This document shows, piece by piece, positions 1 through 64,000 of a stretch of 64,000 nucleotides of DNA; position 1 is the stretch's first letter; each line of letters opens with the position of its first letter. The stretch is from Akkermansiaceae bacterium (GTDB lineage Bacteria; Verrucomicrobiota; Verrucomicrobiia; Verrucomicrobiales; Akkermansiaceae): positions 1 to 64,000 of the forward strand of contig JAPKDA010000001.1 of the NCBI GenBank assembly GCA_028822695.1. Reading direction: 5' to 3'. The translations under genes were made by a program, and so were the position numbers. Below the pieces are notes generated by a model, which was given only the letters and a program-made list of their open reading frames with translations, did not search any database and was not told where the DNA came from.

Positions 1-78
1 CCGCCGACGGTCCGCGGCGAGGCGCTCTTTCTCGCGGCTGACAAGGGGGGTAAAGTAAGATCTGTGCTGACGGACTAG
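1..78 (+). CDS. Possible 3' end of a truncated gene (C-terminal 25 aa)
   Basis: An open frame enters from the left edge of the window and stops at TAG 76-78. It would give a tail ending in ...ADKGGKVRSVLTD. It would converge on the TPR gene that ends at 136. The opposite strand also has a stop-free frame here but no start codon. I cannot name the family from 25 residues, and the call rests only on an open frame with plausible composition. Confidence 0.28.
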   Translation, partial: PPTVRGEALFLAADKGGKVRSVLTD

Positions 79-135
79 GGAAAGTCGATCTTTGAGGGCC
101 TGAGGATCCTGAGATGCAGGGAGGGGCGGGAGAGC

Positions 136-1665
136 CTACTCCTCCTCGGTGCCGCCGAGGGTGACGTTGATGTTGTACTTGTTCTGCAGGTGGGAGTGGG
201 CGCGGCTGGCCTGGGGGGACTTGGGGTAGCGTTTGCAGGTGAGCTGGAAGGTGCGGATGGCCTTTTCCTTGTCCTTGGCTTCCTCGTAGGTGAATCCGAT
301 TTCGAGGGTGGCGGCGGGGGCGGCGTTATCGACGACCTTGCATTGGTTGTAGAGGACGATGGCTTCCTTCTGCTCGCCCAAGCGCCGGTGGCACTTGGCG
401 ATGGCGAAGTAGTTCTGGGGAAACCGATCGACCTGTCGATAGCTGGCGAGGGCTTTTTTCCAGTCGGAAAGTTTTTCGTAGCACCCGGCGATGGCCCAGA
501 AGTGATCGCCGGAATGGTCGCCGTCGATTTCGAGGAGGTGGCGGTAGACTTCGATCGCTTCGTTGACCTTGCCTTCTTCGAGATACATTCCGGCGATGGC
601 TTTTTGGCCGGTGACGACGTCCTCGAACTCGCCGTAGATGCGGCGGGCCTGGTCGCGTTTTTCGCGGGAGATGCACCAAGTGGCTTGTCGGCCGCGGAGT
701 CCGTCATTGACGCCGAAGCGTTCGCCGATTTCGTCGTAGAGGCGCCAGGTGTCGCTGGGACGGCCGAGGGTGGCGTGGAGGTCGGCGGCGCGGTAGAGGA
801 GGTCTTTGGCAATCTCGGGGCGGATGAGGGTTTCGGCGCGGAGGGTGGCGAGGAGTTGGTCGCCGAGTTTGATGGCGGCGGATTTGGTGGAGGCCTCCTT
901 GAGGAGGTGTTGGACCGTTTTGGCGGAGAGGCTGACGACGGAGTCGAAGAGTTTTGGTCCGGTGTAGGTGGTGGAGAGGGCCTTCTTGCCGGCCTCGAGG
1001 CGTTGGGCAAAGAAGTGGAGTTCGGCGAGTTCGTGGGCGGCCTTGATACAGGTGGTCGACGCGGTTTTGGTGCGTTCGACGTTGAAGGTGAGGTCGTTGA
1101 GGATGGAGAGGCGTTCATCCTCGTCTTTGTGGAGGCGGGCGTAGTGGAGGAGGTCGACGCGGGAGCGGACGGCGATGTTGTGTTTTGGGTATTCCTTGAT
1201 GAGGAAGCGGAACGCCTTTTGAGCGTCCTTGACCTCGCCCATGGTGCGGTAGGAATCGGCGATGCAGTAGGCGGCGACGGTGGCTTCGTGGGACTCCGGC
1301 CAGTAATCGATGACCGATTGGAAGCCCTCGCGCATGGCGGTCTTGGGCTTTTTGAGATGCATCATGGTATGGCTCCACATGAGTTGGGCGTAGGGGGCGC
1401 CGGGGCTCTTCTCGTAGAGGGTGAGGAATTTTTCGTACTCGGCGAGGGCGATCTTATACTCGCCTTTCGTGTAGTGCTTTTCGGCGATCTTGATCTGGTA
1501 GCGCTCGACGTCGCGCATCTTTTCGAAGGTGGCGATCTGGATTTGCTCGATGGGGGAAAGGGCGGCGAAGGCAGTCGGGGAGAGGAGCGACCAGAGGCAG
1601 GTTGCCAGAACGACGAGGAAGGTGGGAGGTCGGAGGATTTGACCGCTGATGACACTGATGTTCAC
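136..1665 (-). CDS. Secreted TPR-repeat protein (last gene of the Tol-like operon)
   Basis: The product is 509 aa. An N-terminal hydrophobic segment (about residues 14-36, ending TAFAALS) reads as a Sec signal peptide, so the protein is probably periplasmic. The rest is helical tetratricopeptide-type repeats (for example IKIAEKHYTKGEYKIALAEY and KEAIVLYNQCKVVDNAAP), resembling YbgF/CpoB-like and YfiO-like TPR scaffolds. TPR proteins bind partners rather than catalyse, and next to ExbB/ExbD a scaffold or coordinator role is inferred. The only in-frame start is a GTG at 1663-1665. It lies inside an intergenic tandem repeat (1641-1672), so the first nine residues (MNISVISGQ) are repeat-derived. 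I see no clear ribosome binding site. It lies 51 nt downstream of the DUF4159 gene. Confidence 0.8.
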   Translation of the reverse strand: MNISVISGQILRPPTFLVVLATCLWSLLSPTAFAALSPIEQIQIATFEKMRDVERYQIKIAEKHYTKGEYKIALAEYEKFLTLYEKSPGAPYAQLMWSHTMMHLKKPKTAMREGFQSVIDYWPESHEATVAAYCIADSYRTMGEVKDAQKAFRFLIKEYPKHNIAVRSRVDLLHYARLHKDEDERLSILNDLTFNVERTKTASTTCIKAAHELAELHFFAQRLEAGKKALSTTYTGPKLFDSVVSLSAKTVQHLLKEASTKSAAIKLGDQLLATLRAETLIRPEIAKDLLYRAADLHATLGRPSDTWRLYDEIGERFGVNDGLRGRQATWCISREKRDQARRIYGEFEDVVTGQKAIAGMYLEEGKVNEAIEVYRHLLEIDGDHSGDHFWAIAGCYEKLSDWKKALASYRQVDRFPQNYFAIAKCHRRLGEQKEAIVLYNQCKVVDNAAPAATLEIGFTYEEAKDKEKAIRTFQLTCKRYPKSPQASRAHSHLQNKYNINVTLGGTEEE

Positions 1666-1672
1666 TGATTGG
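1641..1672. repeat. Tandem 'ctgatga/cactgat' intergenic repeat overlapping a start codon
   Basis: The block contains three near-repeats of a CTGAT core (gaccgctgat, gacactgatg, ttcactgatt). Closely related copies lie at about 46313-46340 and 54947-54975. It covers the GTG start of the 509-aa TPR gene. Confidence 0.7.
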
Positions 1673-1716
1673 GGAAAGGGAGAGATGTTGGTTTCTGAAG
1701 GTATGGGCTATCGCAT

Positions 1717-3144
1717 TCACTTCTTGGTGGATTCGAGCCACTTGTTGTACTGGGCGTGGGCGTAGTAGATGATGTTGATGCCGAGTTGGTAGCTGGATTC
1801 CCAGACGGCGTGGGGGACGCCGGAGTGGCCGTCGGCCCAGGCATCGCCGATGTCGCCGGGATGGTAGTAGGCGACGAGGCGTCCGTCGACCACCCAGCCG
1901 AGGGCGGTGGAGCGGCCGTGGGGGGCAACGATGGGGAGTTTTGGGAGGGGGTAGGGGATGCGGTGGATGGGGTGATCGAGGTAGACGGAGATGGGTTCGA
2001 TTTTGGGGAGGATGCGTTGCATCATGGAGACGAACTGTCCTTCCCATCCGGAGCTGCCGCCATTGTCGCCGAAGAGCATGCCGTGGTGGTCGAGGAGGTA
2101 CTTGCGGAGGGTTTTGATCTCTCCCTCGCTCACATTGATCTTCTGCTGGCCGGTCATGTAGACCATGGGCGGGCTCTTGCGGGGAGGGAAACTCTTCAGG
2201 CGGGAGATCTCCATCGGTTCAGGACGATCGTTGACGGGATGGCCGAGGCGGACGCCGTATTCGGTGAGAAGATTGAGATCGGCGCCGCGTTCCATGTCTT
2301 GGAACCAATCGCCGCCGTTGTATTTGAGGCGGATGAAGCGGACCTTGCCGCGGGTCGTGCCGGCGGAAAAGCCGGCCCCCTCGCCTTTGCCCTGGCCGAT
2401 CTTGTAGAGGTGTTCGGTGACTTCGAGGACCTCGAGTTTGACGTCGTCGATGGGGGGCGGGTTGAAGAGGATGCTGCTGTAGGGATTGATGACGTACTTC
2501 TTATTGATGACCGTCTGGATTTTGACGATCTGCTTGAGTTGTTTTTCCTCGCCGCCGCCGCTGGGAGATTCGTAGATGCTGCAACCCGAGAGGCGGGTGA
2601 GGAAGAGGGCCATGGTGCCGAAGAGGCAGGTGTAGGTGAGGAGGGTGAAGATCGATTGGCGGAGTTTGTTGTTTTTCTTGCCGAAGTACCAGGCGACGAG
2701 TTGGCGGGGGTCCCAGATGCGTTTTGTGTCGTTGGGGGGAGAGGCGCGTTTTGTTTCGCGATCGATCCACCAGACCGCCCAACCGAGTCCGAGGAAGAAG
2801 GCGCCGATGGTGCCGAGTCGGGTGATGGTGTTGGCGAAGCTGTAGGCGAAAAAGAGGAGGGGGAGGTGGTTGAGGAGCTGCCAGCAGGGAAGGTAGCAGG
2901 CGCTGAGGATGGCGCGGCGGGTGAGGAGGGGGGAGTTCCGATGACGACGGATCCAGTAGTAGCAGACGGGGAGGGCGGAGAGGAAGCCGATGAGCTGGGT
3001 GGTGGTGGAGAAGAGGAACCAGGCGTGGGCATCGATCCAGAGGAGGGACCAGAGGATGGAGAAGGCGCCGGTGCGCACGACGGGGCGACGGCTGTGGAGG
3101 CGCAGCCAGTCGCGGAGCTTGAGGATCTGTTCCTTAGAGAACAT
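1717..3144 (-). CDS. Membrane protein with C-terminal DUF4159 domain
   Basis: The product is about 475 aa from the start at 3142-3144 (MFSKEQIL). A longer frame to 3186 exists but adds a proline-rich stretch from intergenic repeat sequence, so I prefer the internal ATG. The first 200 residues hold several hydrophobic segments (for example SILWSLLWIDAHAWFLF, SIFTLLTYTCLFGTMALF), suggesting about five or six membrane passes. A lipobox-like LSGCS follows the last one. The C-terminal half matches DUF4159 (RLKYNGGDWF near its start, LFGDNGGSSGWEGQF, YYHPGDIGDAW), a domain of unknown biochemistry common in PVC and Bacteroidota genomes and related to class-I glutamine-amidotransferase-like folds. 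It is operonic with ExbB/ExbD, so a role in the same envelope complex is inferred. Confidence 0.82.
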   Translation of the reverse strand: MFSKEQILKLRDWLRLHSRRPVVRTGAFSILWSLLWIDAHAWFLFSTTTQLIGFLSALPVCYYWIRRHRNSPLLTRRAILSACYLPCWQLLNHLPLLFFAYSFANTITRLGTIGAFFLGLGWAVWWIDRETKRASPPNDTKRIWDPRQLVAWYFGKKNNKLRQSIFTLLTYTCLFGTMALFLTRLSGCSIYESPSGGGEEKQLKQIVKIQTVINKKYVINPYSSILFNPPPIDDVKLEVLEVTEHLYKIGQGKGEGAGFSAGTTRGKVRFIRLKYNGGDWFQDMERGADLNLLTEYGVRLGHPVNDRPEPMEISRLKSFPPRKSPPMVYMTGQQKINVSEGEIKTLRKYLLDHHGMLFGDNGGSSGWEGQFVSMMQRILPKIEPISVYLDHPIHRIPYPLPKLPIVAPHGRSTALGWVVDGRLVAYYHPGDIGDAWADGHSGVPHAVWESSYQLGINIIYYAHAQYNKWLESTKK

Positions 3145-3276
3145 TCGGGGAAGGGAAAGTGGCGGGACCATCCCGGTCCCAGTCAAAACACTGGCAGGGT
3201 TTTTGCCTGAATTGGAATGCTTCGCAGGAGTCTTGGCCTGTGACCGGGACGGTCACGCCACGGTTTGGAGAGTTCA
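3145..3276. repeat. Intergenic palindromes, including GTGACCG-GGA-CGGTCAC
   Basis: The 132-nt gap inside the operon holds a perfect 7-bp palindrome at 3240-3256 followed by GCCACGG. The same module occurs at 35258-35274, 54999-55015 and 55057-55076, with degenerate versions near 31555, 36750 and 49549. A related 'gggaccatcccggtccc' palindrome sits at 3164-3180. Confidence 0.75.
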
Positions 3277-3750
3277 TCATTCGAGGTCCTTGAGGAAGTC
3301 GTCGCCGTTGTTTTCGAGGGGGTTGACGTTGGGGGGGGCGGGGAGTTCTTCGCCGACGCCGAGGTTTTCGATGGGGTCGGGGGCTGGGGAGGGTTTGACG
3401 GGTGGAGTTGGGGCCGGAGTTTGAGGAGAAGCTTCCGGAGCAGGGGTTGGGGGGCGGGTTTCAAACCCGCGCTCCATAGTTTCGGAGCTGGGCTCCTCTC
3501 CGAAGAAGTAGGGGATGGCGGTGAAGAGGAGGATGCCGGCGGCGACGAGGGTGCAGGAGAGGGTGAGGGCGCGGATGAGTTGGCTGGAGGCGACCACGCC
3601 GAGCATTTCCTGGGGGCTCTTGCCTTTGAGTTCGCGGAGAAAGGCCTGCAGTTCCTGGACGGTGGCGCGGGAGTTGCCTTTTAGCTCGCGGAGGTCGGCT
3701 TTGGTGCTGGCAAGGGTGCTGCGGGAGGGAGTGTTGGTTTCGCTCTTCAT
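3277..3750 (-). CDS. Single-pass membrane protein with Pro-rich C-terminus (linker protein)
   Basis: The product is 157 aa. Residues 1-55 are hydrophilic and predicted helical (LRELKGNSRATVQELQAFLRELKGK contains an internal LRELKG repeat). A membrane segment follows at about residues 58-82 (LIRALTLSCTLVAAGILLF). The C-terminal half is a Pro/Ala/Glu-rich region of low complexity. Architecture is TonB-like (cytoplasmic N-terminus, one helix, Pro-rich periplasmic arm), but no TonB C-terminal domain is visible, so this is only an analogy. The start overlaps the preceding exbD stop by 4 bp, indicating translational coupling. Residues around METMERGFETRPPT are encoded by a copy of a genome repeat (3446-3476). 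I know of no named family. Confidence 0.75.
   Translation of the reverse strand: MKSETNTPSRSTLASTKADLRELKGNSRATVQELQAFLRELKGKSPQEMLGVVASSQLIRALTLSCTLVAAGILLFTAIPYFFGEEPSSETMERGFETRPPTPAPEASPQTPAPTPPVKPSPAPDPIENLGVGEELPAPPNVNPLENNGDDFLKDLE
3446..3476. repeat. Hairpin repeat absorbed into coding sequence
   Basis: The palindrome CGGGTTT-C-AAACCCG follows GGGTTGGGGGGCGG. The same flank occurs in intergenic copies at 35819-35862 and 53772-53812, and a diverged one at 53862-53897. Here it lies inside the 157-aa membrane-protein gene, in the Pro-rich arm, and keeps the frame open. Confidence 0.75.
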
Positions 3751-4163
3751 GGGGTAGTGGTTTCCGCTTCGGGTTCGAGAATGTGGATGAGGTCTCCGCC
3801 GGCTTCGCTGATGGCGGCGATGACTGGTTCAAAGTGCGAGGCCATAGCCTCGCGGTGGACTTTGAGGAAGACGTTGCGTTGTCCGGCGGGGGTGTCGCCG
3901 AGGACGGTGGAGAGGGCGGCGGCGATTTCCTCCGGGGCGATCTCCTTGCCGTCGAGGTAGACCTTGTAGCCGGAGTCGATGGCGACACTGGCGAGGGGGG
4001 CGGCGGCCATTTTGATGTCGTCGAGCTTGGCGGGTTCCCACTGGATGTGGCTGTCGTCCTGGGCCCGGGCGAGGATGACGAAGAAGATGAGGAGCAGAAA
4101 GCCGATGTCGCCCATCGCGAAGGAGGGGATCGAAGCGGTCAGCTTTTTGCGGGGGAGTTTCAT
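3747..4163 (-). CDS. exbD: ExbD/TolR-family protein (second copy)
   Basis: The product is 138 aa, the usual ExbD/TolR size. It has a short basic N-terminus (MKLPRKK), one membrane helix at about residues 17-34 (GDIGFLLLIFFVIL) and a periplasmic domain. Asp19 in the helix is at the place of the conserved proton-carrying Asp of ExbD/TolR. In this family a dimer of ExbD/TolR sits in the ExbB/TolQ pore and converts proton flow into force on a periplasmic partner. It follows the first exbD by 56 nt, and its end overlaps the next gene by 4 bp. Two non-identical ExbD copies beside one ExbB suggest a heteromeric stator. Confidence 0.9.
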   Translation of the reverse strand: MKLPRKKLTASIPSFAMGDIGFLLLIFFVILARAQDDSHIQWEPAKLDDIKMAAAPLASVAIDSGYKVYLDGKEIAPEEIAAALSTVLGDTPAGQRNVFLKVHREAMASHFEPVIAAISEAGGDLIHILEPEAETTTP

Positions 4164-4219
4164 GGGTGGCGTTGCCGGTTATCAGTTGTCAGGGGGAGGG
4201 AGAGTTGAGGGATGGGGGG

Positions 4220-4642
4220 TTAGTCGACGATGATGGTGCGGTTGGATTCGAGTTCGAGGGTGAGGATGCCGCCGGCCTGTTCGATGGCTTGGGAGACGCG
4301 GATCCAGGCCGGGTAGGGAGTGTTGGGGGCGCTTTTCACGACGACGATGCGATCGGCTTCCTTCGTCTTCTTGCTGAGGGCGGCGGTGAGGCGCTGGGAG
4401 AACTCGGGGAGTTGGAGGGGGCTGCCGTTGAGGACGATACTGGTGGGGGTGATGGAGACCTCGAGGTTTTTGCTCTGGTTGCGTTTTTCGGTCTGTTCCT
4501 CGGTTTTCGGCAGGACCTGGGCGAGGCCGGTTTCCGGCTGCACGGCGGCACAGACGAGGAAGAAAATGATCAAAATGAACGCGATGTCCGAGCTGGCGCT
4601 GGCCGGCGGATCGATGAGCATTTTGCCGCGGTTGAGTTTCAT
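4220..4642 (-). CDS. exbD: ExbD/TolR-family protein (first copy)
   Basis: The product is 140 aa with one N-terminal helix (residues about 19-37, DIAFILIIFFLVCAAVQ) and Asp19 at the conserved protonatable position. The periplasmic part ends in a typical ExbD fold (RIVVVKSAPNTPYP, WIRVSQAIEQAGG). The ATG start overlaps the exbB stop in an ATGA arrangement (4639-4642), so the two are translationally coupled. It acts in the inner membrane with the ExbB protein. Assignment to ExbD versus TolR cannot be settled without a phylogeny. No TolA, TolB, Pal or TonB gene is seen nearby. Confidence 0.92.
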   Translation of the reverse strand: MKLNRGKMLIDPPASASSDIAFILIIFFLVCAAVQPETGLAQVLPKTEEQTEKRNQSKNLEVSITPTSIVLNGSPLQLPEFSQRLTAALSKKTKEADRIVVVKSAPNTPYPAWIRVSQAIEQAGGILTLELESNRTIIVD

Positions 4643-5352
4643 GATTTACCCTTGTCGAGAGTGAGGCGGAGGGTGACGACCTCGATGAGTTCGGCGGCGG
4701 AGGATTCCACCTGGAGGACGAAGTCGTTGATGATGCCGGTGAAGTAGTTGAAGGCCATGTAGGCGGGGATGCCGACGATGAGGCCGAAGGCGGTGGTGAG
4801 GAGGGCGACGCGGATGCCGGAGGCGGCGGCCTGCACGATGTTTTGCGTGCCGATGTTGGCCTCGATGTCCCCGAAGGCGACGATCATGCCCTGCACCGTG
4901 CCGAGGAAGCCGAGCATGGGGGCGACCGAGGCGATGGTGGCGAGGATGGGGAGGTGTCTCTCGAGGGCGGCGACGATGTTCACCCCGTAGTTCTCCATGC
5001 TCTTGATGACCTGTTGTTCCATCTGGGCCTGATCGTAGTCGAGGCGGCGGAGGACGAGGTATTTGCGGAGGCCGTTGGAGAGGACGGCGGGGACGGGTCC
5101 CCGCGCGGCGTCGCAGAGTTCGAGGGATTCCTCGACCTTGTCTTCGGAGAGGAGGTTGACGACCTGTTCGCGGAGTTCGCTGGCGTCGGTTTCGAGGAGT
5201 TTAAGGCTGCGGTAGCGCTCGATGATGACGGCGATGGCGAGGATGAGGAGGGCGAGGAGGGGCCACATGAAGGGGCCGCCTTCGAGGAGGAGTTTGAGGG
5301 CGCCGCTGTCGAGGAAGCTGGCGGCGAGGGTGGAGCCGGAGTGTGTTAGCAT
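4639..5352 (-). CDS. exbB: ExbB/TolQ/MotA-family proton channel
   Basis: The product is 237 aa, within the normal ExbB/TolQ range. It has three hydrophobic segments: about 29-45 (MWPLLALLILAIAVI), about 132-150 (PILATIASVAPMLGFLGTVQGM) and about 178-200 (ALLTTAFGLIVGIPAYM). The GLLGTV-like LGFLGTVQGMI and the following TTAFGL segment are hallmarks of the MotA/TolQ/ExbB domain. In this family it forms a pentameric inner-membrane channel around ExbD. It starts only 3 nt after the stop of the giant TPR gene, so co-transcription is very likely. The partner that receives the force is probably one of the TPR proteins or the linker protein, which is inference. Confidence 0.93.
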   Translation of the reverse strand: MLTHSGSTLAASFLDSGALKLLLEGGPFMWPLLALLILAIAVIIERYRSLKLLETDASELREQVVNLLSEDKVEESLELCDAARGPVPAVLSNGLRKYLVLRRLDYDQAQMEQQVIKSMENYGVNIVAALERHLPILATIASVAPMLGFLGTVQGMIVAFGDIEANIGTQNIVQAAASGIRVALLTTAFGLIVGIPAYMAFNYFTGIINDFVLQVESSAAELIEVVTLRLTLDKGKS

Positions 5353-5355
5353 GAT

Positions 5356-8300
5356 TTAGTCGTCGAGATTTGCTTCGCGTTCAAACTGAGCCAGCAGTTC
5401 GGGGAGGGCAAGGCGGCCGCGGGAGTATTTGGCGGCGTCGCTCTCCGGGAAGTCCCAGCGGCAGCGGTTGTATCGGCGGAAGGCGTTGGGGATGTCGTTG
5501 CCCATACGGTAGCTTTCGCCGGACCAGAAGAGGGCCTGGGCGGTGAGTTCCTGATCTGGGAAGCGTTTCACAAAGGAGTCGAAGGACTCGCCGCCTTTCT
5601 GGAATTCCTCGAGCTTGTAGTGACACTGGCCGATGCGGAAGGCCATCTTGGGGGTCCATTCGTGGTTGGGGAATTTCTCGATGAACTTTTCCCCGACCGA
5701 GGCGGCCACGGTGAAGTCCTCCTTCTCGTAGAAGTGCTCGTTGATGCGGAGCATGACGTTGGCGATGAGGGGGCTTTTTGGGTAGGTGCCGGCGAGGGTG
5801 ACGTAGGCTTCGAGCGCTTCGTCGAGTTCGCCGGCTTCCTCGTGGCACTGGCCGAGCTTGTATTGGGCGTCGGGGGCGAGGTTGTGGTCGGGGTGGTTGC
5901 GGACGATGGATCCGTAGGCGGAGATCGCTTCGTCCCAGGCTTCCATTTCCTGGGCGAACTGGCCGAGGAGGTAGGAAACGCGGGGGGCGTATTTCGGGTT
6001 CGGGTAATCTTCCTGGAGTTCGCGGAGGACGCGGCGACCGGCCTGGAGGTCGGCGTCGGCTTCCTCGAGGTGTTCGAGGGCGCGGTGGCTTTTGAAGAGT
6101 TCGAAGTAGCTTTCGGCGATGTGGAACTGGGTTTGGATGGCGAGGTCCTCGTCCTTGTAAACTTTGCTGAAGGCGGACATCTCGCCGTTCGTGCCGATGG
6201 CGACGGGGATCATCATCTCGATGATCGGTTCGCCGTCGGGGGTTTGCGGGACGTTGTCGAGGTAGCCGACGGTGAGATCGTCGCCGAAGAAGCATTCGAT
6301 GTTGCCGGCGAAGTTGCCTTTGGTGGGAGTTTGCGCGGCGGTGAGGGGGAGGGAGCCGCTGAAGGTGCCGCTGTGGGTGAGGGTTTCCTCGAGTTCGATC
6401 GTTTCGTCCTCGCCGCTGGCGGTGACGATGCGGACCATGGCCCTGTCGCGTTGGCTGGAGGTGTCGAGGTCGGGGTCTTGGAGGACGAGGAAGAGTTTTT
6501 TACCGACGTGGGCGAGTTCGGCGGGTTCGAGGTATTCCTCGTTAGTGATGATGAGGTTTGCGGCGGAGAAGAGGGAGGCACTCGCGGTGAGGGCGGGGGT
6601 GGTGCCGTCGGGGCGGGCCTCGTCGTTGTAGGTGGCGGTGAAGGAGTCGTTGCCGAGGGTGTTGAGGACGAGAATGCCGGGGGCGGTCTTTTCGGATCCG
6701 TCGTCGAGGAGTTCGGTGGGGTCGTCGGAGACGGGGGGGAGGACCTTGCCGAGACCGCCGCGGGGGATGGTGCCGTCGGCGGGGACTTCACCGGCGCTCT
6801 CCGTGCCGCCGAGAAGGAGGGGGATCTGGCCGACGAAGCGTCCTTCGAAGAGGGCGGGGTTGCGGACTTCGTCGAGTGAATCACTGGGGCCGGCCATGGC
6901 GCGGGAGAGGACGCATTGCACGCGGACCTTGGTTCCTTGGCTGGTGGCGACCTCGACGGTGAGCGTGCTGCGTGAGTCGCGGGCTTGGTCGGGGTCGATG
7001 ACCTCGACGGTGAGGGGGAGGCGGTATTCGACCTTGCTGGTGTGGTCGGGGTCGAAGGAACCGGGGATGAATCGTGGGGCGGATTCGACGGGGGTTTCGC
7101 TGTCGACGATTTGGAGGCGGGCCTCGGTCGGTTCGTTGAGGAAGACGACGGTCTCGCGGTAGAAGGCATGGCCGGGGAAGGTGTTCTGGGTGTCCTTGTA
7201 GCGCAGGTAGACCTTGTCTCCCTGTTTGACGACGACCTTGCCTTCGGCGGGTTCGGCGGCGGTGTTGATTTCGGCGTGAAAGACGCCGGTGGAGGAACCG
7301 GTTTCGGTGGCGGGGAGGATGAAGGGTGGGTCGGCGTTGATTTGCACTTCGACTTCCACGCTGTCGCGGTCGAGGCCGATATCGAGATCGAAGTCGACTA
7401 CCTCGGCAACGATGCGGTCACCGGGTTCGATGCGGAGGAGTTCCTTGCGGGTGCCATCGACCGAGCCGCCGCCGTCGCGGGCGAAGTCATAGCCGATGGG
7501 GGTGATCTCGCCGTTGTAGTAGGTGGCGGTGAGGGATTTGGTGAGGAGGCGGTTGCGTTGCTCGCCGCCGGCGGTGAGTTCGTCGAGGTAGGAGACCTGG
7601 ACAGTGTCGCCGGGAGCGAGTTCGAGGACGTCGTTGTTGGCGAGTTCGAGGACGTTCTCGGCGGGCGGGATGTGTTTGTTGCCGCCGCCGGAGATTTCGA
7701 CGTTGTTGATGGCGATGGCTTCGCCGCGGTATTCGAGGAATTGGAACTCGAGGTAGCGGAGTTCACGGGCCGGCATGGTGAGGGTCCAGCGGTTCTCTTC
7801 CTGTCTGATCTCGCCCGGGGCGAGGGGGATGGTCTTGGTAAGGTCGGCGACGGAGGCCGGGTCGAAGTCGGCGGCGTGGAAGGGACGGAGGGAGACGGTG
7901 GCGGACTGGTGGTTTTCCCGGGCGCGGAGGGCTGCGGCAGTCGGCACTTTCGGGGTGGCGATGGAGAAGATGGTGAGGTGGTGGATGCCACGGGTGGCGA
8001 AGACATCGACGCTGCGGTCGCCCTCGCCGACGGGGAGTTCGAGGCGGCCGTCGATCATGACCGCGGTGCTGCGGCCGGCGACTTCGAAGCGCACGGCGCC
8101 GTCGCGTTCCTGGACGAAGGGTCCGGACCAGATGAGGAAGTAGGCGTCGGTGCCTTCTTCGGGGGCCTGCCAGGTGAGGGTATCGACCTTCTTCAGTTCG
8201 GTGGGTTCGACTTTGCCGGCGAGGTCGGCGATCTCTTTCCACGTGTAGCTTTCCCGCAACTTGCTGGCCGGTGTTTTAAAGACTCGGAGGTGCATGCCCT

Positions 8301-11300
8301 TGTCGGGGAACTCCAGTTTCGTGTCGGGTTCGCGGGTGGGGAACTCGGCGAGGTTGAACCAGAAGCGTCCGTCGTGGGAGCCGCGGACGTGCATTCGGAC
8401 GGGGGCCCCCTGTTCGGCCTCGGGGGAATTGAGGGTGATCGTTTCCGTTTGGCGGAGCTCCTTCATGTCCACCGAGAGCGATTTCGGTGCGGCGCCGTCG
8501 GGTTCGCTGCGCCAGGCGGTATCCATGGAATGGTCGATGGCCATGAGCGGGCTGTGGTCGAGGCCGGAGTCGGAGGCGCTGGCGCCGGCGGGGAGTTCTC
8601 CGGTGCGGGCCATGCCGAGGAAGCGTCCGCCGTGTTGGCTTTCCTCCTTGATCTTTAGTTGGACCTCGTCGCCGCTGGAGGCGGTGAGCTTGATGCCGAC
8701 TTGGTCGGGCTCGCCGGTGAGGTCGCGGTCGCCGTCCTTGACCTCGATGTAGACCAGGTTGCCGGGCTTGATTTGGTTTTTTGGACGGGTGGCGGCGCGG
8801 GGTAGTTCCTCCTTGTCGTCAGCGACTTCCTTCTGGAGGTTCTCGGTGAATGTTTCGTCGTCCTTGTTGATGATTTCGCTACTGGCGACCTCGAGGTTTC
8901 CATCGGAGGCGATGCGGATGCTGGTGTTGCTGAGGAATTCGAACTGAAACTCCTTTTTGAAGTCTTCGGGGTAGTCGACGTTGATCGTGTCGCCGCCGGT
9001 GACCTGGAGAATGCCGTCGCCGGGTTTGGCTCCGCCGAGGGTGGTGGGAAATTCGGTGAGAAAGATGCCCTTGCCGGCGCCGCCGCTGGAGAGGAAGGCT
9101 TTTTCGTAGTCGTTGCCGGGGTCGGTGCGGACGACGACGGGGATGCGGGTTTCGCCACGGCTGATACCGAGGTCGGGATCTTGCACGACCACGGAGAGGG
9201 CCGTGCCGGGGGTGTGCCAGACCTTGGATTCCTGTCCGAGTCGGCCGACGGTGCGGAGGGTTTCGAGTTGGGTGAGGTAGCGTTGCTCGATGCCGTAGAC
9301 CTCGGCGAGGTTGTAGAGTGTTTCGTTGGCGAGTTCGGCGTCGGGGGAGTGTTCGAGGACGCTCAGGAAGATGGCGCGGGCCTCTTGGTTGCTGTCCTGG
9401 CGGATGGCGAGGACGCCACGGAGGAAGTCGGCGCGGATGGCGATGGACGGGTTTGAGCTCTCGGAGAGTTCCGTGAAGATCTCGGCGGCCTGCTCATAAA
9501 CTTTCTGCGCCATGTAGGTTTCGCCGATGCCGAAACGGGCGTCGATGGCTTCCGGTTGATCCTTATAGATGTTGAGGACGGTGGTGAACTCGGCGCGGGC
9601 GACGTCGTATTGGCGGGCCCGTTGGTAGTTCCGGGCGAGGAGGAGTTGGACGCGGGACTTGTCACGGATGTCGACCTTTTCGGATTCGGTGAATTTGATC
9701 ATCCAACCGCGGAGGATGTCCTCGGCGCGTTCGTGGTCTTGGGGGGTGCCTTGGTCGATGTGTGTTTTGGCGCCGAAGAGGACGAGTTCGACGGGGACGT
9801 CGTGGCGGTGGGTGTCGAAGAGGCCCTTGTTGTCGAAGTAGGCTTGCTCGGCGAGTTCGTCCTCGCCGAGGCGGAGGTGGAGGATGATTTGCAGGAGCGG
9901 GGCGATGGGGCTGTCGGCGGGGATGTCGGCGCCGAGGCTGCCCATCTTGCCGTAGGCGGTGCGGAGGAGGGAGCGGGCTTCGGTCATCTCGTTGTTGCCG
10001 ACCGAGCGGATGGTGTTGAGGAGGCCGTTGAGGATGGTGGCACCAAGGCTGACGTCGTCCCGGGCGAGGGCGCTCTGGGCGTAGGGGAAGAGGCGCTTCC
10101 AGGATTCGTGGTGGGCCTCGGCCATGAGGATGAGATCCTGGGCGCGGAGGAGGCGATCGGTGCTTCTCTTGTCGGTGGCGATGAGCTCCATGCCGGCCTC
10201 GGCGCTGGTGCGGCCGATGCGGAGGTCACGGACGAGGCGGTAGACGCGGGCCTTTTTATCGTCGGGCCATTCCTTGTGGCCGCGGGCTGTTTCGAGCCAG
10301 GTGCGGGGTGGCCATTCGCCGAGGCCCCATGAGCGGAAGGGGTCGGCGGAGGCCCAGGCGCGGGATTTTTTGAGGATGGCCTCCATGGCATCGAGCTTGT
10401 CGGCTTTGAAATCGAGGGAGGCGATCTCGCCGGCGTAGCGACCTTGGTGATCGGAGTCGGCGCCGAAGCGTTTTACGAGGAAGGCACGGGCGGCCGCGGG
10501 GTCCATGGTGTTGGCGACGCGGAGGGCGCAGGAAATGCATTCCGGGTCGTTGGGGTTGAGGTCCATGTTGGCCTTCCACCAGTTGATGGCTTCGGACTTC
10601 ATCCCGAGTTCGTTCATGACATCGCCGATGCGGGTGGCGTAGGCGAAGAGGTGGGTGGTTTGTTTGGCGGAGGTGCTGATCCAGGGGATGGCTTTGCGAA
10701 GGATGGCTTCGTCCTTCAACTCGGCGAGGCGCAACCAGGTGTCGTAGTGGGTGGGGCCGGCGGGGATGGTGAGGAGGTGATTTGCGGCGGGAATCTTCGT
10801 GTCGGGTTTCGCGTAGGCGGCTGCTTCGAGCCATTTTTCGGCGGCGTCGAGGTCCTTGGGAAAGGTCTTGCAAAGGGTTTCGTAGTGTTTGGCGGAGGCC
10901 TCTTTGGATTTGCCGCCGAGGTGGTTGCGGTAGACGTAGGCGAGGCGGGCGAGGAGGAGGTGTTTTTGTTCGGTGGGGAGTTTCTTCTGGAGAAGTTTCT
11001 GGCAGGCTTGTCCGGACTTGCCGCCCTTCTCGCGGGTTTGGCGCCAGAGTTTTGCGGTGGCGTCGTTCTGGTGATTTTTCTTTGCGGCCTGCCAGGCACG
11101 GTTGCGGGACTTATCCTTGGGACCAATTTTCAGGATGCGGTCCTGGAACTCGCCGAGGTGGGGGAAGGCTTTGGCGCTGGCGGTGATCGCCGCGAGGTCT
11201 TTGGCGAAGGCGGCCTCGTTGGTGGCGGAGTTATAGAGGTAGGTGGAGATTTCCTCGACCCAGCTGTCTTGGGTGGGGGATTTGGCGAAGAAGTTGCGGG

Positions 11301-12480
11301 CGGCGGCGCGGGCTTTGGCGGTGTCCTTGAGGCGATCTCGGTAGACTTCGATGGTGAGGACGGCGCGGAGGGTGGCGACATCGGGTGGGTTCTGGCCGAT
11401 GAGTTTAATGAGGCCCTGCTCGGCGCGTTTGTGATCGTCGCCACACCAGATGACGTAGGAACGGGCGAGTTCGCCGAGGTCGTGTCGCTGGGGGATAATT
11501 TCCTCGGCGATCTTGAGGGCGCGGGTGCGGTCCTTTGCTCCTGCGGCGGCACCGGCGGTCTGGATGAGCGGCTCGAAACGATCATCACGGCTTGGAAAAG
11601 CGGCGAGGTAGCGGCGGGCTTCGGCTTCGATCTCGGCGGGGGGCTTGGCGGCGCTGAGCATGGACTGGACGAGGTAGCGATGGACGTCGTCGCGGCCGGG
11701 AGTGAGGGCTTTGCGGAAAGAGGCGATGGCGTTTTCGTGTTGACCGAGGCGGGACTCGAAGCGGCCGGTGCGGTACCAGAGTTCAGTTTTGCGGTGCTTG
11801 TTGAGGGGGGCCTTGCGGCGGAGGAGGGTCTTGGCGAGTTGGAGGCCTTCGGACCATTGTTCGGCGCGTTCGGCGGCGGCCATTCCCTCGAAGCCGACGG
11901 AGGTGAGGGTGACGTCGGCGGGGAGTTTGGCGGCCATCGCGGTGGCGAGAGCGGTGGCTTCCTTGAAGGAGGTTCCCTTGTTGGCCGTTACGGAGAGTCG
12001 AATGGCGCGAATGCCCTGCTCGGTGCTGCCGCCATTCTTCCAAATCTCCCCGCGGAGAGTGGCGGCCTGGGTGCCGCGGCCGGTGCATTCGAGGGCGGTG
12101 GCGAAGCGGTCGCGGGCCGGGTTGGTGAGGGTGTGTTTCGGAAAGAGATCGAGAAACTGGCGGCCGGTGGTGATGACGTCTTCGTGCCGGGCGGTGGCTG
12201 CGTAGCCATGCATGAGTTTGAGCATGACCTCGGCGCGGCGAGGATGTTCGGGTTGGGAACGGGAGAATTTGGTGGCGGTGCGGATGAGTCCGAAGACCTG
12301 TTCGTCGACCCAGTAGAGGTCGATGAGTTGGAGCATGAGGGCGGCGCCAGTGGGGGAGGCCTCGGCGGTTTCCTTCAGCTTGGCTTCGAAGGCGACCGCT
12401 TTGTCAACCGGGGCTGCTAAGGCGGGAAAGGTGAGAAGGAGGGCGAGGAGAAGGAGGATGGTGGACTTGAGAGAGCGCAT
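5356..12480 (-). CDS. Giant secreted TPR / beta-sandwich / TPR protein (2374 aa)
   Basis: A signal peptide (MRSLKSTILLLLALL, cleavage near ALAA) is followed by TPR-like helical repeats to about residue 1080. A first beta domain covers about 1085-1230. A discoidin/F5-8C-like region lies near 1290-1400 (MAIDHSMDTAWRSE, MHVRGSHDGRFW). A PA14-like stretch follows at about 1440-1510 (YFLIWSGPF, VMIDGRLELP). Repeated Ig-like beta domains with an acidic DPDLD...ETLTHSGTFSGSL signature reach about 2070, and a second TPR array closes it (about 2110-2374, ending with CpoB/YbgF-like repeats). The TPR-beta-TPR order is the same as in the 727-aa neighbour. It probably spans the periplasm or decorates the outer membrane and may receive ExbB/ExbD force. 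The size and domain mix match no named family I know. Confidence 0.85.
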   Translation of the reverse strand: MRSLKSTILLLLALLLTFPALAAPVDKAVAFEAKLKETAEASPTGAALMLQLIDLYWVDEQVFGLIRTATKFSRSQPEHPRRAEVMLKLMHGYAATARHEDVITTGRQFLDLFPKHTLTNPARDRFATALECTGRGTQAATLRGEIWKNGGSTEQGIRAIRLSVTANKGTSFKEATALATAMAAKLPADVTLTSVGFEGMAAAERAEQWSEGLQLAKTLLRRKAPLNKHRKTELWYRTGRFESRLGQHENAIASFRKALTPGRDDVHRYLVQSMLSAAKPPAEIEAEARRYLAAFPSRDDRFEPLIQTAGAAAGAKDRTRALKIAEEIIPQRHDLGELARSYVIWCGDDHKRAEQGLIKLIGQNPPDVATLRAVLTIEVYRDRLKDTAKARAAARNFFAKSPTQDSWVEEISTYLYNSATNEAAFAKDLAAITASAKAFPHLGEFQDRILKIGPKDKSRNRAWQAAKKNHQNDATAKLWRQTREKGGKSGQACQKLLQKKLPTEQKHLLLARLAYVYRNHLGGKSKEASAKHYETLCKTFPKDLDAAEKWLEAAAYAKPDTKIPAANHLLTIPAGPTHYDTWLRLAELKDEAILRKAIPWISTSAKQTTHLFAYATRIGDVMNELGMKSEAINWWKANMDLNPNDPECISCALRVANTMDPAAARAFLVKRFGADSDHQGRYAGEIASLDFKADKLDAMEAILKKSRAWASADPFRSWGLGEWPPRTWLETARGHKEWPDDKKARVYRLVRDLRIGRTSAEAGMELIATDKRSTDRLLRAQDLILMAEAHHESWKRLFPYAQSALARDDVSLGATILNGLLNTIRSVGNNEMTEARSLLRTAYGKMGSLGADIPADSPIAPLLQIILHLRLGEDELAEQAYFDNKGLFDTHRHDVPVELVLFGAKTHIDQGTPQDHERAEDILRGWMIKFTESEKVDIRDKSRVQLLLARNYQRARQYDVARAEFTTVLNIYKDQPEAIDARFGIGETYMAQKVYEQAAEIFTELSESSNPSIAIRADFLRGVLAIRQDSNQEARAIFLSVLEHSPDAELANETLYNLAEVYGIEQRYLTQLETLRTVGRLGQESKVWHTPGTALSVVVQDPDLGISRGETRIPVVVRTDPGNDYEKAFLSSGGAGKGIFLTEFPTTLGGAKPGDGILQVTGGDTINVDYPEDFKKEFQFEFLSNTSIRIASDGNLEVASSEIINKDDETFTENLQKEVADDKEELPRAATRPKNQIKPGNLVYIEVKDGDRDLTGEPDQVGIKLTASSGDEVQLKIKEESQHGGRFLGMARTGELPAGASASDSGLDHSPLMAIDHSMDTAWRSEPDGAAPKSLSVDMKELRQTETITLNSPEAEQGAPVRMHVRGSHDGRFWFNLAEFPTREPDTKLEFPDKGMHLRVFKTPASKLRESYTWKEIADLAGKVEPTELKKVDTLTWQAPEEGTDAYFLIWSGPFVQERDGAVRFEVAGRSTAVMIDGRLELPVGEGDRSVDVFATRGIHHLTIFSIATPKVPTAAALRARENHQSATVSLRPFHAADFDPASVADLTKTIPLAPGEIRQEENRWTLTMPARELRYLEFQFLEYRGEAIAINNVEISGGGNKHIPPAENVLELANNDVLELAPGDTVQVSYLDELTAGGEQRNRLLTKSLTATYYNGEITPIGYDFARDGGGSVDGTRKELLRIEPGDRIVAEVVDFDLDIGLDRDSVEVEVQINADPPFILPATETGSSTGVFHAEINTAAEPAEGKVVVKQGDKVYLRYKDTQNTFPGHAFYRETVVFLNEPTEARLQIVDSETPVESAPRFIPGSFDPDHTSKVEYRLPLTVEVIDPDQARDSRSTLTVEVATSQGTKVRVQCVLSRAMAGPSDSLDEVRNPALFEGRFVGQIPLLLGGTESAGEVPADGTIPRGGLGKVLPPVSDDPTELLDDGSEKTAPGILVLNTLGNDSFTATYNDEARPDGTTPALTASASLFSAANLIITNEEYLEPAELAHVGKKLFLVLQDPDLDTSSQRDRAMVRIVTASGEDETIELEETLTHSGTFSGSLPLTAAQTPTKGNFAGNIECFFGDDLTVGYLDNVPQTPDGEPIIEMMIPVAIGTNGEMSAFSKVYKDEDLAIQTQFHIAESYFELFKSHRALEHLEEADADLQAGRRVLRELQEDYPNPKYAPRVSYLLGQFAQEMEAWDEAISAYGSIVRNHPDHNLAPDAQYKLGQCHEEAGELDEALEAYVTLAGTYPKSPLIANVMLRINEHFYEKEDFTVAASVGEKFIEKFPNHEWTPKMAFRIGQCHYKLEEFQKGGESFDSFVKRFPDQELTAQALFWSGESYRMGNDIPNAFRRYNRCRWDFPESDAAKYSRGRLALPELLAQFEREANLDD

Positions 12481-12719
12481 GGAGAGGGACAGAATTAACA
12501 GAATTTTGGGAAGGGTAGGGGACGGTCGCTCCGCGCCGTCCGGCGGGTGGGCCGTGGAGGGAGGGAAAGCGGTTTATTATCCATTGAGGGGCGGACTTTG
12601 GTGGGCTTTGGCCCGTCGAGGCGGATGAAAATGATCTGCGGTCCTTGGTGAAACGGCGTGGCGCCACCGGACGGCGCGGAGCGACCGTCCCCTACCAGTT
12701 TGCTCATTACTTGTTGTTT
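12481..12719. repeat. MITE-like element with 29-bp inverted repeats
   Basis: The 239-nt gap between two operon genes contains GTAGGGGACGGTCGCTCC... at 12515-12543 and its exact reverse complement at 12667-12695, separated by 123 nt. A third, single half lies at 48104-48130 (GGCGCGGAGCGACCGTCCCC). A short tandem 'cagaattaacagaatttt' block lies at 12490-12508. No open frame of interest is inside, so this is a non-autonomous or purely structural element. Confidence 0.8.
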
Positions 12720-14903
12720 TCAAAATCCGGCTTTCTTGAGGGCTTCGACGATCTTGTTGGCTTCCGAGGCGATTTCGCTTTCGGGGTAGTCGTTGATGAG
12801 TTGTTCGAAGCGGCGGCGGGCCTCGGGTTTGCGTTCGAGTTTGTAGAGGCAGCGGCCGTAGTTGAAGAGGATGACGTCGAGGAAGTTGGCGTCGGGGTAG
12901 TCGGAGAGGACGTTTTCGAAGACGTCGACGGCGCGGGAGTAGTCTTCTTTTTGATAGTAGAAGGCGGCCATCTTGGCGACGGCGTCACCGACGCGGCCGG
13001 AGTCGGGGAATTGCTCGTAGACCTTCTGGTAGGCGAGGAAGGCTTTCTCGAAGAGCTGGGCGGATTGTGCGGCGGGGGCCTTGAGGGCCATGGACTCGTA
13101 GCATTCGCCGACATAGAACTGGCCTTCGCCCCGGAGGGGGCTGTTGGGGAGTTTGGCGATGCTGGAGTAGAGGCTGATGGCGCGGGGGTAGTTCTCGCGC
13201 TTTCGTTCGACGTGGGCCTGTTGGAGCATGGCTTCATCGATGAAGGCGCTGGAGGGGAACTCGGCGAGGAGGCGGCGGCTCATGCCGAGAGCGAGGTTGA
13301 GTTGATCCATGGCGAAGTAGATGCGCCAGAGTTGCACGTAGGTTTCCTCGAGGAAGCTGCCGCCGATCTGGCGGGCCTGTTCAAGGATGTCTTCGCAGAC
13401 CTCGAGAGCCTCGGTGTATTTGAGGTCGGCCTTTTCGTTGAGGCCGAATTCATTGTAGTGGTTACCGACCTCGGTGAGGGCGGAAGCGGTGCGGAGGCGG
13501 GTTTTCAGACGGAGTTCCTCGTCGGAGATCTCGGTGCGGGTGACGCGGACTTCGCCGAGGTTGCCTTCGATGACGCGGACCTCGGCGGTGCGAACGAGAG
13601 TGCCTTCGCCGAGGTGACGGTTGTCGCGGTAGACGAGGCGGATCGTTTGGCCGGGTTCGGCGGTGAGGTTGCCCGGGGCGGTGCCGAGTTGGAGAGGGAG
13701 GGAGCGTCGGAAGACGCCGTTTTCATCGCTCTCGCGGAAAGTGATCGGTTCGGAGCGGACGAGGAGGAGCGGGTCGATCTGGGATTTGATGTCTTCGCCG
13801 TCGGGGCCTTCCTCGAGTTCGCCGCTGGCGACACGTTTGGCGAGTTCGTCATCGATTTCGTCCGGAGTCTTGCGGCGGAAGACCTGCAGGGTGGCTTCGA
13901 GGGTGTCTGCGCCGGCGGTGGTGTCGTGATCGGCGTCGGAGACCTGGAGGTGGATGGGTTTGCCGAGCACGGCGGCCTGGAGATCGCGCTGGTAGGAACC
14001 ATCGGTGATGCGGGCGAGGCCGTTGCCGACGACGACCACCTCCTTGAGGCGCTTTTCGTTGACGCCTTTTTCCGCGGTGTGGGCATCGATGTAGGTGACC
14101 GCGACCTGATCACCGCCACGGACTTCGAGGGTGCCGTTGTTGGGTGTGGGGGCGGCGAGGGTGGTCATGATGCGGCCAAGGGCGAGGCGCGCATTTCGTC
14201 CGACCGGTTCGCAGAGGAGAGATTCCTCGTCGCCGCTCTTTGTGCGGCAGGTGACCTTGACCTGCTCGCCGGGAGCGAGGATGGCGAAATCCTTGTCGTC
14301 GATCTTGATGTAGAGTCGTTTGCCGGCCTCGACCTTTTCGATGGTGGAGTCCTGGGTGGAGAGGGAGGTGCCGACCTTTTCGAGGGCTTCGATGGCGCGG
14401 CTGAAGTGGCCGAGTTTGAAGTGGCCGAGGCCGATGTAGTAGTAGGCTTCGTTGACTTCGGGGGAGGTGGGGAATTGCTCGATGACATCACGCATGATCG
14501 TGAAGCACTTCCCGTAGTTGCCGGATTCGTAGAAGCAGGTGCCGGTGTTCAGGAAGGCGTAGGCACGTTTTTCGTCGTCCTCGTGGGTCTCTGCGGCAGC
14601 GGCCTCGAAGTGGAGGCGGGCCATGTCGTATTCCTTGGTTTCCAGGAGGAGGTGATCGGCGAGGCGGAGGTGGGCGACGAAGCGGATCTGACTACGAGGA
14701 TAGCGTTCGACGACCGATTCCCAGATCTCGAGGGCCTTCTCGTTTTCGCCGACCTCGAGGCGGGCGTCACCGGCCTGGAGGAGTTTGCGGGCGGCGCGGT
14801 CCTCGATGATGGAGCCACGTTCCGCCTTCTCCGGCGATTGGGCGAGGGCGGGGAGGGCGAGGAGGAGGGCGAGGATGATTGAGGAGCGAAAAGGCATTCT
14901 CAC
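12720..14903 (-). CDS. Secreted TPR / beta-domain / TPR protein (727 aa)
   Basis: A signal peptide (MRMPFRSSIILALLLALPALAQ) begins the protein. TPR-like repeats fill about residues 25-180, and a beta-rich region covers about 185-440 with a motif related to the giant protein (for example LHLQVSDADHDTTAGAD and ESDENGVFRRSLPLQLG). A second TPR array runs to the C-terminus (for example YYQKEDYSRAVDVFENVLSD). It reads as a small paralogue of the 2374-aa protein, with the same domain order. It is separated from that gene by a repeat element and from the DUF1501 gene by only 5 nt. A periplasmic scaffold role is inferred. No catalytic motif is visible. Confidence 0.85.
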   Translation of the reverse strand: MRMPFRSSIILALLLALPALAQSPEKAERGSIIEDRAARKLLQAGDARLEVGENEKALEIWESVVERYPRSQIRFVAHLRLADHLLLETKEYDMARLHFEAAAAETHEDDEKRAYAFLNTGTCFYESGNYGKCFTIMRDVIEQFPTSPEVNEAYYYIGLGHFKLGHFSRAIEALEKVGTSLSTQDSTIEKVEAGKRLYIKIDDKDFAILAPGEQVKVTCRTKSGDEESLLCEPVGRNARLALGRIMTTLAAPTPNNGTLEVRGGDQVAVTYIDAHTAEKGVNEKRLKEVVVVGNGLARITDGSYQRDLQAAVLGKPIHLQVSDADHDTTAGADTLEATLQVFRRKTPDEIDDELAKRVASGELEEGPDGEDIKSQIDPLLLVRSEPITFRESDENGVFRRSLPLQLGTAPGNLTAEPGQTIRLVYRDNRHLGEGTLVRTAEVRVIEGNLGEVRVTRTEISDEELRLKTRLRTASALTEVGNHYNEFGLNEKADLKYTEALEVCEDILEQARQIGGSFLEETYVQLWRIYFAMDQLNLALGMSRRLLAEFPSSAFIDEAMLQQAHVERKRENYPRAISLYSSIAKLPNSPLRGEGQFYVGECYESMALKAPAAQSAQLFEKAFLAYQKVYEQFPDSGRVGDAVAKMAAFYYQKEDYSRAVDVFENVLSDYPDANFLDVILFNYGRCLYKLERKPEARRRFEQLINDYPESEIASEANKIVEALKKAGF

Positions 14904-14908
14904 GTTCT

Positions 14909-16165
14909 TTAGATAAACAGTTCGCGGATGGGCTCTGCTTCCTTGCGGATGAGGCGCATCGGTCTGCCCTGCGGGGTGTAGAGTTCCTTGCTGAGGCTGA
15001 TCCCGAGGGCGTGGCAGAGTGAGGCGTGGAGGTCGGAGACTTTCACGGGGCGTTCGGCGGGTGCCATGCCGTCTTCGTCAGAAGCGCCGACGATGGAGCC
15101 GCCCTTGATGCCGCCGCCAGCCATCATGCAACTGAAGCAACGGGCCCAGTGATCGCGACCTCCGCCGTCATTGATGCGGGGGGTGCGTCCGAATTCGCTG
15201 AGGACGACGACGAGTGTTTTGCTGAGTTTGCCGTTCGCTTTGAGGTCGGAAATGAGGGAGGCGATGGCGGGGTCCATGACGCCGCCGTGGTTGCGCATGG
15301 CCTCGAAAATGTTGCCGTGGTTGTCGAAGCCGCCGCGGTTGACTTGGACGAAGCGGACTCCTTTCTCAACGAGGCGCCGGGCGAGAAGTGCGCCGCGGCC
15401 AAACTCGTTGTCGCCGTAGCGTTCGATGGTTTGTGTGCTTTCCTCCTTCAGGTCGAAGGCTTTGAGCGCGGGGCTTTCCATGAGGGCGACGGCGTCCTTG
15501 AGGGCGGTTTCGGAAGCTTTGAGTTCGCTGCCGCCATTTTTGTCGGAGGAGCGTCGGTTCATCTTCTCGAGGATCTGCAGGCGCTGCATACCCCGGGCGT
15601 GGCTGATGCCTTCGGGGAAGGCGAGGTAGGGATCCTTTTGGCCGGGGCGGCCGACGAAGTAGGCTTCGCATTGTTGGCCGAGGTAGCCGGCGCGGGCTGC
15701 CTGGCCGCTGATGCTGACGAGCGCGGGGAGGTCGCCGAGTGGTTCGCGTTCATGCACGACCAGGGAGCCGAGGCCGGGGTGGATGATGTTGGGAGATTGG
15801 TTGAAGCCGGTTTGCAGTTCGTATTGGGCGCGGCCGTGGTCGCCGTTGGTGCCGGCGATGGAGCGGATGAGCGCGGCGTGGTGCATCTGCTTGGCGAGCT
15901 GCGGAAAAATTTCGGAGATCTCCATGTCTGGGACGGAGGTCTTGATGGGGTTGAACTCGCCTTGTGTCTTGCGGCCGGGCTTTGGGTCCCAGGTGTCGAG
16001 GTGGCTCATGCCGCCGCTGTTCCAGAAGAGGATGACGTGCTCGGCGTGGCCTTGACCTTCGAGAGTCTTGGAGAGGAGTTGGCTGACGGGCATGCCGAGA
16101 AGGCTTGCGCTGAACATCTTCAGCATGCGGCGGCGGGTGAATTGGTAATCGGAGCAGGCGTTCAT
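14909..16165 (-). CDS. DUF1501 family exported protein
   Basis: The product is 418 aa. The N-terminus carries a twin-arginine-like stretch (FTRRRMLKMF) followed by a hydrophobic segment, so export by Tat is possible. The body matches DUF1501 (FWNSGGMSHLDTWDPKPG, STDHGRAQYELQTGF-type region, VVVLSEFGRTPRIN, GRDHWARCFS). DUF1501 belongs to the alkaline-phosphatase/sulfatase-like fold group, and its substrate is unknown. In PVC genomes it is nearly always paired with a PSCyt/DUF1549-DUF1553 cytochrome, as here. It ends 5 nt before the 727-aa TPR gene in the direction of transcription, which ties this pair to the Tol-like operon. Confidence 0.92.
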   Translation of the reverse strand: MNACSDYQFTRRRMLKMFSASLLGMPVSQLLSKTLEGQGHAEHVILFWNSGGMSHLDTWDPKPGRKTQGEFNPIKTSVPDMEISEIFPQLAKQMHHAALIRSIAGTNGDHGRAQYELQTGFNQSPNIIHPGLGSLVVHEREPLGDLPALVSISGQAARAGYLGQQCEAYFVGRPGQKDPYLAFPEGISHARGMQRLQILEKMNRRSSDKNGGSELKASETALKDAVALMESPALKAFDLKEESTQTIERYGDNEFGRGALLARRLVEKGVRFVQVNRGGFDNHGNIFEAMRNHGGVMDPAIASLISDLKANGKLSKTLVVVLSEFGRTPRINDGGGRDHWARCFSCMMAGGGIKGGSIVGASDEDGMAPAERPVKVSDLHASLCHALGISLSKELYTPQGRPMRLIRKEAEPIRELFI

Positions 16166-16187
16166 TTTTTTAGGAGGTCGGAGGGGA

Positions 16188-16268
16188 GCTTGATGATTTA
16201 CGATTGATGATTTGGAAATTTTGAAGTCAGGGGTAGGAGGGGTGGACTAAAGTCCGTGGTCCCGGGGG
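16188..16268. repeat. Composite intergenic repeat: AT-rich tandem block plus hairpin
   Basis: A 'tgatgatttacgattgatgattt' block (16191-16213) is followed by a hairpin GGACT-aa-AGTCC (16244-16255) with the flank GTGGTCCCGGGGG. The same two-part syntax recurs at 35773-35865, 53742-53812 and 53822-53897. Confidence 0.7.
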
Positions 16269-16273
16269 TCAGG

Positions 16274-18703
16274 TCAGGGGAGGAATCTGAATTCATTGGA
16301 GTTGAGGAGGGCCCAGCGGAGGTCGGCCATGCCTTCGGTGCCGGAGGCGATGATGAGGCGGGCGTCGGATTTCTCTTCGGTCGTTGGGAGGCGGGTGAGG
16401 ATTTCCTGGTAGGCCCAGTCGATGGCCTTGTCGGGGTCCTTTTCGAGGATCCGGTGGAGAGGTTCGAGGGTGCCGACGCGGGAGGCTTCTTGGGTCATGC
16501 GGCCGTTGAGCATCATGAGTTGCTGGCGTAGGGAGGATGCTTCATCGCGGAACTCGCCGAGGCCGGTGCGGGCCGGTTGGCCGAAGACGCGGAGGAAGTG
16601 GGCTGGTGGGGCGGGGGTGGCCATGCGCATGGCGCTGCTGAAGCGGGGATTGTCATCGATCGTTTCGGTGATCGTCTTCATCTCGTATTTCATGACCTTG
16701 CGCTGTGTCTCCTTTTGCATCGCGGCCATCTTTTCCGCCTCGATCTGCTCGTCGGACTTCTGCCGCATGGATTCCAGTTCGTTGCGCTCCTCGGCGTTGG
16801 CGAGAGCGTTGAAGTCGAGGGTGATGGAGGACTCGAGGTCGTAGCCGTCGCCGCGCATGGCAGCCTTCATCATGGCGGGTGGCGCGTCGCCGACGTCGAC
16901 CATCGTGAATTCCCCGGTGGGAACTTGGATTTCGCGGCTGATGTCCTTCTTGTTTGCTCCGGCGGGCCACTTGAAATCCTTGAGGTGTCCGGCGGTGATG
17001 ATGCTGTCGTAGAGGACCTCGCCGAGCATGCGGCGGGTGGGGGCGGCGGCGAAGTTCTTCTCGCTCTCTTCGCGGAGGGCGATCTTCACTTCGGCTCCGA
17101 GTGGGGCGCGACGGTAGGCGTCGGAGAGGGTGATGAGGCGGACGAGGGTGCGGAGGTCGAAGCCGCTGGCGATGAATTCCTGGGAGAGGAAGTCGAGGGT
17201 GCTGGCGTGATGGAGTTCGTTGTAGTCGGAAAAATTGTCGAGCGGTTCGACGAAGCCGTGTCCGATGAGTTCCGCCCAAACGCGGTTGACGAAGGCGCGG
17301 GCGAAATAGCCGTTGCGCGGGTCGGTGATGAGGGCGGCGAGTTGGGTCCGCATCTCACTGGATTTGTAGATATCGCCGTGGACGTTGAGCTGGCGGCTTT
17401 CTTTTTTGGCTTCCGCGAGGACGGGATCGCTGGGGCGGCCGACATTCGGTTCTACGGCATCGAGGAGGGCGTCGAGATCGGCGGCTTCTTCGCCCACGGA
17501 GTCTTCCTTGTCCTTGTTTTCACGGAGTTTCTCAAGGCGGCGGAGGTAGTCGGGGGGGGTGTCGAATTCGGTGAGTTGGAAGGGGAACTTGGGACCGATG
17601 GCCTTACGGTCGTCGGGCTCGGCCTTGTCCTCGGGCGGCCAGAGGACCGTCATTTTGTCGCCCTCGGTGGTGTAGGTCATGCCGCGTTGACGGTTCTGGA
17701 CTTGCTTGGTTTTGCCGAAGAAGGCGGCGAGGTCGTAGAAGTCGCGTTGTTCCCAATCGTCGAAGGGATGGTCGTGGCACATGGCGCAACCGATGCGGAC
17801 GCCGAGGAAGACTTGGGAGGTGGCGGCGGCGAGTTCCATGGGCTCGGTGTTGTCGCCGAGGATGAAGCCGACCGCGGGATTTGAGTTGGATCGACCTGAG
17901 GCGCTGATGAGTTCGCGCACCACTTCGTCGTATGGTTTGCCCCTTTCGATGGAACCGTGGATGTAGGCGAGGAGTTGGTTGCCGCCCTCGACGTTTGAGC
18001 GAATGCGCAGCATGTCGGCCATGAAGATGGTCCAGCGGTCTGCGAAACGGGGATGGGCGATGAGTTTGTCGACGAGCTTGCGTCGGCGACCATCACCCCA
18101 GCGTTCGAACTCGCGGACTTCGGCCATGGTTGGGATGCGGCCGATGAGGTCGATGGTGCTGCGGCGGAGAAAGGCGGCGTCGCTGATGAGGTCGGTTGTG
18201 ATGATCCGGGCGCCGGCATTTTCGCGGCGGAGGATATCATCGAGCATCGCGGCGGCCTCGGTGGGGGAGGAGGGAGATTTTTTGGGAAGGGCGACGCGTT
18301 TGATCGGCTCGGGTTTGCGCTCGGTGAGAGTGACTCCCTTCGGCCAATCGGCTCCGGACTCGACCCAGGCGTCGAGCAGGGCGACTTCCTCCGGTTTGAG
18401 GGCCCGGCCTTCGTCGGGCATGACGCCTTCGTCGATGGGGCGGAGGTGGATGCGGACGAGGAGCTCGCTTTTGGCGATGTCGCCCGGGACGATGGCGTCG
18501 GCGGTTTCTCCGCCCTCCAGGATGAGCTCATGGGTGTCCATGCGGAGGCCACCCTTGATTTTATCGGCGTTGTGGCAGCGGACGCAGTTCCGTTCGAGGA
18601 TGGGCTGGATCTGCTCCGCGAAATCCGGGGCAGCGGCCGCAGCGGGGAGGGCCAGAGTGAGGAGGGCCAGAGCGGTGAAAGTGGTGTCGGGACGAGGAAA
18701 CAC
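16274..18703 (-). CDS. PSCyt1/DUF1549/DUF1553 cytochrome-like protein
   Basis: The product is 809 aa with a Sec signal peptide (TALALLTLALPAAAAA). A PSCyt1 heme-binding region lies at about residues 28-100, with CVRCH and a distal MPDEGRALKPEE segment. DUF1549 covers about 155-350, including a second heme motif CAMCH followed by DHPFDDWEQRDFY. DUF1553 covers about 430-790 (FARAFVNRVWAELIGHG is typical). The biochemical role is not established; the family is thought to act in periplasmic redox or polysaccharide processing in PVC bacteria. It is the first gene of the leftward operon, diverging from dnaK across a 516-nt control region, with the DUF1501 gene 108 nt downstream. Confidence 0.93.
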   Translation of the reverse strand: MFPRPDTTFTALALLTLALPAAAAAPDFAEQIQPILERNCVRCHNADKIKGGLRMDTHELILEGGETADAIVPGDIAKSELLVRIHLRPIDEGVMPDEGRALKPEEVALLDAWVESGADWPKGVTLTERKPEPIKRVALPKKSPSSPTEAAAMLDDILRRENAGARIITTDLISDAAFLRRSTIDLIGRIPTMAEVREFERWGDGRRRKLVDKLIAHPRFADRWTIFMADMLRIRSNVEGGNQLLAYIHGSIERGKPYDEVVRELISASGRSNSNPAVGFILGDNTEPMELAAATSQVFLGVRIGCAMCHDHPFDDWEQRDFYDLAAFFGKTKQVQNRQRGMTYTTEGDKMTVLWPPEDKAEPDDRKAIGPKFPFQLTEFDTPPDYLRRLEKLRENKDKEDSVGEEAADLDALLDAVEPNVGRPSDPVLAEAKKESRQLNVHGDIYKSSEMRTQLAALITDPRNGYFARAFVNRVWAELIGHGFVEPLDNFSDYNELHHASTLDFLSQEFIASGFDLRTLVRLITLSDAYRRAPLGAEVKIALREESEKNFAAAPTRRMLGEVLYDSIITAGHLKDFKWPAGANKKDISREIQVPTGEFTMVDVGDAPPAMMKAAMRGDGYDLESSITLDFNALANAEERNELESMRQKSDEQIEAEKMAAMQKETQRKVMKYEMKTITETIDDNPRFSSAMRMATPAPPAHFLRVFGQPARTGLGEFRDEASSLRQQLMMLNGRMTQEASRVGTLEPLHRILEKDPDKAIDWAYQEILTRLPTTEEKSDARLIIASGTEGMADLRWALLNSNEFRFLP

Positions 18704-19098
18704 GGGATTGGTGAGCGGGTTGACCGCCCGAATAGAATAACTACGCGGCAGGGAAAGGAAACCTTACCAGGCTATTTGTCGGGAAAGGAGCTGGAGCAAG
18801 CAGTTGGCTCGCCCGGGAACCACGGCGGGCCCCGATCGCTGCCTTCGCTGGGGGAGCGGGGTCATTTCCATTACGGAGTTAGAAGCGACAGCAGAGAGGG
18901 GCGAAGAATCGCCGCAGCCCAAGAGTGGCTGCGCGGCAGGGGAGGAGGCCAATGTGCCCGGTGGCACAAGATGTCGCAGTTGGGGTGCGCTAAGCGTGAC
19001 ATATTGGCTCAAACTAGGTGTGATTAGCTCTCACGGTAAATCCGTGAAAATTTGTATGGCGCTGATCCTGAGCTGATTGAGGTGTGAATAACCCCTTG
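18704..19098. other. Divergent intergenic region with stacked hairpins
   Basis: This 516-nt gap (to 19219) has no convincing gene. About 18800-18940 is rich in short stems: GCCCG...CGGGC, GGCGA-agaa-TCGCC near 18901, and the 7-bp CGCAGCC-caagagt-GGCTGCG directly after it. A further 6-bp hairpin TCACGG-taaat-CCGTGA lies near 19032-19048. This could be a small structured RNA or the long leader of either divergent operon. I cannot match it to a known family. Confidence 0.4.
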
Positions 19099-19114
19099 TG
19101 GCACGGGGACTGCA
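19099..19114 (+). promoter_or_regulatory. Sigma-54-type -24/-12 promoter of dnaK
   Basis: TGGCACG at 19099-19105, four bases, then CTGCA at 19110-19114. This differs from the TGGCACG-N4-TTGCA consensus at one base, and the GG (19100-19101) and GC (19112-19113) dinucleotides have the required spacing. The predicted start is near 19125, leaving a leader of about 95 nt. If real, transcription needs RpoN and an AAA+ activator. Confidence 0.65.
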
Positions 19115-19132
19115 ATAGGAAAGCACGGTTGA

Positions 19133-21175
<2,043 letters not shown>

Positions 21176-21259
21176 TCGCAACAATTTCCGACCCGTTAGG
21201 CGTTTACGGCTGGCGGGTCGGCTATCTCAACACAAACAACAACACCAACAACACACAAC
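21176..21259 (+). promoter_or_regulatory. dnaK-groES spacer: 8-bp stem and A/C-rich SD-less leader
   Basis: CCGACCCG (21190-21197) pairs with CGGGTCGG about 18 nt later, a possible attenuator or processing hairpin. The following 35 nt up to the groES ATG are almost only A and C (acacaaacaacaacacc) and contain no Shine-Dalgarno sequence. No CIRCE operator (TTAGCACTC-N9-GAGTGCTAA) is present. Confidence 0.5.
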
Positions 21260-21553
21260 ATGGCTAGTATCAAACCACTCGCGCATCGCGTCCTCGTGAA
21301 GCGCCTTGAGGCGGAAACAATGAGCGCGGGGGGCATCGTCCTTCCCGATTCTGCACAGGAAAAGCCCCAGGAAGCGGAAATCGTTTCCCTCGGCACCGGC
21401 GGAAAAGATGACAATGGAAACGACATCGTCTTTTCCGTGAAGCCCGGGGACAAAGTCCTCATTTCAAAATACGGCGGCACTGATGTGAAGGTCGACGGCG
21501 AAGATCTTCTGATCATCTCCGAGTCCGACATCCTCGGCGTCCTCGTTGCCTAA
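21260..21553 (+). CDS. groS: Co-chaperonin GroES
   Basis: The product is 97 aa, the standard length. It begins [18 protein letters not shown], carries the mobile-loop region [19 protein letters not shown] and ends [13 protein letters not shown], all diagnostic of GroES. It forms the heptameric lid of GroEL in the cytosol. It lies 84 nt after dnaK and 34 nt before groEL, in the same orientation, so all three may share a transcript. The leader has no Shine-Dalgarno sequence but is A/C-rich and unstructured. Confidence 0.98.
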
Positions 21554-21587
21554 ACGCACAACCACATAAAAATAACCAACTAAGACA

Positions 21588-23252
21588 ATGGCAGCAAAAC
21601 AACTACAGTTTGACGAAGCCGCCCGCCAGGCCCTCCTGCGCGGTGTGGAAAAGCTGGCCCGTGCCGTGAAAGCGACGCTCGGACCTGCTGGACGTAACGT
21701 GATTCTCGACAAGAAATTCGGTTCCCCGACCATCACCAAGGACGGTGTTTCGGTCGCTAAGGAAATCGAGCTCGACGATCCTTACGAAAACATGGGCGCA
21801 CAGCTCATCCGTGAGGTGTCCTCGAAGACATCCGACATCGCCGGTGACGGCACCACCACGGCGACCGTGCTTGCCGAAGCCATCTATAAAGAAGGTCTTC
21901 GCAACGTGACCGCCGGTGCAAACCCGATCAGCCTCCAGCGCGGCATCATGAAGGCCACCGAGGCCATCGTGGCCCAGCTTCACGAGATCTCCAAGGAGGT
22001 CTCCGACACCAAGGAAATCGCTCAGGTTGCGACCGTTTCGGCCAACTGGGACGAAGAGATCGGTGGCATCATCGCTGAAGCCATGGACAAGGTCGGCAAG
22101 GACGGCACCATCACGGTGGAAGAAGCCAAAGGCATCGACACGACCCTCGAGGTTGTGGAAGGCATGCAGTTCGACAAGGGTTACCTCTCTCCTTACTTCG
22201 TGACTGACGCGGAGACCATGGAGTGTTCCCTCGAGAACGCCTACCTCCTCATCAACGAGAAGAAGATTTCCTCCCTCAAGGACATGCTTCCTCTTTTGGA
22301 GAAGATTGCCAAGACCGGCCGTCCTCTCCTCATCATCGCTGAAGACGTGGAAGGTGAAGCGCTTGCGACCCTCGTGGTCAACAAGCTCCGCGGCACCCTC
22401 AACATCGCTGCTGTGAAGGCACCTGGTTTCGGAGATCGCCGCAAGGCCATGCTCGAAGACCTCGCCATCCTCACCGGCGGCAAAGTCATCACCGAAGACC
22501 TCGGGATCAAGCTTGAGAATGTTGAACTCGACGACCTCGGCGAAGCGAAGCGGGTGACGATCACCAAGGAAGCCACCACCCTCGTTGAAGGTGGAGGTTC
22601 CAGCGACGGCATCAGCGGTCGCGTGAATCAGATTCGTAAGCAGATCGAAGACACCTCTTCGGACTACGATCGCGAGAAGCTCCAGGAGCGTCTTGCCAAG
22701 CTCGCCGGCGGTGTGGCTGTCATCAGTGTTGGTGCAGCAACCGAGACCGAGATGAAGGAGAAGAAGGCACGCGTGGAAGACGCCCTTCACGCCACCCGCG
22801 CAGCGGTGGAAGAAGGCATCGTTGCTGGTGGTGGCACCGCACTGATCCGTGCGCTTGCCGGAGCTGTGACTGCCAAGTACCTCGACAAGGCCTCCAGCGA
22901 AGACGAGAAGACCGGGATGGGCATTGTTGCCAAGGCCGTGGAGTCTCCTCTTCGTCAGCTTGCTGCAAACGCAGGCCTCGAAGGTGCGCTCATCGTTGAG
23001 AAAGTTGCCAATGAAAAGGGCAACATCGGCTACAACGTCGCTACTGGCGAGTATGTCGACCTCATCAAAGCTGGTGTGGTGGATCCGACCAAAGTGACTC
23101 GTAGCGCTCTTCAGAACGCCGCGTCGATCGCCGGTCTCCTCCTCACTACCGAGGCTCTCATCACTGAGATCCCCGAGCCAGAAGCAGCCGGTGGAGGTGA
23201 CCACGGTCACGACCACGGCGGCGGCATGGGCGGCATGGGCGGCATGATGTAA
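21588..23252 (+). CDS. groL: Chaperonin GroEL
   Basis: The product is 554 aa, as expected. Landmarks are [19 protein letters not shown] near residue 28, the nucleotide-binding [10 protein letters not shown] near 88, [14 protein letters not shown] near 250 and the GroEL signature [15 protein letters not shown] near 405. The C-terminus has a short His-rich insert (DHGHDHGGG) before GGMGGMM, which is unusual compared with the plain GGM tail. It encloses and refolds cytosolic proteins with GroES. The start at ATG 21588 has an A/C-rich leader without Shine-Dalgarno. Codon use is optimal (C-ending), as in dnaK. Confidence 0.98.
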
Positions 23253-23289
23253 CGCCTCGCGTTACGATTGCTGAATCGAACAATTCTAC

Positions 23290-23319
23290 AAGCCGGGCGG
23301 GAAACCGCCCGGCTTTTTT
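23290..23319 (+). terminator. Rho-independent terminator after groEL
   Basis: An 11-bp stem AAGCCGGGCGG / CCGCCCGGCTT with a GAAA tetraloop, ending in a run of six T, 38 nt after the groEL stop. Confidence 0.95.
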
Positions 23320-23403
23320 GTGGGGTGTTGGGAGGGGGCCCGGGGGGAACCCGGCAAAAAATCGGGTTATTTGATGATATCGCAGGGGGTGAGGAGACGT
23401 AGT

Positions 23404-24159
23404 ATGCCGCTGAAGATGAAGAGTTTTTCCTCCCTTGCCGCTGTTGCCGTGGTTCTCGCTGGTTCGTTCGCCGAAGTTTCCGCCGAGGTGAAGGCCCCGG
23501 AGGGGTTCACGGCCTTGTTCAACGGGAAGGACCTGAGCAGTTGGTGGGGGTTGGGCACGGAGAATCCGGCGAAGTGGATGGCGCTCCCGGCAGAGAAGTT
23601 GGCGGCGAAGAAGGCGAAGAGCCTGTTGGACATCAAGAAGCACTGGAGTGTGGATGGAGATGATTTGGTGAACGATGGTCACGGGCTTTTCCTGACTACG
23701 GAGAAGAACTACGGGGATTTCGAGCTGCGGTTGGACTACAAGACTGTGGCGAAGGCGGACAGCGGGATCTATTTGCGGGCCATTCCGCAGGTGCAGATCT
23801 GGGACACGACGAAGGCGGGCGGAAAGTGGAAGATCGGGGCGGACAAGGGATCGGGTGGGCTTTGGAACAATCCGAAGGGATCACCGGGCCGGGATCCGCT
23901 GGTGTTGGCGGACAAGCCGTTTGGAGAATGGAACAGCGTTCGGGTGTTGATGGCGGGGGAGATTGTGACGGTTTACCTGAATGACAAGTTGGTGGTGGAT
24001 CATGCGAAGATGCAGAACTTCTTCAACAAGAAGGGGCCGATGCCAGAAGTGGGTCCGATTCAGTTGCAGACGCACGGGGGAGCGATCACTTGGCGCAATA
24101 TCTTTGTCCGGGAGATCGGTAAAGAAGAGTCGGCTAAGATTCAGAAGGCAGCTAAATAA
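23404..24159 (+). CDS. Secreted DUF1080 (3-keto-disaccharide hydrolase-like) protein
   Basis: The product is about 251 aa from ATG 23404, which has GAGGAG 7 nt upstream. A longer frame starting upstream overlaps the groEL terminator, so I rejected it. The signal peptide is SSLAAVAVVLAGSFAEVSA. The mature part matches DUF1080: GFTALFNGKDLSSWWG, NYGDFELRLDYKT, DSGIYLRAIPQVQIWD, WNSVRVLMAGEIVTVYLND and ITWRNIFVREI. This concanavalin-like domain includes 3-keto-disaccharide hydrolases in the 3-keto-glycoside pathway, but many members are uncharacterised. The next gene starts 9 nt downstream, so the two are probably co-transcribed. Confidence 0.92.
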   Translation: MPLKMKSFSSLAAVAVVLAGSFAEVSAEVKAPEGFTALFNGKDLSSWWGLGTENPAKWMALPAEKLAAKKAKSLLDIKKHWSVDGDDLVNDGHGLFLTTEKNYGDFELRLDYKTVAKADSGIYLRAIPQVQIWDTTKAGGKWKIGADKGSGGLWNNPKGSPGRDPLVLADKPFGEWNSVRVLMAGEIVTVYLNDKLVVDHAKMQNFFNKKGPMPEVGPIQLQTHGGAITWRNIFVREIGKEESAKIQKAAK

Positions 24160-24168
24160 CAGATTGTC

Positions 24169-25407
24169 ATGAAGCGGAATCGTTACTTAGTGGTCTTGGT
24201 TCTGGCGGCGGCGATTGTTGCCACGATTGCCTTGTTGCCGTCCAAGGAGGCCGAGCAGGAGGACGGCAGAAAGTGGTTCAAGGGGAACACGCACACGCAT
24301 TCCCTCTGGAGTGACGGGAATGATTTTCCGGAGATGATTGTGGGGTGGTATCAGGATCAGGGGTACGATTTTTTGGCCTTGTCCGATCACAATGTTCTCA
24401 GTCGCGGGGAGCGGTGGATGTCGGTGGCGCAAGTGGAGAAACGCCGAAAGGATAAGGGGACGGGGACGATGGCGAAGTATCTTGAGGAGTTCGGAGAGGA
24501 CTGGGTGGAGAGGCGTGGAGAGGTGGGCAAGGAGGAGGTGCGCTTGAAGACCTTGGAAGAGATCCGGCCGAAGTTTGAGGCGCCGGGCGAGTTTCTCTTA
24601 ATTGAGGCGGAGGAGATCACTGACCGGTATCGCAATAGTCCCGTTCACATCAATGCGATCAATCTCGATGAGGTGATTGCGCCGCAGCACGGGGACTCGT
24701 TGGTGGAGACGATACGCAACAACCTCCAGGCGGTGAATGAGCAGGCCGAGCGATTGGGTCGGCCGATTCTGGCGCACTTGAACCATCCGAACTTCCATTG
24801 GGCGATCTCGCCGCAGGAATTGGCGGAGGTGGTGGAGGATCAATTTTTCGAGGTCTACAACGGGCATCCGGGGATCAATCACCTTGGGGACGGGGATCGG
24901 CCGAGCGACGAGGAGATTTGGGATTTGGCGAATACGCTTCGCATCATGGTGCATGACGCCCCGCCCTTGTTCGGCGTGGCGACGGACGATTCGCACAATT
25001 ACCATGGAGGGGATGTTTCGCCGGGGCGGGGTTGGGTGATGGTGAGGGCTGAGGAATTGGAGGCGGGCTCGTTGATTGAGGCCATGGAGCGGGGAGACTT
25101 CTATGCCTCATCCGGTGTGGTGCTGGAAGAGGTGAGCTATGATCGCCGGAAGCGGACGCATCTGGTGAGGATGCCGGCCGCGGAAGGAGTGGAGTATGAG
25201 ACGCGGTTTGTGGGAACGCGGAGAGGGACGCCGGACAAGCCGGGAGAAATTTTTGCGACGGTGATCGGTTTGGAGGCGTCGTATCGATTGGAGGGTGATG
25301 AGTTGTATGTTCGGGCGGTGGTGACTTCCTCGGTGGTTCATCCGAATCCGTCCTACAAGGATCAGCGGGAGCAGGCGTGGACGCAGCCGGTGGGGTGGAG
25401 GAAATGA
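24169..25407 (+). CDS. Secreted PHP-domain phosphoesterase-like protein
   Basis: The product is 412 aa with an N-terminal signal or anchor (VVLVLAAAIVATIALLP). PHP metal-binding motifs are visible: NTHTHSLWSDG near residue 41, LSDHNV near 72, AHLNHPNFHW near 203 and TDDSHNY near 267. PHP domains hydrolyse phosphoesters or related bonds with a two- or three-metal centre. Export makes polymerase or histidinol-phosphatase roles unlikely. The C-terminal 100 residues look like a beta domain often found in these exported PHP proteins. It follows the DUF1080 gene by 9 nt. Confidence 0.85.
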   Translation: MKRNRYLVVLVLAAAIVATIALLPSKEAEQEDGRKWFKGNTHTHSLWSDGNDFPEMIVGWYQDQGYDFLALSDHNVLSRGERWMSVAQVEKRRKDKGTGTMAKYLEEFGEDWVERRGEVGKEEVRLKTLEEIRPKFEAPGEFLLIEAEEITDRYRNSPVHINAINLDEVIAPQHGDSLVETIRNNLQAVNEQAERLGRPILAHLNHPNFHWAISPQELAEVVEDQFFEVYNGHPGINHLGDGDRPSDEEIWDLANTLRIMVHDAPPLFGVATDDSHNYHGGDVSPGRGWVMVRAEELEAGSLIEAMERGDFYASSGVVLEEVSYDRRKRTHLVRMPAAEGVEYETRFVGTRRGTPDKPGEIFATVIGLEASYRLEGDELYVRAVVTSSVVHPNPSYKDQREQAWTQPVGWRK

Positions 25408-25486
25408 TGATGTTATGAGGAGAATGCGTGGGAAGCGAAGCCGGGGCCTTGCGCTGGAAGTGAGCTGTGACAGGATGTTTTTATCG

Positions 25487-25954
25487 ATGAAAGTGATTCT
25501 TCTTTTGCTGGGCACGGTGCTGATGGGGCAGGGCGAGGTCCTGAGGGTGAGCAAGGTGGTGGATAATATTGGGCCGAATGTGGAGCAGATGCGCTACACG
25601 ACGGAGCGAGGGGTGATGATTTATCGCGTGGAGAAGGCTGCGATTTTGACGAGCAAGGACGTGAAGAGTGCGGGGGTGGTTCCGAAGAGGAAGGGTGTGT
25701 TGGAAGTGAAGCTGACGCCGGAAGGGGCGAAGAAACTGTCTGAGGCCACGAAGGATGCAGATTCGACATTACGTTTGGCGATCGTGGTGGAGAACGTGTT
25801 GGAGAGTGTTCCCTTGGTGCAGAGTGAGCTGAAGGACACCTTTTGGATTTCGGGGTTGGATGATCGGGATGAGGAGGGGATGAAGGAATTGGTGGAGGCG
25901 TTGTTGAAGAAGGGGGAAGAGCGGGAAGAGGGAGAGGCCGAAGAGAAGGAGTAG
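25487..25954 (+). CDS. Small secreted protein resembling the SecD P1-head domain
   Basis: The product is about 155 aa from ATG 25487 (25475 is an alternative). A signal peptide (VILLLLGTVLMGQGE) is followed by YRVEKAAILTSKDVKSAGVVPKRKGVLEVKLTPEGAKKLSEATKD, here described in parts: the 'EVKLTPEGAKKLSE' segment is characteristic of the SecDF P1 head. The C-terminus is highly acidic (EEREEGEAEEKE). SecD P1 normally belongs to a 12-helix translocase component; here it stands alone with no membrane core. Similar stand-alone versions exist in PVC genomes as hypothetical proteins. The function is unknown. Confidence 0.65.
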   Translation: MKVILLLLGTVLMGQGEVLRVSKVVDNIGPNVEQMRYTTERGVMIYRVEKAAILTSKDVKSAGVVPKRKGVLEVKLTPEGAKKLSEATKDADSTLRLAIVVENVLESVPLVQSELKDTFWISGLDDRDEEGMKELVEALLKKGEEREEGEAEEKE

Positions 25955-26142
25955 GAGGCCTTGGGGGAGAAGAGGGACTCGACGGAGGTTTCCGCGCAGA
26001 GGGGGAGGGTGAAGAGGCTGAGGAGAAGGACGGAGCGAAACATGGGTTGGTGGCGAGCGTATTGTGGCTCCGAGGTGGGTTGTTGCGAAAAAATGTCCGA
26101 GTTGCGGGGAGAATTAAGGGACGGGGCTTGTCTCGGGGGGAG

Positions 26143-26847
26143 ATGAGGAGAGAGTGGGGCGTGAAGCCTTACTTGAAGATTGCAGAGGCAGCGTTGCCGG
26201 ACGGGACGGTGTTTACGTTGCACCGGCACGACGGGCAGATCTATTTGAAGAATGGTCCGTTGGACCTAATGAGTACGTCGCTCACATACTCGGAGCAATA
26301 TTTGGCGGAGTTGGGTTGTGCGGACTTGGTGGAAGGGGAGCCGAGACGACCGGAGCATCCGCGGATTTTGATCGGGGGATTGGGTTTGGGGTTCACCCTG
26401 AAGAAGGCCTTGGAGATGGTGGGGCGGCCGGCGACGATTACGGTGGCGGAGTTGGTGCCGGAGATTGTGGAGTGGAACCGGACTTTTTTGGTGGAGCACA
26501 ATGGGCCGCTCTTGGATGACGAGCGGACCGATATTTATCAGGGGGATTTCTATGATTGTTTGAAGGATGGGGGCGGGAAGTTTGATGCGATCCTGATCGA
26601 TATCGATGACTCGCCGGACTTTTTGATCACGGAGGGAAACTCGCGGCTCTACACGCAGCGGTTTCTGCACACGATCCGGGGGTCGCTGGCGCCGGGGGGC
26701 TGTGTGGCCTATTGGGTGGCGGAGCCGACGCCGAGTTTTGAGAGGACCTTGGGGAAGGCGGGGTTTGAGGTGGAGTTGTTTCGAGTGGGGCCGCATGAAA
26801 AGTCGAAGCGGGCGCGGCACGGCATTTATTTGTGCCGGAAAGGGTAG
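26143..26847 (+). CDS. Spermidine synthase-like class-I methyltransferase fold protein
   Basis: The product is about 234 aa from ATG 26143, 13 nt after a GGGG-rich stretch; longer frames add a low-complexity N-terminus. A Rossmann-fold nucleotide motif is present (ILIGGLGLGFTLKKAL), followed by VAELVPEIVEWNR, the acidic strand end that binds the ribose in SAM or dcSAM enzymes. DAILIDIDDSPDF is the catalytic-loop region of spermidine synthases. Polyamine synthase (SpeE) homology is clear, but substrate specificity is not. It is not obviously in an operon; the next coding sequence converges from the right. Confidence 0.8.
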   Translation: MRREWGVKPYLKIAEAALPDGTVFTLHRHDGQIYLKNGPLDLMSTSLTYSEQYLAELGCADLVEGEPRRPEHPRILIGGLGLGFTLKKALEMVGRPATITVAELVPEIVEWNRTFLVEHNGPLLDDERTDIYQGDFYDCLKDGGGKFDAILIDIDDSPDFLITEGNSRLYTQRFLHTIRGSLAPGGCVAYWVAEPTPSFERTLGKAGFEVELFRVGPHEKSKRARHGIYLCRKG

Positions 26848-26849
26848 GG

Positions 26850-27130
26850 TTATTTCAGGATGGCGAGCCCGTCCTCTTTGTCGGGGGCGGTGATTTTTTC
26901 TCCGCTGAAGGGCAGGGGTTTGCCGAGTTTTCCGCTGCGTGGATTGAACCATTGGATGGTCTTCACTGAGTCGCCGGGGAGAGCTTGGCGTTGATCCGCG
27001 GTCTGCCCTTGCGCTCCTTCTTGATGACGTGCGATTCCTCGAGCATGGCGTCGACCTGTTCCTTGGTGAGGCCGTCGCTGTGCTCGTGGTAGATGGGGGC
27101 AGGATCTTCTTCTGCTGCGATGGATGCCAT
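26850..27130 (-). pseudogene. Small gene with a one-base frameshift
   Basis: ATG 27128-27130 opens a frame for about 50 residues (LTKEQVDAMLEESHVIKKE, KGRPRINAKLSP), then stops at 26963-26965. A frame shifted by one base at a CCCC run (about 26979) continues directly as GDSVKTIQWFNPRSGKLG and ends ...KEDGLAILK before TAA 26850-26852. Both halves look like protein and join cleanly if one C is restored (SPGDSVKT). The result would be about 93 aa of unknown function. Coding-like sequence also extends upstream of the ATG (NKKGPRKVGPAV). It may be a true frameshift, a sequencing error or a decayed gene. Confidence 0.55.
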
Positions 27131-27452
27131 GACCGCCGGACCAACTTTCCGGGGACCTTTTTTATTCGCGTGATTGTTAGAAGGGTGATCGATAACCCAG
27201 ATACACTGCAGGGAAAGACTTGGCGTTATTAATAATCAGGAGCGATTACTCTAAGAGCGTTTCATGGCGTAACTTCGGAGTTTCTTCGAATTTCGAGGGT
27301 GGGGATTACTTGTTTTGTGGAGCCACCAGGATGGGAAGGCCGCTGGGAGGTATTGGGGGAAGGAGGAGCTGGGAGAGATGTCGTCGATTTTGACAAATCG
27401 TAGCGGGTTTCTAGCATTGCGGGAATGGTATGAATGTGGTATTAATGAGTTT

Positions 27453-28016
27453 ATGAGACGAACACTGATGGCCCTATTGGGCGGCGCGCTGTTTGCGCTC
27501 CCTGCGTCGGCACTTGAGAGGCGTGTCTTCACGAGTGCAGATGGCAGTAAAACCTTTGAAGGGGTTTTGACGGACTATGACGCCAAAGCGCAAACGATTA
27601 AGATCAGCAAGAAGGGCAGCGGTGTCCTGAGCTTCAAGATGGCGCTTCTGAGTGAAGAGGATCATACCTACATCAAGGAGGAAGGACCTGCGCTTGCTGC
27701 AGCGAAGGCGATCCGGCTCGATCTGGATGTCTACAAGGATAAGCCAATCACCAATCGATCGAGGATCTCACGGACCGTGACGACTCCTGCAGGCTACGAA
27801 ATCGAATTGCGGAACTGGACGAAGAACGATGTGGAGGATGTTGAAATCCGCTACACGATCTTCCATCGGAAGGATGCCGAGAACGGTCCTGGTTCCATCG
27901 GGCAGACGAAGGGTTCGATGTTCATTTCCACTGTATTTGCAAACTCCAACGACATGAACCGGACCGATCCGATCAATCTCGTGCGCTATTCCCGGAAAAA
28001 GTCGGGTGGTGGATGA
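27453..28016 (+). CDS. Secreted protein with SLA1-like N-terminus, ending at an in-frame TGA
   Basis: ATG 27453 gives a signal peptide (LMALLGGALFALPASA), then RRVFTSADGSKTFEGVLTDY, an SH3-like motif (SHD1/SLA1 homology) common in PVC exported proteins. A beta-rich region follows (YEIELRNWTKNDVEDVEIRY). The frame meets TGA at 28014-28016 after ...RKKSGGG. It does not stop being protein-like there: see the next entry. Codon use is C-ending and balanced like dnaK, unlike its + strand neighbours. A homologous signature (RTVEGEYVEMEGEKVTV) is seen at the start of the PQQ protein at 60584. Confidence 0.8.
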   Translation: MRRTLMALLGGALFALPASALERRVFTSADGSKTFEGVLTDYDAKAQTIKISKKGSGVLSFKMALLSEEDHTYIKEEGPALAAAKAIRLDLDVYKDKPITNRSRISRTVTTPAGYEIELRNWTKNDVEDVEIRYTIFHRKDAENGPGSIGQTKGSMFISTVFANSNDMNRTDPINLVRYSRKKSGGG

Positions 28017-28151
28017 GGAGGCGGCCCATGCAAACCCGGCGGTCGCCGGGTTGACGGACTCATTGGAATCGTTGCTGAAGTTGTGATCGACGGCAAAGTT
28101 GTCGAGACGGTTGCCACTGATGACAAGCTCATTGAGCAGGTGAAGGGCTGA
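28014..28151 (+). other. In-frame continuation beyond the TGA (44 codons)
   Basis: Reading on in the same frame gives GGGPCKPGGRRVDGLIGI, VAEVVIDGKVVETVATD and DKLIEQVKG, then TGA 28149-28151. Codon use matches the upstream part. A perfect 8-bp hairpin (AACCCGGC-GGTC-GCCGGGTT, 28033-28052) starts 16 nt after the TGA. The factor-independent terminator lies about 30 nt after the second stop, not after the first. The full gene is therefore likely to be 27453-28151 with one TGA codon. Confidence 0.7.
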
Positions 28152-28178
28152 TTGGCCGCCACCAAAATTTTACGCACA

Positions 28179-28214
28179 GGGGCACCTCGACTTGAGGTGC
28201 CCTTGTTCTTTTTT
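28179..28214 (+). terminator. Rho-independent terminator
   Basis: GGGCACCTC-gactt-GAGGTGCCC stem (28180-28202) followed by TTGTTCTTTTTT. Confidence 0.88.
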
Positions 28215-28312
28215 CGGGTGAAACCTTCTTGTCGGTGGGCAGTAGGGGTGTGGCAATGACAAGGAGATGAAGCGTCTGGAAGATTACGAAGGGATGAGGT
28301 GAGCCGCGTTGC

Positions 28313-28468
28313 GGCCAGTTATTGGTTATCGGGCCAGAGGGGGGGGAAGGTGGGCGACGGTCTACGGCATCCCTCCGGGAAGCTTGAAGTGCGGAACGTG
28401 GAGGGCCCGGTGGTGTGACCACCGGTTATCGGATGTTGTCCCTCGGGGCATGGATGGGAGGTCCGGCG
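28313..28468. repeat. Intergenic palindrome block before the sulfatase
   Basis: It contains a 'ttattggttatcggg' tandem block (28318-28332) and a perfect 8-bp palindrome CCGGTGGT-GTG-ACCACCGG (about 28409-28427). No gene is visible in it. Confidence 0.5.
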
Positions 28469-30274
28469 CTACTTGATCTGGAGGGAAAGGGACTGGAGGG
28501 TGCCGGGTTTGAGGTCGAAGCTCTTTTTGCCGGTGGTTTTGAGTTTGGGCCGGCGCTCTTGCTTTCTCCACGAGCCGAAGGGGACGACGCCGGCGCGTTC
28601 GGCCCAGCCGTCGTATTCGGAGGTCATTCGGGCGAGGCGGTCGGGGTGTTGGGCGGCGAGGTCGTTGGATTCGGTGCGGTCCTGTTCCATGTTGTAGAGT
28701 TCCCACTGACCCTTCACGCCTTTGGCGACGAGTTTCCATTTACCATCGCGGACGGCGCGGTTGCCTTCGTGTTCCCAGAAGATGGGGGTGGGGCGATTGA
28801 GATTGTGGCCGGTGAGGACGGGTTTGAGGGAGATGCCTTCGATGGGGGTTTTGTCTTTGGGGTAGATGGCTCCGGCGAGGTCGAGGCAGGTGGCCATGAT
28901 GTCGATGAGGTGGGTGGGTTGATGGATGAGAGGGCCGTGGGGGGTGGGTGTTGGGGCGGTGCCTCCAATTCCTACGGCGATGCCTTTGGGCCAGTGGGCG
29001 ATGAGGGGGGTGGAGATGCCGCCTTCGTGGACCCAGTGTTTGTATTCGCGGAAGGGGGTGTTGGAGACGTTGGCCCAGTTTTTCCCGTAGCCGATTTCGG
29101 TTTCCGGTGGGCCGGGCATGACGCCGTTGCCGCGGCGGAGGGGGTAGCCGTCACGGGACTGGGTGGGGACCATCTTTGTTTGGAGGGTGTCCTTGTCCAT
29201 GGGGGGAAGGGTGGGTTTGTCGGGGCGTTCGAGGGGGCCGACGAGTTTGCCACGGCCGAAGCCTTCGGCGCAGCCGCCGTTGTCCTGGAGGAAGAGGATG
29301 AGAGTGTTGTCGAGTTGCTTGGTTTCCTCGAGGGCCTTGATGATGCGGCCGATGCCTTGGTCCATGTTGTCGACCATGGCGGCGTAGACTTCCATGTTGG
29401 CAGATTCCCATTCCTTGAGTTTGACCTTGTCCCAGTCGCCGACCATCGGCGCGGGGGTCCAGTGGTCGGGGAGAAGACCGAGTTGCTTGAGCTTGGCGAT
29501 GCGGGCGTCGCGGACGGGGGCGTAGCCGTTGTCGTATTTGCCTTCGTACTTGGCGATGTCCTCGGGCAGGGCATGCATGGGCCAGTGGGCGGCGGTGTAG
29601 GCGACGTAGTGGAAGAAGGGTTGGTCGGCGTTGCTTTTCGCGTGTTCGCGGATGTGGCGGACGGTGTTGTCGGAGATGGCGTCGGTGTAGTACCAGGTGC
29701 CGTCGGGTTGGTAGTCGGGATCGTTCTCGGGGGTGATGAGGGTGTTGTCGCGGGTGAGGGTGTTGGGGTCGAAGAAGGAACCGGCGCCGTGGATGGTGCC
29801 GTAGAAGCGGTCGAAGCCTCGTTGGCGTGGCCAGTTGTGGCGGTCGGGTTCGCCGTCTTTGGTTTTGGTGACGGGAGTGACGTGCCATTTGCCGGACATG
29901 TAGGTGCGGTAGCCGGCAGGCTTGAGAGCCTCGGCGATGGTGAGGCATTGGGTGTTGAGATCACCGCGGTAGGCGGGGAGGCCGTAGTCACGGGTCATAT
30001 GACCGATGCCTGCTTGATGCGGGTAGAGGCCGGTGAGGAGGGAGCCTCGCGTCGGGCAGCAGCGGCCGGTGTTGTAGAATTGCGTGAAGCGGAGGCCGTT
30101 GCCGGCGAGCTTGTCGAGGTTGGGCGTGTTGATTTCGCCGCCATAGCATCCGATGTCGGAGAAGCCCATGTCATCGGACATGATGAGGATGATATTGGGT
30201 TGCTGCGCAGCGGAGACCGGAGCCCAGAGCCCGGAGGCCAGACAGAGAAGAGAGAGGAGGATGTGGCGAATCAT
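28469..30274 (-). CDS. Secreted arylsulfatase (formylglycine type)
   Basis: The product is 601 aa with a signal peptide (LLSLLCLASGLWAPVSA). The sulfatase start motif NIILIMSDDMGFSDIGCYGG carries the metal-binding Asp pair. The active-site pentad is CCPTR in TGRCCPTRGSLLTG, where Cys is converted to formylglycine by an FGE or anSME enzyme. Later blocks GKWHVTP and FLQDNGG (metal ligands) are also present. It hydrolyses sulfate esters, probably from sulfated polysaccharides, in the periplasm or outside. No carbohydrate-binding module is seen. It is transcribed alone on the minus strand. Confidence 0.95.
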   Translation of the reverse strand: MIRHILLSLLCLASGLWAPVSAAQQPNIILIMSDDMGFSDIGCYGGEINTPNLDKLAGNGLRFTQFYNTGRCCPTRGSLLTGLYPHQAGIGHMTRDYGLPAYRGDLNTQCLTIAEALKPAGYRTYMSGKWHVTPVTKTKDGEPDRHNWPRQRGFDRFYGTIHGAGSFFDPNTLTRDNTLITPENDPDYQPDGTWYYTDAISDNTVRHIREHAKSNADQPFFHYVAYTAAHWPMHALPEDIAKYEGKYDNGYAPVRDARIAKLKQLGLLPDHWTPAPMVGDWDKVKLKEWESANMEVYAAMVDNMDQGIGRIIKALEETKQLDNTLILFLQDNGGCAEGFGRGKLVGPLERPDKPTLPPMDKDTLQTKMVPTQSRDGYPLRRGNGVMPGPPETEIGYGKNWANVSNTPFREYKHWVHEGGISTPLIAHWPKGIAVGIGGTAPTPTPHGPLIHQPTHLIDIMATCLDLAGAIYPKDKTPIEGISLKPVLTGHNLNRPTPIFWEHEGNRAVRDGKWKLVAKGVKGQWELYNMEQDRTESNDLAAQHPDRLARMTSEYDGWAERAGVVPFGSWRKQERRPKLKTTGKKSFDLKPGTLQSLSLQIK

Positions 30275-30414
30275 GGTGGTTAGGCGGATACGTGAGGTGG
30301 AGGGGAGTTTGAGCAGTTAATTTCGAACATGGAATGTCCAATGCTGCAGGGGGGAGAAGAGGTTCGGAGGAAAGGAGAGCTTGTTATGGGGGGTGGGGAT
30401 GCTGGGATGGGTGG

Positions 30415-31536
30415 ATGAAATTGTTGATGCTTGCTGGGATATTGAGTGTGGGGACGGTGATGGCGGACACGGTGCGGGTTTATGTGGGGACGCGGGGCAG
30501 GGGGGAGAGTAAGGGGATCTATTTGACGGAGTTGGACACGGAGACGGGGGCCTTGGCTGAGCCGAAGTTGGCGGCGGAAGTGGCGAATCCGGGGTTTTTG
30601 GTGTTGAGCAAGGATGGGAAGCGGCTCTTTTCGACGGCGAAGGCTCCGGGAAAGGATGGAGAGAAGGGCTATGATGCGGTGGCGGGGTTTGCGGTGCAGG
30701 AGGATGGGATGCTGACCTTGAAGAACTATCAGCAGGCGCATGGGAAGGGGCCGTGCTTTGTGAGTTTGGATGCGACGGGGAAGATGTTGCTCTTGGCAAA
30801 CTATGGATGCGGCAGCGTGGTGGCGTATCAGGCTTTGGAGAATGGGGAGATTGATCGTTCGCATTCGCAACATCAACACGAGGGGTCGAGCGTGAACAAG
30901 CAGCGGCAGAGTGGGCCGCATGCGCATTCGATTTATACGGGGCCGGAGAACAAGTTTGCGTATGCGCCGGATCTGGGGATGGACGAGGTGGTGATTTATG
31001 AATTGGACGTGAAAAGTGCGTCGATGAATTCGGTGGGTGCGGTGAAAATGCCTCCGGGGTCGGGGCCTCGGCACATGAAGTTTGGGAAGGACGGGAAGCA
31101 GGCCTACGTGCTTGCGGAGATGTTGCTGAACGTGGTCGTGTTTGACCGGAAGGGGCACGGCTTGGAGCAGAAGGAAGTGGTGAGCAATTTGCCGGAGGGT
31201 GGGGACAAGAGTGAGATGAGTTGCTCGGAGATTCTGGTGAGCAAGGACGGGAAGTTCATCTATGTGGCGAATCGGGATTCGACGAAGAAGGGGCGGGATT
31301 CGATTTCGGTGTTTGCGGTGGGTGAAGGCGGTTTGCCGAAGCTGATTCAGACCGTGGGGGCGGAGGTGCACATTCCGCGGAACATCAATGTGTCACCGGA
31401 TGGAAAGTGGTTGCTGGTGGCGGGGCAGAAGGAGGGCGGGGTGCCGACTTTTGCGGTGGGAGAGGACGGGAAGCTGAAGTTTTCCGGGAAGCGGATTCAG
31501 GTGGCGAACGCGATGTGTATCGCGTTTGGGGAGTAG
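30415..31536 (+). CDS. Secreted lactonase-family beta-propeller (6-phosphogluconolactonase-like)
   Basis: The product is about 373 aa from ATG 30415, with a signal peptide (LLMLAGILSVGTVMA). The seven-bladed lactonase fold is suggested by VRVYVGTRGRGESKGIYL near the start, GPHAHSIYTGPENKFAYAPDLG (the HAH active-site region), GSGPRHMKFGKDGKQAYVL and the terminal PRNINVSPDGKWLLVAGQ. The YbhE/Pgl family includes 6-phosphogluconolactonases. The exported form probably acts on an outside sugar lactone. It lies divergent from the sulfatase. Confidence 0.88.
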   Translation: MKLLMLAGILSVGTVMADTVRVYVGTRGRGESKGIYLTELDTETGALAEPKLAAEVANPGFLVLSKDGKRLFSTAKAPGKDGEKGYDAVAGFAVQEDGMLTLKNYQQAHGKGPCFVSLDATGKMLLLANYGCGSVVAYQALENGEIDRSHSQHQHEGSSVNKQRQSGPHAHSIYTGPENKFAYAPDLGMDEVVIYELDVKSASMNSVGAVKMPPGSGPRHMKFGKDGKQAYVLAEMLLNVVVFDRKGHGLEQKEVVSNLPEGGDKSEMSCSEILVSKDGKFIYVANRDSTKKGRDSISVFAVGEGGLPKLIQTVGAEVHIPRNINVSPDGKWLLVAGQKEGGVPTFAVGEDGKLKFSGKRIQVANAMCIAFGE

Positions 31537-31578
31537 ATCGCTGGGGTTTTGATCATGACCGGGATGCTCATGTCACGG

Positions 31579-32562
31579 TTACCAGCCGGCGGCTTTGGCG
31601 TTGGTTCTGATGCGGCAGAGGTAGAAGTCGGCGGTCATGTAGAGGGTGGAGCCGTCGTCGCCCCAGGCGCAGTTGGCGGTGCGGTGACCGGTGAGGATGC
31701 GGCCGAGGAGTTTGCCGTCGGGCGAAATGATGAGGACGCCGCCGGGTCCGGTGGACCAGACGTTTCCTTGTTGGTCGAGTTTGAGCCCGTCGGGGGCGCC
31801 TGGGCCTTTGAGGTCTTTGCAGTTGAAGAGGGTGGTTCCTTTGTCGAAGGAGCCGTCGGGTTGGATGTTGTACTTTTTGATGATGGGGGCGGGGCCGTGG
31901 GACTGGGCGACGTAGGCGGTTTTTTCATCGTGGGAGAGGGCGATCCCGTTGGGGCGGTCGAGGGTGGCATCGACGACAGAAACTTTGCCATCGGGAGCGA
32001 TGCGGTAGACGCCGAAGATGTCGATTTCGCGGGTCGGGTCATTCTCGCGCTCGGGAAGTCCGTAGGGTGGATCGGTGAAGTAGATGCTGCCGTTGGAGTG
32101 GACGGCGAGGTCGTTGGGGCTGTTGAAGCGCTTGCCGTCGAAGTTGTCGGTGAGGGTGCGTTTGCCGCCGCCTTTGGTGAGGACGGAGACGCGGCGGTCG
32201 CCGTGTTCGCAGCAGAGAAGTCTGCCTTGCTTGTCGAAGTCGAGGCCGTTGGAACCGCGTTCGCGTCCGTAGTCACCGAGGCCAGTGAAGCCGGAGGGGG
32301 TCATGTAGACGGAGAGGCCGTCTTGTTCGTTCCACTGGAAGATTTTGTTTTCGGGGACGTCGGAGAAGAGGAGGCGATTGTGCTCCTTGTCCCAGACGGG
32401 TCCTTCGGACCAGTTGAAGCCGGAGGCGAGGACTTCGATTTGGGCGTCGGGGGCGATGAGTTTGTCGAGGGCGGGGTCGAGGCGTTCGATGGAGCCGAAG
32501 GTGGGGCGGGGGGGCTCGGCGGAGAGGGGGAGGGTGAGGGCGAGAAGGAGGAGGAGGCGCAT
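31579..32562 (-). CDS. Secreted SMP-30/gluconolactonase-family protein
   Basis: The product is 327 aa, with a signal peptide (RLLLLLALTLPLSA). It shows the SMP-30/LRE six-blade propeller: WSEGPVWDKEHNRLLFSDVP (metal Glu), FNSPNDLAVHSNGSIYFTDP (metal Asn), LDRPNGIALSHDEKTAYVA and GAPDGLKLDQQGNVWST (metal Asp). The family hydrolyses sugar lactones with a Ca/Zn ion. It converges on the lactonase gene next door, which belongs to a different lactonase family; a joint role in oxidative sugar catabolism is inferred. Confidence 0.93.
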   Translation of the reverse strand: MRLLLLLALTLPLSAEPPRPTFGSIERLDPALDKLIAPDAQIEVLASGFNWSEGPVWDKEHNRLLFSDVPENKIFQWNEQDGLSVYMTPSGFTGLGDYGRERGSNGLDFDKQGRLLCCEHGDRRVSVLTKGGGKRTLTDNFDGKRFNSPNDLAVHSNGSIYFTDPPYGLPERENDPTREIDIFGVYRIAPDGKVSVVDATLDRPNGIALSHDEKTAYVAQSHGPAPIIKKYNIQPDGSFDKGTTLFNCKDLKGPGAPDGLKLDQQGNVWSTGPGGVLIISPDGKLLGRILTGHRTANCAWGDDGSTLYMTADFYLCRIRTNAKAAGW

Positions 32563-32578
32563 GATTTGATGACGCTAG

Positions 32579-32822
32579 GGGATAGTTGGGGGTGGGGCGA
32601 GGGGAAATGGGGGGCCTGCGGCCCGGTCGTAGGTGCAAAGTTGAAGGTCTCAGGTCTGGGAAGGGGAGGAGTAATCAATGTCGAACTCCGCCTTCGCTGA
32701 AGCGACGGGAGGGCAGGCAAAGGAATGTCCAAGGGGGGGAGCGGGGGTGAGAGAATGGGCGAGTCTGCTGTGCGAAAGCGGTGTCGCCACCCCGCTGGGC
32801 ATGCGCGTCAACTTAAGGGAGG
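32579..32822. repeat. Intergenic repeat block
   Basis: The 244 nt include 'cgccttcgctgaagcgacgggagggcagg' (a form also seen around 49560-49620) and 'gcgaaagcggtgtcg' (32765-32779) shared with copies at 36587 and 59345. No gene is visible. Confidence 0.55.
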
Positions 32823-33248
32823 TCAGCCCTTGTTGTCGAGATACTTCCAGGTTCCCTTGAAGCGTTTGAAGCGGGCGCGTTCGTGGAGTTCTTCGGGTTT
32901 GGTGGAGCCGACGTAACCGGCGATGAACTCGACTTTTCCGACCTTGTCTGTCGGTGTTCCCTTGGAGGAACCGACGATGTTGAGGTAGCGCCAGAAGAGT
33001 TGGTCGATGTTGCTTTCGTATTCCGCCTTCAGGTTGGGTTCGCGGGTGTCGGGGTGGGTGGATTGGACGAGGTAGTCGACGAGACGGAAATAGTAGGCGC
33101 TGTATCGGGAGCGCATGAGGTCCTCGGCGGTCTCTGGTTGGGACCTGCCGTAGTGGAGGAGCATGCAGCATTGGTCGTAGCGTTTGTCGCTGCCGCAGGG
33201 ACAGGGGCCGACTTCGCGTTCGCGAGGGATTTTTTCGGAGGCGTCCAT
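32823..33248 (-). CDS. YchJ-like protein with N-terminal SEC-C zinc motif
   Basis: The product is 141 aa. CPCGSDKRYDQCC at residues 17-29 is the SEC-C metal-binding motif. The rest (AEDLMRSRYSAYYFRLVDYL, STHPDTRE and EFIAGYV) matches the YchJ/UPF0225 family, cytosolic NTF2-like fold proteins of unknown function. Length agrees with the family. Confidence 0.93.
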   Translation of the reverse strand: MDASEKIPREREVGPCPCGSDKRYDQCCMLLHYGRSQPETAEDLMRSRYSAYYFRLVDYLVQSTHPDTREPNLKAEYESNIDQLFWRYLNIVGSSKGTPTDKVGKVEFIAGYVGSTKPEELHERARFKRFKGTWKYLDNKG

Positions 33249-33332
33249 TCGGGGGGAGTGTTGCGGAGGGGAACGGGGAAGTCGATTGTGGAACCGCGAA
33301 TGAACGCGAATGGGAAGGACCTGGCTTTAGGG

Positions 33333-33737
33333 CTAGTTGCCGGGGAAGACGGAGATTTGGAGGGTGTCGACGTCGACGGTGAATTGGTAGCGGCGACCAT
33401 CTAGAAAGAATGAATCGGAGTCTCCCGATGCAGGGTGCCAGGTGAAGAGAGCGACGGCACGTCCGGAGCTGTTGCGGGCTTGGAACCTCAGGAGATGGGC
33501 GGGGAAGGAGCGGGATTGATCGAGTGTGGTGCCGAGGAAGATGAGATCGAAGTGGGGGTAGCGGAGGAGCTTGTTGCCGAGGAAGCTGGTGGGGAGTCCG
33601 TAGGAGGAAGGGACGACGGCTGCTTGGTAGGAGATCGGGTTCTCGAGGGGGCGGCCGGCGGGTTGGGTGGATTCGGGGGTTGCGCAGGCGGCGAGGAGGA
33701 GGGCGGCGGTGAGGGTGGTGAAGAGGAGAACGTTCAA
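33333..33737 (-). CDS. Predicted lipoprotein of unknown family
   Basis: The product is 134 aa. The signal peptide LLFTTLTAALLLAACA ends in the lipobox LAAC, with Cys18 as the lipid site. The remaining 115 residues look beta-rich (QARNSSGRAVALFTWHPA) and have no family I recognise. DUF-type envelope proteins of similar size are common in PVC bacteria. An outer-membrane or periplasmic location is inferred. Confidence 0.7.
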   Translation of the reverse strand: MNVLLFTTLTAALLLAACATPESTQPAGRPLENPISYQAAVVPSSYGLPTSFLGNKLLRYPHFDLIFLGTTLDQSRSFPAHLLRFQARNSSGRAVALFTWHPASGDSDSFFLDGRRYQFTVDVDTLQISVFPGN

Positions 33738-33792
33738 GGTGGAGGAGGGGTTGGTGGATCAGCCTCCACCGTGAGGTGGCCCGGTGTCAATT

Positions 33793-34233
33793 TCAGAGAG
33801 GGGGATCGATCGGATGAGGCGGGCGAAGATCGAGAGTGGCTCGGGCGGCGTTTCGGATGTTGGAGATGGCCTCGGGGTTGTAGGGCTTCTTGGCTTCGGA
33901 GGCCCAGACCGTGCCGGGCCAGGCGGGGTCGGATTCGGAGCGTCCGACGATATGGATGTGCATCTGCCGGACGATGTTACCGATGCAGGCGACGTTGAGT
34001 TTGGAGGGTTGAAAGTGGTCGGTGACGAAGAGGGAGGCGTCGCGGATGAGTTGGGTGACGGCGGGGAACTGCTCAGGGGAGAGTTGATGGAGGTCTTCGA
34101 TGTGTTCATCGACCTCGGGGACGATGAGGAGCCAGGGGAAGAGGGCGTTGTTCTTGAGGAGGATCTGGCAGCCGTCGCGGTGTCCGAGGAGGTGGCCGCC
34201 GGCGGAGAGGCGGGGATGGAGGGAGAAGGGCAT
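33793..34233 (-). CDS. HIT-family protein
   Basis: The product is 146 aa from ATG 34231-34233. Longer frames add a proline/arginine-rich stretch that is not protein-like. The histidine triad is QMHIHIVGR near residue 104. Upstream blocks WLLIVPEVDEHIEDLHQLSPE and LNVACIGNIV are typical of HIT hydrolases and nucleotidyl transferases. Members act on nucleotide-phosphate bonds in the cytosol; the precise substrate is not deducible. Confidence 0.92.
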   Translation of the reverse strand: MPFSLHPRLSAGGHLLGHRDGCQILLKNNALFPWLLIVPEVDEHIEDLHQLSPEQFPAVTQLIRDASLFVTDHFQPSKLNVACIGNIVRQMHIHIVGRSESDPAWPGTVWASEAKKPYNPEAISNIRNAARATLDLRPPHPIDPPL

Positions 34234-34436
34234 GGAGGAAGCTGGGATGCCGAGTGCGGAATGGCGAATCTCGATTTGAGGGAATGGGAAAGGCCTCGAC
34301 GGGGCGAGTCGGAAACATCGTGGTTCGAGGAGAGGGGGTGGACGCGAGGCGGCGGGGCGAACCACCGGGCCGCATGAAGATCGGACCCTCCTTTTTTGGG
34401 AGTTGAAATGGGTGAGGGGAGGGGGCTTGATGGGGT

Positions 34437-35216
34437 ATGGATTGGACGGCGAAGCGATTGATCGGGGTGGTGCATTTGAAGGCGTTGCCGGGGGCACCTG
34501 GGTATGGGGGATCGATGGATGAGGTTTGCGAAGCGGCGGTGGCGGATGCGCAGGCGTATGCGATGGGTGGGGCGGATGCCTTGATGGTGGAGAATTTTGG
34601 GGATGTACCGTTCACGCGGGAGTCGGTGGAGGCGGAGACGGTGGCGGGGATGGCGGTGGCGGCGCGAGCGATTCAGGAGGCGGGGATTGGGTTGCCGATG
34701 GGGATCAATGTGCTGCGGAACGATGTGTCCTCAGCGTTGGGAATTGCGGCGGCTTGTAGTGGGGAGTTTGTGCGGGTGAATGTGCACACGGGTGCGGTGG
34801 AGGCGGATCAGGGGATCATCCAGGGAGAGGCTTACTCGACAATGCGGAAACGGGCGGCGTTGTGTCCGGGTGTGCAAGTGTGGGCGGATGTGCTGGTGAA
34901 GCACGCGGTGCCGATCGGGGATCTGGGTTTGGCGGAGACGGCGAAGGATACGTTTTATCGAGGGAAGGCAGATGCCTTGATTGTGTCGGGAGTCGCGACG
35001 GGAGCGGGGACGAGCGTGGATGATTTACGGGTGGTGAAGGAGTCGGTGCCGGAGGCGCCGTTGTTGGTGGGGAGTGGAGCGTCGGTGGAGACGGCGAGGG
35101 AGTTGTTGGAGTTCGCGGATGGGTTGATTGTGGCGTCGGCGTTGAAGCGGGACGGAGTGCTGGGAAATCCGGTGGATGCGAGGCGGGTGGAGGAGTTGCG
35201 GAGAACGATGGGTTAG
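34437..35216 (+). CDS. BtpA/SgcQ-family TIM-barrel protein
   Basis: The product is 259 aa, the normal length. It begins RLIGVVHLKALPGAPGYGG, with ADALMVENFGDVPF and FVRVNVHTGAVEADQGII, all characteristic of BtpA. The C-terminal GSGASVETARELLEFADG resembles a phosphate-binding loop of TIM barrels. BtpA was described in photosystem I assembly in cyanobacteria, but most bacterial members are of unknown function. The start ATG 34437 fits the conserved N-terminus, though a clear ribosome site is absent. Confidence 0.93.
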   Translation: MDWTAKRLIGVVHLKALPGAPGYGGSMDEVCEAAVADAQAYAMGGADALMVENFGDVPFTRESVEAETVAGMAVAARAIQEAGIGLPMGINVLRNDVSSALGIAAACSGEFVRVNVHTGAVEADQGIIQGEAYSTMRKRAALCPGVQVWADVLVKHAVPIGDLGLAETAKDTFYRGKADALIVSGVATGAGTSVDDLRVVKESVPEAPLLVGSGASVETARELLEFADGLIVASALKRDGVLGNPVDARRVEELRRTMG

Positions 35217-35294
35217 GTCGCAGGTCGGAAGTCGGAGGAAATGGAGAAGGGGGGCCTGTGACTGGGACGGTCACGCCACGGTGGCGGCCGGAAG
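35217..35294. repeat. Intergenic palindrome GTGACTG-GGA-CGGTCAC
   Basis: Copy at 35258-35274 followed by GCCACGG. It lies between the ends of two converging genes. Confidence 0.7.
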
Positions 35295-35772
35295 CTAGTG
35301 GACGAGGCAGGAGAGGCGGGCGGCGAGGGCGGTCCAGAAGTCGCGGCGGGCGAGGTGGCCGAGTTCGTGGAGGAGAACCATGCGTAGGGTTTCCTCGGAC
35401 CAGAAGCGGCTGGTTTCGGGGAGGTAGATGACGGGGTTGATGAGTCCGGCGATGCAGGGGGAGCCTTGGCCGGCGCAGAGGGATGTCCTTGGTGATTCCG
35501 AGTTATTGGCGGCAATCGTCGAGGAGGGACGTGAGGGGGAGATCGTTGATCTGTTTTGACGCTGAAAACCAGCGGTGGAGGGCGAGGTAGTCGGTGGTGA
35601 CTTTGAAGGAGGTGATCAGAAATCAGGTGAGCCAGAGGATGCCGAAAATGGGGCGTGCGGTGCCGGAGAGGGCGGCGGTCTGGGAGGCGTCGGCATTGAT
35701 CTCCACGGTGATCTTCGGGAGGAGCATGAAGAGGGGGAGGGAGAGCAGGAGGCTGGCTAGAAGGAGTGACAT
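35295..35772 (-). pseudogene. Decayed M56/BlaR1-type membrane metallopeptidase
   Basis: ATG 35770-35772 starts a hydrophobic N-terminus (LLLASLLLSLPLFMLLP). The frame then meets TGA and TAA stops and shifts once before ending at TAG 35295-35297. Restored, it contains DIPL...GQGSPCIAGLINPVIYLP and the zinc motif VLLHELGHLARRD, both diagnostic of the M56/BlaR1 peptidase domain. About 160 residues of a protein normally near 400-600 aa remain. The C-terminal sensor is missing. It directly follows a BlaI-type repressor, the usual blaI-blaR1 order, so this is the ruined sensor half of a two-gene regulatory pair. Confidence 0.85.
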
Positions 35773-35865
35773 GGCTTCGCCGGTTATCAGTTGTCAGTGA
35801 TCAGTATTCAGGGAGAAGGCTGGGGTTGGGGGGCGGGCGGGGGCGCCCGTGGTCCCGGGTGACCC
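35773..35865. repeat. Composite intergenic repeat (tandem block plus hairpin)
   Basis: 'ggttatcagttgtcagtga' tandem units are followed by GGTTGGGGGGCGGGCG-gggg-CGCCCGTGGTCC, the same syntax as at 16188 and 53742. Confidence 0.75.
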
Positions 35866-35869
35866 CGGG

Positions 35870-36244
35870 TTACTTTTTGGTGAGGAGGTCGCGGATGGAG
35901 TCGATGTCCTTCTTGGAGAGTTGTTGGTCGCTGGGGTCGAGGAGGGAGGCGACGAGGCTTTCGGGGCTGCCTGCGAAGTAGGTGGTGAGGAGGTTACTGA
36001 GGGCGGTACGCTTGGCCTTCTTGGGAGTGATGGAGGGCTTGTAGACGTAGCGGCGGCCTTCTTTGGAATGCTTGACCATGTCTTTGCCTTCGAGGGTGGC
36101 GAGGAGGGCGCGGACGGCGGAGTAGGAAGGTGGATCGGGGAGGTTTTCCTGCACTTCCTTCGCGGTGCCCTGGCCGAGACGGTAAAGAATTTCGATGATC
36201 TGCCGCTCACGACGCGACAAGTGTCCCCTTTCCAATCGGTTCAT
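35870..36244 (-). CDS. BlaI/MecI/CopY-family transcriptional repressor
   Basis: The product is 124 aa, the normal BlaI size. The N-terminal winged helix is visible: LSRRERQIIEILYRLGQGTAKEVQENL then YSAVRALLATLEGKDMVKHSKEGRRYVYKP, given here as landmark blocks. The C-terminal dimerisation region ends SIRDLLTKK. BlaI-type repressors bind dyads upstream of their own operon and are released when BlaR1/MecR1 peptidase cuts them. Here the adjacent peptidase is a pseudogene, so the repressor should be uninducible by that route unless a distant peptidase exists. The gene appears intact. Confidence 0.92.
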   Translation of the reverse strand: MNRLERGHLSRRERQIIEILYRLGQGTAKEVQENLPDPPSYSAVRALLATLEGKDMVKHSKEGRRYVYKPSITPKKAKRTALSNLLTTYFAGSPESLVASLLDPSDQQLSKKDIDSIRDLLTKK

Positions 36245-36257
36245 GGCGGCAGCCTAA

Positions 36258-36346
36258 TCGTGTGCTATAAAACCCGCAATATAAATGTTGGAAAAACAGC
36301 AGAAAAGATTTAACCGCTTGAGGTGTTACTAGTTTTCTAGCACACA
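36258..36346 (-). promoter_or_regulatory. Putative BlaI operator/promoter region
   Basis: GTGTGCTA at 36260-36267 and its exact reverse complement TAGCACAC at 36338-36345, plus a related GTGTTACTAG at 36323-36332, flank an A/T-rich segment (tataaaac, caatataaatg). Such paired half-sites are expected for an autoregulated BlaI-type repressor. Confidence 0.5.
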
Positions 36347-36766
36347 TGACAACGAGACACGCCAGTGGAGAAGGGAAGGGATTGGGGAGTTCAGGGAGCG
36401 GATCGGGGAAGCGGGGGTGGAAGCTTTGGTTGTTGGCGATGATGTCTCGCGGCTTTGTGGGAACTGCCAGAAGAGTGTGGTGGATTTGTCGGCGATGACG
36501 GTGGTGGGCATGGGTTGGTTTTTTCTGGCGATCAGGGGGTGAGGGGGCGTTGGCGGGAGGAGGGAGAAGATGCGGAGGTGCTGCGCGAAAGCGGTGTCGA
36601 CGTTCGTTCCTCACTTTGCCACCGCAGTCCAAAGGGGGGGAGAACGGAGGAGCCGGGTGCGCTCGGAGGTCGAGCTGCCGAAACAACGAAGTTGTTCCGC
36701 TACGGGAGGGGAATGCTTGAAGTGAGGGCTGAGCCCCAGGGTTTAGGGGCGACCGAGACAGTCACC
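36347..36766. repeat. Long intergenic region with repeats
   Basis: About 36350-36540 is open on the + strand in one frame without a start codon (a fragment ending MTVVGMGWFFLAIRG), possibly a decayed gene; I would not call it. After that come 'gcgaaagcggtgtcgacgttcg' (36587-36608), 'ccaccgcagtccaaa' (36620-36634), a hairpin AACAAC-gaa-GTTGTT with the flank CGCTACGGGAGG (36678-36709), and a degenerate GACCGAGACAGTCAC (36751-36765). Confidence 0.55.
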
Positions 36767-38821
36767 TTACGGCTTTTTCATGTCCGGGCCGGCGAGGAGG
36801 TAGTGCCAGAGGGCTTGGAATTGTTTTTTGGCGTCGCCATTCAGGATGTCGGGGCGGAGGGCGGAGCCGTCTCCGAGAGTGTAGCGGGGCATCTTGGAGT
36901 CGGGGGTGATGCGGAGGGGGTTGGGCATCCAGCGGTGGAAGTATTCGGGGCGGAGGCGTTGGTGAGCTTGGTCGAGGTCGATGCCTTGGACCTCGAAGGC
37001 GGCGAGTGGTTTGGTGTCGTTGACGCCGTGGCAGATGATGCAGGCGAGGCCGGTTTGTCCGGCCAGGATGTGGCCGGTTTTGGCGAGTTCGGGGTCGCGT
37101 TTGGTTTCGTCCGGTCCGCAGGGGGCGATGCCGTGGAGGCGGGTGAGGCCCGCGGCGAGTTTGTTGGCGTTGTGGTGGAAGGCGGGCATGCGCATGTCGA
37201 GCCAGGGGCGGGCGCGTTCTTTGACGGTGCCGTCGAGCATGGACTCGATGTAGGTGGTGTTGAGCATCTCGCCGATGTGGGTGAGGTGGGGGCGGGACTG
37301 GTCGAGTTTCTCGTCGTGTCCTTCGATGTGGGCGATGAGGGGTTTGGATTCCTGATGGGTGGAGGCGAGGAGAGATTGTTGGCCGTCGCGGTCGTGGCAG
37401 GCGAAGCAGCGTTGGGTGGTGAACTGGCGTTCGGCGAACTCGGCGGGGGTGTCGCGGTGGAGGGAGGCGAAGGTCTGGGAGGTTGGAATGAGGAAGGGAA
37501 GGGAGTGCAGATCTTTCCAGAGGGTTGGATTTAATCGGGGAGCTGCTCCGCGAGCTTCCGCATTTTCGGCGAGACATCCGTTGAGGTTTGCGACGTCCTT
37601 TGGAGTGGAAAGGCTGGCAAGAGGAGGGGCGAAGGGTGAGTCGTTCTTCTCTGGGCCGGTGTGGCATGCGGCGCAGTGGAGGGTTTTGGCGAGGTCTTTG
37701 CCTTTGGTCGCATCGCCTTTGGCGGGGAGGTCGAGGGGTTTGGTTTCGTGCCCTTTGGAGGCGGTGGTGAGGTAGGCGGCGAGGGCGGAGGCTTCTTCAT
37801 CGGAGAAGCGGAAGTCGGGCATGCCGATGGAATTGTAGTGGGCCTGAGGATTTTTGAGGAAGAGTTCGAGTTGGCTGGGTTGGAATTTCCAGGCGATGTT
37901 GTTGAGGGGGTGGCGGCTGTTTTTGAGATCAGGGGCTTTGTTGTCGGGGAGGGTGTGGCAGGCGACGCAGCCGAGTTCGTGGAAGAGTTGGCCGCCGTGT
38001 TTGATGAGGTCGGGGGAGAAGGCGGCGTGGGATTTTTCTTCTTTGGCGCCGAGGCTGGCGAGGTAGGCGGCAAGGTCGGCGGCTTGTTGTTTGCCCTCGT
38101 CGGTGGAGGGATCGACCATGGCGGGCATGGTGGTGGTGGGTTTGAGAGTGTGTGGTTGGGCGATCCATTGGCGGAGCCAGGATTCAGTGACGCGTTCGCC
38201 GATGGTGGTGAGGTCGGGGCTGTCGTTTGAGAGTTCGGGCATGGCGCCTTCGCCGAAGGGCTTGTCGGGGGCATGGCATTTGGTGCAGTTGTGTTCGGCG
38301 ATGAGGCGGCGGCTCATGTTGTTGTTGCCGATGGACAGGACGCCGTTCACGACTTGTGGTTGTGCGAAAGCGGTGGATGGAATGGACTCGCGGAAGAAGG
38401 AGCGTTCTTCCCAGAAGAGGCGGAATTGACCGGAGCCGTCTTCGTTGGAGGTGTAGGTGATTTCGATGGGGGTGTCGCCGGCGTTGAGGCGGAGGCGTTC
38501 GGATCTGGCGGTGCTGAGGTCGCCTTCGGAGGAGAGGGCTTCTTCGCCGTCGATGTTGAGGGTGGCTTTGCCGCGGCCTTCGAAGGAGAAGTAGAGCCGG
38601 GAGCGGGCGTCGAGTTGGAGGTTGGTCTTCCAGGTGACGGTGAAGGGGCCGGGGGCGATGCCGCTGGAGGCGGGTTTGCCTTTTTTGACGTAGAGGGCGG
38701 GGAGGCGGACGGTGCGGGTGTCGGATTGGTCGCCGGAGGTGTAGGTGGCGAGGAGGTCGGCGTGGGCGGTGGCGGACGCGAGGAGAAAGCCAATAGAGAA
38801 GGCGAGGGGGCGGGAGGTCAT
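36767..38821 (-). CDS. Multi-heme c-type cytochrome with PA14-like N-terminal domain
   Basis: The product is about 684 aa from ATG 38819-38821. A signal peptide (AFSIGFLLASATAHA) precedes a PA14-like beta domain (residues about 25-140: VKKGKPASSGIAPGPFTVTW, LYFSFEGRGKATLNIDGEE). Five CxxCH motifs follow: CTKCH, CVACH, CAACH, CFACH and CIICH. Methionine-rich 'MPAM' segments after hemes may be axial ligands. It should be an exported periplasmic electron-transfer protein. The DUF6797 gene lies upstream by 82 nt on the same strand, so they are probably one unit. Homologues in PVC bacteria are annotated only as cytochromes. Confidence 0.88.
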   Translation of the reverse strand: MTSRPLAFSIGFLLASATAHADLLATYTSGDQSDTRTVRLPALYVKKGKPASSGIAPGPFTVTWKTNLQLDARSRLYFSFEGRGKATLNIDGEEALSSEGDLSTARSERLRLNAGDTPIEITYTSNEDGSGQFRLFWEERSFFRESIPSTAFAQPQVVNGVLSIGNNNMSRRLIAEHNCTKCHAPDKPFGEGAMPELSNDSPDLTTIGERVTESWLRQWIAQPHTLKPTTTMPAMVDPSTDEGKQQAADLAAYLASLGAKEEKSHAAFSPDLIKHGGQLFHELGCVACHTLPDNKAPDLKNSRHPLNNIAWKFQPSQLELFLKNPQAHYNSIGMPDFRFSDEEASALAAYLTTASKGHETKPLDLPAKGDATKGKDLAKTLHCAACHTGPEKNDSPFAPPLASLSTPKDVANLNGCLAENAEARGAAPRLNPTLWKDLHSLPFLIPTSQTFASLHRDTPAEFAERQFTTQRCFACHDRDGQQSLLASTHQESKPLIAHIEGHDEKLDQSRPHLTHIGEMLNTTYIESMLDGTVKERARPWLDMRMPAFHHNANKLAAGLTRLHGIAPCGPDETKRDPELAKTGHILAGQTGLACIICHGVNDTKPLAAFEVQGIDLDQAHQRLRPEYFHRWMPNPLRITPDSKMPRYTLGDGSALRPDILNGDAKKQFQALWHYLLAGPDMKKP

Positions 38822-38860
38822 GGGTGGTGAAGACGTGGGATGATGGGGTCCAGCGGGGGG

Positions 38861-38899
38861 ACGCCACTGGCACGGCCTGGGGCGAGACGCCCCAGCCAC
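38861..38899. repeat. Hairpin repeat TGGGGC-gagac-GCCCCA
   Basis: Flanked by ACGGCC and GCCAC. Copies with compensating stem changes lie at 51224-51262 (TGGGGC/GCCCCA, loop aggat) and 55085-55121 (TGCGGC/GCCGCA). It sits at the 3' end of the DUF6797 gene. Confidence 0.75.
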
Positions 38900-38903
38900 G
38901 GGG

Positions 38904-41732
38904 TTATTTTACCTCGTGGACGGTGCTGTAGATGGTGCCGATGAGTTCTTCGCCTTCGGTGGTTTCGAGGTCGTAGGAGATTTTCATTTGCTCGGCGGGC
39001 TTCATGTCGGGGATTTTTAGGAAGACGGTCCTTTTGTCCTTGGACAAGAAGGCTCCGGAGACGGGGACTTTGTCGTGCTTCTTGTGTCCTTTGGATGCCT
39101 TCTTGAGGGCGTTGGCCTCGGCTTCTTTATCGGGGTTGTCGATGGAGAATTCGCCTGAGCCGTATTGTGGGCCGCGGACGTATTTCCAGCGTTCGATGGA
39201 GAAGCTGGTGGGGTCTGCGGCGAGTTCGGGATCGAGGGGTGTTTCGAATTGGATGCTGACGCCTTCCTTGGTGACGGTCAGTTGACTCGGGACGGAAACG
39301 AGGGCGTCCTTGTTGTAACGGACGCGGTGGACGGCGGCGGGAGTGGCGGCGTTTGTCTGCCAGCCGCGGAAGCCGGTCACGTACATCGAGCCGTCCTGGT
39401 GGAAGCGAGCGCGTTGGGCGGAGGACTTGAGGTTGATGGGGAGTCGGACCACGCCGCCTTGCAGCTTGCCGTTGCTCATCTTCTGCGGGAGGACGCGGTA
39501 GATGCTGGACTTGCCGTAGGAGAGGTGGAGGAGTTCGCCGTCCTTGAGGCCGAACTTGTTGCCTTGGGGGACCCAAACCTGGCCGCCACCGGAGTTGTCG
39601 ACGTTCATGGGGAGGTAGCAGAGGGGGAGGGAGAGCGGTTGGCCCTTTTGTCCGTGGGCGGTGTCTTCCACGCCCATGAAGGCGATGCCTTTCTGTGGAT
39701 CGTAGTAGTTGAGTTTGCAGCAGGGCTGCCAGGTGCCTTCGTTTTCGCCGGTGGTGATTTGGCCGTTTGGTCCGACACCCATGCCGCCGGGGGCGCGGAG
39801 GCCGGTGCCGATGACGTCGAGTTTGTAGCCGTCCTTGGAGACGCGGATGACGGTGCCGTTGTGGGGGACGATTTTGCTGAATCCGCGGCCGCCGGCGTTC
39901 ACGGGAGCGGCTTTGGCGAAGTAGAAGTTACCGTCCTTGTCGGTTTGCAGGCCGAAGGAGAACTCGTGGAAGGAGTCGGTGATGAGGACGTCGTTATTGA
40001 AGATCTTGTAGTGGTCGGCTTCGTTGTCGTCGTTGAGGTCGTGGAGGGTGTAAATGGCGTCGCGGCCGTTGACGTAGATGACGTCGTCGACGATGCGGAG
40101 GCCGAGTGGCTCGAAGAGGCCGGTGGCGAAGCGTTTCCAGGTGATTTCGCCGAAGTCCTTGATGCCGGAAGCGATCCAGACGTCGCCGTCCCAGGTGCAG
40201 ATGGCGGCGCGGTTGCCGTCGGAGAAGAAATCGAAGTCCGCAGTGCGGATTTTCATACGGTAGGGGTTTTTATCTTCGTAGGGAGGGAGGGGGATGGTGT
40301 CGACGGACCAGGTGTCCTTGTCGGAGCCGAGTTCGCCTTTGACGGTGAAGGTCTCGGGGTAGAGGAGCGGGCCGCCGGTGAGAAATGTGGTGAGTGGCTT
40401 GGAATCGGTGATTGTTCCTTCGCCGTAGCGGATGGTGATCGTGGTGGTCTCCTTGGATGGGGCGATGACCAAGCTGGTGAGGCCGTCGTTCTTCTGGAGT
40501 TGGGCACCGGAACAGGTAATGGCGGCGTCGCCTTCGGCGAGAATAGTGGTCAGGGACTGTTTGTGAGGAGCAACGGTCAGGGTGCGGATGAGTCCGTCGG
40601 GGTCACCGACGACCGAGTCGAGGATACGGGTTTCCTGGACGGTGTAGTCGAGGATGATGCGGTTGCCGTGGCGGTAGTAGCCGTTGAAATCCATGTAGGA
40701 ATGGTTTCCGTGGCCGGGGGTGGTGCGTTTGTCTGCGAACTTGCCGCCAGGTCCGGCCCAGCCTGCTCCGGAGGCGTTGCTGAAGATGCCGCCTTTGTTG
40801 CTGCGGACCTTGTTTTGCTGTCCGTGTTTGCCTCCCCAAGGGGTGTTGTCGAGAGCGACGCCGCCGGTGGTGGCGCTGGAGAACTTGAGGTTTTCGGAAT
40901 CGAAGAGGGCGACGAAGTCGGGGTCGTGGGAGGGGCGGATGACGATGCCTTTGAGGGCTTCGGGGCGGTATTTTCCGGCGGCATTCCAGTCGCCGAAGGT
41001 TTGGGCGTGGGCGAGGCCGACGTCGACGCGGTCGTGCCAGGGGTTCTTTTTGTCGGCTTCTGTCTTCGCGGCGTTGTAGTAGGCGGTCAACTCGGCGCGG
41101 GGTGTGCCGGCGGCGTGGAGGGCATCGATGAGGTTCGCGTCATCGGGCCATTCTTCGACGGTGATGTTGCGGTACTCGACGGGTGAGCCGTCGTCGTGGT
41201 TTTGGATGCCGATGTATCCCTGCACGTCGCCGCGGCCTTTCTCACAGCGGAAGATGTTGACGAGGGTTCCGTTGACGGTGGCGGCGATCCATGGTCCGGC
41301 GCAGGTAATTTCGTAGGTATTCCAATCGCCGTTCTTAATTTCAGGAAGTCGTGCCGCAGACTGGATGTCGTAGATGGAGCCGGTGGAATTTTTGCCGGGT
41401 TTGTCGCCGTTGACTTGGAGTTCGTAGGCTTGTTTGACGGCGACCCAGGGGTCGTTGCCGGGATCGGGGAAGCGGACGAAGACGCCGGAGTTCCATTTGG
41501 GGTCGTTCCATTTGAACTCCAGTTTGACGGTGAAGTTCTTGAACTGCTTTTTCTCATACCACCAGAGGCCCATGCCACCTTGTGCCTTGGCGGTATCGCC
41601 GGTGATGTCGAACTTGCCGGGTCCGGCCATTTTCCAGCCATCGGGTTTGCCGTTGAAGATGACTGATTGTTCCGCGGTGGCGGGAAGAAGCAGGGCGAGG
41701 CCGAGGGCGGTGAGTGGGGCGGTAATGTTCAT
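38904..41732 (-). CDS. DUF1080 + DUF6797 + sorbosone-dehydrogenase-like propeller protein
   Basis: The product is about 942 aa from ATG 41730-41732 (signal peptide PLTALGLALLLPATA). A longer frame runs into the RNase P RNA gene, so I rejected it. Residues about 20-200 are DUF1080 (SVIFNGKPDGWKMAGPG, FVRFPDPGNDPWVAVKQAYE). A DUF6797-type region follows (DPDFVALFDSENLKFSSATTGG, described in part). The C-terminal half is a soluble glucose/sorbosone-dehydrogenase-like propeller (NVDNSGGGQVWVPQGNKFG, PGGMGVGPNGQITTGENEG). It is paired with the multi-heme cytochrome, so an exported sugar-oxidising role feeding electrons to it is inferred. No CxxCH is visible in this protein. Confidence 0.88.
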   Translation of the reverse strand: MNITAPLTALGLALLLPATAEQSVIFNGKPDGWKMAGPGKFDITGDTAKAQGGMGLWWYEKKQFKNFTVKLEFKWNDPKWNSGVFVRFPDPGNDPWVAVKQAYELQVNGDKPGKNSTGSIYDIQSAARLPEIKNGDWNTYEITCAGPWIAATVNGTLVNIFRCEKGRGDVQGYIGIQNHDDGSPVEYRNITVEEWPDDANLIDALHAAGTPRAELTAYYNAAKTEADKKNPWHDRVDVGLAHAQTFGDWNAAGKYRPEALKGIVIRPSHDPDFVALFDSENLKFSSATTGGVALDNTPWGGKHGQQNKVRSNKGGIFSNASGAGWAGPGGKFADKRTTPGHGNHSYMDFNGYYRHGNRIILDYTVQETRILDSVVGDPDGLIRTLTVAPHKQSLTTILAEGDAAITCSGAQLQKNDGLTSLVIAPSKETTTITIRYGEGTITDSKPLTTFLTGGPLLYPETFTVKGELGSDKDTWSVDTIPLPPYEDKNPYRMKIRTADFDFFSDGNRAAICTWDGDVWIASGIKDFGEITWKRFATGLFEPLGLRIVDDVIYVNGRDAIYTLHDLNDDNEADHYKIFNNDVLITDSFHEFSFGLQTDKDGNFYFAKAAPVNAGGRGFSKIVPHNGTVIRVSKDGYKLDVIGTGLRAPGGMGVGPNGQITTGENEGTWQPCCKLNYYDPQKGIAFMGVEDTAHGQKGQPLSLPLCYLPMNVDNSGGGQVWVPQGNKFGLKDGELLHLSYGKSSIYRVLPQKMSNGKLQGGVVRLPINLKSSAQRARFHQDGSMYVTGFRGWQTNAATPAAVHRVRYNKDALVSVPSQLTVTKEGVSIQFETPLDPELAADPTSFSIERWKYVRGPQYGSGEFSIDNPDKEAEANALKKASKGHKKHDKVPVSGAFLSKDKRTVFLKIPDMKPAEQMKISYDLETTEGEELIGTIYSTVHEVK

Positions 41733-41911
41733 CTTAGAGCAGCTGGATACGCGGATATGCGGGATTCTTGTCTTTGGTTTAGGGGAACTTGCGAGGAAGG
41801 GACCGTTCCTAGCGAATTGAGGGAAAGAAGCAACATCCCGCGCGGGGGTGATTTCCTTGCGTGGGGTGTGGAGAAGAGGGTTGCTGAGTGGGTGATGGGG
41901 GACTAGGGTCT

Positions 41912-42291
41912 TCTTCGCTCCCCGGGCGACCGCGGTTCTCTTTTCGGAGAGGGTCGAGGAAAGTCCGGACACCACAGGGCAACGTGCCTCGTGAAAACGA
42001 GGGACGGTTTCGTGTAAGCGGGACCGGACAGATAGTGCCGCAGAAAATATACCGCCCGGCTTGCTGGGTAAGGGTGAAATGGTGGGGTAAGAGCCCACCG
42101 CTCCGAGGGTGACTGAGGAGGCAAGGTAAACCTCGCGTGGTGCAAGACAGAACAGGGGAAGGGCTGCCCGCCCGACCAGGATCCCCGGGTATTAGTCGCA
42201 CTCCACTTCGGTGGGGCCCCGCAAGGGTGAGACAAATGGTCGCCCATCCGCCTTCGGGCGGAGGACAGAATCCGGCTTACAGGGGAGCAAC
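41912..42291 (+). ncRNA. rnpB: RNase P RNA
   Basis: Conserved core elements are readable: GAGGAAAGTCCGGAC near 41953 (P4 5' strand region), the AGGGTGAAA and GGTAAGAGCCCACC blocks, CAAGACAGAACAGG, and the 3' GACAGAATCCGGCTTACA block ending near 42282. The ends pair as P1 (GCTCCCC with GGGGAGC). Length of about 380 nt fits a bacterial type A RNA. It is the catalytic RNA that matures tRNA 5' ends. Predicted proteins overlapping it are not genes. Confidence 0.95.
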
Positions 42292-42443
42292 TTGTACGGG
42301 AGTCTGTGTGGGGAGGGGAGATTCCACGGGTTGACACCCGTGGCTAATATCTGGTCACCCCTACCGGGGTTCGGGAGGGCGGAGGCCCGGAGTGAGGGGG
42401 CGAATTTGGACTGGGGAATTGCCGGGGGTGGGGGGATGAGGTA

Positions 42444-43550
42444 GTGCTTGTGGCAATGGAAGCGGCAGAGGAGTTGATCAGGTCGCGGGATTTACCGGAG
42501 CGTTTGGGGCCGATGACGGTGAAGGAACTGCGGCAGGGGATGCGGCGGGGGATGTTTGTGTATCCGTTTTTGGCGATCCACTTGTTGGCGGTGGTGGCGA
42601 TGGCGGTGGAGTTTCAGATGGCCGAGGTGGAGTCCTACACGGAGTTTGCGGGGATCATGAATCTGTTTTTGTTCATCCCGGGGCATCCGTGGTTTTCGGG
42701 GCCGTTCTGGGGAGTGACGGGTGGGATTTGTTTGATCCTGATGCCGCTCGGGGGGCTGGCGCTGATGGGGCAGGAGTTGGAGGAGGGGAACCATGAGTTG
42801 TTGCTGATGACTCCGCTCTCGCGGTGGAAGGTGATCCGCGGGAAATTTTTGGCGATGTGGGGGCTGTGTTTGCTGACCTTCATCTCGTTGTTGCCGTATA
42901 TGATCGTGCGTTATCTGAATGGCGGGATGGATACCTGGCGGAACATCGCCATGGCGATCACGGTGGTGTTGTTTTCGGGGACGATTGTGGCGGGAGCGAT
43001 CGGGGCGTCTTCGTTCACGGGGATTGCGGGGCGGATTGCGACGCTGGTATTGTTTTTGGGGTCAATGTTGGTGTCGCTGGGAACGGTGGGTACGGCGGCA
43101 GGGGCGGTGACGAAGACGGCGGGGGTGGTGTATTCGTTGAATGTGTTAGCGGTGATCTTTTGTTATACGATCTTCGGTTTGGCCCTGGCGCGGTCACGGA
43201 TCCGGTTGGTGGTGCATCACTATGAGGTGAAGCCGAGTTGGATGATCATTGGCTTGTTGTTCTTCACGCCCTTCGTGGTGGGGATGGCAACGGCGATAAC
43301 CCTTGGTTGGGGTGGTGGGCTGGGTCTCATTGGAATGGGTTTGGTGGGGTGGTTTGCAGATGTGAGTCCGAAGGCGCCGAAGTGGGTGGTGGCTCCGGCG
43401 CCGAATGTGCCGGCGGTTCCGGGAACGGGGGCGCCGCCGCCCTTGCCGGAAGTGAAGGTGGAGGTGCCGATTCCGGGGGTGGTTGCGGCAGAGAGCCCGG
43501 AACCCGGAACCCAGAACCCGGAGGAGGGGGAGAGTGGGGAGCTGCTCTAG
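42444..43550 (+). CDS. ABC-2-type permease-like multi-pass membrane protein
   Basis: The product is 368 aa from GTG 42444 or 364 aa from ATG 42456; GGGATGAGG lies just before. It has about six hydrophobic segments (for example FVYPFLAIHLLAVVAMAVEF, GLCLLTFISLLPYMIV, ATLVLFLGSMLVSLG, MIIGLLFFTPFVVGMAT). The block GQELEEGNHELLLMTPLSRWKVIRGKF is typical of ABC-2 permeases of unknown cargo. The last 60 residues form a Pro/Val-rich cytoplasmic tail ending PEEGESGELL. No ATP-binding partner is encoded beside it, so the transporter assignment is tentative. Confidence 0.75.
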   Translation: MLVAMEAAEELIRSRDLPERLGPMTVKELRQGMRRGMFVYPFLAIHLLAVVAMAVEFQMAEVESYTEFAGIMNLFLFIPGHPWFSGPFWGVTGGICLILMPLGGLALMGQELEEGNHELLLMTPLSRWKVIRGKFLAMWGLCLLTFISLLPYMIVRYLNGGMDTWRNIAMAITVVLFSGTIVAGAIGASSFTGIAGRIATLVLFLGSMLVSLGTVGTAAGAVTKTAGVVYSLNVLAVIFCYTIFGLALARSRIRLVVHHYEVKPSWMIIGLLFFTPFVVGMATAITLGWGGGLGLIGMGLVGWFADVSPKAPKWVVAPAPNVPAVPGTGAPPPLPEVKVEVPIPGVVAAESPEPGTQNPEEGESGELL

Positions 43551-43599
43551 GATCGAACTTAATATCGTCATGCGGCGACCGGGACAAGGGGCATGGAGG

Positions 43600-43737
43600 T
43601 TTTGGACTGCGGTGGCAGAGTGAGGAACGAATGGCGACACCGCTTTGGGCAGGAGCGCTTGCCGGATGTTGGGGCGGGGGCTGATCCCCAAAGGGGTGTT
43701 GCCACCCCTCCCGGGGTTCTGCCACCGCAGTCCAAAA
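43600..43737. mobile_element. MITE-like element, 138 bp, perfect 20-bp terminal inverted repeats
   Basis: The ends are TTTTGGACTGCGGTGGCAGA (43600-43619) and its exact reverse complement (43718-43737). Internal text 'gaggaacgaatggcgacaccgcttt' matches inverted parts of the elements at 36587 and 59286. No transposase frame is present, so it is non-autonomous. A target duplication is not evident. Confidence 0.8.
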
Positions 43738-43854
43738 TAGGGGGGTGGCCGCACGGAATTGCCGAAACGACGAAGTTGATTCGCTAAAAGAAGTGGGACG
43801 GGGAGAGGGCGGACTGGGAAGTCCGCGGAACCTTTTGCAGGCTGGAAGCCTGCA
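43738..43854. repeat. Hairpin repeats downstream of the aspartyl protease
   Basis: A diverged 'ccgaaacgacgaagttgattcgct' copy (43762-43786), a GGACT-GGGA-AGTCC hairpin (43811-43824) and a 7-bp hairpin TGCAGGC-tggaa-GCCTGCA (43836-43854) directly next to the protease stop. A near copy of the last one lies at 55210-55225, also at a gene end. Confidence 0.65.
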
Positions 43855-44901
43855 CTACCTTAGGGGGACGTGGACGGCGCGGAGGGAGCGGAGGGAGCGG
43901 GATTTGGGGGCGATGCGGATGGAGGGTTGGCCGATGTAGAGGAGGCGGGAGGCGCTATCGAGGAGGGCGTTGGATTCGGTGAGGAAGTCCATGCCGAGGA
44001 TGCCGTCGACGGAGCGGCCGTTGCTGTCGCGGAAGTGTTTGCGGACGGTGCTGAGGTCGGTGACGGCGACTTGGAATTCGGAGACGAGGAGGCTTCGGAA
44101 GCGAAGGTTCTCAATCCGCGCGACTGAGATGGGGGCGTGGTCGCCGGAGGCATCGATGATGTTGGTGCGGGTCTGGGTGCTGGGGATGCGGAGTCGACTG
44201 GCCGCGGCATGAGAGAGGACGGTGACTTCTGCGCCGGAATCGACGACCCAGGTGAGGCGGTTGCCATTCCAGGAGCTCTCGAGAATGAGGTGGGGAAGGC
44301 GTCCGGCGCGGGTGAGGGGAAGGGCATCGTAGCCGAGTCCGCGTTGGACGCCGAGAGGAAGAATGCCTTGGGGGGTATTGTTGGGGGAGGTTGGGCCCGG
44401 GAGCCAGAGTTGACCGGAGGGGATGTCGATGAGGGAGCCGAGGCCGCCGAGGGCATCGAGGCCCATTTGTCCATCGTAGCGGCTGGTGGCGGTATGGTGG
44501 CTGGTGGCGGGGGCGAGCATGAAGGCGAAGGGCGCGGCGCTGACTTGGCCGGCGGTGAGCATGCCCATGCCGACTTGGGAGGTGACGGGGCGGCCGAGGG
44601 CACCTCGGCTGATGACTTTGAGTTCCTTGCTGGGTTTGATGCCGGCGCGGAGGGCGATATCGAGATCGAGGTCAGTGCTGTTGGCACCGGAGTCGATGAG
44701 GAAGCGGACAGGGGTGGCGTTGACGTGGAAGCGACCCGAGTAGCGTTTGTCGCGGGAGGCGCGATCGAGTTTTAAGGGGGTGTAGCCGAGGCTGCGCAGG
44801 GTGGCGAGGCGGGAGGCGGGGGCGGGGCCACCGCTGGGGGTCGCGCAGTTGGCGAAGAGTAATGCGCAGAGGGGGAGAAGGAGGAGGTGGAGACTGCGCA
44901 T
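43855..44901 (-). CDS. Retropepsin-like aspartyl protease lipoprotein with two DSG domains
   Basis: The product is 348 aa from ATG 44899-44901. The signal peptide LLLLPLCALLFANC ends with a lipobox-like FANC. Two pepsin-like half domains are visible, each with a catalytic Asp: FLIDSGANSTDLD near residue 67 and WVVDSGAEVTVLS near 218, followed by GILGMDFL near 305 (a Gly-turn block). A single chain therefore carries both active-site Asp residues, unlike dimeric viral retropepsins. Exported versions are known in bacteria, but substrates are mostly unknown. A longer upstream frame is Ser/Pro-rich and overlaps tyrS, so it was rejected. Confidence 0.88.
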   Translation of the reverse strand: MRSLHLLLLPLCALLFANCATPSGGPAPASRLATLRSLGYTPLKLDRASRDKRYSGRFHVNATPVRFLIDSGANSTDLDLDIALRAGIKPSKELKVISRGALGRPVTSQVGMGMLTAGQVSAAPFAFMLAPATSHHTATSRYDGQMGLDALGGLGSLIDIPSGQLWLPGPTSPNNTPQGILPLGVQRGLGYDALPLTRAGRLPHLILESSWNGNRLTWVVDSGAEVTVLSHAAASRLRIPSTQTRTNIIDASGDHAPISVARIENLRFRSLLVSEFQVAVTDLSTVRKHFRDSNGRSVDGILGMDFLTESNALLDSASRLLYIGQPSIRIAPKSRSLRSLRAVHVPLR

Positions 44902-44950
44902 GGTGTTCAAGGGATCTAGGGGATACGCGGAGCTGGAGAACAAAGTGTCT

Positions 44951-46138
44951 CTAAATGAAGCGGACGGAGTGTTTTTTGGAGAGACGGAGGATTTGACCCG
45001 CGGTAGGGGCGATGCCGGCGCTGGGATCGGTGATCTTTTCGCCGTCGAGTTGGACTGCGCCAGCAGAGATGAACTGCTTGCGGAGGTCGCCATTGGATTT
45101 TTTGAGCCCGAAGGAGGTCTCAAAGACGTGGCTGACGAGGGTAAGGACGGTGGTGTCGGCGGGGAGGTCGGCGGTGGAGAGCTCGGGGAGCTCGGCGGAG
45201 GCGAGGTCGCGTTTGGAGAAGCGGGTTTCCCAATCGTCGCGGGCGGCTTTGGCATCCTCCTCGCTGTGGTAGCGGGCGGTGATTTTCGCGCCGAGTTGCT
45301 TTTTGGCCTCCATGGGGTGGAGGGCGGCGTCGCGTTGTTCGCCGAGGAGAAGGGTGTAGTAGCGGTCCATGAGCTCATCGGAGATGCTCATGATCTTGCC
45401 GAACATGTCGTTGGGTGCTTCGGAGACGCCGATGTAGTTGTTGTAGGATTTGGACATCTTCTTCACGCCGTCGAGTCCTTCGAGGAGGGGCATGGTCATG
45501 ACGATCTGCTGTGGCTGGCCCTCCTCCTTTTGGAGGTCGCGGCCGACGAGGATGTTGAAGAGTTGGTCGGTGCCGCCGATTTCGACGTCGGCGCGGACTT
45601 CGACGGAGTCCCAGCCTTGGACGATGGGGTATTGGATTTCGTGGAGGCGGACTTCCTGACCTTTTTCGATCCGCGATTTGAAATCCTCGCGCTGGAGCAT
45701 TTGCTGCATGGTGACGCGGGCGTTGAGGCGGAGGACGTCTTCGAAGGTCATCTTCCGGAACCAGTCACCGTTGAAGACGACCTCGGTTTTGTCCGGGTCG
45801 AGGACCTTGAAGGCCTGGGAGGTGTAGGTTTCGGCGTTGGCGAGGATGTCCTCGCGGGAAAGAGGGGGACGGGTGGTGGAGCGGCCGGAGGGGTCGCCGA
45901 TGCTGGCGGTGAAGTCGCCGATGATGAGGACGGCCTGGTGGCCGAGGAGTTGGAACTGGCGGAGTTTCTCCATGACCACGGTGTGGCCGAGGTGGATGTC
46001 GGGCGAGGTGGGGTCGACGCCGAGTTTGACGCGGAGGGGTCGGCCCTCGCGGAGCTTGTCGGCGAGTTCCTTTTCGGAAAGGACTTTGGCAGTGCCTGCG
46101 GTGAGGCGTTGGAGGGCATCGGTGACGGAGTCGCTCAT
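44951..46138 (-). CDS. tyrS: Tyrosyl-tRNA synthetase
   Basis: The product is 395 aa from ATG 46136-46138. Class-I signatures are visible: a HIGH-type block IHLGHT near residue 48 and KMSKS in GVKKMSKSYNN near 232. It has the TyrRS landmarks LIIGDFTASIGDPSGRS and EIGGTDQLFNILVGRDLQ, and ends in an S4-like RNA-binding domain (FISAGAVQLDGEKITDPSA). It charges tRNA-Tyr in the cytosol. Longer upstream frames run through low-complexity intergenic repeats, so the start at 46138 is preferred. The type without an insertion resembles the TyrRS2 (TyrZ-like) subgroup. Confidence 0.96.
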   Translation of the reverse strand: MSDSVTDALQRLTAGTAKVLSEKELADKLREGRPLRVKLGVDPTSPDIHLGHTVVMEKLRQFQLLGHQAVLIIGDFTASIGDPSGRSTTRPPLSREDILANAETYTSQAFKVLDPDKTEVVFNGDWFRKMTFEDVLRLNARVTMQQMLQREDFKSRIEKGQEVRLHEIQYPIVQGWDSVEVRADVEIGGTDQLFNILVGRDLQKEEGQPQQIVMTMPLLEGLDGVKKMSKSYNNYIGVSEAPNDMFGKIMSISDELMDRYYTLLLGEQRDAALHPMEAKKQLGAKITARYHSEEDAKAARDDWETRFSKRDLASAELPELSTADLPADTTVLTLVSHVFETSFGLKKSNGDLRKQFISAGAVQLDGEKITDPSAGIAPTAGQILRLSKKHSVRFI

Positions 46139-46468
46139 GAGTCGGCAGGAGCTTGGGGGGATGGGGGACGGGGAGCAAAGCGGAATTGTGGTTGGGGGGG
46201 GGATTTTTGGGGGTGGGTACTCTGGATGGCGGGGATTGGGTCCGCAGATTATGCAGATTTCCGCAGATTGGAGAGGAGGGGGAGACTGGGGTTGTGAGGT
46301 GGGGAGGGGGAGTTGACCGCTGATTTCACTGATTGGCTCTGAGTTGGGAAAGGAGAGGGACGTTGATCCGGTGCCGGGGCTTGGGCCTCCGCAAAGGGGT
46401 AAATTGGAGGCCTTGGATTGGGGGAATTCCGGGCTGCGCTGGGGGCGGAAATTGGGTATGAGTGGCGA
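46139..46468. repeat. Intergenic region with tandem repeats
   Basis: The 330 nt hold 'gcagattatgcagatttccgcagattg' (46243-46271, a CAGATT-cored tandem) and 'gaccgctgatttcactgattgg' (46314-46336), related to copies at 1641 and 54947. I see no gene. G-tracts dominate the rest. Confidence 0.6.
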
Positions 46469-47089
46469 ATGAGCGATGTTGATCAGGCCGCGATGTCCGC
46501 GGGACTGACGGGTGGACCCCCGATTTTGGAGCCCAAGCGGATCAAGGTTTTCGGGGTGATGCACATTGTGTTCGGGGGCCTGGGTCTGCTGATGTCGGTG
46601 GGTTCGGTGGTGATGATGCAGTTTCAAAGAGCGATTTTGGAGAAGACGCAGAGTGCGAGTGCGCCGGGGATGGAGGAGTACAACCGGGTTTCGTTAGATC
46701 TGATGGAGAAGATGAAGCCGATGACCTATCTCGGGCTCGTGTTCACGGTGATCCTCGGATCTCTCCTGCTGGTGGCCGGGATCAATCTGGTGAAGTCTCG
46801 GGCGAAGGGGGTGAAGCTGTCGAACATATATACCTATGTCTCGTTGGCGCTGAAGTTCGTGGGGTTGATCTTGTTTTTCGTGATGACCAAGCCGATTGTG
46901 GATGAGCTGATTGATCCCTTGATGACGGACGCCGACACTCTCATGAAGACGCAGCTCAACGTGCTGAAATACACCCAGCTGGCGACGGGGGTGCTGACCC
47001 CGGTGATTGGGGCGATTTATCCGATTTTGGTTCTGGCGCTCCTGAATAAGCCGATCGTGAAGAGGTTCTTCGCGGCGCAGGGCCAGTAG
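46469..47089 (+). CDS. Four-helix membrane protein, unknown family
   Basis: The product is 206 aa from ATG 46469. Hydrophobic segments near residues 30-50 (FGVMHIVFGGLGLLMSVGSVV), 85-105 (YLGLVFTVILGSLLLVAGI), 122-142 (YVSLALKFVGLILFFVM) and 175-195 (GVLTPVIGAIYPILVLALL) suggest four membrane helices with a cytoplasmic N-terminus. I do not recognise a named domain. Similar small membrane proteins are common in Verrucomicrobia. It is followed by tRNA-His after 67 nt. Confidence 0.75.
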   Translation: MSDVDQAAMSAGLTGGPPILEPKRIKVFGVMHIVFGGLGLLMSVGSVVMMQFQRAILEKTQSASAPGMEEYNRVSLDLMEKMKPMTYLGLVFTVILGSLLLVAGINLVKSRAKGVKLSNIYTYVSLALKFVGLILFFVMTKPIVDELIDPLMTDADTLMKTQLNVLKYTQLATGVLTPVIGAIYPILVLALLNKPIVKRFFAAQGQ

Positions 47090-47156
47090 GGGCCAAAGGG
47101 GTCGAATTCGGCCTTGAAATCGGGGAATCGGCGCTTAAAGTCCCGGCCTCGGAGAC

Positions 47157-47233
47157 GGTGGTCGTAGCTCAGTTGGTAGAGCCCCAGATTGTGATTCTGG
47201 TTGTCGCGGGTTCAAATCCCGTCGATCACCCCA
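47157..47233 (+). tRNA. tRNA-His (anticodon GTG), CCA encoded
   Basis: A full cloverleaf folds: acceptor GTGGTCG / CGATCAC (one G-T pair), D arm, anticodon stem CCAGA / TCTGG with loop TT-GTG-AT (anticodon 47191-47193), and T arm GCGGG-TTCAAAT-CCCGT. The extra 5' G (47157, G-1) opposite discriminator C73 (47230) is the tRNA-His identity mark. CCA is encoded at 47231-47233. The flanks GGAGACGGTGG and CCACCGTCTCC form an 11-bp outer inverted repeat. Confidence 0.97.
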
Positions 47234-47322
47234 CCGTCTCCGCCCCGAGATTGGGGCGTCCAGGAAGCCTTTTCCTGAAGGCGATGAGCGGTTAGGGTCC
47301 GTTTCGCAGGAGGTTCTTGAAC

Positions 47323-48006
47323 ATGGAGACGTTGGAAGAAAAGCTGGGTTACACTTTCGGGAATCGGAAGTTGCTGAGGCAGGCGTTGACGCATCCGAGT
47401 CAGACGGCGGAGTCGGCGAAAGGGAGCCAGGACAACCAGCGCTTGGAATTTTTGGGGGATGCGGTGGTGCAGTTGGTGTTGACGGAGTATTTGTTTCAGG
47501 CCCTGCCGGAGGATGCAGAAGGTCGCTTGACGCAGTTGCGGGCCAGTGTGGTGTCGCGCCGTGGGTTGGCGGAGTGTGCCCGGCGATTGGAGTTGGGTCA
47601 GTGGCTGCATCTGGGGAAGGGGGAGGAGAGCAATCAGGGGCGGGAGCGGGAGTCGAATTTGGCGGATGCCTTTGAGGCGTTGATGGGTGCCTTGCATTTG
47701 GACGGAGGGATTTCGAAGGTGCGGGAAGTCATGATGAAGGTGATCCAACCGTCGATCGATGAGGCGATGGAGGGTGATGATCTGAGCAATCCGAAGGGAA
47801 AATTGCAGGAGGTTCTGCAGGCGATGCACCGGGAGGGTCCGGTTTACCGTGTGGTTTCCGAGGAGGGGCCGGATCACTTGAAGCATTTTATCTCCGAGGT
47901 GGTGTGGCGCGGGAAGTCGTTGGGGATGGGGACCGGGTCGAGTAAGAAGAGTGCGGAGATGGCTGCGGCGGCGAAGGCTTTGGAGGATGAGGAGTGGAAG
48001 GGGTAG
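47323..48006 (+). CDS. rnc: Ribonuclease III
   Basis: The product is 227 aa, the normal size. The ATG at 47323 has AGGAGG 9 nt upstream; a TTG at 47317 is too close to it. The RNase III signature NQRLEFLGDAVVQLVLTEYL carries the catalytic Glu and Asp, and the second catalytic block is ESNLADAFEALMGALHLD. A double-stranded RNA binding domain follows (residues about 155-225: NPKGKLQEVLQAMH to GTGSSKKSAEMAAA). It processes rRNA precursors and other double-stranded RNA in the cytosol. It lies 90 nt after tRNA-His, possibly on the same transcript. Confidence 0.96.
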   Translation: METLEEKLGYTFGNRKLLRQALTHPSQTAESAKGSQDNQRLEFLGDAVVQLVLTEYLFQALPEDAEGRLTQLRASVVSRRGLAECARRLELGQWLHLGKGEESNQGRERESNLADAFEALMGALHLDGGISKVREVMMKVIQPSIDEAMEGDDLSNPKGKLQEVLQAMHREGPVYRVVSEEGPDHLKHFISEVVWRGKSLGMGTGSSKKSAEMAAAAKALEDEEWKG

Positions 48007-48186
48007 GGGATTTGGAGCCCGGAGAGAGAGAACCGTGGATGGATGTGAATTCACGCGAATGGGAATGGGTGGTATCGTTGGGTGGGCAGGCGGGGGTGGC
48101 CCTGGCGGATGGCGCGGAGCGACCGTCCCCGATCCGGGGGGAGAGAATGTGATCGTCGTGGGGGGTGGGGACGCTAGGGTTTGGAG
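48007..48186. repeat. Intergenic region with a single half of the 12515 inverted repeat
   Basis: GGCGCGGAGCGACCGTCCCC near 48111-48130 matches the 12667-12695 half. A 'gtgaattcacgcgaatggga' block lies near 48046-48065. Confidence 0.6.
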
Positions 48187-48966
48187 ATGAAAAACGGGCT
48201 CTTGATGTTGGTGGCGGGGTGCTTGATGGTGGGTGGAGTGATGGGAGAGGAGAAAGATTGGCGGGCGGTCTTTGAGGGGAAGGTTTTGGAGAAGGGCGAG
48301 AGGAAGCTGCCCTATCGCTTGGCGACCCTTGGAGAGGGCGAGAAGTTGCCCTTGGTGGTGTTTTTACACGGGGCTGGAGAGCGGGGGAGTGATAATGAGG
48401 CGCAGCTGAAGCACGGGGTGAAGGATCTCGTGGCGTGGTGCGAGAAAGAGAAGAAGGCGTGTCGCGTTCTTGCGCCGCAATGCGCCCGGGGAGTTTGGTG
48501 GTCCAATCTGGATGGGAACTTCAGGGGTGGGGGGGGCCTGACGATGAAAGCGGAGCCCGGTTGGGGGATGGCAATGGTGTTGGAGGTGGTCGATGGGATG
48601 GTGAAGGAGGGGAAGGTGGAGACGTCGCGGATTTACATCACGGGTTTGTCGATGGGGGGATTTGGGACGCTGGATGTGATCAGTCGGCGGCCGAAATTTT
48701 TTGCGGCGGCGATGCCGGTGTGCGGAGGTGGTGATCCGAAGCAGGCGGTGAAGTACAAGGATTTACCGTTATGGGTGTTTCACGGCGGGAAGGACAATAT
48801 CGTGCCCGCGAAGTTGTCGGAGGACATTGTGGAGGCGGTGAAGGCGGCGGGAGGGAAGCCGAAGCACCGGGTGTATCCGGAGGCGGGGCATGATTCGTGG
48901 ACGGCGACGTATTCGGATGGGGAGGTGTGGAAGTGGTTGTTCTCGCAGATTCGGAAGGATGGGTGA
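48187..48966 (+). CDS. Secreted alpha/beta-hydrolase (dienelactone-hydrolase/phospholipase-like)
   Basis: The product is 259 aa from ATG 48187 (a TTG at 48181 is an alternative). Signal peptide: LLMLVAGCLMVGGVMG. The alpha/beta-hydrolase catalytic parts are LPLVVFLHGAGERG (oxyanion region), the nucleophile elbow TGLSMGGFG (GxSxG), an acid at WVFHGGKDNIVP, and the histidine in YPEAGHDSW. This matches the phospholipase/carboxylesterase-like family often found with polysaccharide-degradation genes. The stop overlaps the next gene by 8 bp. Confidence 0.9.
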   Translation: MKNGLLMLVAGCLMVGGVMGEEKDWRAVFEGKVLEKGERKLPYRLATLGEGEKLPLVVFLHGAGERGSDNEAQLKHGVKDLVAWCEKEKKACRVLAPQCARGVWWSNLDGNFRGGGGLTMKAEPGWGMAMVLEVVDGMVKEGKVETSRIYITGLSMGGFGTLDVISRRPKFFAAAMPVCGGGDPKQAVKYKDLPLWVFHGGKDNIVPAKLSEDIVEAVKAAGGKPKHRVYPEAGHDSWTATYSDGEVWKWLFSQIRKDG

Positions 48967-49519
48967 GCGTTGTCATTTGGCGGAGCGGGAGGGCTGTCCG
49001 CATTTGCCGGAGGTGGAGAAAGTGTGGACGGCGCGGGACATGGCGGCGTGCCGGGATGATTACGGGCGGGGGTTTTATGTCGGGGCCTTGAAATTTGCGC
49101 AGTCGTTGTGGATGGAGGGGAAGCCGGCGCAGGCCTTGTTGCAGATGAACAAGGCGCTGATGGTGGATTTGAAGGGAGATGAGGAGGAGTTGTTAGAGTG
49201 GCCGCTGCCGTATGCGGCGAAGTGCTGGGTGATTGGGCATGCCGGGGAGGACGAGTTTTTGGGGAATCCGGTGAGGCACTATCAGCATTTAGCGACGCGG
49301 ATGAGTGGTCTCCGGGCGGAATTGCGGACGTGGCGGGCCTGGGCGTGTTTGCACTTGGCGGAGAAGGTGCTCGGGATGGAGGGGTTTCCGCGGGATGAGG
49401 AGCAGATTGAGGAGGGCGTGGTGGTGCCGGGGTTTGGGGAGGTTTTGGGGAAGTTGGGGGATTCGGGGTGGCGAGGGGAGAGGGAGTTAATTGAGGGGCT
49501 GGCTGGGCAGAAATCTTGA
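48959..49519 (+). CDS. Conserved-looking cytosolic hypothetical protein
   Basis: The product is 186 aa from ATG 48959, overlapping the esterase gene by 8 bp, which suggests coupled translation. The N-terminus has a Cys/His pattern (RCHLAEREGCPHLPE). The middle shows a TPR-like helix pair (GALKFAQSLWMEGKPAQALLQMNKAL). No signal peptide or membrane helix is seen. I do not recognise the family. Longer upstream frames are Arg/Gly-rich and overlap the esterase, so they are unlikely. Confidence 0.7.
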   Translation: MGERCHLAEREGCPHLPEVEKVWTARDMAACRDDYGRGFYVGALKFAQSLWMEGKPAQALLQMNKALMVDLKGDEEELLEWPLPYAAKCWVIGHAGEDEFLGNPVRHYQHLATRMSGLRAELRTWRAWACLHLAEKVLGMEGFPRDEEQIEEGVVVPGFGEVLGKLGDSGWRGERELIEGLAGQKS

Positions 49520-49544
49520 ATGACTCCACGAATTTTGTGGGTAT

Positions 49545-49640
49545 TGAAGGCGACCGGGACCCCTTCTTCGCAAAAGCGATGGAAGGGCAGGCCATCTTTT
49601 GCGAAAGGCTTCGGAGGGCAGGCAGGTCACGCCATAGGTT
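49545..49640. repeat. Intergenic repeat directly upstream of the VCBS gene
   Basis: GCGACCGGGACC is separated by about 70 nt from GGTCACGCCATAGG; together they look like a split copy of the GTGACCG...CGGTCACGCCAC module with another repeat (cttcgcaaaagcgatggaagggcagg) inserted in its loop. Confidence 0.5.
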
Positions 49641-49644
49641 TAAG

Positions 49645-50838
49645 ATGATGAAGACACTGAGTTTATTGTTGCCGGTTGGGTTGCTGTTCGTTTTGACGGC
49701 GGCGAAGGTGGTGGAGAGCAAGTCGCATCAGCGCTTGGTGTTGCACGACAAGGTGTTCACGGAGGGGGCGAGTTTTGGGGACATGAATGGGGATGGGAAT
49801 TTGGATTTGGTGGCGGGGCCGTTGTGGTTCGAGGGACCTGCGTTTGAGAAAGAGCATCGGTTTCGGGAAGGCGAGGGGACGGGGCCGAAGGGTTATGCGC
49901 ACAGTTCGTTTTTGAGTTGGGCCTTTGATGCGAACGGGGATGGGCGTTGCGACGTGTTCAATATTTCGCACACGGGGGTGTTTCACTTGGATTTGTATCT
50001 GCAGCCGGCGGAGCCGTCAGAGAAGTGGCCGATGCACCGGGTGGCGGAGGCGGTGGGGAATGAATCGCAGGGGATGGCAGACATCACCGGGGACGGGAAG
50101 TTGGAGTTTGTGGCGATGAAGGAGGGAAAGTTTGGATTCTTTACGGCGGACTGGTCGGCGGTTGAGAAGCCGTGGACGTTCCGTGCGATTTCGCCATCGC
50201 GGACGAAGTCACCGTATTACCATGGAATGGGAGTTGGGGATGTGAATGGGGACGGGCGGATGGATGTGTTGGAGAAGGAGGGTTGGTATGAGGGGCCGAA
50301 GGATCCGGTGAAGGGGGAGTGGGGGTTTCATCGGTTTCAGTTCTGTGAGAAGGGTGGAGCGCAGATGTTGGTCTACGACATCGATGGAGACGGGGACAAC
50401 GATGTGGTGACGAGTTTGGCGGCGCACGCTTGGGGACTGGCCTGGTTTGAGAATGTGGAGGTGGAGGGGAAGGTGACCTTTGCGAAGCACGAGTTGATGC
50501 CGACGGAGGACAAGCCGGGAGTGGGTGGAATCAAGTTCACGCAGACGCATGCGTTGGAATTGGGAGACTTCAACGGCGATGGATTGACTGACTTTGTGAC
50601 GGGTAAGCGTTACTGGGCGCACGACGGGAACGATACCGATGCGAAGAGTCCAGCGGTGATTTATTGGTTTGAGCTGAAGCGCGGGGAAGGCGGGGCGGAG
50701 TTTGTGCCGCACTTGCTGGATGATGATTCCGGGGTGGGGACGCAGGTGGCAGTGGCCGATGTGAATGGCGACGGGCTCAGCGATATCGGGATCGGGAACA
50801 AGAAGGGGGTGTTTGTGTTCCGGACGCGGGGGAAGTAG
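49645..50838 (+). CDS. Secreted VCBS/FG-GAP repeat protein
   Basis: The product is 397 aa from ATG 49645 (49648 equally possible). Upstream frame extension crosses a repeat element, so it is rejected. A signal peptide (LSLLLPVGLLFVLTAAKV) is followed by a seven-bladed propeller with Ca-binding DxDGDG loops: FGDMNGDGNLDL, FDANGDGRCDV, DITGDGKLEF, VGDVNGDGRMDV, YDIDGDGDNDV, GDFNGDGLTDF and ADVNGDGLSDI. That is seven loops, one per blade. Such proteins act as surface binding or adhesion modules. No enzymatic partner domain is present. Confidence 0.93.
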   Translation: MMKTLSLLLPVGLLFVLTAAKVVESKSHQRLVLHDKVFTEGASFGDMNGDGNLDLVAGPLWFEGPAFEKEHRFREGEGTGPKGYAHSSFLSWAFDANGDGRCDVFNISHTGVFHLDLYLQPAEPSEKWPMHRVAEAVGNESQGMADITGDGKLEFVAMKEGKFGFFTADWSAVEKPWTFRAISPSRTKSPYYHGMGVGDVNGDGRMDVLEKEGWYEGPKDPVKGEWGFHRFQFCEKGGAQMLVYDIDGDGDNDVVTSLAAHAWGLAWFENVEVEGKVTFAKHELMPTEDKPGVGGIKFTQTHALELGDFNGDGLTDFVTGKRYWAHDGNDTDAKSPAVIYWFELKRGEGGAEFVPHLLDDDSGVGTQVAVADVNGDGLSDIGIGNKKGVFVFRTRGK

Positions 50839-51176
50839 GAGAGTCCACGCCGCGAGAGAACGGAGCGGAGCGGTTGACGGCGAACTGCCGGTTGACGAAG
50901 AGGGTGACGAAGGAAGGGATTGTGCGGGAGGGACGGATGGACAGTAAGGATGGTCGGGCGTTCAAGATGGAATTTTCGCGGAAGAGGGCGGAGGGGAAGG
51001 CGCCGGCGAAGAAGAAAGGTGATGGGTCGCTGAATGGGCAGAGGACGGGGGCTCCGGCGCATGGGACGGAGTAGTCTTGCGATGGAAGTTGGTTGAGGGA
51101 GGGAGGGAGGAGGGCTGATTGTTGCGGTTGAACCTCCGAAAGCACGCAGTGCTTCCGCTACGGGAGGGGGGAAAGA
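50839..51176. other. Intergenic stretch with no supported gene
   Basis: A 66-codon Lys/Arg-rich open frame (50874-51074, from TTG) has no ribosome site and no known similarity. After it lies a hairpin AGCAC-gca-GTGCT with the flank CGCTACGGGAGG (51135-51167), a member of the repeat family at 36678. Confidence 0.5.
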
Positions 51177-51204
51177 AAAAGCCCGGGACTTGCGTCCCGG
51201 GCTT
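51177..51204. terminator. Bidirectional terminator
   Basis: A perfect 12-bp stem AAAGCCCGGGAC-ttgc-GTCCCGGGCTTT between two converging genes, with A-runs on the left and TTTAAAG on the right. Confidence 0.85.
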
Positions 51205-51223
51205 TAAAGAAAGACAGCGGCGA

Positions 51224-51262
51224 GACGCCACTGGCACGGCCTGGGGCAGGATGCCCCAGGCA
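51224..51262. repeat. Hairpin repeat TGGGGC-aggat-GCCCCA
   Basis: Same family as 38861-38899, flanked by GCCACTGGCACGGCC and GGCAC, at the 3' end of the ThuA gene. Confidence 0.75.
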
Positions 51263-51269
51263 CTTGTGA

Positions 51270-52148
51270 TTATGGAGCGGGGACGGGGGTGACTTTGTCG
51301 GCGGTGGGGAAGTCGGCGGGGACTTCGGCGGTTTTAACGACTTTTCCGGTGACGGCCCACTCGGTGCCGCGTTGGAGGAGTTCGTAGAATCCGCGGCAGC
51401 GCATGGCCTCGACGTCGTGACCCATGGGGCTGTGGAAGACGCGGCCTTTGCCGTAACTGATGGTGAGGAGCATGGGTTCGTTGCGCTTGGTCTGTGGAGA
51501 CATCGCGGTGCCCTGGACTTCGACGTTTTTGGCGGGGCCGCAGAGTTTGCAGTAGAGTTCGTCTTTGGCGTGGAGCCATTTGGCGGGGAGTCCTTTGGTG
51601 ATGGGGTGTTCGGTGTCGATGTGTTCGACGAGGAAGGGGGAGCGGGGGCCGTGGCTGCCACAGCCGCCTTCGGTGGTGTCGTCACGAACGATCTTGCCGT
51701 CCACGGCGTGGAGCCAGGTGCCGTCCTTGGAGAGCTTCCGTCCGCCCCAACCGCCGACAGCGATCATTTCGTTATATTCCTTCCACTTGCCGAATGAATT
51801 GTCAGCGGCGTGAATGACGACAAGGGCTCCGCCGCCTTTAACGTATTTGTCGAAGTTCTCTTGTTCAGCTTTGGGCCACATTTCACCGTTGTAGTTGGTG
51901 AGGACGGCGTCGTAATTGGCGAACTCGGGCTTCCAGCTCTCCCATGCCTCGGGCTTGGCGCCTCTGGGTGGGGTGGTGGAGACGGCCACCGTGAAGACGC
52001 CGTTTTCTTCAAGGGCTTCCTTGAGGACGGGGGTGGTCTGTTGCCACTTGTGGTTGTTTTGTCCATCGAGGATGAGGACGGAAATTTTATCCTGCGCCAT
52101 GGCGAAGGCCGGGAGCAGGGCGAGGGTGATGATAATGTTGGTTTTCAT
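51270..52148 (-). CDS. Secreted ThuA-domain protein
   Basis: The product is 292 aa with a signal peptide (IIITLALLPAFAMA). ThuA-like glutamine-amidotransferase-fold blocks are visible: ISVLILDGQNNHKWQQTTP, YDAVLTNYNGEMW, YVKGGGALVVIHAADNSF, DTEHPITKGLP and LTISYGKGRVFHSPMGHD. ThuA domains are linked to sugar (trehalose/3-keto-sugar) use. The export signal places it in the periplasm. It converges on the VCBS gene and the terminator at 51177. Confidence 0.95.
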   Translation of the reverse strand: MKTNIIITLALLPAFAMAQDKISVLILDGQNNHKWQQTTPVLKEALEENGVFTVAVSTTPPRGAKPEAWESWKPEFANYDAVLTNYNGEMWPKAEQENFDKYVKGGGALVVIHAADNSFGKWKEYNEMIAVGGWGGRKLSKDGTWLHAVDGKIVRDDTTEGGCGSHGPRSPFLVEHIDTEHPITKGLPAKWLHAKDELYCKLCGPAKNVEVQGTAMSPQTKRNEPMLLTISYGKGRVFHSPMGHDVEAMRCRGFYELLQRGTEWAVTGKVVKTAEVPADFPTADKVTPVPAP

Positions 52149-52388
52149 GATTTGGTTGGTATGGAGAGTGAAGTGCTGCGGCCGCAGCAGCTACGGATTG
52201 AGTCTGGGGGCGGAAAAGCCCTGTTGGCGAATTTTTTTCAGGAGAGATTGGAGTTCTTTAACTGGGAGAGAGAGGGGAGAGGGATCATGTTGGGTGGAAT
52301 AGAACGGTGAGGAAGCGAGGGACTTATCAGGGAGGAGGCGAAACGTGAAAGAACTTGTCCCGGGGGAGGGTTTTAGGAGGCGGTGAAG

Positions 52389-53621
52389 ATGAATTTGAGC
52401 AGTTTGGGTTTTGCGGTGGTTTTGAGTGGGGCTGCGATGGGGCAAGGCGAGTGGCCGGAGTTTCGTGGGCCGACGGGTCAGGGGATCGGAGGGAAGGCTC
52501 CGAAGGAATGGGGTCAGGAGAAGGGGGTGGCGTGGAAGATCGAGGTGGAGGCGCGGGGTTGGTCGTCGCCGGTGGTGAGCCAGGGGCTTGTGATTTTGAC
52601 GGGGGCGCTGAAGGGTGATGATAAGACGGAATTGGTGGTGACCGCATTCGATTTCAAGAGTGGGGATCCGGTTTGGAGCAACAGAGTGTTTGAGCCGACC
52701 GAGGAGGAGCTTTCGGCGAAGCATGCGAAGAATGGTTTGGCGAGTAGTACGCCAGTGATTCGGGACGGGGTTGTTTATGCGCACTTCGGGCACATGGGGA
52801 CGGCGGCGTTGGGGTTGAAATCGGGAGAGGTGTTGTGGGAGACGAAAGTGAAGTACAATCCGATGCATGGCGGGGGGAGTTCACCGATCGTGGTGGATGA
52901 TTTGCTGATTTTCAGTGCGGACGGCGAGGAAGACCCGAAGTTGGTGGCTTTGCAGACGTCGACCGGGAAGGTGGCGTGGGAGACTCCGCGGAACGAGGAG
53001 GTGAAACGCAGTTTTTCGTTTGCGACTCCGCTGTTGGTGGATGATGGGGGCCGGAAGGTGTTGGTCAGTCCGGCGAGTGGAATGGTCGGGGGCTATGATC
53101 CCGTAGATGGAAAGTTGATTTGGAAAGTCGCCTACGACGAGGGTTTTTCGGTGGTGCCCCGGCCGGTGGAGATGGATGGCACTCTCTATATGTCGACGGG
53201 GTTTATGAAGCCGGTCATGCTTGCGATCAAGTTGACCGGAGCGACGGGGGATGTGACTGATTCGCACGTGGCATGGACGGCGAAGAAGGGTAGTCCGAAA
53301 ACGCCGTCCTTCGTGGCGGCGGATGGAGTTCTGTATGTGTTGGATGATACCGGATCAGTGACTTGCTTTGACGGGAAGACGGGTGACATCAAGTGGAAGA
53401 ACAAGTTGATGGGGAACTTTTCCTCGTCGCCGACTTTGGTGGACGGGGCCTTGTATTGTCAGACCGAGGACGGGGTGTGTTATGTGATGAGTGTTTCGCC
53501 GGAGAAGGGGACGGTGGATTTTGAGATCGATTTGGAAGAGCGGGTGTTTGCGTCACCCGCGATTGTGGACGGGGCGCTGCTGATGCGGACGGAGACGCAT
53601 TTGTGGAAGATTGGGGGGTAG
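52389..53621 (+). CDS. Secreted PQQ-like beta-propeller protein
   Basis: The product is 410 aa from ATG 52389, with a signal-like N-terminus (LSSLGFAVVLSGAAMG). It carries WPEFRGPTGQGIGGKAPKEW, the usual opening of PVC PQQ-like propellers, and repeated blade motifs such as ALGLKSGEVLWETKV, SPIVVDDLLIFSADG, ALQTSTGKVAWETP, GYDPVDGKLIWKV and CFDGKTGDIKWKNK. The fold resembles BamB and quinoprotein alcohol dehydrogenases, but dehydrogenase active-site residues are not visible. A binding or structural role is more likely. It is related to the protein at 60584. Confidence 0.92.
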   Translation: MNLSSLGFAVVLSGAAMGQGEWPEFRGPTGQGIGGKAPKEWGQEKGVAWKIEVEARGWSSPVVSQGLVILTGALKGDDKTELVVTAFDFKSGDPVWSNRVFEPTEEELSAKHAKNGLASSTPVIRDGVVYAHFGHMGTAALGLKSGEVLWETKVKYNPMHGGGSSPIVVDDLLIFSADGEEDPKLVALQTSTGKVAWETPRNEEVKRSFSFATPLLVDDGGRKVLVSPASGMVGGYDPVDGKLIWKVAYDEGFSVVPRPVEMDGTLYMSTGFMKPVMLAIKLTGATGDVTDSHVAWTAKKGSPKTPSFVAADGVLYVLDDTGSVTCFDGKTGDIKWKNKLMGNFSSSPTLVDGALYCQTEDGVCYVMSVSPEKGTVDFEIDLEERVFASPAIVDGALLMRTETHLWKIGG

Positions 53622-53935
53622 CTGCGATGCCGCGGTTATCCGTTATCGGTTATTAGTGATGAGGGAGCGATTCATGGGTTGTGGACACTGCTTGGGGAGG
53701 GGGGAACTTGCGAGGGGAATTGAGGGAGGGGGGAGAGCGTCGAACAACGAATGCGTAACGTCGAATGGGGAGCTGGGGTTGGGGGGCGGACTGAAGATCC
53801 GCGGTCCCAGGGGGAGGGAAGGCCGAACATTGAATGGAGGACATCGAATGTTGAATGAGGAGCGGCGGTTGGGGAGCGGCTTACAAAGCCACGCACCATA
53901 TTGAGGGAGAGATGGGGCCTTGGAGGGTTTTTTGA
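53622..53935. repeat. Composite intergenic repeat array
   Basis: Tandem 'ggttatccgttatcggttatta' (53632-53656). Then two successive composites: a CGAAC/CGAATG tandem block (53741-53766) with hairpin GGTTGGGGGGCGG...CCGCGGTCCC (53778-53808), and a second such block (53823-53857) with hairpin GGTTGGGGAGCGGC...GCCACGCACC (53864-53896). No gene is visible. Confidence 0.75.
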
Positions 53936-54105
53936 TGGCGGACTGGAGTTTGGTGAGGGCTCCGAGTTGTCGGGGGGTGATCGATGGGGGAGATGCTGTG
54001 GATGATCGTGTCGCGGCCGCCAGCGAAGGCGAGCTTGGTGAAGCCCATCAGGCCTTCCCGAGTGAGGATGGAGTTGATTGGGGGGCGGAGAAAAGGCACA
54101 CTGTC
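53936..54105 (-). pseudogene. Gene fragment, unknown family, one frameshift
   Basis: On the minus strand a frame reads LRPPINSILTREGLMGFTKL then AFAGGRDTIIHSISPIDHP. It loses coherence at a CCCCCC run, but a one-base shift there continues as RQLGALTKLQSAIKKPSKAP. Both parts look like genuine protein. No full gene is present; the 5' end runs into the panB-like gene on the other strand. I cannot identify the family. Confidence 0.4.
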
Positions 54106-54108
54106 GGC

Positions 54109-54918
54109 ATGCTTCGACCACGGAAAAAATATACGGTTTATGATCTGCAGAAATTGAAGGGGGAGCGTTGTTTGACACATGTTCATGTGAAATCGCCGGA
54201 GGAGGCGGCTGCTGCGGAGGCGGCGGGGGTGGATTTGATGAGTTGTAGTTTTGACACGGCGGAGACGCAGGCGCGCTTGCCGTTATTGGTGGAGGCGGCG
54301 CCGAAGAGTTTTATTTCCGCGGCGACACCGAATGGGCTGGCGAGTCCGGAGGAGGGGATCCGGTGGGGCTACCGGGCTCTGGAGCTTGGGGCGAGTTCAG
54401 TGTATTCCTCGGCGAGTCCGTTTATTGTGGAGGCGATGGCGCGGGAGAGTATTCCGGTGGTGGGGCATTTGGGGATGAGTCCGCGTCAGGTGACTTGGAC
54501 GAACTACCGGGCGATCGGGAAGACGGTGGAGGAGGCGAAAGGGATTTATCAGCACATGAAGGATCTCGAGAATGCGGGGGCCTATGGGGCGGAGATGGAA
54601 TGTGTGCCGCACAAGTTGGCGAGTTTTCTGTCGAAGCAGACGACGATGATCATCATGTCATTGGGATCGGGAACGGGGTGCGATACGCAGTTTTTGTTCT
54701 CGGATGACATCCTGGGGGATTACGACGAGCGGTTGCCGCGGCATGCGAAGGCGTATCGGAATTTTGCGGAGGAGAATCGGCGATTGCAGGGGGAGCGGGT
54801 GGCGGCGTTTGGGGAGTATGTTGCGGATGTGCAGGGCGGGGTGTTTCCGGCGGAGGGGAATTTGGTGGAGATGGAGGAGGAGCGGTTGGAGGAGATTAGG
54901 AAAGAGTTGGAGATTTAG
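54109..54918 (+). CDS. PanB-like (ketopantoate hydroxymethyltransferase superfamily) protein
   Basis: The product is 269 aa from ATG 54109, matching PanB length. It has PanB landmarks: TVYDLQKLKGERCLTHVHV near the start, IPVVGHLGMSPRQVTWTNYRAIGKT (the H-x-G-x-x-P block), and ECVPHKLASFL then SLGSGTGCDTQFLFSDDILG near the C-terminus. The usual metal-binding DSLGM region reads DLMSCSFDTAE here, so the canonical Asp-Ser-Leu is lost. That suggests a paralogue with another carbon-transfer substrate rather than the pantothenate enzyme. It is not near panC. Confidence 0.8.
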   Translation: MLRPRKKYTVYDLQKLKGERCLTHVHVKSPEEAAAAEAAGVDLMSCSFDTAETQARLPLLVEAAPKSFISAATPNGLASPEEGIRWGYRALELGASSVYSSASPFIVEAMARESIPVVGHLGMSPRQVTWTNYRAIGKTVEEAKGIYQHMKDLENAGAYGAEMECVPHKLASFLSKQTTMIIMSLGSGTGCDTQFLFSDDILGDYDERLPRHAKAYRNFAEENRRLQGERVAAFGEYVADVQGGVFPAEGNLVEMEEERLEEIRKELEI

Positions 54919-54943
54919 TAGGTCTTGGAACCCGGAGCGGGGA

Positions 54944-55234
54944 GCTTGACCGCTGATTGCTCTGATTATTTTGGGGGTGGGGATGGAGGTCGGAGGGTCT
55001 GTGACCGAGACGGTCACGCCACTGTGGGAGAAGTGTGGCTGCGCCGGAGGGGTTTGGTGACGATCGGGACGGTCACTTTGCTGACGCCGCAGGAACGGCC
55101 TGCGGCAGGATGCCGCAGCCACGAGGGCGAGGGAGGGGACTGGAAGAATGGGGCGGACTAAAGTCCGCGGTCCCAGGGGGGGGACGGAATGGGAATTCCG
55201 TCGGACCTCTTGCAGGCTGGAAGCCGGCACCACT
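54944..55234. repeat. Cluster of palindromic intergenic repeats
   Basis: From left: 'gaccgctgattgctctgatt' (54950-54969), GTGACCGAGACGGTCAC (54999-55015), a further copy at 55057-55076, TGCGGC-aggat-GCCGCA with ACGGCC/GCCAC flanks (55085-55121), CGGACT-aa-AGTCCG with CGGTCCC (55154-55173), and a diverged GCAGGCTGGAAGCCGGC hairpin (55210-55226). Five families lie within 290 nt. Confidence 0.75.
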
Positions 55235-58200
55235 TTACTTGTGGCCGTCGTCGGTCTTGTCTTTTTTGCTGGAGGCGAGGTAGGCGACCATGTCGCGGAG
55301 TTCTTGTTTGGAGAGGATGCCGTTCATGGGGGGCATGGCGGACATGGGTTGGGAGCGGGTGGCGATTTGGTCCGGCTTGATGATTTTGAGCTCTTCGCCG
55401 ACTTTGATGCGGACGTTGCCGTCTTTGTCGTTGGGGAGGAGGTTGCCGCCGACGACGGAGCCATCTTTGAGGGTGAGGGAGCCGACGCCGTAGCCTTCGG
55501 CGACTTCGGCTTGGGGGTTGAGGAGGGAGCGGAGGAGGTAGTCGGACTCGTGTTTTTTGCCGATGGCACCGAGTTCCGGTCCGACGTCACCGCCGACGCC
55601 GTGCATCGTGTGACAGCGTTGGCATTGGGCGACGCCGTGGCCGTAGAAGAGAGCCCTGCCCTCATCGACGTTGCCGCCGGTTTCGCAGAGGAGTTTCCAT
55701 TCGGCGAGGGGGTCGTCCTTGGGGATGGCATTGCGGAAGGCGGCGAGGGCGGTCTTCACCTCCTCGGAGTCGGAGGCTTCCGCGGCGAGGACCACGTCGA
55801 GGGCGAGGGCGGCGGGGACTTTGCCAGCCGCGAGGTTGTTGACGTTGTCCTTGATGATGGCGGCAGCAACGGGGCCGGTGAGTTTGGTGAGGGTGGCGAG
55901 GGTGAGTTGTTTCTCGGTGATGGTGGCCTTGTCGCTTCCGAGGGTTTTGGCGAAGAGTTGGAGGGCCTTCTCGTCGGGGTTGATCTTGAGGAGGACTTCA
56001 CGGGCCTGGGCGCGGACGCGGTCGCTCTTGTCGGAGGTGAGGGCCGTGAGGGCTTTCTTCCATTCGTCGGTGGCCTTTTGGCGATCGGCGAGGAGGGCGA
56101 GAGCGAGGAGGCGGGCGTCCTCGGGGGTCTTCAGGTTGGTGAGGTATTTGGCGAGGTGCTCTTTGGAAACGGGGAGCTTTTCCTGCTTCGTTAGTTTGAG
56201 AGCCCAGGGGAGGAGTTTGGCGGATGCCTCGTCGGTGGTGGCGGCGTCGAGGAAGGGTTGGAGTCGTTCGGCGATGGCCTTGGTGAGGGGGGATCGGTCG
56301 GTGGGGAGGGTGCGGACGAAGGCGGTGACGGGATCGGGGGTGGGTGGGTTGTTCCAATCGAGGAGGGCGACGAGGGCGTCGCGGCGGACGCGGAAGTCGA
56401 TGGCGGGGTCGTTGATGATGGAAATGACCACAGCAAGGTCTTCGGGGCGGGCGAGGGTCCAGGCGGCGTGGATGGCACGGCGGGCGGAGAGGGGGTGGTA
56501 TTTGACCTCGGGGGTGACGCGTTTGCCGATCTCGGGGGCACGTCGGGCGAGGGCGGGGAAGGCGGAACGGATGTTTTCGTCGTAGGCGGCTCGGATGGCT
56601 TCCTGACGGATGGAGGTGTCTTTGTCGTCGAAGAAAGTGGCGATTTCGGGGGCCTTCTGGCGGCGCAGGGCGAGGACGGCGGCGCGGCGGACGGCAGGGG
56701 AGGGGTGGGTGTTCAGGTTGGCGAGGTCAGGGGCCTTGCCGGCATTGGCGAGCATCATGATGCCGCCGTGGCGGACGATGACATCTTTGTCGGCGTTTTG
56801 TTCGATGAGTTTGAGGGCGGGGTCGACAATGCTTTTGTGGCCTTCGTTGGCGAGGGCGAGGGAGGCGAGGGAGGCGACGCGGAGGGAGGGGTCGTTGAGG
56901 AGGGCGAGGAGCCCTTCGCGGTAGGGGGCGAGCTGTTCGGGGTGATTGCCGAGGGTGCGGGCGGCGTTGGCGCGGACTTCGAGTTCGCTGTCCTTGAGGA
57001 GGGTGCTGAGTGATTTGAGGGCGGCGGGATCGTTGTAGGCGAGTTGGCCGAGTCCCCAGAGGCCGTGGATGCGTCGGAGGAGGGGTTGGTCGGTGGCGAT
57101 GGCTTTTTCGAAGAGCGGTTGGGAGGCGGTGCCGCGTTCGGCGAGGGCGAACTGGGCGCGTTTGCGGACGCGTTGGTCGGGGTGAGCGAGGAGGTCGAAG
57201 AGTTTTTCGGGAGCGAGGGAGGGGAGGCCCTTTGCGAAGAGTTGTTTGACCTCCTGGACGGCGGGGTCGTCGAGGCGCTTGGGGTCGAAGAGGGTGTAGA
57301 TGTTGCCGTTGTTGGGGCGAACCCATCCGCCGCCGTAGTCGGAGATATACATCTTGCCGTCGTAGCCCCAGTCGAGGTCGGTCATGGCGATGCCCTTGAG
57401 GAACTCGGAGGTTTCCTTGACCGCGAAGAAGGCGCCGTCGGGTTTGAGGGAGAAGTTTTGGATGAGGCAGCGGTTGGGGGCGGCGACGTAGCTGACGACG
57501 AAGAAGTTCTTGGCGAAGCGATCAGGGAAGGTGGTGCTGCCGGGGTTGTAGGCGAAGCCGCAGGGCCCGTTGATGGTGAGGTCGATGGGGGGGATGATGT
57601 AGGCGGGTTGGCGCTCGTGGCGGGGTTGCCAGAGTCCTTCGTTCATCCAAGCGTCAAGTTGGTCCTCCTTGCGGGGAGGTTTCGGGCCGACGTGATTGAA
57701 GGCGTATTTGCTGAAGGAGACGAAGGTCTGGTGGCCTTCCTTCCAGCCGGTGTCGCCGTGCTGGATGACGTAAACGATGCGTTCGTGGTCGCCGTGGTCG
57801 TAGTCGTTGTCGACGGTGAAGAGGTTGCCGAATTCGTCGAAGACGATTTCCTTGGGGTTGCGGAGGTTGAAGGCGTAGACCTCGAAGTCGGAGCCGTCGG
57901 GGTTGCTGCGGAAGATGGCGCCGGAGTCGGGGCGGGAGAAGGTTTTGCCGTCCTGTTCGACGTGGTAGCCGCGGTCGCCGATGGACCAGTAGAGTTTGCC
58001 GTCAGGGCCGAAGGCAAAGCCGTTCATGTCGTGACCGGAGAAGCTGACGCGGACGCCGAATCCATCGATCAAGGTCTTCACTTCCTCGGCTTTGCCGTCG
58101 CCGTCGTTGTCGCGGAGGGAGTAGATGCCGGGGATGTTGGCGAAGTAAATCGTGCCGTCCTTCTCAATCAGTCCTCCGGAGGGACCGGAGAGGGGTTCGT

Positions 58201-58654
58201 TGAAGTCGTCGCGGAAGGGGGTGACCTTGTCGGCGTGTCCGTCGCCGATGGTGTCCTCGAGGAGGATGATCGTTTCGGCCTGATCGTCGAACTGGTCCCA
58301 AGTGAGGTAGCCCTTGTCCACTCCGGACCACTTTTTGTGGAAAGCCTCGCGGTCGGCGAGGGTCATGGAGGAGATATCGCCGAGGACGCGGTCACGGAGG
58401 AATTTGCTATTCGGTCCACCGTGGCGGATGTCCTGGACCTGGACGCGCCAGCGGTGGGTCTCGGAGGCGTAGACACGGCCCTGCCCGTCGATGCAGAGAG
58501 CGGTGGGGTTGGTGATCTGGGAGGCGTCGGCAAACTTCTGCAGGGTGAGTTCGGGAGCGATGGTGACCTTGGGAAACTCCTTGGAGGGGGTGGGTTTCTG
58601 GGCGGAGAGGGAGAGGGGGAGGGCGAGGGCAAGGAGTAGGATGGGACGGATCAT
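55235..58654 (-). CDS. PVC-type heme-binding CxxCH protein with propeller and HEAT repeats
   Basis: The product is 1139 aa with a signal peptide (PILLLALALPLSLSA). The N-terminal 450 residues form a membrane-bound-dehydrogenase-like propeller (CIDGQGRVYASETHRW, GLIEKDGTIYFANIPG, HDMNGFAFGPDGKLYWSIG). HEAT-like repeats cover about 480-880 (LEVRANAARTLGNHPEQL). A C-terminal cytochrome c domain has CQRCH (ALFYGHGVAQCQRCHTMHG) and a distal Met ligand region (SAMPPMNGILSKQELRDMV). This fixed architecture is common and nearly specific to PVC bacteria; the function is not established, though oxidation of exported sugars is suspected. Confidence 0.95.
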   Translation of the reverse strand: MIRPILLLALALPLSLSAQKPTPSKEFPKVTIAPELTLQKFADASQITNPTALCIDGQGRVYASETHRWRVQVQDIRHGGPNSKFLRDRVLGDISSMTLADREAFHKKWSGVDKGYLTWDQFDDQAETIILLEDTIGDGHADKVTPFRDDFNEPLSGPSGGLIEKDGTIYFANIPGIYSLRDNDGDGKAEEVKTLIDGFGVRVSFSGHDMNGFAFGPDGKLYWSIGDRGYHVEQDGKTFSRPDSGAIFRSNPDGSDFEVYAFNLRNPKEIVFDEFGNLFTVDNDYDHGDHERIVYVIQHGDTGWKEGHQTFVSFSKYAFNHVGPKPPRKEDQLDAWMNEGLWQPRHERQPAYIIPPIDLTINGPCGFAYNPGSTTFPDRFAKNFFVVSYVAAPNRCLIQNFSLKPDGAFFAVKETSEFLKGIAMTDLDWGYDGKMYISDYGGGWVRPNNGNIYTLFDPKRLDDPAVQEVKQLFAKGLPSLAPEKLFDLLAHPDQRVRKRAQFALAERGTASQPLFEKAIATDQPLLRRIHGLWGLGQLAYNDPAALKSLSTLLKDSELEVRANAARTLGNHPEQLAPYREGLLALLNDPSLRVASLASLALANEGHKSIVDPALKLIEQNADKDVIVRHGGIMMLANAGKAPDLANLNTHPSPAVRRAAVLALRRQKAPEIATFFDDKDTSIRQEAIRAAYDENIRSAFPALARRAPEIGKRVTPEVKYHPLSARRAIHAAWTLARPEDLAVVISIINDPAIDFRVRRDALVALLDWNNPPTPDPVTAFVRTLPTDRSPLTKAIAERLQPFLDAATTDEASAKLLPWALKLTKQEKLPVSKEHLAKYLTNLKTPEDARLLALALLADRQKATDEWKKALTALTSDKSDRVRAQAREVLLKINPDEKALQLFAKTLGSDKATITEKQLTLATLTKLTGPVAAAIIKDNVNNLAAGKVPAALALDVVLAAEASDSEEVKTALAAFRNAIPKDDPLAEWKLLCETGGNVDEGRALFYGHGVAQCQRCHTMHGVGGDVGPELGAIGKKHESDYLLRSLLNPQAEVAEGYGVGSLTLKDGSVVGGNLLPNDKDGNVRIKVGEELKIIKPDQIATRSQPMSAMPPMNGILSKQELRDMVAYLASSKKDKTDDGHK

Positions 58655-58702
58655 GATGATGGCTGGAAATTGTAAGGTCTGCCGCGAGGGTATTTACGTG
58701 CT

Positions 58703-59196
58703 TCAGGAGAGAATCTCACTAATAACTTTTCCTTCATCGGTGGGTCCGATGAGGCGTTGGTTCAGGCCCTGATAGGGGACGCTGAAGATATTGGGGTCTA
58801 GGCCGAGGAGGAGGAGGGTGGCCCGGAGGCTGCGGATGCTTGGTCGAGGTGCCACTTGCCGACCATCATGGTGTGGTATCCGGCGGGGGCGAGGGCTTCG
58901 GCGATGGTGGCGCCGCGGGAGAGTTTGGCGCCGCCGGCTTGGTCGCAGTAGAGTCCGGTGAGCAGCGAGACACGGGAGGAGTGGCACTTGGCGGTGTTGT
59001 AGAACTGGGTGAAGCGGAGGCCTTCCTTGGCGAGGGAGTCGAGTTGGGGGGTTTCGATTTCGGAACCGTAGCAACCGATGTCCGCGAAGCCGAGGTCGTC
59101 GGCCATGATGAGGACGATGTTTGGCTGCTGGCCAGCAGAGACCGGAGCCCAGAACCCGGAGCCCAGACAAGAGAGGAGGATGAGGAGATGTTTCAT
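58703..59196 (-). pseudogene. Chimeric remnant: sulfatase N-terminus joined to a DUF1501 C-terminus
   Basis: ATG 59194-59196 begins a sulfatase: signal peptide (LLILLSCLGSGFWAPVSA), NIVLIMADDLGFADIGCYGS, the active-site-like CHSSR in TAKCHSSRVSLLTG, and GKWHLDQ. There the frame becomes low-complexity and stops near 58798. A different frame from about 58843 reads SIRSLRATLLLLGLDPN, FSVPYQGLNQRLIGPTDEGK and ISEILS before TGA 58703-58705. That is the typical end of a DUF1501 protein. Both parents are therefore truncated: a deletion appears to have fused two neighbouring genes out of frame. Confidence 0.8.
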
Positions 59197-59285
59197 GGGT
59201 GGAAGAGCGGAGAGTAGGGGAAGAGACGGGGATTGGGAGGGCGTTCTTGCGGGGGATGGTGAATTTTGGAGTGTGGAGGCGGAGA

Positions 59286-59463
59286 CCTGAAAGGGGGGGC
59301 GACACCGCTTTGGGGTAAGCGAATGTGGGGAGAAGGTGCGGTGGTGCTGCGCGAAAGCGGTGTCGACGTTCGTTCCTCATTCCCCACTTCGCTAAACCTC
59401 CGTCGCCCCGGGGGCTATGGAGGTCAGGAGCGACGAAGGGCACTCTGCCGCCGCAGTCCAAAA
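59286..59463. mobile_element. MITE-like repeat related to 43600
   Basis: 'gcgacaccgctttgg' (59300-59314), then 'gcgaaagcggtgtcgacgttcgttcctca' (59350-59378), then 'gccgccgcagtccaaaag' at the right end. Parts occur inverted and direct in the 36587 and 43600 elements. The right terminal repeat is conserved; the left end is degenerate. No transposase. Confidence 0.6.
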
Positions 59464-59465
59464 GG

Positions 59466-60416
59466 TTATTGGCCCGCGTAGTCGGCCCAGAGCCATTCGA
59501 GGGCGGTGGGGAGGGTTTGGAGAGTGACTTTGCCGTCGACGTGGCCTGAGTTTTTCGAGAAGACGTAGCGGTATTGGTAGCCGCGTTTTTTGAGGGCGGC
59601 GGCCATGCGTTGGTTGGCCATGACCCAGTTGTGGAGGGAGGCTTCGTCTTTGTTGTGGCCGTTGTCGTGTTCGCTGACGTGAAGCCAGATGCGGAGGGGC
59701 TTGGGTTTGGCGCGGGGGAGAATGGTGTCGTGGTATTCCCAGGCGCCGCGGGGAGTTTTGGGGTTTTTGGGCGATTGTTGGTTCACGTAGGTGCCGGAGT
59801 AGGAGAGGACGCGGTGGTAGAGGTCGGGGCGGAACCAGGCCATGGTGAAGGCGGCGGCGGCTCCGGAGCTGCCGCCCATGGTGGCGCGGGCGTCGGGGTT
59901 GCTGGTGAACTCGACGTCGCATTCTTTGCTGGCGCGGGGGAGGACCTCGTCTTCGACGAACTTGACGTAGACGTTGTCGACGGTGTCGTATTCGAGTCCG
60001 CGCTGACTGCCCTGGGCGTCGCCGCCGCCGGAGTTGATCATGATGGCGATCATGACGGGGACGCGTTTTTCGTGGATGAGGTTGTCGAGGGTTTTGGGGA
60101 GGACGTCGCGGTACCAGGAGCCGTCCTGGGCGATGATGAAGGGGGCGGCGTCACCTTTCTTGTATTGCTCGGGGACGTAGACCCAAACTTTGCGCTCGTA
60201 GGGGACGGTGGTTTGTTTGCTTTTGGCGATGCCTTTGTAGATCTTGCTGTCCTGCGACTTCATGATGAAGTGGTGGACTTTTCCCTTGGGGACGCCGGGG
60301 TGAACTTTGGTTTCGGGAGCGTCGTTGTACTTGGGGCCGATGATGAAGTCGGTTTGTTCTTCGGCCGCGAGGGTACCGGCGAGGAGGAGGGCGGGGATGT
60401 ATTTGAGTCGAGGCAT
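59466..60416 (-). CDS. Secreted esterase D-family alpha/beta-hydrolase
   Basis: The product is 316 aa from ATG 60414-60416. Signal peptide: LKYIPALLLAGTLAA. The fold is that of enterochelin esterase/esterase D: VWVYVPEQYKKGDAAPFIIAQDG, PVMIAIMINSGG, a nucleophile elbow MGGSSGAAAAF, VLSYSGTYVN and an acidic/His end (KNSGHVDGK). These enzymes cleave ester links, for example on xylan side chains or siderophores. No neighbouring siderophore or xylan gene supports either. Longer upstream frames are Pro/Ser/Thr-rich and rejected. Confidence 0.92.
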   Translation of the reverse strand: MPRLKYIPALLLAGTLAAEEQTDFIIGPKYNDAPETKVHPGVPKGKVHHFIMKSQDSKIYKGIAKSKQTTVPYERKVWVYVPEQYKKGDAAPFIIAQDGSWYRDVLPKTLDNLIHEKRVPVMIAIMINSGGGDAQGSQRGLEYDTVDNVYVKFVEDEVLPRASKECDVEFTSNPDARATMGGSSGAAAAFTMAWFRPDLYHRVLSYSGTYVNQQSPKNPKTPRGAWEYHDTILPRAKPKPLRIWLHVSEHDNGHNKDEASLHNWVMANQRMAAALKKRGYQYRYVFSKNSGHVDGKVTLQTLPTALEWLWADYAGQ

Positions 60417-60583
60417 GGGCAGGGGAGGGTGTATAGGGGGGTCGCGGGGATTCGGCAATCTCGCAGATCGGATGGGAGGAGTCAGACGATCCGTTTGGGC
60501 CGGAGAATCGATGAAATGATTTGTGAATGTGGGGTGTAATCCTGTATTGGAAGAACAGCCGGGGATGACTCCGGGAACCATTG

Positions 60584-62044
60584 ATGAATATGAGAGGGTA
60601 TCGTTTTTTGAATCGGATGGCGGTGGGTCTGACTCTGTTGGTTTCGTGTGGTGTGTCTGAAGCACGGTCGTGGACGGATGCGAAGACGGGGAGAACGGTG
60701 GAGGGTGAGTATGTGGAGATGGAGGGTGAGAAGGTGACGGTGCGGCAGAAAAATGGGCGGGTGCTGAAGTTGCCGTTGGGCTTGCTTGCGGAGGCTGATC
60801 AGGAGTTTGTGAAGAGCCAGGGCGGCGGGGTGGCTGCCGGAGGGGGGGAGGCGGATTGGCCGACGTTCCGTGGGGCGGATCGGAGGGATCATTCGCCGGA
60901 CAAGGGTTTGTTGAAGAAGTGGCCGGAGGGTGGGCCGAAGTTGTTGTGGACCTCGAAGGTGGGAGGGAAAGGTTATAGCGGTCCGTCCATCGCGGGAGGG
61001 AAGATGTATTTGTCGGGAACCCGACGGGGGAAGGCGCAGATTTATTGTCTCGATGCAGCGAGGGGAGATGAAGTGTGGAGTGCGGACATCGGGGACGATG
61101 CTGGAGAGGGATACAACGCGGGTTGGGGAGGTGGGCCACGGGGGACGCCGACCTTGGATGACGGGTTGCTGTATGCGATCAGTGCGAACGGAGATTTGGC
61201 CTGTGTGGATGCCTCGGACGGATCGAAGAAGTGGTCGAAGAATTTGGTGGATGACTTTGGGGGGAAGGTTCCGAACTGGGGCTATTCGGAATCACCGCTC
61301 GTGGATGGCGACAAGTTGATCGTGACTCCCGGGGGTAAGGGTGGGGCGATTGTGGCGCTGGACAAGAAGAGTGGGCGGACGCTTTGGCGGAGCAAGGGGC
61401 TGGAGGACGCCGCGCAGTATGCTTCGGTGATCATCGCGGTGGTGAAGGGAAAGAAGCAGTATGTGCAGTTGTTTATGAAGAACCTCGCGGGAGTGGATGC
61501 AGAGAGCGGGGATTTGATTTGGAAGTCACCATGGAAGGGCGGCCGGACGGCGGTGATTCCGACGCCGATTTATCATGACGGGCATGTCTACATGTGTTCG
61601 GGATACGGAGCGGGGAGTAAGTTGGTGAAGATCGATGGGGATGAGGCGGAGGACGTGTGGGTCAACAAGGTGATGAAGAATCATCATGGTGGGGTGGTGT
61701 TGGTAGACGGTTATCTCTACGGATTTTCGGATGCGGGAGGGCTGACTTGCCAGGAGTGGAAGGGCGGGGAGAAGAAGTGGGGTGAGAAGGGTGAGGGGAA
61801 GAGCAAGGGGGCGGTGCACTACGCGGATGGGATGCTCTACTGCCTCGACGAGTCGGAAGGCTCGGTGTTTTTGGTAGAGGCGACGCCGGATGGTTTCAAC
61901 GAGAGGGGGCGGTTTTCAATGCCGGAGGTGACGAAGTTGCGGGAGGGGACGAAGGGGAAGGTTTGGACGCACCCGGTGGTGATTGGAGGGAAGTTGTACC
62001 TGCGGGATCAGGATTTGGTGTTTTGTTTTGACGTGAAGGGGTGA
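60584..62044 (+). CDS. Secreted PQQ-like beta-propeller with N-terminal SHD1-like domain
   Basis: The product is 486 aa from ATG 60584 (60590 also possible). A signal peptide (GLTLLVSCGVSEA) is followed by an SH3-like SHD1 segment (SWTDAKTGRTVEGEYVEMEG, LPLGLLAEADQEFV), then ADWPTFRGADRRDHSPDKGL opening a PQQ-like propeller. Blades are visible as CLDAARGDEVWSADIG, CVDASDGSKKWSKNL, ALDKKSGRTLWRSKG and GVDAESGDLIWKSPW. It is a second, longer member of the class at 52389; the extra domain is also seen in the TGA-interrupted gene at 27453. A binding or sensing role at the surface is inferred. Confidence 0.92.
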   Translation: MNMRGYRFLNRMAVGLTLLVSCGVSEARSWTDAKTGRTVEGEYVEMEGEKVTVRQKNGRVLKLPLGLLAEADQEFVKSQGGGVAAGGGEADWPTFRGADRRDHSPDKGLLKKWPEGGPKLLWTSKVGGKGYSGPSIAGGKMYLSGTRRGKAQIYCLDAARGDEVWSADIGDDAGEGYNAGWGGGPRGTPTLDDGLLYAISANGDLACVDASDGSKKWSKNLVDDFGGKVPNWGYSESPLVDGDKLIVTPGGKGGAIVALDKKSGRTLWRSKGLEDAAQYASVIIAVVKGKKQYVQLFMKNLAGVDAESGDLIWKSPWKGGRTAVIPTPIYHDGHVYMCSGYGAGSKLVKIDGDEAEDVWVNKVMKNHHGGVVLVDGYLYGFSDAGGLTCQEWKGGEKKWGEKGEGKSKGAVHYADGMLYCLDESEGSVFLVEATPDGFNERGRFSMPEVTKLREGTKGKVWTHPVVIGGKLYLRDQDLVFCFDVKG

Positions 62045-62212
62045 GGAGAAGTCGGAGGTCAGAGGTCGGAGAGGAGGGTTGAGAGTGAGGCGGCCCTGCA
62101 TGAGGCGCCCATTCAGGTCGCGGACTTTGGGAGGGCCGGATCCCCGGGACTTTGTCCGGGGATGGAATGAGTGGCCCCGTTGGGGCAGGGGGAGACTTGG
62201 AGAAAGCGCTGT
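62045..62212. repeat. Intergenic palindromes between converging genes
   Basis: ATCCCCGG-gactttgt-CCGGGGAT near 62142-62165 and GGCCCCGTTGGGGC near 62173-62187. They may serve as bidirectional terminators. No gene is present. Confidence 0.5.
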
Positions 62213-62860
62213 TTATTTGGCCGCCGATTTCGATCGCTTGGCGCCTTTGACGAGAGAGCGGAGGATGCCTTTGAAGGCGAACGGGGGCATGCCGAGGCCT
62301 TGGGCAATTTCCAAGAGAAGCTCCTTTTCGGTGTGGTGGTATTCATCGTCGGCCATGGCGACGAGGCAACCGGCTCGGACGATGACTTCGGCTCCTTCGA
62401 TGTTGAGGTAGCCACGCATCCGGGAGAGGACGTCGGCCAAGGTTTCGCCGGACTCCTGCATTTGGGCGATTTCGGCACGGAGGGCTTCTTCGCTGAGCGC
62501 GTGACCGGAGAGGCCGAAGTAGACCTGGTGGATGATCTTGACCTCCTCGTCCTTGATGTCGCCGTCGGCGAGAAGCATGGCGATCATGACTTTTCGTGCT
62601 CCGCGGTGGGAATGAGCTTCGAGATCGGAGGGGTATTTCTCCGGGTGGAAATTGAGGACGTCGGGGTGATAGGTGCGCTTGCAGCTCAGGCACTCCACGA
62701 ACTCGCCCATTTTGTCGAGTGGGACGAGAGGCAAATTGCAGAACGAGAAGAATCGGCGGACGCTGCGGTGTCGGTATTCCTGTCCGGCACCGCATTTGGG
62801 GCAGTGGAACTCACCCTCTGATTGGGTGGTGTTGACGCCGCGGGTGCCGAAGAAGATCAT
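62213..62860 (-). CDS. Zinc-ribbon plus TerB-like domain protein
   Basis: The product is 215 aa. The N-terminal zinc ribbon pairs FHCPKCGAG (near residue 18) with FVECLSCKRTYHP (near 54). From about residue 80, a TerB-like acidic helical domain follows: AMLLADGDIKDEEVKIIHQ and CLVAMADDEYHHTEKELLLEIAQGLG carry the paired Asp/Glu motifs that bind metals in TerB. TerB proteins are linked to stress and tellurite-resistance complexes. The zinc ribbon suggests DNA, RNA or protein contact. The C-terminus is basic (KGAKRSKSAAK). It is cytosolic. Confidence 0.88.
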   Translation of the reverse strand: MIFFGTRGVNTTQSEGEFHCPKCGAGQEYRHRSVRRFFSFCNLPLVPLDKMGEFVECLSCKRTYHPDVLNFHPEKYPSDLEAHSHRGARKVMIAMLLADGDIKDEEVKIIHQVYFGLSGHALSEEALRAEIAQMQESGETLADVLSRMRGYLNIEGAEVIVRAGCLVAMADDEYHHTEKELLLEIAQGLGMPPFAFKGILRSLVKGAKRSKSAAK

Positions 62861-62919
62861 GGACGGCCAATAGGTCGCGGGTGGAGTGGGGGAGTGTCAA
62901 CGAGATTTGCAGAGAGGCA

Positions 62920-63030
62920 CTAATTTGGCAGCTGCAGCACTGCAGCGACGGGGTAGTGATCCGAGGGGAGGATGAAAAGGGTGGTGAGGATGCGCATTGG
63001 GGGGCCGTGGCAGAAACGTTCGGCTTTGTC
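62920..63030 (-). pseudogene. C-terminal fragment resembling an endonuclease/exonuclease/phosphatase domain
   Basis: A minus-strand frame ends RILTTLFILPSDHYPVAAVL before TAG 62920-62922. The S-D-H-Y-P-V block is the typical last motif of EEP-family hydrolases. The rest of the gene is absent upstream, where palindromic repeats start (GGACCG...CGGTCC near 63070-63090). Confidence 0.4.
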
Positions 63031-63146
63031 GAAGAAGCAGGAGGGGGAGGGCTCTGCGGGACGCTGAACCGACGGACCGCTCGGAGATCGGTCCCTGCCA
63101 TAGGGTGCGCTTGCCTTGTTGAGGGTCATTGGCTTACTTCTCCGGC

Positions 63147-63467
63147 ATGAGTGAACTGAGCTGTCCGATGTGTGAAATGACGGATCTTTTGGAGCATCCC
63201 GACAAGCATGAGTGCATGACCTGTGGGCACGAGTGGGAGAAGGAGGCCGCGGAGCGGGTGGTGAAGGATGCCTATGGGAACGTTTTGGTGAAGGGAGACA
63301 TTGTGGCGATGATCAAGGATTTGAAGTTGAAGGGGACCTCGAAGGTTCTAAAATCGGGGATGAAGTCGAAGCCGATTCGCTTGGTGGAGGGCGATCATGA
63401 GATCGACTGCAAGATGGATGGGGTGGCGATCGCGTTGAAGGCGTGTTTTGTGAAGAAGGTGAGTTGA
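63147..63467 (+). CDS. yjdM: YjdM/PhnA-family zinc-ribbon protein
   Basis: The product is 106 aa from ATG 63147, as usual for the family. The zinc ribbon is CPMCEMTDLLEHPDKHECMTCGHEW, given as CPMC...CMTC. The C-terminal part matches the PhnA domain: VVKDAYGNVLVKGDIVAMI, KGTSKVLKSGMKSKPIRLVEG and MDGVAIALKACFVKKVS. The family was once thought to be a phosphonoacetate hydrolase, but that role belongs to another protein; the true function is unknown. The next small gene starts 8 nt later. Confidence 0.95.
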   Translation: MSELSCPMCEMTDLLEHPDKHECMTCGHEWEKEAAERVVKDAYGNVLVKGDIVAMIKDLKLKGTSKVLKSGMKSKPIRLVEGDHEIDCKMDGVAIALKACFVKKVS

Positions 63468-63475
63468 GGGGACGT

Positions 63476-63679
63476 ATGAGGGGGGCCATGATCAAAGGTT
63501 TCTCTGTTCTCGCGTTTTCACTCATCACGGCCGTTGCTCCTCTTTTTGGGGAGGTCGGAGGGTCTTCATTTTGGGAGGCGAAGAGTGGGGGGATGGCAGA
63601 TGAAAAGAAGGAGGAAGAGAGCAAGACGGGACAGGTGGTGTTTACGATAGATCGGAAAAAACTCTCACGGGAAAATTGA
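63476..63679 (+). CDS. Small secreted protein, unknown
   Basis: The product is 67 aa from ATG 63476 (63488 is an alternative). A signal peptide (MIKGFSVLAFSLITAVAPLFG) leaves a charged mature part of about 40 residues (SGGMADEKKEEESKTGQVVF, ending DRKKLSREN). I know of no family. It follows yjdM by 8 nt and is probably translated with it. Confidence 0.55.
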   Translation: MRGAMIKGFSVLAFSLITAVAPLFGEVGGSSFWEAKSGGMADEKKEEESKTGQVVFTIDRKKLSREN

Positions 63680-63756
63680 TTCCTTAAGAGTTGGTTAAGG
63701 GGGCTGGACGGTTGGGGGATCTCTGGCATAGTTGGAGAGGAAAGGATGTTATTGCC

Positions 63757-64000
63757 ATGAATCGTCGCCATTGGATCGTTACGACCGCAGTTGCCGCGGC
63801 AGGGGTGATTGGGTTTCAGGTTGGGAACCTGGAAGTCAGTGATCATCTTCCGGAAGAGGAGGCGCGGCCGCTGATTGGGATCGCGAGTGTGGATGGAGAG
63901 GCCTATGTGAATGCGGTGCGGGAGGCGGGAGGGATTCCGGTGATTTTACCGAAGAGCAGTGGGGCAGAGGCGATTGATGACTATTTGGAGTGTCTCGATG
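63757..64000 (+). CDS. Gamma-glutamyl-gamma-aminobutyrate hydrolase-like peptidase C26 (5' end only)
   Basis: ATG 63757 opens a frame to the window edge (81 codons). A short signal-like N-terminus (WIVTTAVAAAGVIGFQVG) is followed by RPLIGIASVDGEAYVNAV and REAGGIPVILPKSSGAEAID. This matches the start of class-I glutamine-amidotransferase-like C26 peptidases (PuuD-like), which open with 'PLIGI...YV.AV..AGG.PV.LP'. An AGAGGAAAGGA purine-rich stretch about 15 nt upstream may be its ribosome site. The catalytic Cys lies beyond the window. The signal-like N-terminus is unusual for this cytosolic family. Confidence 0.75.
   Translation, partial: MNRRHWIVTTAVAAAGVIGFQVGNLEVSDHLPEEEARPLIGIASVDGEAYVNAVREAGGIPVILPKSSGAEAIDDYLECLD

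Follow-up and report, generated by a model that had tools for sequence, protein, structure and literature searches.

A probable exported selenoprotein family in an order of Verrucomicrobia, with selenocysteine in the glycine-rich loop of a beta domain

Introduction

Selenoproteins are an already known kind of bacterial protein, with an inventory of 119 families and subfamilies in which selenocysteine (Sec) is decoded by SelB together with a bacterial SECIS (bSECIS) element (PMC13188914). The constraints described for this element are an apical loop of 3–9 nt, a stem of 4–16 bp, a G in the first two loop positions, and a distance of 16–37 nt from the UGA (PMC13188914). The gene at 27453–28151 of the window (the whole 64,000-nt stretch of DNA analysed here) resembles the inventoried selenoproteins (PMC13188914) in its in-frame UGA; in a hairpin 16–37 nt downstream, with G and then G or U opening a small apical loop; in the accompanying SelA, SelB and tRNA-Sec; and in having Cys homologues and a Cys near the Sec. 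With a probability of roughly 0.93, judged from sequence comparison, the gene encodes an exported selenoprotein in which UGA 28014 is decoded as Sec through SelB and a SECIS with a GGUC loop, a possibility raised in the first-pass annotation and now favoured by the conserved TGA, the hairpin, the sel genes and exchange with Cys. Literature searches returned neither a selenoprotein survey for this bacterial group nor work on SLA1 homology domains in Verrucomicrobia.

The locus and its parts

The frame 27453–28151 has a single interruption, TGA 28014–28016, up to which it encodes a 187-residue protein including a signal peptide; 44 further codons (28017–28148) follow in frame before TGA 28149–28151, exactly as the first-pass annotation had described. 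The terminator that it placed past the second stop survives as a hairpin with a T tail, although chance alone would supply about as many such sites. The features are as follows.

27453–28151, forward strand: putative selenoprotein gene, whole, with 232 codons ahead of the final stop (the second TGA) and Sec as codon 188; homologues align full-length across the TGA, with purifying selection on both sides
27453–27512, forward strand: predicted signal peptide MRRTLMALLGGALFALPASA, read directly from the sequence, with cleavage at about residue 20–21 judged by eye
27516–27720, forward strand: SHD1-like SH3-type barrel (about residues 22–90), from the AlphaFold2 model and the fold match to 2hbp
27720–28148, forward strand: predicted beta domain with the Sec in a Gly-rich loop (about residues 162–200) that interrupts it, from the structure model at modest confidence
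28014–28016, forward strand: in-frame TGA, probably Sec188; TGA conserved in 41 distinct genes, with tRNA-Sec, selB and selA in the genome
28029–28031, forward strand: candidate partner Cys193 (TGC) in the motif U-G-G-G-P-C; Cys or a second Sec lies within 10 residues in every distinct TGA gene
28033–28052, forward strand: candidate bacterial SECIS hairpin with an 8-bp stem and apical loop GGUC (28041–28044), fitting the bSECIS constraints (PMC13188914)
28176–28206, forward strand: terminator-like hairpin and then a T run, after the second stop; about 1.1 such sites are expected by chance in the scan

Homologues and constraint on the extension

In 17 of 58 related genomes a full-length homologue has a stop in the corresponding position, TGA in every case, and an order-wide search, tallied from its result table, placed a full-length homologue with the in-frame TGA in 47 of 318 genomes; TAA or TAG never occupied the position in the sequences read. 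The same TGA recurs in a separate collection, in assemblies named as Verrucomicrobia, Akkermansiaceae and Verrucomicrobiales, and the full-length TGA members listed by a class-wide search came from this order only. Clustering at 85% identity yields 41 distinct TGA genes. Past the TGA, the four closest sequences give dN values of 0.15–0.32 and dS values of 1.0–2.3, with constraint about as strong as before it; by this measure of substitution the 44-codon extension is under purifying selection. The N-terminus is hydrophobic in every homologue of alignment A1.

Variation on this plan includes a homologue with an additional N-terminal domain of about 140 residues ahead of the SHD1-like part (L009:949-2127, G009:C3), and more than one full-length paralogue in each of G544, G034 and G455, the Sec motif being present in some and absent in others.

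The hairpin downstream of the TGA

The perfect 8-bp hairpin with a GGTC loop reported in the first-pass annotation was recovered at 28033–28052 as AACCCGGC-GGTC-GCCGGGTT, with 24 nt between UGA 28014–28016 and the GGUC loop; loop, 8-bp stem and spacing all lie within the bSECIS limits. Taken alone, the window hairpin would not beat chance, its fold stability being no better than that of shuffles (z 0.04, single sequence); an Rfam search likewise gave only a chance-level match (E 0.77). What goes beyond chance, on comparison of the sequences, is the joint conservation of TGA, hairpin and extension coding across dozens of genomes.

A hairpin with a GGUC/AGUU/GGUU-type loop lies 17–25 nt past the TGA in 38 of the 41 distinct genes, set against background rates of 0.4% for all positions and 0.7% for TGA triplets. 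Three genes fall outside this pattern: L021 and L166 have loops that still include GU, and in L171 a GGUC hairpin is found further downstream. Stem pair 1 varies yet stays paired in 21 hairpins (C-G in 10, G-C in 10, A-U in 1); since these were preselected for at least five pairs, part of the pairing follows from that choice. The loop begins a codon in most genes and lies in another frame in L013 and its relatives, which argues that it is not a mere by-product of the protein motif. The apical loop of the E. coli fdhF SECIS likewise contains GGUC, the UGA spacing being a few nucleotides longer in the window gene.

In L171 (G544:C1) the GGUC hairpin is further from the TGA than in other members, with another G+C-rich hairpin in between that could bring the two closer.

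Selenocysteine machinery

The source genome carries selB (C56:476-2386), selA (C56:17988-19331) and, at a contig edge, tRNA-Sec with anticodon TCA (C175:2-92), so that the sel genes proposed as a check in the first-pass annotation were largely recovered; selD, however, was not found in this assembly, which is 94.7% complete in 226 contigs. In the first sample (58 genomes), selD scored over the cut-off in each of the other 27 genomes with selB. In G001, a genome of the same genus, a gene adjoins selD; no orthologue of it was found in the source assembly (best match 38%), which may therefore lack the region around selD. A location for selD beyond the end of the contig that carries tRNA-Sec was considered but not adopted: selD follows tRNA-Sec in G040, G043 and G047, and not in family members such as G008 and G009. 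SelD selenoproteins are already known, and selD in most selB-positive relatives (e.g. L076, L077) has its own in-frame TGA, which provides independent evidence for Sec use in those genomes.

In the first sample selB is present in 28 of 58 genomes, which include all 17 TGA genomes (p 1e-7), and among good-quality genomes (at least 90% complete, at most 5% contaminated) selB occurs in 31 of 31 TGA genomes vs 64 of 243 overall (p 1.2e-21). Both p values are inflated by shared ancestry, although the genomes come from several families in which selB status is mixed. Across the second sample (318 genomes) a selB match was found in 40 of the 47 TGA genomes, the other seven being 54–85% complete.

A neighbourhood comparison revealed no conserved gene context, except near selB in one genus (L150 and L151), where the selenoprotein gene adjoins or lies near selB: it begins 112 nt past selB on the same strand in G497 (L151, C340), and is separated from it by one ORF in G417 (L150, C39).

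Exchange with cysteine and the partner residue

In every one of the 41 distinct TGA genes the first Sec is accompanied, no more than 10 residues away, by a Cys or another Sec, in arrangements that include U-C, C-U, C-x4-U, U-x4-C and others, with very variable spacing between Sec and partner; two Sec are encoded in five of these genes. The homologue alignment suggested in the first-pass annotation finds TGA at this codon, or Cys in some lineages: TGA has been replaced by Cys in several lineages, and not by Gly. A Cys-Cys version occurs in a selB-positive genome (L017) and a Cys...Cys version in a genome with no selB match (L173), the latter being sister to L014 within a clade of Sec members that has good support; further genomes with no selB match carry a C-x6-C-x2-C loop (L174-L177) or no motif (L180).

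Two in-frame TGAs, 6–10 codons apart, are present in L014, L018, L160, L162, L165 and L167; in most of them the second TGA is followed by a SECIS-type hairpin whose loop is of the usual kind, the first TGA having no canonical hairpin.

Architecture and proposed function

The AlphaFold2 model is of modest confidence overall, with pLDDT 81–90 over most of the SHD1-like barrel and below 50 in the Sec loop; the best PDB fold match for the N-terminal barrel is a weak one to the SHD1 structure 2hbp (TM by target 0.70, E 0.14). The final two strands of the modelled beta domain and one helix are encoded past the TGA, so a product ended there would be predicted to lack them. Pfam gave no match to the window protein, SHD1 (PF03983) included, and weak SHD1 matches in 2 of 20 family members; no named enzyme domain emerged from Pfam and NCBIfam searches, and a PDB sequence search gave nothing credible. 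A thioredoxin fold with CxxC or UxxC was not seen, the model being all-beta with no Trx match and the partner spacing unfixed. Other proteins of the source genome share the SHD1-like N-terminal region with no TGA (window 60626–60841; G000:C161:21449-21676).

In the proposed mechanism, SelB with Sec-tRNA(UCA) would be recruited to UGA 28014 by the SECIS hairpin whose GGUC loop lies 24 nt past it, Sec would be inserted as residue 188, and translation would run on to the second TGA, completing the C-terminal beta domain. After export, the flexible Gly-rich loop could allow Sec188 to bridge Cys193 (in two-Sec relatives the bridge would be a diselenide), and this bridge might have a redox function in the envelope. 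From the export signal, the SHD1-like barrel, the beta domain and the low-confidence Gly-rich loop with its Sec pair, an envelope redox role appears the most likely function of the exported selenoprotein, and is probable rather than assured.

Alternative explanations

The first-pass annotation regarded a GGA-to-TGA mutation as the simplest story, and the Gly codons flanking TGA 28014–28016 are in keeping with a nonsense mutation, or a sequencing error, in one genome; the TGA is nevertheless conserved across independent assemblies, in 41 distinct genes, and the residue that replaces it in several lineages is Cys rather than Gly, leaving either event with a negligible probability. The combination of uniform Gly in homologues with no sel genes, which that annotation had named as contrary to Sec, is likewise not what was found, since homologues carry TGA or Cys and sel genes do occur. 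Programmed readthrough of the TGA, or its reassignment to an ordinary amino acid with no selenium, would by itself also explain the conserved downstream coding, but offers no account of the strict association with selB and tRNA-Sec, the SECIS-type hairpin or the exchange with Cys, and is very improbable, if slightly less so than mutation or error; a globally changed code was rejected because TGA also ends genes in the window, e.g. at 28149 and 25407. Decoding as Sec is supported by the conserved TGA, the conserved hairpin and purifying selection past the TGA, and by co-occurrence with selB and tRNA-Sec and Cys replacement in a genome with no selB; it is this comparative evidence, including the selB co-occurrence and the Cys...Cys member within the Sec clade, that makes nonsense mutation, sequencing error and plain readthrough very unlikely.

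A separate alternative leaves the decoding unchanged and concerns the role of the residue, with Sec acting as a metal or metalloid ligand and not as half of a redox bridge. Such roles have been discussed for other selenoproteins (PMC13188914), and the Cys-rich C-x6-C-x2-C loop of L174-L177, from the genomes with no selB match, would suit a ligand site, as would the very variable Sec-partner spacing; yet the loop of most members holds just two Cys/Sec, and no conserved metal-resistance neighbourhood is seen. Ligand function is the less likely of the two roles and the chief rival to the redox reading. The redox bridge between Sec and its partner is retained as the preferred function.

Significance and comparison with known systems

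No credible Pfam or NCBIfam model covers the family, and it fits none of the 119 families and subfamilies in the catalogue of prokaryotic selenoproteins (Table 1, PMC13188914; GOS_A has no model to compare); within Pfam, NCBIfam and that inventory, the selenoprotein family is apparently new. The fuller proposal, that this is an undescribed exported selenoprotein family, seen only in this Verrucomicrobia order, on a non-thioredoxin beta scaffold, and that it represents a new envelope redox module whose partner residue has moved repeatedly, is somewhat better than evenly favoured. A widespread family would be added to the selenoprotein list; each of its genes is cut short when stop codons are read in the standard way, and its two-Sec members would be natural diselenide candidates.

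Sec-free relatives of the same class (e.g. L088-L101) have in common with the family an SHD1-like N-terminus, a beta domain and a near-C-terminal D-K-L/I-x-G motif, whereas their loop has neither Sec nor a Cys pair (e.g. SGWRYINGGDEESKDKLEG in L095). The Sec may have originated in a loop from which Cys is absent in these distant relatives; if no ancestral Cys was present, this would depart from the usual Cys-to-Sec route, the direction being unproven. Compared with SHD1 (PF03983; PDB 2hbp), the modelled N-terminal barrel is alike, but the window Sec sits in the other domain. Compared with the inventoried selenoproteins (PMC13188914), the window architecture is unlisted and a thioredoxin-like fold is not seen; the Sec of the window family is placed instead in the Gly-rich loop of a beta domain, with an unfixed spacing to its partner.
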